This document shows, piece after piece, positions 1-27,914 of a stretch of DNA of 27,914 nucleotides. The notes under the pieces were generated by a model, which was not told the origin of the DNA, did not search any database, and saw only the letters and a list, made by a program, of their open reading frames with translations. The position numbers and the translations under genes were made by a program. The first letter of the stretch is position 1. Each line of letters starts with the position of its first letter. The stretch comes from Ectocarpus siliculosus (lineage: Eukaryota > Sar > Phaeophyceae > Ectocarpales > Ectocarpaceae), in the NCBI GenBank assembly GCA_000310025.1, contig FN649734.1, positions 1,967,157 to 1,995,070 of the forward strand, given 5' to 3'.

Positions 1-203
1 AGAGCGACACCAAACGAATGAGTTATCAATCCCTGATGTGAGGAACGTTACATTTGGGCACGGTACAATGTATAGACATAGCGATCACAGCATGGGTGCA
101 GTGCTGCTGCGTGCTGTGTGTTGTGCGTTCTTCATCTTTTACACTTCTACCTCGGGTCTTGTGCGGCCATCAGAGCCTTGTACAGAGGTGCGAGGTTCAT
201 GGT

Positions 204-222
204 GGGGTATTAGACATACCCC
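204..222. repeat. Fold-back hairpin, TAGAC loop (diverged copy)
   Basis: GGGGTAT (204-210) pairs perfectly with ATACCCC (216-222) around the loop TAGAC. The loop core matches the hairpins at 617-646 and 812-841 although the stem bases next to it differ. A looser relative, GGGGTA (413-418) with TACCCC (434-439), lies 200 bp further on. Confidence 0.6.
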
Positions 223-616
223 CCCCCCTCCCCCTGCAGGAGCACATCCGTAGTTTACCCCACCGGCGGTGTTACCACCTGAACGGAACCCTTCGGGCTA
301 CGTCGTTTGGGCTAACGATGGGTCATACGGTGGGCGGTAGTCCTACATCGAAGAAACACAGTTGACATGTCCTGTGTCGACTGAAGTCTTGTGTGACGAC
401 ATACCGCTGGGGGGGGTAAACAAGGCTAAAATGTACCCCACCAGTGAGACGGCGGTGTTCGCATCCCACTGGGTGTGTGTAAAACTGTGGGCAGGAATAC
501 TTGATGTGATGGTCGCCTCACCTGCTGCCCGCTGCTGTGCGCTGTACGTGCATGTTTTCACACACTTCTACCGGTGTTCGTCAGTCGATTGGTGCCCTGG
601 GGGCGGAGAAACAGAC

Positions 617-646
617 GGGGGGGGATTTAGACACTAATCCCCCCCC
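617..646. repeat. 11-bp perfect hairpin in tandem unit 1
   Basis: Eight G plus ATT (617-627) pair perfectly with AAT plus eight C (636-646) around the loop TAGACACT. The C run is followed at once by six G, so the arm could also pair with its other neighbour. The G runs might form G-quadruplex-like structures. Confidence 0.75.
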
Positions 647-811
647 GGGGGGCAGGTTGGGACAACAGATATACTTTGACCATCAGCCATATGGGTGCAC
701 TAAACCTGCACCCCTTCCACTGTACGAGGTATCTCGCTATAGCCCTACATCACGGCAACACAGCCTTGCGTGTCCTGGCTCGATTGGTGCCTCGTGCGCG
801 GAGATACAGAC

Positions 812-841
812 GGGGGGGGATTTAGACACTAATCCCCCCCC
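812..841. repeat. 11-bp perfect hairpin in tandem unit 2
   Basis: This is the same structure as in unit 1: G8-ATT (812-822) pairs with AAT-C8 (831-841), with loop TAGACACT, followed by six G (842-847). Confidence 0.75.
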
Positions 842-1237
842 GGGGGGCAGGTTGGGGACAACAGATATATTCTGCCCATCAGCCATGGCTGCACCAAACC
901 TGCACCGTTTCCGCTGTACGAGGTATCTCGTGATAGCCCTACATCACAGCAACACAGGTGTGCATGTCCTGGCTCGATTGGTGCCTCGTGGGCGGAGATA
1001 CAGACGGGGGGGGATTTAGACACACCGTTTTTTTTTTCCTTGGCCGCCTATCCTGTCCGAGCAATACAAAAAAATTAAATAGCTGAAAAGACGCACCGAA
1101 CGCCCTAATGTTAAGGAGTGTGGCTGCTAGCTTAAACAGGGTACATCTTATTGTTGATAGGATGTGGGTCGGTCCCCGGAGGTATACCCTTCAGACACAC
1201 ACCTACCCTCTTAGAATTTGTCTAGTCTGCGTACCCC

Positions 1238-1270
1238 CTGAGGTGAAGTTGGATCCCCACTTCACCTCAG
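1238..1270. other. 12-bp perfect inverted repeat, hairpin
   Basis: CTGAGGTGAAGT (1238-1249) is the exact reverse complement of ACTTCACCTCAG (1259-1270), with a 9-base loop. There is no U-run after it and no gene next to it, so there is no basis for calling it a terminator. It could be a mobile-element end or a small structured RNA. Confidence 0.6.
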
Positions 1271-2112
1271 ACCCTTGCTGATCGTCTCTCAGCAATAACA
1301 AGCAACTTTCCCATCTCAACGTGGTCGTGGACAAGCGTGTCAACGACAGAACCTACCTTCATCTATCTCTAGGAGCAAGCTACCGCCCACGGCTTCGCCT
1401 CCTTTAAACTTGGCGTCAGCTGGCATTTTACCAGAATCGGTACACCTTCGCACTAAACTGCAATAATACCGACCGTACATTCGGAAAATCGAAACCGACC
1501 TTCCTAGTAAGTATTCCGCAGCAGAGGGAGCAGTAGTAGTAAAATCATCAGGGCTGGTGTGTAATTGGTAGATTGATGTGCTGGGCGCACGACAGCGGCC
1601 GGAACTCCCCCTGTTTTCATTGTGATGGAAGGTTCACGCTCCAGACTAGGTATAGAACATGAAGCCGGTGCTTTGTTGTCTCGTGCAGTCTATGCATTGT
1701 ACGCGAAATTCGTTGCTGTCGCGTAATGTACACTGCTTATTGCTGTGTGTGCTGTATCAAGCGTGCTGCTGCTGCTGTACATACGTGCGTGATGCGTGCG
1801 CTACGTCTCATTGGCTTGCGCTCGGTCCACAAGTTAAGTACGTTAAGTAGGGCTGACGTGTACTGTGCCTCTAGGTCGATATATGCGACGTGTCTCGGCC
1901 TTTATCAAGAGAGGTTTCGCGCGTCCCTGAACGCGTATGTTCCGCAGGGAATACACTTGTTTACTCTACAGGACTTTATGCTTTATAAAACAATGAGGGT
2001 ACTCTATTCTCTATGTAGGTACAAATGCAGACGACGACCATTTCTGTGTGTAGTCTACAGTAGTAGCGTCGCTCACGCAATCTTTATACACAAATTAAAA
2101 ATAGAACATAGT

Positions 2113-2267
2113 CTACATGCCTTTGTCGCCGGAATGAATGGCGGTCATGAGCTCGCCGGTGCAGTCCGTGATGGCCTTCTTAAACTCGAAGCCGCCCTGT
2201 TCCCTCGGGAACGTGGCCAGGAAACCCACCAGCACGCGGCGCTTCAGCGGGTTTACTTTAGGCATAG
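2113..2267 (-). CDS. Candidate terminal coding exon, unknown family
   Basis: On the minus strand a pyrimidine-rich acceptor ending CCAG stands before 2267. From there 51 residues, starting at the Ala codon shared with the previous exon, run without interruption to a TAG at 2113-2115. The peptide includes MPKVNPLKRRVLVG and ends TAIHSGDKGM. Its two leading bases (CT) complete the single G left by the exon at 4451-4608 to give an Ala codon, so the pair splices in phase across a 2.2-kb intron. I do not recognise the family. The TAG is followed by AT-rich sequence that could be 3' UTR. It may be the end of the large gene to the right or of a separate small gene. Confidence 0.5.
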
Positions 2268-4450
2268 CTGGCAGTCAGTGTCTTAATATGTACCAGAAAC
2301 CAAGCGAAGACTATTCCGGTAATACATACGTATTGTTGTTTGACACAGAAGTACAAATGCTAATAACAGACGTTGAGTATTCCAACACTCCCTGGACGGA
2401 AGTCATACAAAGAATGCGACTGTTTACAACTTTCTACGGATTTAACAATCGAATTCGAACAAATGTTCTCAACCAGAAAGATCAACCCAAAGAGGAATGG
2501 TGAGAAGAAATCGGCCATGAAGATGTGGCCCGGTTGTAGTTTCGAAAACTACGAGCTCGTACGGCAGCGAGGGCTATGGACAATATTTCACAAGCTTGCC
2601 AGCTGTGGCGGCTCCCAGTGACTTCGGTCCACTCAACTGCTGTCAAGCGTGGAAGCCATGTCTTGAATGTTTCACATTCATTCATTGTGTTGCGGGATGC
2701 ACAGCGTGTTTGCTTCAACTCTTCGTGCATCAAGGTCAGATGCAGCCCGTCTCGCACCGCCGACCAGGGACCTAAGCAACACAAAGATCGCAAAATTCTG
2801 GCAAACGAATAACCATGAACCTGTCCTACACAAAAGTGTGCAAGTCATGCAACACCACGTCATCCGTGCGGTTAGTCACGAAATGCAATATCAGTCAGGT
2901 AGAAGGCGGACAGGCACGTTCCCACGTTCACCTTGTGAACTCAATGTCATATGAAAAGAAAGCTGGAACGTTCCAGTCACGGCAACGTACTTGGCGCGAA
3001 TCGAGGGAATGGAAACGCAACCTGAGTCGAGAATTGGAAACACAAAACGACCTGCCGGACAGGCCCGGACGCAGAACATACGAGCAGAAAATACCTCAGA
3101 GGCACAGGAAGAAAGGCGTATCTGTCTTCAACATACAAAAGAAAAAGAAGGCCTGCTACGACGCTTGGCATGGTCCCCCGATATTCAAAGAAGAACAAAC
3201 CCCGGCAATATCAGACTAACCTGACACGTCTGGATATGTGCGGCCTGCTCTTCATCACATCAACGGACAAGTTCCCAGAATCACACAATCTACACCCTTT
3301 GCACATGCGACGCGATGCGTGTTCCCTCGCTATTTCGTCACAATAATGCAGCATCAAAGAGAGCAGCAGGGGCCGCAATATACGGTACAACCGCCAATCC
3401 TATGAGTACTGAATCCATCACACCATAACGACGTTTTTACCGTAAGGCCGGAGGATGAACGAAGTGTGTTGCAGATAGAGAGAAGTGAACAACACACACA
3501 AACACACGCGCAATAGATTCGGCACGAAACACAACATCGAAGAAAGAAATGTCGGAGAAAGAGCGCCTTCTCGGCCCACAACGTACGGAGTGGTAAACCA
3601 ACCAACAACACACGACACCTTAGCTGGCGAATTTTCCGGAGAAACGAACCGTGCACACCAAGCACATAACCGCGGTCTTAGGCGAACAAAGGGTAAACAA
3701 AAACTTGCTGTATACTCTTCGATCCTTTTCGTCGAGGAATACAGCAGCTCTACAAGAGATAGGCGAGACCGTCGGAAAACGTTTCCTACGCGCCAATCTT
3801 CCATAGAGCGTGCAAACCAGGGAATGGTACAGGAACAACCCCACACCGTACCAAGCCCTTGCTTTTCCTTCATTCACTGCAGCACCTACAGGCCCAGCAG
3901 GGACAGAACAGTTCGGTCCCTGCAGCAACCTATGGAGGAGTAGTGGCAAGAGCAACAATGGCCCTGTTTCCACCAACATGCTGAGTCCGAAATCCACCAA
4001 CGAAATAATGAGCTACAAGAACAGCTAGACTATATGCTTGTTTTTTTATGGCGCGAAAACCCAAGGAACTCCGCGCGTGATGCACGCTAGGCAGGAACGT
4101 CTATATCTGGGCTTCGACTACAAGGTGTGTTGGGGCAAAAATTGTGGGAACACAGCGCCGATGTCAACCTCCGTCATGCATCAGGTCAATGAGCCCTCTA
4201 CTCAAACGTTCTTGAACTGCTGTGGGGCATGGGCATGTTTGGGAACCACGCCCGAACAACGCCTGTCGCATTTTATCCGGTTGGGATCTACAAAGAAGAA
4301 AGGAGTTCGTCAAAACCCTCAACAGGTAGACTATATGGTCGAAACGTCGTGGCTGCTCGGGCGCAAAGAGTTGTCCCATCGGTAACACTACACAATATTC
4401 TGTGCCCGGAGCACTCTACAAACTCCAGTACTTCAAGCCCTCCGACTTAC
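2268..4450 (-). other. Probable 2.2-kb intron
   Basis: This lies between two phase-matched minus-strand exons, with donor GTAAGT at 4445-4450 and acceptor AG at 2268-2269. I see no coding region or repeat in it. Its ORFs on both strands lack conserved features. Confidence 0.45.
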
Positions 4451-4608
4451 CGATGAACCACGACTTGATGGTAGCCCACCAGGACTTGTACACGTCCTGG
4501 TGCTCGAAGTCCAGCAGCTCATCTCGAAGTCGTGGCACCCCGCATAGGAGGTGGATGACCGCTGCCTCGACGCTGGTCAGCCAGTCGCGGTCGGGCGTTG
4601 AGACGTGC
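4451..4608 (-). CDS. Candidate internal coding exon, unknown family
   Basis: This exon has a strong acceptor (pyrimidine-rich, TTTTACCAG) on the right and a perfect GTAAGT donor on the left. Its 158 bp encode 52 complete codons beginning HVSTPDRDWLTSVEAAV and ending SWWATIKSWFI, with one base left over at each end. The composition looks like a folded, tryptophan-rich globular segment. It splices in phase to 2113-2267. Upstream, its single leading base needs a donor leaving two bases. The only such donor seen, GTGCTG at 5158-5163, is weak, so the link to the large gene is uncertain. Confidence 0.6.
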
Positions 4609-5156
4609 CTGGTAAAACAGCAAGTCACGCCGCGGGTTCGGGTACATACGTCACGAACTGCATTGTTTCGTTGTTAGGGAGGTTGGGGGAGATTCGCTCC
4701 CGGGATGGTCGCTGTGCTGCAGTATCTTCATGGCCATCTTTCTACATCCAACCTTCTTGGGTGGTTGTGTGGAGGCGTCTCCGGCGCTCACAGGCAAAAG
4801 TAGCGATAAACGTGGCCGACAGGCGAAAAACACCCGGATACCGTCCGTTTCTCTTGAGCGGCATCTCTCGCATGCATTGCAAGACGGTACACTAAGGTGT
4901 ACCATAAAGTAGTTAGCCGCCGCACTTAACAGCTCGGCAGTGAAGAAACTTATTCAGCCTCAAAAATCTCAAAGCCTAAGAACTACACGTAAGAACTTCA
5001 GCCTCGGCCAATACTAGAGGTCCTTACGTGCGGTCGCTAACTGCACACACACGTCTACGAGTTACGCCGGACTAAATAGACACCTGGGAGTTCGGCGGAG
5101 ACCACTGGCGGGGGCGCCGTGAGATCGAGCGGCTCGTTCCTGGAACCAACCAACGT
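4609..5156 (-). other. Intron or intergenic gap
   Basis: No convincing exon lies here. If the exon at 4451-4608 belongs to the large gene, this stretch is intron; if not, it holds that smaller gene's 5' end. A minus-strand reading frame at 4651-4905 is open but lacks a good donor. Confidence 0.4.
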
Positions 5157-5396
5157 TCAGCACCCACCGAGAGAGAACGTGCGCGTCGTCGCAGAGGAAA
5201 TAAATACGGACACCGGCAACGGTGCGGTGGGGGCGTGGATCATGTCAAACAAAACGGCGGCGGGTGGTGCGTGTGCGGCGGGTGTATGTAGCAAAGTGTG
5301 GAAAACATGTTTGTTGAGGCAAGCTTGAAATCCGGCCTCCAACACAAAAATGTCACCCACGCCAAGCCCCGGCAACACGGCATACAATTCCGCGGT
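5157..5396 (-). CDS. Exon: C-terminal tail after the membrane span
   Basis: Acceptor CTTGCCAG precedes 5396, and the phase matches the exon ending at 5511 (intron 114 bp). It reads TAELYAVLPGLGVGDIFVLE and continues to TTRTFSLGGC, with a TGA at 5157-5159. Two outcomes are possible. The protein may stop here, or a weak GTGCTG donor at 5158-5163 (left edge 5164) may splice in phase to 4608 and on to the TAG at 2113. If the topology guess is right, the tail is cytoplasmic. Confidence 0.5.
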   Translation of the reverse strand, partial: TAELYAVLPGLGVGDIFVLEAGFQACLNKHVFHTLLHTPAAHAPPAAVLFDMIHAPTAPLPVSVFISSATTRTFSLGGC

Positions 5397-8300
5397 CTGG
5401 CAAGCCGCGGACTAAGTATTCTGAAGGCAGGGATACCCCTAGTTGCGCGAACAATTCCCTCTTTCCGACAACATGCCAAAAATCACCCGCCCGTGTAAGT
5501 ACACACATACCTGTCGGTCAGCGACGTAGACCACGAGCCCCCAGCAAGCCCGATGCACGAGGAACACGAGGACGATGGCGAGCACGGCCACGAACCCGAC
5601 TGCGAAGACGACACGCGCAACTGGGTGGATCGCGCGCACAACGACCCCGAACTGTGGGTCCAAGACGAAGCGGAGGCAAGACCACAGACGGGACAGCAGG
5701 ACAAGGCTCTCTTTCCAGTTCGCCACGGCGTGCGATGCCCAAGCAACCGCTGGGATCGCGGGCAGGAAGCGGAGAAAGAGCCTCAAGTGTTCAACTCTCC
5801 CTGGAGCCAGGAGAGCTGTCGTCGCCCTGTAGACGATCGGCCTCGCCGCGACGATGATGGCAGCACCGCCACGCGCCACTCTGGGGACGACCCACCTCGC
5901 CGCCGCGATGATGGCAGCATCGACACGCGCCGCCATGTCGAAGACCCACCTCGCCGCCGCGATGATGGCAGCACCGCCACGCGCCGCCTTGTCGACGATC
6001 CATCTCGCCGCCGCGATGATGGCAGCACCGCCACGCGCCGCCCTGTCGACGACCCACCTCGTCGCCGCGATGATGGCAGTGCCGTGCCCCCAGGCCAGCC
6101 TGAACGGCAAGGCGGCTAGGCCCACAGCCTGGCCGAACAACAGCACATGCAAGATGAGCTGTGCCCACAACACCGACTCGACGTCGTCGTAGTCGTCGTC
6201 GCAGTAGTTGTCGTCGCAGAAGCCGTTGACGTCGTCGTAGTCGCAGAAGCCGTCGTAGTCGTTGTAACCGTCGTCGTAGTCGCAGAAGCCGTCGACGTCG
6301 TCGTAGTCGCAGAAGCCGTCGTAGTCGTTGTAACCGTCGTCGTAGTCGTAGTCGTACTCGTCGATGTTGTCGTACTCGCTATCGTCGTCGAAGGCATAGA
6401 CGTCGTCGCAGTAGTCGTAGTCGTCGTAGTCGGCACGGTCGGTAGGGCTGACGACCTCGTCAGGAGAGCAGACCAGGGCGAAGAAGTCGTCGGCTCGTTC
6501 GACCTGAGGTGCGACGAGTGGGAGAGAGGCCAGGAGGGCGAGAGGCGTAGGAGTCAGCAGGATGAGCGACAAAAGAAAAGAGGTGTCCAACTGAACATGG
6601 GGGGGAAGGTCGGAAGCAACGAAGCTGCTGGACTACGACCTCACGATCTCGCAGAAAAAGCGTGCTAACTGTCCTCCTCTAGTCGCGTCGAGTATTCTCC
6701 TGCCTGCGACCCAACTCTGAGATGGTTGGAAGTTCATTGCATACCAGCGAGTTTCAGGTGAACCGCTGCACGATCGGGGCGTCGCGAACAGAATACTTGT
6801 GTACTGGCAATGTGTAAGCCATCCTGCAGCTTTATCACCTGCTTTGGAGGCCCATGCACGTGAGCGATAGCTGAGGTAGCCGAGGAATTTCCCAGCGTTA
6901 CGACGATCTGGTAGTCTCCCTCGCTCGGAGGAACGTAGGTGACCGTGTAGCTACCGTTGAGGGAATCACTCCTGCAGAGGTACGTGCAAACGTCGCATCA
7001 AGCGTCTCTTAGTGCATCAAGCAGAACGCGCTGTGTGCGGCGGAAGTAAAAGTGGCAAGCAGTAAAGTCACAATCAACAGAGTGGAGGTGTGCCGTTCGA
7101 GGACACTTTTAGCGTTCGCCGAAGCTGCAGTTCCTGCTCTATTGTTGTTGCTCTGCGTCGGCTTCTTCTTCAACTCCGGTATTCAATACCTCCTTTTTCG
7201 TTGTGTTCAAAACAAAGAAAAGGAATTTTCGTGGTTGGTGAGAGACCTACAAAACAACCACCGAGAAAGCGCCCTACCGTGGAACGAACACTTCGTTGGC
7301 CATAGCGAGAGGTTCACGGTGTTGGCAAACATCTGCAAAGGTTTACGGTTGGCTACCTGGCGAAGCAAAGTACGGCTCACAAGCAAACGTTTTGTGTGCC
7401 TGTTTGCAAAAATCTCACTGCCTGCTTGCGGCAAGCCGCGTCTCACGCGTTCAAGGTCGATGACGTTCCACGTAAAGCCTCGAAATATCCTTATTGCCAA
7501 CAAACGTTTTGCTGACGGGAAACGTTGTGCCCGCCGGAAAGTCTTGGGGAACGCTACCGGCAACGCATCAACACACACAGTAGTTCAAATCGTGTGTTCA
7601 GCAGTATCGCGCCGATCAGCCGGCTGCTATGTACGCCTACACCTTCGTGAAACCGGACTCACACGACTTGGGCGTCTGAATCAGAAGTAGGGAGTCCACC
7701 GTGGTCAGCGATGCCGTTGGCGGTGGCGTGCCACTCGTCAGACCTCGTACGGAACCGCTTGTTCCCAAAGGCGTCACGAGAGGTGATCGTGAACGCGCAC
7801 TCGTTCAGTCTCTGCCGATTGAGAAAGAGAGAGAGGGGGAGAGACGGAATAATGGCGTGTGACGCGGGACGATAAGTTTGTTGCCATGCGGTGAGTCACC
7901 GAGGGCTACACCATTGAGGTGTACACATTCTTCCTCGACAAGTGGTTATTTCCTACTACATAGGGTAAAAAGGTCCGGAGAAGGACAAACAGCCTACTCA
8001 GTAGTCCATGTAACACGCAACAATGTTGACACACATACCCGCTTCTCAATCAAGCACTCATGCAGTCCCCGTCCGGCGATGGACGACTGGGTCGCGGAGA
8101 CCTCACCGGGCAAGACGAAGACGCCGGCCAGTTGGACGTCGTCGTCGAAGAACTGGTGCGTCCGAACCATGCCCTGCGAACCATATCGGAGGAGAGTGGG
8201 GCAACACAAGCAGGACGGGCGCGTATAGGGTAGGTTAGGTTCTTCCACCGACCAACATAGCACGAGTTTATGCCAACAGATTGAGGCGTACGAAGTTCGT

Positions 8301-11300
8301 TGTAGTGCAGTCAACAAGCATCGAATCAGACGCGCAATTTCCGCTCCCAACACCAAGTATTGCACGAGCAACCAGTTTGCCTGGTCACCTCTTGTCCACC
8401 TTGCCGACAGCTCATTTTGTGCACCGCTACAACAAACGCCACTATCTTCGCGATACTGAGAACATCAGATACTCCCTCCCTCGACATGGACAAACAGTGC
8501 AGCAGCATCCCACACGGGGTATTCCATCCACCCTTACCTGCGCCCCGAGGTGTCGTGGCTGGCCAACGCGTTCCGTGAAGTCCAAGAACGCCTTGGATGG
8601 CCCGCCTGGGCCAACGAAAGCGCTCTGCACGACGTACCACCCGACAGCGATAGGCGTGAACGATCCCACGAACCCGGCGTTACCATTCAGGTCGGGGCCA
8701 TCGATCACCATCTCCAGGTCGACCAGAAACGGCTCCGACTCTACGTCGACGTCGGCGCGGGGGTCGGGGAAGCCCCGGACGCGGATCGCGAGACATTGGC
8801 CTGGCGGCAGGTTGCTCGGGTCGATGACGTTGCCGTACTCGTCGCTGGGGGTGGCCGTGACGCGGTGCTGGAGTCCAGCAACCCCGGAATGTTCGATTTG
8901 AAGGAAGGGTGCATCGGCAGAACACAAAGTTGGACGTGAGTCTGCGGTTTCGCACTGTAGGGGGGTACGAGATCCCTGCCGGAAGAAGAACGTACCGGCC
9001 TTGCCGTCGACAATCATACTCCTACGCATAGCACAAAGTCAGGGTGCGCGTGGCGGACGGGTACGTCTAAGTTAGCCGCTCCGTTTTCTCGAAGGCTGCG
9101 TTCGCTCTACATGCCGATGCCTTTAAATCATGCCAAGTGCTGTGGATGCAAAACCCCCTTGGTCCCACCTTTCAAGTCCTGAACTGCCCCCTGAAATGGG
9201 AACTATTCTCCTATTCAAATCGAGGCGGCCCCATACCCCTCTGAGAGGGGGAAGTGAGACCGTACAGCAACCAACTAATCTTGCTGTCTTGCGAGATAAA
9301 TCCACAAGCGTCTGTTGAGAATGATGGAACACCTGTCGTGAGCTTCCTACGACGTTCACCGAGCACTTTCCGTTGTACTATTTCTCACCTCGTCCACCTG
9401 GAGCTTCCCCTGAGGCCTTCGAACGACGGCAGGACGGTGACGTCTCCCATCGATCCCGACGGTGGGATCATGGCGCCGGCGACGAGAACTTCGGCGGAGA
9501 AATTCCCGGCGAGCACCGGGGTGTACTCGATCACGTACCTGGGAATCGTTCGGCCAGGAAGAGAGCGAGCGGGACAGTTGCGTGTGAATGTTGGACGTGT
9601 GTCGTAAGGCAACCTGTGCAGACGACAGCTCATGGTTGCCGTATTTCTGAGATATATATTGAGTCCGCTCGTGTCATTTCACGGCTTCCTATCCGGCCGG
9701 CAGATGCCTGCTGATAGTGCATGTGGTGTCGACGAAATATGACAACAGAACCCAAGCTGTTGAATGGAAAACCGTTTTGAGAAGACACAAAACAATATCT
9801 GCTGCCGTCACCAACAACGTCGTCTACGTGATTCTCGCATGTATACGGCGACGGGGGGCTATTGGGCTACATTCTCGAGCAACAGAGCATTCTAAAAGTA
9901 TTCCGATTGCGCCACACGCAAGACACGAACCTCGCCGAGCTCTCATCTACCAGTCTTACTATTTGCATCAGGCTTGTCCTAGCAGCCCTACACAACGCGA
10001 CGACTTCTCATAGACCCCAGAACGCAGAGTTCAGCAAAAGCGGCAACCCGCCCAGGTAATGATAAATAAGGTTTGGGAAACAGGCCTCAGCAATGCACCA
10101 ACCTTCGTTGTCGTCTTGACTCACCGGCCTTGCCCGACGTACGAAACGGAGTCGACGGCCTTCGTCACTTGGCGAATGGAGACGTGGGACACGCCGACAT
10201 ATTCCGAAATCTTGAGCTCCGGAGGTGCGCCGTTGGTGCGGGAGAATTCTATCATAACCTGTTGGTAGACGGTAGTTAACACAGGGGGGGGGGCGCAGGG
10301 AAAACGCGATATTACTCTCCGAGCAAGAAAAATAAGAGCTCGTAACGACTTATCTACATATCGTTGAAGACGTCGCTCACGCACGATACCTATGTGCACA
10401 ACATCTCTATGAAAAGCAGGCCATCTATGCGACAATATGTCATGCACGCTGTTGTCAAGTTTTTTCATTGGAGGTCGAGCAAGCTCTTGTCGGTATCACA
10501 GATCAATGCCCATGTAAGTTTTGAGCGAATGTCGTCGGGGTTGCGCTCCTTTCAAGCATCTTTACAGCCCAAAATCAAACAATTTCGACTAATAGTCATT
10601 CCTAGTGTGCGCCGCACGCACGCACTACTGTATCAATCAGCTCACCTTGTTACCGCGCGGTCCGCACAACGATCGTTGCCCAAAGGCGGAGGTAACCTGC
10701 ACGCGAACGTGCTTCTGGTGGGCCGAGGCCAACATCTTCTCGAGGTGGTTCCTGATTCAAGGATTTGGCAAAAATACCAGTAGGGCGTATCGCGGAGAGA
10801 GCGCAAGAGGAAGGGTCATCCAGGGATACAATTGAAGTTCCTGACACGCTTAAACAGACAGACTGGTCGTTTTGTGAGTCGGTTGGTTGAGAAATTTCCA
10901 CCGAACGTCGTATGTAGGAATTCCTCATAGAAAAGTGGTAGCTTGTAAAGCAAGAGTATATATCTAATGATGTCTTCACAAAGCTGCTCGTATGTGCTCT
11001 CAGTCGTACTGGGAAAGGTGAGCTACTTGTCAAAAAAACAAAATACCAGACCTTGGAGTTTGTGATTGTTGTTTGGCGCTTACATTACCGGCCGTGCTCT
11101 GCTCTGGTGTGTGTCTACCCAGACAACTTTTGCTGCTGAACTGCTGTTACTGAGCTGTACCCACAAAGACTCCGTGCGTTCGACCAGGGCGCAACCAGGG
11201 CGCATTGTTATGGATGCTCTCAACACAAGATGAGGTATACGTGTACATACAAATTCGGGAAAAGCCAAGTACATGGCGAACACGGCCATCTGATGCATTG

Positions 11301-14300
11301 TATCCGTCACAGGCTACACGAGGTATACCTGTACATACATGTTCCTTCAAGTCGGGAAAAGCCGAAAACAGGGCGAACACATCCTATGTGATGGTCTCTA
11401 TCGGGCCTGCGGTCACACCTGAGGTCCTGAAGGGTGCCGCGGGCCTCTACGAAGGTATCCCTTCTGAACATGTTGAGCCGAAACCCAAAGTTGCTCGACA
11501 TCGTCCCGGTCGGTTCGTTGACGGTGCAGGTTAGCTCCTGCTTCTCGTGCATCGCGATCACCGGATCAATGTCGTCGGACGGCGGAGTGTAGGCGTGACT
11601 GTTATTGGCGAACAGCGAGAACCGCAGCGTGACCAGATCTCGTGAATCGACCTACGTTTGCGGCGCGCGAAGAAACGAAACGGCGGAAAATTGAGAAAAA
11701 CATCAAACGAGCCACAGCTCGATCGAATACATATCGCTTTCGGTCGGCACGCAGTCGTGAGGGACGAGACACTCACGCAGACCTCCATTCTGTACGTGCT
11801 GTTCCTGCTTCTGCCGTTGCCATCGTTGTCGATATTATGTTTCGTGTTGATGTCTCTGCTTGTCTCAAAACGGCTGAATGCTCCATCAGGTCGGGGTAAC
11901 AGCCTACTATGGCGAAACGAAACCCGCCCAACAGGGCAGGGAAGGCGGTGGTAGTACTGACTGGACCTGGTTTACGGCCGGAGTTCCCTTGACGATCTCG
12001 GTGACGCGGATGCCTCGAGACGGCCGGTCACGGCCGGAGGGCCAGGTGGACTCTTCTTCGCTCGTGGAGCCAAGCAGGGGCTGCACAGAAACAAACCGCG
12101 AATGGCGCCAAGATTGAGGTTGACATCGATCAAGCTATTGCGGGAGTGGACACCCGGGCATAGAACAAAAATATGTATTCACTCTGCTGTTGAGTTCACC
12201 CATGACCATCAGGCATTGTCTTTCTTCCGGAGAGATCAAGACCAGTGCAAGTACCCCTCTTACCGGTAGCCCCCGTCTGCTCTAGTGCATTCTTGACCAT
12301 TGAACAAGTCTACTTACCCTCTATCTGCGCTTCCAAGAGCCTGCTGTTGCCAATGACACACCTATCATATGTATGCCCTGCGAATGTATCAGAAGGGTGA
12401 GGTAGTCTCGGCGGACGACACTAGCATATAGCTTACCTCGCCTCGACGGATAACACTATTGTAGTAGATAATATAGCACAGTATACCTCGTGGTCGCCCT
12501 CGAAGGTCGGGCAAGGGTGGACGCGTTCTGCCTCCTCCCCCGGACCGTTGGAGCACTTGCCCATGCTGTCGCCATGGAACGTAACCAGCCACAGAGGAGA
12601 CAGCTCGTCAACGGGCGATCTCGTGACCGTTGCTGAGGGAGCGCGGAGCCCTTGGAGGGCCTCAGCCACCTTGCCTAAGTCCCGAATATAACACAAAGGG
12701 GGCAGACACTCACATTATTGCTTGGAGAAAGAGAGAGGGAGGCGAGCTCGGTTTTTTGTCACTTTGATGCATGGCCTTCAACAACAAAAAACACGGGCAC
12801 AGTCAATGCGGGAGCTAGTTCTGTCAATCAGCTTCTTGGCGAGGAATTGTCTGCCTATCTAAGCATGACGTCGGCACCTCAAGGATATACACGCTCAATT
12901 GTTGCACACACACGTCGGGAATCACACCGCATTGGGGAGACCGGGAAGCAGCCTTCCTCCCTCGCAACCAATCACGATCGCACGCCGTCGGAAAGAATAA
13001 CGAGAGATTAGGATTTGCGATAACTCTCTTGACAACGACAACACGTGTGGTCTTTCCGGGTACAACGATCCCGAAGCCATCTATCTCATCCTCACCAGCG
13101 CTCGCTCCGAAGGGGATGGGCAGGGTGCGCTCGCCACCGTAGGCCAGCTCGAATGTTTGCGGGAGATCTCCCACGCACGTGCCGTTCCCGTCTGATCCGT
13201 TTCCCTGGCAAGGCGGCGAACATTCAACACACCCGGACAAAGACAATGCAGTACGCCGGGGTTGAGACTGTGACGCTGCGTAGTAGGCTACGACCTCATC
13301 GTCATGCATGCTATTGAACACATCTGTCGTTTCCTTCTCTTCGCGCGAGTCCGTATTATTGTTCCGAAATTCCGTTCGACGCCTCAATTCCTCGAGACCG
13401 CAGGACTCTGCCTGCATTTACACGACATCTTCTAGTGGCCTATGCACCAATCATACCGCTGTCCACCCCGACAGAACCTGCACTCCGGGCTGATCGGCGA
13501 TGACGCGGGCCTGCACGACGACCCTCAGGCGCTTCCCTGCAACTCCCCCGTGAAGACCAGTGCCCGTTGCCGTCGACAAGGAAGCCTTGGTGCGCACGCT
13601 ATTATAGTTGCTTGGACGACTCGAGACCCGCCATCGATCACCTGGGTGGACGGGGGGGTATTCGAGCAAGGTGCAAGCATGTCCTATCGTTTACTTTCAC
13701 AGGAATTCCTGAAATTAAACGAGGGCGCGATTCTACGTGTGGGACATGAATTGGTGAAGTCTGAAGCGATAGTGGTCTAAACATCTTGATATGTTGTACA
13801 CCAATATTGTGTACGTTCGGGCGTACACTTGGGCCAATGCGACTTCTAAGCGAGCGGTGCGTCCAATGGTGTCTACTGCACACGGCATACATGCCATTGG
13901 CCGGTGTTGTGCCGGACATTGCTAACTGTTTGGCTAAGTGCATCTTCGAAAATCCATGTTGTGTACCGTCGTGAACAAGCTAGCGCGTGATATGCATGTA
14001 TGCCACCCGGGCAACAATTGATGCTCGAGAAATGTCACACCTGTCCCGCCACGTCCGTGATGCTCATGTCGTAGCGCCCGGGGATGCGCAGAGTGTACTG
14101 GATGGGGTACACTCCATTGGAAGCCTCATGGTCCACGGAAACGATCGTGCGGCCATCTTCAGCGGGGGTCACGCGCAGAGGGCTCTCGCTCCATTCCTGG
14201 TCTGGGTAGTGTTGTTTGTAGGAGGGGGTACGAAATTACACAACCCGAGTGGCGTGAATCGATGATCGCCGGGGTCCAAGGAACAACACCAGCAACACAG

Positions 14301-17300
14301 GCACAGGCTATACTAAACGGAATGGAACACTGCGCTGCCCTCTGTGCATCCTCCCCATCTTGCGTCAGCAGGTCTTACCGTTCAAGGGGGCGTCTCCTAC
14401 TCAGGCCCAGCTAGAATTCAGTCGAGCTCTCTTGGGGTGATTTGCAGGCGATGTATGGTCGCACTTTACCGCACAAGCCATGATTTCGACTTGCAAGGTG
14501 AAGTTGAACCGTTCGCCGCACAACGTGTGCGTCAAAATCCACCACCCGCAGAGAGCTCGACCCCCGTGCTTTCTGGCCAGGTGCAGCACACACTGTATCT
14601 TACCATATGCAGCAGAGTTCGACCAGACGCGAACACACCGGGTGGGACATACCACCCCCAGAAAGCACAACGCTCGTGCAGTCTAGTCATCCGTACTCAC
14701 CTTGACCTGCACGGTGAACTGCGACGGCGCGTCGCTCACCGCGCGCGACAAGTTCCCAGAGAGCTCGACGCGGGTGCACTCTTGCGGGGACAGAGTGGGA
14801 GACGAGAAGACCTGCGAATGCAAGATGGGCAAGATGCGCAGGGGTGAAGGTGTTGTGTTATTTGCCATATCGCAAGTGAGGGTGTCACTTGTTTAGGATC
14901 GTTATCGTCACACAGAGGGGGGGTCGCGTCCTTAGAATATCCTCTTCGGCCATTCCCGAACAACATTCAAACCACGACATAGTTCGGGATTTTTGAAGTC
15001 CAGCATCCTCTCTCGTGAGGCAAGTCACCATCGAAAACCAATAGTACAGACGAACACGTTGTGTGGATCGGTTCGGAAAAAACCTTCTTGCATACGGCAG
15101 TAGACTAAATAGTGTATCTATGCATATGTACTGTAGACAAAGTGTTAATTAACGGGACAAGGGTGGCGTGATTCTCGAGACGGAGATAGATGATTGACGT
15201 TCGATATTTGGGGGTGGAGTCGGGAGAGGTGGCCTTACGCCTACAGCCAGATACCAGCAGTCTTCTCATTGATGGAGCAACCTATTTTATGAGAGATGAG
15301 AGCGACTTGTTGTTGGGTACATGAGACATAAGACTACAGTACATGGATAGACTATTGTCCTTATTGAAACACTCGCCTACCACATAGTGACAAACGCAAC
15401 GTAGTCTAGCAATTGACCGGCACGATAGGAAGGGGCGTTCGTTATTCTTCCTAAGGGCCAGTGCTATACTTGCGCAACCTGCAACAAACCGACCTGGGGC
15501 ACGCGAAGGATTGGCCTGAAGAACTTGCCGACCTTCTTCCTCCAGTGGGCGGACGGAGACTCGGTCGCTTGCCACGAGGCGATGTCGTCCTCGTCGCCTG
15601 AAAATCACAGCGAAAGACCACGACGTGAATAAGGTTCATGGGTTGACGGAGGAGGAGGGGGGCAGCTTACGCGCCATGAATGACCCCCCTCTAAACTACG
15701 TACTGCTGTGCAGTCAAATCAGTCCCAAGTACTCGTTGAAGCTGGTTGAAGTGCACACAAACGAAGTGAACACTCTTTGGCGACTTACCGGAATTGTAAG
15801 ACAAGTCACATCCATCGCACCAAGGCAATCTTCATCTCGATCCAACGTCCGCCCCACATTGCCTACACCGTGAGCTATATACGATGGTATTCATTGCAAT
15901 AGCTTTATCTGATGGCCTACGCCCTACCTTATGCAGCAGCTACCCCGCTGCCCAGGCTGAAAATATCCCGCGAGTTTTTTTTCGGGTGCTATCATTGGCC
16001 GACGTCCACAGTGCTGTCGCAGGTCTGATGAAGACAAGGCGGGCGGGCGCCTGTGTCCTCTATCTCTCTGTCCTTCAGAAGTCAAGGTGCCACCACATTT
16101 GATGCTTGCCCTACATAGCCAAGCTGCTTTTGATTGCGGTTGGGCATAGATAAGTGTTTGCGGCGGCCTATTAGTCTATGTCTCTACAGCAGAACATACG
16201 TGAACATACGTGTAGTCTCGATGTATGACGTCCATATGGACGACGTGCTGGTTTATGTAGCAGCCCACTCAACACACATGGACAGCAGCAGCGGTTGCAC
16301 ACACCACACGCAGAGAGCATGGCGCACGAACCGTGCCCCTCTCAAAGTTTCCACAGAGATCAAAGCAATCTGATGCAACATTGTATGTGTGGATTGGCAT
16401 CAGAGGGCGAGCCTCAGGGACTTCTAGACTACGTAGGCCTACGTATTATCCTTCACCAGCGATCTCGCAACGGAAGTCGGGGATAAGGTGTGTGTTTTTA
16501 CGATTCTCGCGGATGTCGACATTGCATGGACACCCGCCACGTGAGAAATCCTTGCCCGGCAAGTATCTTACCATGCGCAACTGTACAGCTTTTCTTTCAC
16601 ACGCAATACTGTACCCCCTTCTGTGCTGCACTGAGGGGCTGCCGCTGCTACGTACCGCTGCGGGAAATATTACGATTTCCAGTCCTTCGGTTTACCCGCC
16701 AGATCTTTTTCATGGATTGCAAGTCCACCCACGTACACGATTCTGCCAATCTACAGTCTGCGGCCAACATGAGAAGGCGCGGAGGTTACTAGAAGTTTGT
16801 GCGTATTCGCTATTCCCACGTGATACGACGCAGGAGGTGTCGCAACCCGATGTTGTTAAGCCTGCATGGGTGGCAAAAAGTATGCGCGCACGGTGAACTC
16901 CGCTTGTTACCCGTTACTTTTTTTTCGGGGAAGCAAGTCGTGTTCGAAATACAGTATAGACCGCCAGTACCTCGGTAGAGCGGCATAGACTATGGATGAA
17001 TATGTGGTGTGCGTTCACAGGAAACGTACAGCAGCTCGGTCGCCTCATCTTCACTTACCTCCTGCGAGCTGCGCGAAGGATGGGGCGGGAAACCTGACGC
17101 CGTTGTTGCCGACCAAGACGTCGATCTGGAGTCAGGCGCAACAGAGCAGACGTACGCACGAAAACAGCGGCGAGATGCAGGGAGTAAATTTAGACAGATG
17201 CTCCGGATATTGCTGTAGCCTTTGTACTCTCGAACTGCTACTGCAGCAGCAGACGCGATCTATTATTGTTAGAAAGAAGGTTGGCCACTGAATGTATCCA

Positions 17301-17488
17301 TTGCGGAGACCTGTAGTCTGCACCTTGAGATCCCTTCGACTGGACTTACCGCGGGCGGGCGTGGAGTGTCCTCCTACGGAATTGACTCCTGCCATGGCGA
17401 CGCCGACGTGCATCAGGATCATTGCGGTGAACGAGATGTTGAGTGCGCTCATCGTCCTGCCTAGGCGGGCCATGTCGCCTCTCCTCAT
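5157..17488 (-). CDS. Large membrane-anchored filamin/Ig-like repeat protein (multi-exon gene model)
   Basis: Exons, 5' to 3' on the minus strand: 17488-17350, 17125-17059, 15597-15494, 14811-14701, 14572-14470 and 14396-14379 (both weak), 14201-14041, 13585-13457, 13204-13096, 12674-12487, 12080-11976, 11651-11419, 10751-10646, 10258-10125, 9538-9389, 9021-8538, 7811-7663, 6971-6839, 6503-5511, 5396-5157. From 14811 to 5511 every junction keeps codon phase, which chance exons would rarely do. The predicted order is signal peptide, filamin-like repeats with two GTF-L-F modules, acidic Asp/Tyr tract, 18-residue helical repeats, one membrane span and a short tail. Filamin-type Ig repeats bind or bridge other proteins. 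A secreted, membrane-tethered array like this suggests a surface or cell-wall-facing adhesion role, which is inference. The main doubts are a phase conflict between the first two exons and the choice between several donors. Confidence 0.6.
5511..6503 (-). CDS. Exon: acidic DY tract, five 18-residue helical repeats, membrane span
   Basis: The exon is 993 bp (331 codons, phase 0 at both ends), with a textbook pyrimidine tract ending CACCTCAG before 6503 and donor GTATGT at 5505-5510. The first third is almost only D, Y, C, N, F and G, with a 22-residue repeat built on DGYNDYDGFCDYDD. After a short hydrophobic stretch come five copies of GGAAIIAAARWIVDKAAR (18 residues). A helical wheel puts R, D, K and W on one face and I, V and A on the other. 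Near the end, VVFAVGFVAVLAIVLVFLVH is a clear membrane span. An unspliced reading would start at the ATG at 6590 with a leader-like peptide, but that leader is better explained as the intron's pyrimidine tract. I know of no family with this order of elements. Confidence 0.6.
5834..6100 (-). repeat. 54-bp coding tandem repeat, five copies
   Basis: The word GATGATGGCAG (plus strand) recurs at 5853, 5907, 5961, 6015 and 6069, an exact 54-bp period. On the minus strand each unit encodes 18 residues of the AAIIAAARW type. The middle copies are nearly identical at DNA level and the outer ones have drifted, which suggests expansion by unequal exchange. Confidence 0.9.
6228..6359 (-). repeat. 66-bp coding tandem repeat (acidic tract)
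   Basis: Two adjacent 66-bp copies start at 6228 and 6294 and encode a 22-residue Asp/Tyr/Cys unit. The surrounding 6181-6440 is GTC/GTA/TCG-rich low-complexity sequence of the same type, so repeat-number variation between individuals is likely. Confidence 0.8.
6504..6838 (-). other. Intron
   Basis: Acceptor AG is at 6504-6505 after a pyrimidine tract of about 70 bases. The donor is GTGATA at 6833-6838, and GTGCAT at 6854-6859 is an in-phase alternative. An open reading frame through the acceptor tract resembles a signal peptide but is probably intronic. Confidence 0.5.
6839..6971 (-). CDS. Exon: second half of last filamin-like repeat
   Basis: It encodes DSLNGSYTVTYVPPSEGDYQ and ends SATSAIAHVHGPPKQ. 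The N-G-S-Y-x-V-x-Y-x-P...G-x-Y pattern is the hallmark of the second half of a filamin/ABP280 repeat. Acceptor CTCTGCAG precedes 6971, and the leading G completes a Val codon from the exon ending at 7663. The left edge could be 6839 or 6860; both leave phase 0. Confidence 0.8.
6972..7662 (-). other. Intron
   Basis: Donor GTGAGT is at 7657-7662 and acceptor AG at 6972-6973. A 212-codon plus-strand ORF lies inside it with no recognisable content, so it is treated as chance. Confidence 0.7.
7663..7811 (-). CDS. Exon: first half of last filamin-like repeat
   Basis: It encodes RLNECAFTITSRDAFGNKRF and ends TSDSDAQVV. F-T-I-x-S/A-R-D-A-F-G-N is the classic filamin-repeat strand pattern. The acceptor has a long CT tract ending GGCAG and the donor is GTGAGT. 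The phase fits both neighbours, so with 6839-6971 it makes one whole repeat. Confidence 0.85.
8538..9021 (-). CDS. Exon: filamin-like repeat
   Basis: It encodes 161 complete codons, starting SMIVDGKAGTFFFRQG. A filamin-like core follows, with GLQHRVTATPSDEYGN (first half) and NAGFVGSFTPIAVGWYVV (second half). It ends RHLGAQ before donor GTAAGG (8532-8537). Acceptor TGCGTAG precedes 9021. Two further acceptor-like sites inside the frame would shorten it, but only this one keeps phase with the exon ending at 9389. Confidence 0.8.
9389..9538 (-). CDS. Exon: end of a filamin-like repeat
   Basis: It begins YVIEYTPVLAGNFSAEVLVA, the closing strands of an Ig-like filamin repeat, and then SGSMGDVTVLPS. 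Acceptor ATTCCCAG precedes 9538, and the leading G completes an Arg codon from the previous exon. Donor GTGAGA is at 9383-9388; an alternative GTGGAC donor about 10 bases upstream in the transcript is also near phase. Confidence 0.8.
10125..10258 (-). CDS. Exon: GTF-L-F module 2, central part
   Basis: It encodes VMIEFSRTNGAPPELKISEY and ends SVSYVGQGR, with donor GTGAGT. The acceptor CAACAG follows a C-rich tract with a run of about ten C. The I/V-EF...NG-PPEL pattern corresponds to the VTF...G-PL strand of these modules and leads directly into the Y-x-I-x-Y closing strands of the next exon. Confidence 0.85.
10646..10751 (-). CDS. Exon: GTF-L-F module 2, helix/strand part
   Basis: It encodes NHLEKMLASAHQKHVRVQV and then TSAFGQRSLCGPRGNK. 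The LE-ML...V-V pattern is the 'x-L-E-x-L ... V-V' section of the module. Acceptor GAATCAG and donor GTGAGC are clear. The leading G completes an Arg codon from the exon ending at 11419, and the end is phase 0, as the next exon requires. Confidence 0.8.
11232..11380. repeat. Two-copy repeat inside an intron of the large gene
   Basis: GAGGTATAC-TGTACATACA, followed by TCGGGAAAAGCC and GGCGAACAC, occurs at 11232-11284 and 11320-11380. The second copy has a short insertion in the middle. Confidence 0.8.
11419..11651 (-). CDS. Exon: GTF-L-F module 2, start
   Basis: It starts VDSRDLVTLRFSLFANNSH, then has MHEKQELTCTVNEPTG and GTMSSNFGFRLNMFRRDT, and ends GTLQDL. The pattern G-T-x-x-x-x-F-x-F-x-L...T-x-x-I/V-x-A resembles a module common in large stramenopile surface proteins. 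Acceptor ACGTAG precedes 11651, the donor is GTGTGA (11413-11418) and the phases fit. Confidence 0.8.
11976..12080 (-). CDS. Exon: linker between GTF-L-F modules
   Basis: It encodes 35 codons, starting PLLGSTSEEESTWPSGRD and ending RVTEIVKGTPA. Acceptor TTTCTGTGCAG is strong. Donor GTAAAC gives this edge; GTCCAG at 11961-11966 would add three residues in the same phase. The V-T-E-I-V-x-G-T ending is typical of the strand that closes this module. Confidence 0.75.
12487..12674 (-). CDS. Exon: GTF-L-F module 1, second part
   Basis: It encodes KVAEALQGLRAPSATVTRS, then LSPLWLVTFHGDSMGKC, and ends CPTFEGDHE. This is the A-L-x-x-L...V-T-V/R-S...W-x-V-T-F section. The two leading bases GC complete the G left at 13096 to give Gly. 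The donor is GTATAC. The extra cysteines suggest disulphides, in keeping with a secreted side. Confidence 0.85.
13096..13204 (-). CDS. Exon: GTF-L-F module 1, first part
   Basis: It encodes GNGSDGNGTCVGDLPQTFEL and then AYGGERTLPIPFGASA. The Q-T-F-E-L-A-Y-G-G...I-P-F-x-A-S-A pattern is the clearest match in the window to the GTF-x-L-x-F...T-x-P-I-x-F-x-A-S-A module. Acceptor TTGCCAG and donor GTGAGG frame it; longer open sequence past the donor is read-through. Confidence 0.85.
13457..13585 (-). CDS. Exon: start of a filamin-like repeat
   Basis: It encodes ASLSTATGTGLHGGVAGK and continues VVVQARVIADQPG. The S-x-A-x-G-x-G-L-x-G-G-V-A-G...V-V-V-Q-A-R start is typical of filamin repeats. Acceptor ACCAAG precedes 13585 with only a modest pyrimidine tract. 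The donor is GTATGA at 13451-13456; an in-phase GTTCTG donor (13472-13477) would drop seven residues. Confidence 0.75.
14041..14201 (-). CDS. Exon: second half of first filamin-like repeat
   Basis: It encodes 53 codons with VTPAEDGRTIVSVDHEASNG followed by VYPIQYTLRIPGRYDMSI. The closing strands G-V-Y-x-I-x-Y-x-L-x-x-P-G-x-Y are diagnostic. Acceptor CTACCCAG precedes 14201 and the donor is GTGTGA. It joins the next exon in phase 0. Confidence 0.85.
14379..14396 (-). CDS. Candidate 18-bp micro-exon
   Basis: It has a good GTAAGA donor (14373-14378) and a GTAG acceptor. Read in the only phase that fits the exon at 14201, it gives DAPLN with Gly and Asp codons shared at its borders, placing a GGD motif where filamin repeats usually have one. 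It is very short and rests on phase alone. Confidence 0.3.
14470..14572 (-). CDS. Candidate exon, or decayed duplicate of exon 14701-14811
   Basis: It is framed by acceptor CCTGGCCAG and donor GTAAAG. It stays open in the phase needed (KARGSSSLRVVDFDAHVV...), leaving one base. Its DNA, however, resembles the exon at 14701-14811: an exact 13-base word, GTCGAGCTCTCTG, and a similar TTCACC-TGCA-GTC block, with 8 extra bases between them. Read in the matching frames it gives STGVELSAGG and then ERFNFTLQV, broken by a frameshift and a stop. It may be a real exon in a new frame or a pseudo-exon. Confidence 0.3.
14701..14811 (-). CDS. Exon: start of first filamin-like repeat
   Basis: It encodes VFSSPTLSPQECTRVELSGN and ends APSQFTVQVK. 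The S-x-x-F-T-V-Q-V strand is the usual filamin first-half pattern. Acceptor CATTCGCAG and donor GTGAGT are both strong. Phase is 0 at both ends. Confidence 0.8.
14812..15493 (-). other. Intron
   Basis: It lies between two phase-compatible exons, and I see nothing notable inside. Its donor is ambiguous: GTCGGT (15488-15493), GTTGCG (15473-15478) or GTATAG (15464-15469), all in the same phase. Confidence 0.55.
15494..15597 (-). CDS. Exon: acidic then basic N-terminal lead
   Basis: It encodes DEDDIASWQATESPSAHW and then RKKVGKFFRPILRVPQ. The acceptor (TGATTTTCAG) is strong. Two leading bases require one base from upstream, which both the exon at 17059 and the signal-peptide exon supply as G. 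Three donor choices would extend it by 0, 5 or 8 residues. I recognise no domain. Confidence 0.65.
15598..17058 (-). other. Long intron, no confident exon
   Basis: This is about 1.46 kb. Donor-like sites at about 15674 (GTAAGC) and 15788 (GTAAGT) end short open stretches, but neither gives a phase that fits its neighbours. No repeats of note. Confidence 0.5.
17059..17125 (-). CDS. Exon: short N-terminal segment
   Basis: It encodes IDVLVGNNGVRFPAPSFAQL plus AG, with one base left over. The acceptor follows an almost AG-free pyrimidine tract of about 75 bases ending ACTCCAG, and the donor is a perfect GTAAGT. Codon choice (GTC, GGC, AAC, GCC) matches the other exons. Its start phase (0) does not fit the signal-peptide exon's end phase (1), so a small exon may be missing or a different donor used. 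Confidence 0.65.
17350..17488 (-). CDS. First coding exon: signal peptide
   Basis: From the ATG at 17488 it reads MRRGDMARLGRTMSALNISF and then TAMILMHVGVAMAG, followed by VNSVGGHSTPAR before a perfect GTAAGT donor (17344-17349). A basic start, a hydrophobic core and AMA|G form a typical cleavable signal peptide, with cleavage predicted after AMA. An internal ATG at 17473 (MARLGR) would serve as well. The frame is open a little further upstream but without another ATG. It sends the protein into the secretory pathway. Confidence 0.7.
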
Positions 17489-17790
17489 GGGTGAGGCGAC
17501 CGGCCGGAAATGACACGTGATCGTCAAACGAACGTGCTGGGTGGGTGCAGCGTTGCGAGGAAAAGATATTGTGTCTAGCCTTGGGCAGACGAAGTGGAAT
17601 GAGACCTCTGAGCAGCGGCGGCATCAGGCGGAGGGGGGGGGAAATCGTGAGAAAACACTCTCAAGACATGTCACACAGGGAAGAGACGGAAAGAAAATCC
17701 GTTGAACACATTTTTTTTTTGGATCGTCACAATCTGCAATAAAGATATCAATCAAGGTGTGTAGAACAACCAAATAATTTACAAAACAAT

Positions 17791-18892
17791 GTGACAGTCC
17801 CACACCCTCCGTTTGTGCACTTTTCTATCTTTCTTACTGTGACAATAAAACAATAAAACAATATTGGAATAGACTAACAATATAAAAATAGCGAAAAAGA
17901 CGCTCATACATCGCTCACCTTTGTAGCTGGATACAGTTCATGCGTGGACCGTTTCCTCGGGCTGGGAATCAATGTGAGCGAGGCGGGCGGTGCGCTTACC
18001 TGTATCCGTTGTCTCTCCTTCATGGTCTCTGCTTGCCGTAAGGTATCTGGCAAAATAATGTAGCAGCTTACTGACGACCGTCGTGCCGATGTCGACCATC
18101 ATTACTTCCCTCACCGTATGTATCAACCCGTTCTCATATATTTATAGGCATAGTAAGGCATGCGATAGAAAAAAAAACGGGTGATACCGTTCACCGGGCT
18201 ATTCTTGGGCTATTATCATATTTTTTCCCATGGAGGGTGTTCAGTAAACACCGGGTGGTTGACAATGTTGTTCGTGAAAACGTGACATGAAGAGACTCAT
18301 TGAAGTTGTCACTTTCTTCGTATGGCCACCGCCTCTTCTTCACCTCTAGAGGGCAAACAGGGAAGTGCCCGATACTTCAATTCTTGTTTATGGCCCCTAT
18401 ACCCGTACCACCGCAACTACCGGACAGTCACGGTCCATCTACCACTTTGTGCAGATTCTACGCGCAGCCGCCAAAACACACACCTATCCTTTGCGCACTT
18501 TTCAATTTTTTTTTTTCGTGAGAAGAGAAACAGTATTGAAATAGAATAACAAATATGACAGCAACCTCACACCCATCCGTTGCGCATTGTTCTCTGTTCA
18601 AAATTTTACGTGAGAAGAATCAGTATAGGTCGATGATAAAATAGCGGTGCCTGGAAAAAAAAGAGAAAAAACGAAGAAGGTCCAGGCCTTCTGTCGCGAA
18701 ACACTTGTATATCTCGACGGCCACGACACCAATTCACAAGAGGATCGCTGCAATAGATGCGGAGTGAGCAGGAGATCACCGAAATCTTTCCACGAAATAG
18801 ACGCAATATTCTATTTGAACAAGCCCCGGTGAAAGCCCAATCCGCCCATCCGTTGTGCCCTAATGGGTTTATTTTCGAGCAGAGAAGAACAG
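17791..18892. repeat. Degenerate AT-rich repeat family, four copies
   Basis: Copies at about 17791-17885, 18470-18557, 18558-18630 and 18833-18892 share a core like CACCCATCCGTTGCGCA, then a T-rich stretch, GTGAGAAGAA and CAGTATTGAAATAG. They are diverged, but the order of words is kept. They could be remnants of a small mobile element or satellite upstream of the large gene. Confidence 0.6.
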
Positions 18893-19287
18893 CAAAGCTT
18901 TCACGGAGTCCCACACCACTCACGAACGAAGAGCTACTGTAACGAGGCTCTGTGATATATAATATGTTGTTGACTAGGTTTCGGGTAAGCGTAGGTGCCG
19001 GCTCATATCGTTGTGTTCATTGCTTCCATTGAATCCATGGACGTATTGTTCCCAAGCTTCCCTAAACCTGATGTTTCGTTTGTTGGAATATTTGGCACTA
19101 CGTACCGTAGCTTCAGCATTAGGTAGTCAGTTTGACAAGTTCAAATATTGTCAATGTCGCTATGTCATGTAGTAGGTAAAATTCCGTATGGTCTGTCATA
19201 CTCGGAATATGGAGACAGGGTTGATGTTCTGTGTTTCATATCCAGAAATTATCTGCATAGCCTAGATTTCCAGAAATATGTCAGAGT

Positions 19288-19406
19288 GCAAGTAGCTCAG
19301 ACTTGCGTGCTCGGAAATATTATGCATCGGGTAGTTGTCGCACGTGCCTCTGACTTGCGTATATGAAAGGATATGTACCGCCGCAAGTAACTCAGACTTG
19401 CGTGCT
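19288..19406. repeat. Repeated hairpin with CTCAG loop, two copies
   Basis: The block GCAAGTARCTCAGACTTGC is at 19288-19306 and 19383-19401, each followed by GTGCT. GCAAGT pairs with ACTTGC. Partial relatives (GCAAGTATTCACTTG and CAAGCAATACTTG) lie near 19504-19542. Confidence 0.7.
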
Positions 19407-22400
19407 TGAATGAATGAATATTCGTATGCGCTCAGCAGTCGAATTTGGAAAGTACATTAGTTCAATTGTTGAAGCTGTATTCTGCGGTTTGTCGTACGTC
19501 AGTGCAAGTATTCACTTGTTGTGCGTGCAAGCAATACTTGATGTGCATACGTGGCACAAGTTCGAGAGCATGGTGCTGAAGTCATCTTTCCAGAAACGTA
19601 TCGTAGCTTCCGAGTACCGTATTCTGAACACGTGTGATTGGTCGACGTTGTCGGATAGGCGTGATTCCATGATTTCGAGGATGAGCGCGTACTCGCCCCA
19701 TCCTCTCACTCTGCTTCTTTGGGGTTGCTCAAGCTCTCTACTTCTCCGGGGTTCACTACCCCTCTATTTCTCTACATTCTTTCTGGTCTCCACTGATCAA
19801 GTAATTACATTTCCACCACACCATATTCTTCTCCTTCGGACCTTCCTGCGTACTCAGAGCCAAGCCTCTCGTACTAAAGGGTCCAGCGGCACAACAAGTG
19901 AGTTGGCACGCCGCGCTGCAGCCGTACAGGACACGTACAGGCTTACACGCAGCACTTGAGTTTTTTCCTTTGACCTGTGAATATAAGATTGCACAATCGG
20001 GTGCTCTGCTTATGTGCATCAGTGGTCATTGCTGCATACGCACGTTCTACTTGCGCGACACACTGCGGAGAGAGCACGCACCAACTCAAGAGGAAATTAG
20101 GACTACCCTTTTTGACGACAAACAACAACACCTCTTCGAGAGCCGATACGGGTCGTCAACACCCACAAGCCTACATTACCAAGAAAAGGTGTGTTAGGGT
20201 TGATTTGTTTCGGCGCAGAGTTAGTAAATTCCAGGCTCGCTTCTCCCTGCCACTGGAGAGAGAAATCCACGGTTTTTCATGGGTTCAAGGTCTGGTGACT
20301 CATTCGATAGGGGTAGCACATGATTACCCAGAAGCTTCTCGTACTCTGGTGCTTAAAAATGAGTACCCAACCCAGGAATTAATGCATCAATATATTCCGA
20401 ATGTACTCCAGGCGTGTCTCATCTAGCCTATGGTTGGACATACGTAAAAATACTTGTAGTCGAAAGATTTGCGGGAGAACCAGAAGTTTGTGGATGTAGC
20501 TATCCCTCTCATCGTGGCCCACAGTGGCCGAGCTTTCTCCACACTTCACAAACACACCAAGCTTCGGCCTACCCGGTTTACCTAACACGCTAGTGTTAAC
20601 GACTTTGTCGAGAGTGATCGGGTAGAGCCAGCCAGAGAGTTGCGGCAGCGGCAGTATCAGCTTGCTTCCCGCGACGTACTGGGTTCGCAAACCAGCTCAG
20701 GCACGTGATAGCGTTCTGCGTTTATCGGTTGTTACGTGTCGAGATATGAAATCCAAACTCTGAGCGCGCGCCGTACGGTATTGTCTGTAGCCGTCCAACT
20801 GTAAACGTTTTTCTCGGTGAGGCACGGCCGGCTACCAATCACCACACAAACCGGAAGCCCAGGGGACGGCGAAGCCACGCGTTATCGGTAGCCTCAACAA
20901 TCCAACTACCTTTTGTTCATGAGGTTGACTTGTCGAGTGGTTTCTCCACCTCCGACGGCAACAATGCCTTCTACGCGAACGTAGTAGCATAGGTAAGCCT
21001 TACTGCCAGTGTGTCATCTGTCCAACTCGATGTGCATACTGCACTTTCCCACGGTGATCAAGACACAGCATGCGACCCAGCTTCCTAGAGATCCCCACCG
21101 CAAGCCGTTTCCCGATGGCGGCACGTGCCGAGGCTTATCTCCCTTCTTCCCACGTCGAAAGTCACTGGCCTCGTACTCTCTCTGCTAGGCATCAGAAGCT
21201 GCAGCCTCAACTCGGCGTCGTTTTAGGGAATTTGTGGGCAACTTGAATCTCCTCGTGAAATCATTGTTGCCTAGAGGACTAGTAGACGAGGTGTAGGCAA
21301 TCGTGGGACGAGTAGCATCGTCGTTGAAATTCACTCACGAATCGATGCTTGATGCACACATAGTCTATACTCCATAGATGAAATAGAAAACGTTGGATGG
21401 GAAATGAGAGACAAGATATGAGTATTGAGCAAAGGTCGCGATATCCAGCAGACGTCGATGAGAATTCCGGTCAGGAAATATACGGAAGAGTGAAATGATA
21501 ATACAAATGCAACCAACAAGGAAATAAAACGCCTGCCCTGTGAAATGATGCTGGTCGCGAAACGATCACAGGTCTACCGCAGATCCGAAGCCGTGACACC
21601 AACAAACTGCCCTGCTGTTCGCCGTGCCTCGCAAGTGCAATAGTCGCAAGGTATGCTAGGGTTGGAAGAGCGGTGCACCATCATGCACGAATAGATGCAT
21701 GTATGGTGCATAGGGGAAACGCTGCCTAGGAAAAGGGAGGCAAGAAATGAGTTTTAGGAAAAACGTCGGATTTTGCTGCAGGCATCCTGTACGTTTGTTG
21801 ATGGAAGAGTGAATGAAAAAAAACAAACGAGAGAGAACATATCGCGCAAGATACCTACCGGCAATTTTCTGAATGCGAAAAGAGGAGACGTGAATAGCGT
21901 AATTTGCGATATTCGAGTACAAGTCACGAAAGGAACCCTCCGGACCCAAGTATCCAAGCAAGAACCGTGAACACTCTATCTATCCCTCGTGACGTCAGCG
22001 ATATGAAAACCCCGCTCTTGCTTCTAAAGAAGAGTTGTGTAGGGAATTAGGGCACTTGTCACAAAATAACGATCGAACACGACGTCTACGTCGGAGAGAA
22101 CGGTATTATAGTCAAAATCAAGAAAGTATGCATCCTTAACACGTGTGCTACATCATAAGAAATGCAATATCATAACTTTGGCAGACCTGCTGCTCTCTTC
22201 TGTACGCGCAGGCTATGAATATGACAGACTGTTTTTCCGTACAAAGACCCAAACTTGATTATTTCGACGGCGACCAAACCAGGTTGGTTTCTGTTGCGCC
22301 GATGCGATCTGACACTCGCGAATGAATATGGACAAGGGGTGTAAATGCCCAAGGAAGTATATTACACGATATTTTCCTGCAGAGGACTGGTGACACACAC

Positions 22401-23710
22401 GCAACTTTCCCTCGTGTGAGCGTCATCGCTCAGTCGTCGGTACCTAGAAATGAACTCTTCTCCGCGCGTGCAGAGGCTGCGCTGGAGATTTTTGTGATAA
22501 CGAACATCACGCGGACAATGAGAAAGACGCCTGTTCAACGAGCCTACATTCGATCACAGCCAGCCATCCGTTGTATGAAGGCCTCATGCACGTCTGTTTC
22601 TGGGCGCCGCGGACAAGTGATCATGTCCACTCAAATCTAAGTGAGTACCAGCGGTTCCTCGGCGCGCGAGTGAACACGGTACGTGCTTCACAACCGCTTC
22701 CTTCCTGCGGTTTGACAGTTTTTCACTCGAAGCCGTGGACCATGCACGCACGCAGTAGGTGCGTAGTTGGCAGCGTCATCGGTTGGACCAAATCCGAACA
22801 TCTGTAGAGTGACCATTTGGTTCAAAGAGGCAGTCAACAGAATGTGCGCCATAGGTTAACCTTTGCTGCTCCGAACGACGCGAGTGAATTTCGTCCCCGT
22901 GATCGAGGATCAGTCAGTCACACTACCCCCAGGCGACGGCTGAACTCATTCCGACGTATGCATACGGTAGTACTACTACTGTAGGTGGAACGGACCAATG
23001 CTCGGCGCAGTGGCGATCCTCTTTATGTATGCTCCGCGTTCGCGTGATGACATCGAAGGTTCACAGAGAGACACGGATGTGGCGAATTGTATTCCGCGGA
23101 TAAGAATATCTGGAGGTGTAGAGATGAGTCACTGGACCCCGTAACCCACATGTGTGCATTTTCTTCCTCGCTCTTCTGCCTCTCCTCTTGGTGATCTGAT
23201 ACACATGGTGAACCAAACTTCTTGTGGCCCGATGACGCATACATGAGCATACAAATATTCCACGGTTATTTTCTCGGAGTGTATTGGGGTTCTTCGTTCA
23301 CGTGCGCAGAGTCGGGATGCTGAAAATTGGTTGGACGGTTGTTTCGACGCATTCTTGTAGCGGATGAAACAAAGCGGAAAAAACAATCTACGTGAAGGTT
23401 CGTCCGCCACACGTACATGTAGTTCCGAGCAAGTGTCTGGCGGGGGTCAACCGTCGTGATGGGCTCCTTCCGTGGCTGTGCACTTAAACCGCGAAAGAAC
23501 AAGAACCGCATCAATTATTTTACGGTTCTCTCGGTCAAGAAAAGGAATACTCTTGAGGGAAACACACACTTCACGTGGTTCCTTGATGACAAGTTTTCGG
23601 TAAAACGCGGCGGTGCTTGCTGTGGGCCCTCTTCTCCAGGCAGAGTAAGCGACTCGCCAGGTTTGGCTAATCGTCCCCGACGATTTGTTCTCGAATGGTT
23701 TTCTCGGAGA

Positions 23711-23780
23711 AGGGCCTCGAGCCCTGTGCAACCAGGCTTTTCGCTAGGGCCTCGAGCCCTGCGCGACTGGGCTTTTAGTG
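23711..23780. repeat. 35-bp tandem duplication with palindromic core
   Basis: Units 23711-23745 and 23746-23780 share AGGGCCTCGAGCCCTG and a GGCTTTT ending. Within each, AGGGC pairs with GCCCT around CTCGA; in unit 2, AGCCC can also pair with GGGCT. Confidence 0.85.
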
Positions 23781-24233
23781 AGGTCATCCTGCTTGGCGGT
23801 GGCTGAGTCGTGCTCCAGGAGCGGGCAAGAACGGTAGCGGGCGCCAACCTGATTCTACCGCCCTAAGTCGTGGGGGGGTTGCTCTCGGGGTCTTGTCGTT
23901 TCAAAGGCGCGCATCCTTTCATGGCACGGCGTCACTTCGCCGAGACCAAATCAAGGCAAGTCGGGCAAAAAAAACTAAAACGGCGCTATATCCTTAGAAG
24001 CATCCATGTACAGGAAGGCGGTGCCAAGCTTTCGGAACACCCGCCTCAACGTGCTTCTCCCTAACAAAAGAAGCCGGGAAACGTCAACGAGCAACACCAT
24101 GCCTATCACTACGGCGTTGGGTCGACGCGTGTCACGATAACGAGGCCCCCCACAAGAAAAAATGAACCAGACAAACCGCCGTCCGCATCAAGGAAGAATC
24201 CAAGGGCATTTAGTTCGGTCTACAGAAAAAGAA

Positions 24234-24293
24234 CTACTGGATGCAGTCCGCAACCATTCGGCTGACGTCCGGCTGGTTGCTCCGCACCGCAAT
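24234..24293 (-). CDS. COPG: Coatomer gamma, last coding exon
   Basis: Nineteen codons, IAVRSNQPDVSRMVADCIQ, then TAG at 24234-24236. Acceptor TTCCGGCAG precedes 24293. The V-R-S-x-x-x-x-V-S ending is the usual gamma-COP C terminus. Confidence 0.9.
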   Translation of the reverse strand: MAVRSNQPDVSRMVADCIQ

Positions 24294-26808
24294 CTGCCGG
24301 AATGGGGATCGGAACGGAGACGGGACGCGTCGTCAAGCAAGGGGAGACAAGACGGACACGGGCCGTAAGAACAAAGAAAACTAGCCTCATCGAGCGAGTG
24401 GGGCAACCAAACACGCGGCGAGAGACCTGCGGGATCGGACGACGGAACCTGGCGCCACGGGCTGCAACATAGGAGAACCGAAACGAAAACAAAAACAAAG
24501 GTGGAGCGACACAGTTCATTTCACTCCACTACACCGTCGGGAGATACGACGAATCCGCTGCTTTGGGTGCTATATGCTAAAACACCAGGAAAGGACGCAC
24601 CAAAAAGAACATGGCGTTCGTTGTCAACACAAGCAGACCCTAGGAACAGCGAAACGTTCGGCACGCATCACTCGTCCCCTCCATCGATAACAATGTCCAC
24701 CGGAGATGACTGAGCCAAACAGTTGCTTTCGAGCTGTCCGAGAGGCCTTACTCGCCTACCTCGCCGGCAAACGCGAGCAAGAGAGGCAACAACTGTGCCC
24801 CGACGGTGCGTTCTGTACTTCCTACCTTGAGGATGCAGCCCGCCTGCGGGTCCACGTTAAGCTGAGCCCTGACCAACACCGGGACATTACCCACGAAGAT
24901 GCCGCAGAGGTGCAACGCGTGCTCCTTCTTGCCCGCAGCGACGCTATTTTTATTTTTGTTCCGTTTCGGGGCGCGGCGCAATGTCCCGCCACGGGAACCA
25001 ACGGTGGCATCGACAAAAAAAAAGAAAGAGGAAAGGTGGTCAGAAACAGAAAAAAAAAAAAAGACAACAAGCGTTAGCTCTCGCAGATAGGACACGATGA
25101 AATCCGTGAGAAAGCAAGAGGGCGGCCGGGCACCTCCTTCACATAGTCAGCTCTAGCAGAAAGAAGCGAAACACGTGCAAACACGGAAGGCAATCTGTGA
25201 AGAGACGGGCCAAGAAAGCTAGAATCAGGAAATAGCAAGGACGAGGGGTGAGAAAAGTCGACAACCAGCTTCTCGTTCAAAACCAGCAACATGCTTCATG
25301 CGGGCCCTTCGTCAATGTACATGTTAGTGCTCACAGCCACCCCGACATAGGGGGTCTAAGAGAAATGGCACCAACATCAACACCTTCCACGGAAAAGCAC
25401 GACAAGTCGGCATATCTGTCGCATGGTCACTTTAGGAAAACACATACATCAGGACATACACGCTGCTGCGTGATGCCCTCTCGATGCCCACCAATCCCGT
25501 CAATGCAAAACCCATGCTCACGCAGGTCACGATATGTACCTCCCGGTCCCGTCGCAGGTCTGCATCCCCAGGAAGTCCTCCACCGCGGCTACGGCCTCCT
25601 GCAGCCTCTTGAAGCCCAACGCGAACTTCTCCAGGACCTCCGCCTCGGCGCCCATCTGCTCCCATCCCCGACGGAAGTCTCCCAGGCTCACCTTGGGGGG
25701 GGGAGAAGTTGTTCAACGTGGGGATCCTCATATTTCGCCTTTGTTGTATTGCTATCCTTTTTGGAGAAGTTTTCCAACCGTGCGCATCCTCATACTTCAC
25801 TACATCATCGTTGTAAGGCGTGTTTTTTGGAGATGGAGAAGTTTTTCAACGTGCGGATCCTCAATTTTTGCCATATTTTCATTTTTCAAGGTTTTGCTTT
25901 TTTATTCGGGGGGGAGTGGGGGGGGTGGGGGGGCAACGTCGTTCCATGTCGAGTCGCCGACACCGACAAAACCGGCGTGGAGATATTGTACCAAATTGAA
26001 CACGCCCATGAACAGAAAAATGACAACATTATGACAAAAAAAGGCCGCAAAACAAATCTTCTAAAGAATATTCTGCAGAGAAATGGAAACTGCCATAAAA
26101 AACACTTGGCCTCGCCCCCCCCCCCCCAATGTGCTAAGCCCTGCCCAATGCCTGCCTGCCCGTATACCTGCCTGGCGCACGGCACACAAACATAACGAAG
26201 CTCGGCCGACACCACGCCGGCCATGCCTGGTGCAGGAGGCTAAACAACGCACGTCGAAACAGACAACAGAAATAAAACGCACCCGGGGCACGAAAAAGGA
26301 GGCAAAAAAATACACATGACGATACAGTACGGGCAACAAAAAACGCCGAAGCCTCCACCAGACAGACAGGCAGCCACCAAAAACAGTCGACCAGCACCAC
26401 CACGTACGCGAGTACGCGTTGCAAGTGTAGCGGAGACTCACCACGTTACCCTGACCCCTCTGCAGACACCATATCGTACGGAAGACGTGGGGGGACATTT
26501 ACCGAAAACACGGCAGAACACGCGGCAGGCGCCGGCCGGCACTTGCGACGAAATGCCGCATGCTCTGCTGCTACAACTTCTGCGGGTGCTGCAATACTGT
26601 AGCAGCAGCAAGACCGTCACGCACGCTAGTACGGGTGCAAGCGTGGCAGCAGCAAGCGTGGAGCTATTCAGCAGCTAGCGACTGTGGTTACCTTGGCCAT
26701 GAAGTCGGCCGTGGCGATGTTGAGCTGCTCCAGGGGATACTCCTCCTCGAATCCTTCCTCGTCCTCGTCCCCCTCCAGCAGACCCGTCGCGGGGTCCACA
26801 TCCAACGC
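24234..26808 (-). CDS. COPG: Coatomer subunit gamma, C-terminal part (four exons; 5' part beyond the window)
   Basis: Exons 26808-26692, 25691-25540, 24943-24826 and 24293-24234 join in phase to about 149 codons ending in TAG. They form the appendage domain of the gamma subunit of the COPI coat, which covers Golgi-to-ER and intra-Golgi vesicles on the cytosolic face. Signature segments are DVDPATG, an acidic EEGFEEEYPLE, DFRRGWEQMG, FLGMQTCDGTG, KKEHALHLCGIFVG and the ending IAVRSNQPDVSRMVADCIQ. In known gamma subunits these come in the same order before the stop. The platform half of the appendage, the linker and the HEAT-repeat trunk must lie to the right. Splice sites are GT...AG and nothing looks broken. 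Confidence 0.93.
24294..24825 (-). other. Coatomer gamma intron
   Basis: Donor GTAGGA is at 24820-24825 and acceptor AG at 24294-24295. I see nothing notable inside. Confidence 0.85.
24826..24943 (-). CDS. COPG: Coatomer gamma exon
   Basis: It encodes VAAGKKEHALHLCGIFVGN and then VPVLVRAQLNVDPQAGCILK. The leading C completes a Ser codon with the AG of the previous exon. The acceptor AAAAATAG is unusually A-rich, but it is the only site that keeps phase and the expected DGTG-x-V-x-x-GKKEH join. Confidence 0.88.
25540..25691 (-). CDS. COPG: Coatomer gamma exon
   Basis: It encodes VSLGDFRRGWEQMGAEAEVL, then EKFALGFKRLQEAVAAVEDF and LGMQTCDGTG, with two bases left over. The acceptor tract is almost pure C ending CCAAG, and the donor is GTACAT. 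This is the appendage subdomain that contacts coat regulators in known family members. Confidence 0.93.
25702..25863. repeat. 29-bp repeat, three copies in a coatomer intron
   Basis: The sequence GGAGAAGTTNTTCAACGTG plus CGGATCCTCA recurs at 25702-25730, 25763-25792 and 25835-25863, spaced about 61 and 72 bp. Copies 1 and 3 are the closest. Confidence 0.85.
25908..25933 (+). other. G-quadruplex-like tract
   Basis: Three long G runs (7, 8 and 7 G) are separated by AGT/T spacers, enough for a quadruplex on the plus strand. It lies in a coatomer intron, so the transcript carries the C-rich strand. Confidence 0.7.
26692..26808 (-). CDS. COPG: Coatomer gamma exon (first one in the window)
   Basis: It encodes ALDVDPATGLLEGDEDEEGF, EEEYPLEQLN and IATADFMAK. 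The DVDPATG...EDEY-LE-L pattern sits in the gamma-COP appendage just before the exon at 25540. Acceptor TCCGCCCAG and donor GTAACC frame it. The preceding exon is not found in the next 1.1 kb. Confidence 0.92.
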
Positions 26809-26844
26809 CTGGGCGGAGAAGAAACGCACGCACACACACGCTTC

Positions 26845-27306
26845 GATCAGATGGTTAGCGCGCGCGATGCTAATCAAGGAAACACACACACAAACACACA
26901 CTTGCTTGGAAAGTGTTGGTGTTCATATTCTCGCTACAAGACTGACGTCTCTTGATTGGTCCGCTGGTTAGCGCGGTCGATGCTAAATGAGGAGACACAC
27001 ACGAAAAGATTGAGTCCTTCCCTTGCACTTCAGAAGCGGGACACTGTCTTCCAACTCACGCGCGCCCCTCCCTCGTCGGTGTAACTGTTTGAACTAGAAA
27101 CTGTTCGTTTTTATCCCGTTACAAGACTGGCGTCTTTTCATTGGTCAGACGGCTAGCGCGGTCGATGCGAACAACAAAAACACAGCACACGCACCTAAAA
27201 AAAAAAACACGCACGTGACCTCAAAAGTAGAAGCATTTTGTGATTTCAATCAATCGCACCGAGGCACGAGTCTGTTCATTGGTCAGTCGGTTGGCGCGGT
27301 CGATGC
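26845..27306. repeat. Spaced repeat, four copies, ATTGGTC...TAGCGCGGTCGATGC
   Basis: Copies lie at about 26845-26873, 26937-26986, 27121-27170 and 27266-27306. The shared core is like GGTTAGCGCGGTCGATGC; three copies also carry a preceding ATTGGTC, and two of those begin with ACAAGACTG-CGTCT. Between the copies are A/CA-rich stretches. Confidence 0.8.
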
Positions 27307-27627
27307 ACACAATAAAAAACACGAAGGGAAATTAGGCAACAAACCCACGGAGCATCCGCATGGATGATCATGGCAGACGACACCCAAAGAACAGGAAGTA
27401 GTCAGCAGGGAATGAATCGAAACAAGGAACCAACCAACACGAGTGATCGCCGGCTACATCTACATCCGAAGGCTGCGTTGCCCACACAACTATCGAGGCG
27501 AAGGACAAGTTAATCGGTCGCGGTTTTCTTCAGGAAGACCGAATTCAAAGCAAGTCGTGGGGACTATCATCTTCCTTGCCATCCGCAGGCCCCCTCTACG
27601 AAACAGCACCCTGACTCACAGCGGAAC

Positions 27628-27644
27628 GGGGGGGGGGGGGGGGG
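27628..27644 (+). repeat. Poly-G run (17 G)
   Basis: Seventeen consecutive G, followed after 10 bases by CCCCC. It is a length-unstable tract and a likely place for sequencing error. Confidence 0.9.
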
Positions 27645-27914
27645 TGAAAAAAACCCCCACAATTGCACAAAAACATGGGAAGCTTACCCCAAAAACGCGA
27701 AATCACGAGCCGATCCACACAAGACTTTTCTCTCGTACGGCAAGCCTGCCTGCCTGCCTGTGAGAGGTTGAGGGCCGTCGCGTACCGCCGTTTTCATCAA
27801 CAACTACCGTAAGAGGGGAGAGATGGCACGTCCCCGAGACCGATTTTCAAAGCTCGATTGCTCCACACCCGAAGTTCGTGCCAACACCGAAAAGGTCGGT
27901 TTTGGAAACATCTC

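Follow-up and report, generated by a model that had tools for sequence, protein, structure and literature searches.

Plant GEX2 and Chlamydomonas FUS1 are membrane proteins of gamete adhesion that carry a filamin-like Ig domain, as described in the available part of PMC9187738. An outward-facing filamin-type fold is therefore not new, and filamin-like Ig domains also occur together with cell-surface enzymes (PMC2824669, available part). Filamins/ABP280, the cytosolic actin cross-linkers, carry repeats of the family PF00630. We compared these systems with a locus of the brown alga Ectocarpus siliculosus. The window, meaning the whole stretch of 27,914 nucleotides that was analysed, is C9:1967157-1995070 in a genome of 189 Mb and 492 contigs. 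Its gene has in common with GEX2 and FUS1 a filamin-type domain, here on a putative membrane protein, but its other modules and its C-terminus differ from theirs. The Ig_GEX2_N model (PF23616) gave 17.7 bits with the window and 18.8 bits with a sister copy elsewhere on contig C9, both below the cut-off of 27; a distant relative on contig C25 reached 27.2 bits with one query and 26.2 bits with another. With filamins/ABP280 the gene shares PF00630, but it differs from them in having a membrane-like tail and no Pfam match to an actin-binding (CH) domain in the modelled exons of the window or the sister.

The preliminary description of this DNA had called the protein unfamiliar. This holds for the exact combination of modules and for the 993-bp C-terminal exon, which a genome search placed only in the window and the sister among the matches listed, but not for outward-facing filamin-type domains, which are known from GEX2 and FUS1 (PMC9187738, available part). 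In a literature search made up mostly of papers outside subscription, we found no study of filamins in brown algae and no work on this gene family, looked for also among stramenopiles, PA14 proteins and giant genes. A link to the sex locus was considered and set aside. HMG_box on C9 was limited to a weak match at 4.52 Mb, more than 2 Mb away, which makes it a poor test of the idea, and the available part of the sex-chromosome paper PMC12592211 contains no filamin gene.

Exon chain and filamin-type repeats

A genome search with the spliced protein returned 27 exon matches, 23 of them on C9, in the window and an inverted second copy, and four on C25. The window holds a real many-exon gene on the minus strand, with filamin-type and other surface-protein modules and a membrane-like tail. 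Its GT-AG exon chain, with matching phases, ends at the stop at 5064-5062. The features are listed below in window positions (-, minus strand; "copies" are the window and its sister).

17350-17488 (-): candidate first exon, doubtful; ATG and hydrophobic signal-like stretch, donor gtaagt in phase 1
15494-15597 (-): conserved exon absent from the preliminary description; 98.1% identity between copies and no indel, against ~91% in the flanking introns; starts in phase 1, ends in phase 0
14701-14811 (-): exon, probably the first strands of a filamin repeat; 98.2% identity to the sister, no indel
14277-14278 (-): junction where the window lacks 4,502 bp that the sister has (C9:2127699-2132200); from blastn blocks, intronic, between phase-0 sites
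14041-14196 (-): exon, later strands of a filamin repeat; C25 has both borders at the same residue and phase
13457-13641 (-): filamin-type exon, frame broken; 185 nt here, 180 nt and open in the sister, by alignment
13096-13204 (-): first half of GTF-L-F module 1, by profile score of the spliced module; the adjoining 13411-13205 has frame-breaking indels between copies
12487-12674 (-): GTF-L-F module 1, second half; the copies differ unusually strongly here; 82.4% identity, dS 0.41, dN 0.145
11967-12080 (-): linker exon; both borders common to C25
11419-11651 (-): exon of a second, unconfirmed GTF-L-F-like region; acceptor common to C25, profile score no higher than shuffles
10646-10751 (-): exon of the second GTF-L-F-like region; 100% identity between copies, C25 match 3.6e-4
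10125-10258 (-): exon of the second GTF-L-F-like region; C25 match 1.1e-11, both borders common
9389-9538 (-): filamin-type exon; one G fewer than the sister, which puts the donor in phase 2, not 0
8538-8975 (-): filamin-type exon; acceptor 8975 likelier, 9021 possible; C25 match 4.9e-9
8039-8173 (-): start of the best filamin repeat, by Pfam
7663-7811 (-): middle of the best filamin repeat, by Pfam; C25 match 8.9e-8
6839-6971 (-): end of the best filamin repeat, by Pfam; 100% identical in the sister
5511-6503 (-): C-terminal 993-bp exon; 99.5% identity to the sister, one in-frame 9-nt indel
5062-5139 (-): short terminal exon with stop TAA at 5064-5062; 5139-5063 is 100% identical in the sister

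The spliced window exons 13411-6839 matched PF00630 in two stretches (7.6e-14, 52.8 bits), and the sister copy matched it at 4.8e-19 (69.4 bits), both above the Pfam gathering score of 26.9 bits. The filamin-like repeats of the preliminary description were thus recovered on the joined exons; a PF00630 search of the unspliced genome missed the window. The best window repeat matched filamin-C chains at 8.4e-5, in a search whose hits up to E 1 comprised 29 distinct PDB sequences. Exon 14701-14811 resembles a filamin exon of C25 by eye and, joined to the next exon, gave a weak Pfam Filamin match (0.0024). Structure prediction gave no confident Ig fold: the filamin-type exon 9020-8538, folded alone from a single sequence, had a mean pLDDT of 36.4.

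Several exon borders were weighed by comparing the copies and C25. We rejected 13411 as an exon start and preferred 13204 because of the frame-breaking indels between copies. Acceptor 9021 was rejected as the ancestral one from the C25 border test and from the divergence of 9020-8976, which is like that of an intron (identity between copies 0.80-0.87, against 0.93-0.97 past 8975). The weak exons drawn earlier within 14379-14572 are possible but not needed, and were set aside, since donor 14701 joins acceptor 14196 in phase (both phase 0) and the 14196 acceptor recurs in C25 at that residue and in that phase. The signal peptide did not hold up as drawn either: exon 17488-17350 diverges like an intron (the copies are 89.6% identical in it and 90.5% identical in the intron that follows), and in the sister a 4-nt indel shifts the candidate first exon out of phase with the next exon. 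The secretion signal of the window gene is a doubtful candidate only.

An Rfam search of the window gave no match, and eight other window ORFs that were scanned had no Pfam match up to E 0.01. A tandem repeat lies at 585-1023 (194 bp unit, 2.3 copies, 90% matches).

The inverted sister copy and the state of the window copy

DNA similarity joins window positions 18941-4074 to C9:2123354-2142682 in inverted orientation, with 137 kb between the copies. Along the duplication, introns included, identity climbs from ~82% (5' end of the gene) to 97% (3' end), a gradient that points to gene conversion or to parts of the unit differing in age. Over exons 14196-5063, 105 of 3,292 aligned bases differ from the sister (0.032 per site), with four indels (1.2 per kb); in the introns between them, 338 of 5,801 bases differ (0.058 per site), with 32 indels (5.5 per kb). 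The pN/pS ratio between copies was 0.59 (p 0.006) over 14 exons, from which exon 13641-13457 was excluded because of its frame. It was 0.70 (p 0.097) when exon 12674-12487 was dropped as well, so the constraint is visible but weak.

Exon 12487-12674 is 82.4% identical between copies, against 92.8% and 90.8% in its flanking introns. Positive selection on this exon was rejected because its dS is also high (0.41, against a dN of 0.145). Local exchange with another sequence may account for the divergence but is unproved, and no third copy that could have served as donor was found in the genome search with the spliced protein.

The sister is open over 1,100 codons in 15 exons, the equivalents of 14196 to 5062. 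It also contains the 4,502 bp, with at least four exons, that are missing from the window at 14278/14277. Four ORFs in this stretch have colinear matches in C25, which places the loss on the window side. The deletion runs from intron to intron, with phase-0 sites on both sides, and leaves the frame intact. Two smaller changes break it: compared with the sister, exon 13641-13457 has 5 nt more and exon 9538-9389 has one G less. These small indels, above all the single G, could be assembly errors. When the exon borders at which the sister is open were applied to the window, 25 stops were obtained, against none in the sister. The phase continuity that had been claimed from 14811 to 5511 therefore fails with the sister's borders. 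An open frame from the ATG at 17488 to the stop (1,171 aa) is obtained in the window only by skipping exon 13641-13457 and taking acceptor 9021 in place of the likelier 8975.

On balance we favour the reading that the window is one of two inverted copies of a modular surface-protein gene, in which filamin-type Ig repeats and GTF-L-F are spliced to a lineage-restricted C-terminal exon. Judged from its sequence, the window is most likely a decaying, or shortened, duplicate of a gene for an adhesion-type protein of this kind, and the sister copy probably makes the protein. The 4.5-kb deletion would have taken whole exons out of the window copy, and the two small indels would then have broken exons 13641-13457 and 9538-9389.

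We consider it rather unlikely that the window is instead a working shortened paralogue, in which skipping of exon 13641-13457 and use of acceptor 9021, offsetting the one-base loss, give a secreted, membrane-anchored filamin-type protein. Although the skipped exon lies between phase-0 sites, the chain is open over 1,171 aa, the large deletion keeps the phase and the last exons are nearly identical to those of the sister, such a gene would need two special splicing events that its relatives do not use. One of them would take in 9020-8976, with its intron-like divergence, and the other would skip an exon whose equivalent C25 keeps; in addition, no constraint is visible in the first exon. The 25 stops, the two frame breaks and the special splicing together favour decay over a shortened working form.

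The 993-bp C-terminal exon

The open exon 6503-5511 contains a D/Y tract (~6437-6168) in which 36 of 90 residues are D and 17 are Y, five 18-mer units (~6080-5811) and two hydrophobic segments (~6173-6102 and ~5612-5544). The Asp/Tyr tract and amphipathic 18-mers of the preliminary description are thus present, and its membrane span has a counterpart in the membrane-like C-terminus. Hydropathy peaks at 1.98 and 3.31 (19 residues), once on each side of the 18-mers. One or two membrane spans, with an outward topology of the filamin part, would be predicted from these segments. The exon has no Pfam match, and fold prediction (AlphaFold, single sequence) gave a mean pLDDT of 51.9, with all structured parts in helix.

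The joining of this exon to the filamin exons, on which the earlier model turned, is supported. Its ORF has no ATG ahead of the D/Y tract, so translation must enter it from an upstream exon. Splice sites 6839 and 6503 are both phase 0 and both kept in the sister, where the same filamin exons precede the exon. GC by codon position is alike in the 993-bp exon (0.66/0.42/0.83) and in the filamin exons (0.62/0.49/0.75). The codon score is best in the coding frame (0.320), with one antisense frame close to it (0.271), as repeats can give. An in-frame 9-nt indel and five substitutions, two synonymous and three not, separate this exon in the two copies.

It is improbable that the 993-bp exon is a frame born of a minisatellite, or part of another gene, and that the protein has no such membrane tail. 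Its tandem units of 54, 66, 39, 27 and 18 nt do give long ORFs in several frames, and it matches neither a Pfam family nor, among the matches listed, any other place in the genome. However, the missing ATG, the conserved phase-0 splice sites, the filamin-like codon-position GC, the best codon score, close as the antisense frame comes, and the in-frame 9-nt indel all argue against this origin. A cytosolic filamin-like actin linker, to which PF00630 and the best solved-structure matches, which are filamins, might point, is very improbable given the lack of an actin-binding domain among the Pfam matches of the modelled exons, the PA14 and FN3 of the relatives and the hydrophobic C-terminus.

The C25 locus and the GTF-L-F module

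The distant relative on C25 has modules in the same order as the window at 32-44% identity. Of 16 exon ends tested there, 12 match in place and phase (12674 and 9538 among them read from printed context). Two others are absent (one intron), 9389 is as in the sister, unlike the window, and 13204 is uninformative. The C25 locus also has three PA14 matches, the sole ones found in the genome, together with filamin and FN3, the FN3 cut-off being passed by one of three ORFs scanned. Over C25:4219815-4332640 the GTF-L-F profile gave 76 hits in 53 ORFs, all on the plus strand; the minus-strand ORFs searched there had no GTF-L-F match. The nine training modules of the profile were taken from this locus and match by construction. 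The locus exceeds 110 kb and includes exons of 1,309, 1,452 and 2,120 codons; it perhaps encodes one giant surface protein. Colinear modules and common intron positions and phases thus unite the window and C25, but C25 is far larger and carries PA14 and FN3, and the D/Y and 18-mer exon was not seen in the part of it that was read. The window gene would appear to derive from a much larger family of filamin/GTF-L-F/PA14/FN3 genes.

The preliminary description had proposed two GTF-L-F modules, of which the first stands. The unspliced ORFs scored 12.2 and 6.9 bits, and joining 13204-13096 to 12674-12487 raised this to 33.9 bits; the best of 1,000 shuffled sequences reached 4.5. The second region scored 2.3 bits, no better than shuffles, and rests only on colinearity with C25. 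Further GTF-L-F modules lie in long open frames at C12:601420-603102 (704 codons) and C2:8140833-8151937 (1,332 codons), so the module serves other genes too.

None of the nine modules matched a Pfam or NCBIfam model at E 0.1. The profile did match gp23, a tail tip cage protein of a phage (PDB 9d93, E 1.3e-25, three repeats passing individually), as well as a major capsid protein (PDB 9d9w, E 5.2e-5), and four of the nine modules matched PHROG 10909, a major tail protein (E 4.1e-8). A tblastn search with a single algal module found no match in 50,697 phage records, hence the link to phages comes from the profile searches. A segment of gp23 matched 318 of these records, 300 named Mycobacterium and 18 Gordonia, and a mixed profile of four phage rows and one algal row found 28 bacterial loci, actinobacteria and planctomycetes being among the groups represented. 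PDB 9d93 appears to be from phage Bxb1, whose tail end is shaped by three added domains according to the available part of a preprint (PMC13252515). The actinobacterial phage virion proteins resemble the algal module by profile but differ in their virion role, and no filamin neighbours were seen.

A wider reading, which we offer tentatively and place on the unlikely side, is that a single module for adhesion or assembly, still without a name, recurs as GTF-L-F in the virions of actinophages, in bacterial proteins and in giant surface proteins of brown algae. One such giant would here have been duplicated in part, and the duplicated part would have gained a new Asp/Tyr-rich amphipathic membrane anchor from tandem repeats, giving a lineage-specific wall or cell adhesion receptor without described counterpart.

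On the reading that we favour, of a modular surface-protein gene in two inverted copies, the C-terminal exon of the protein would likely provide the membrane anchor, the Asp/Tyr tract an acidic spacer beside the amphipathic helical repeats, and the filamin-type and GTF-L-F modules a rod reaching from the membrane to the wall or another cell, where the Ig-type rod may bind glycan or protein. A role as receptor, adhesin or wall-binding protein would be consistent with this arrangement.

Multicellularity arose independently in the brown algae, and to our knowledge few of their adhesion proteins are known. The EsV_1_7_cys repeat (PF19114) is expanded in, and typical of, this group, and the genome studied here, with at least 150 matches to it (150 of 880 candidates scored), is in keeping with a brown alga. 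Our analysis indicates a family of very large genes of modular, surface type, a module that matches no Pfam or NCBIfam model but is shared with phage virions, and a young duplicate pair with a new membrane-like tail. Within this pair the window copy is probably the wrong one to express, and the sister copy the one to choose.
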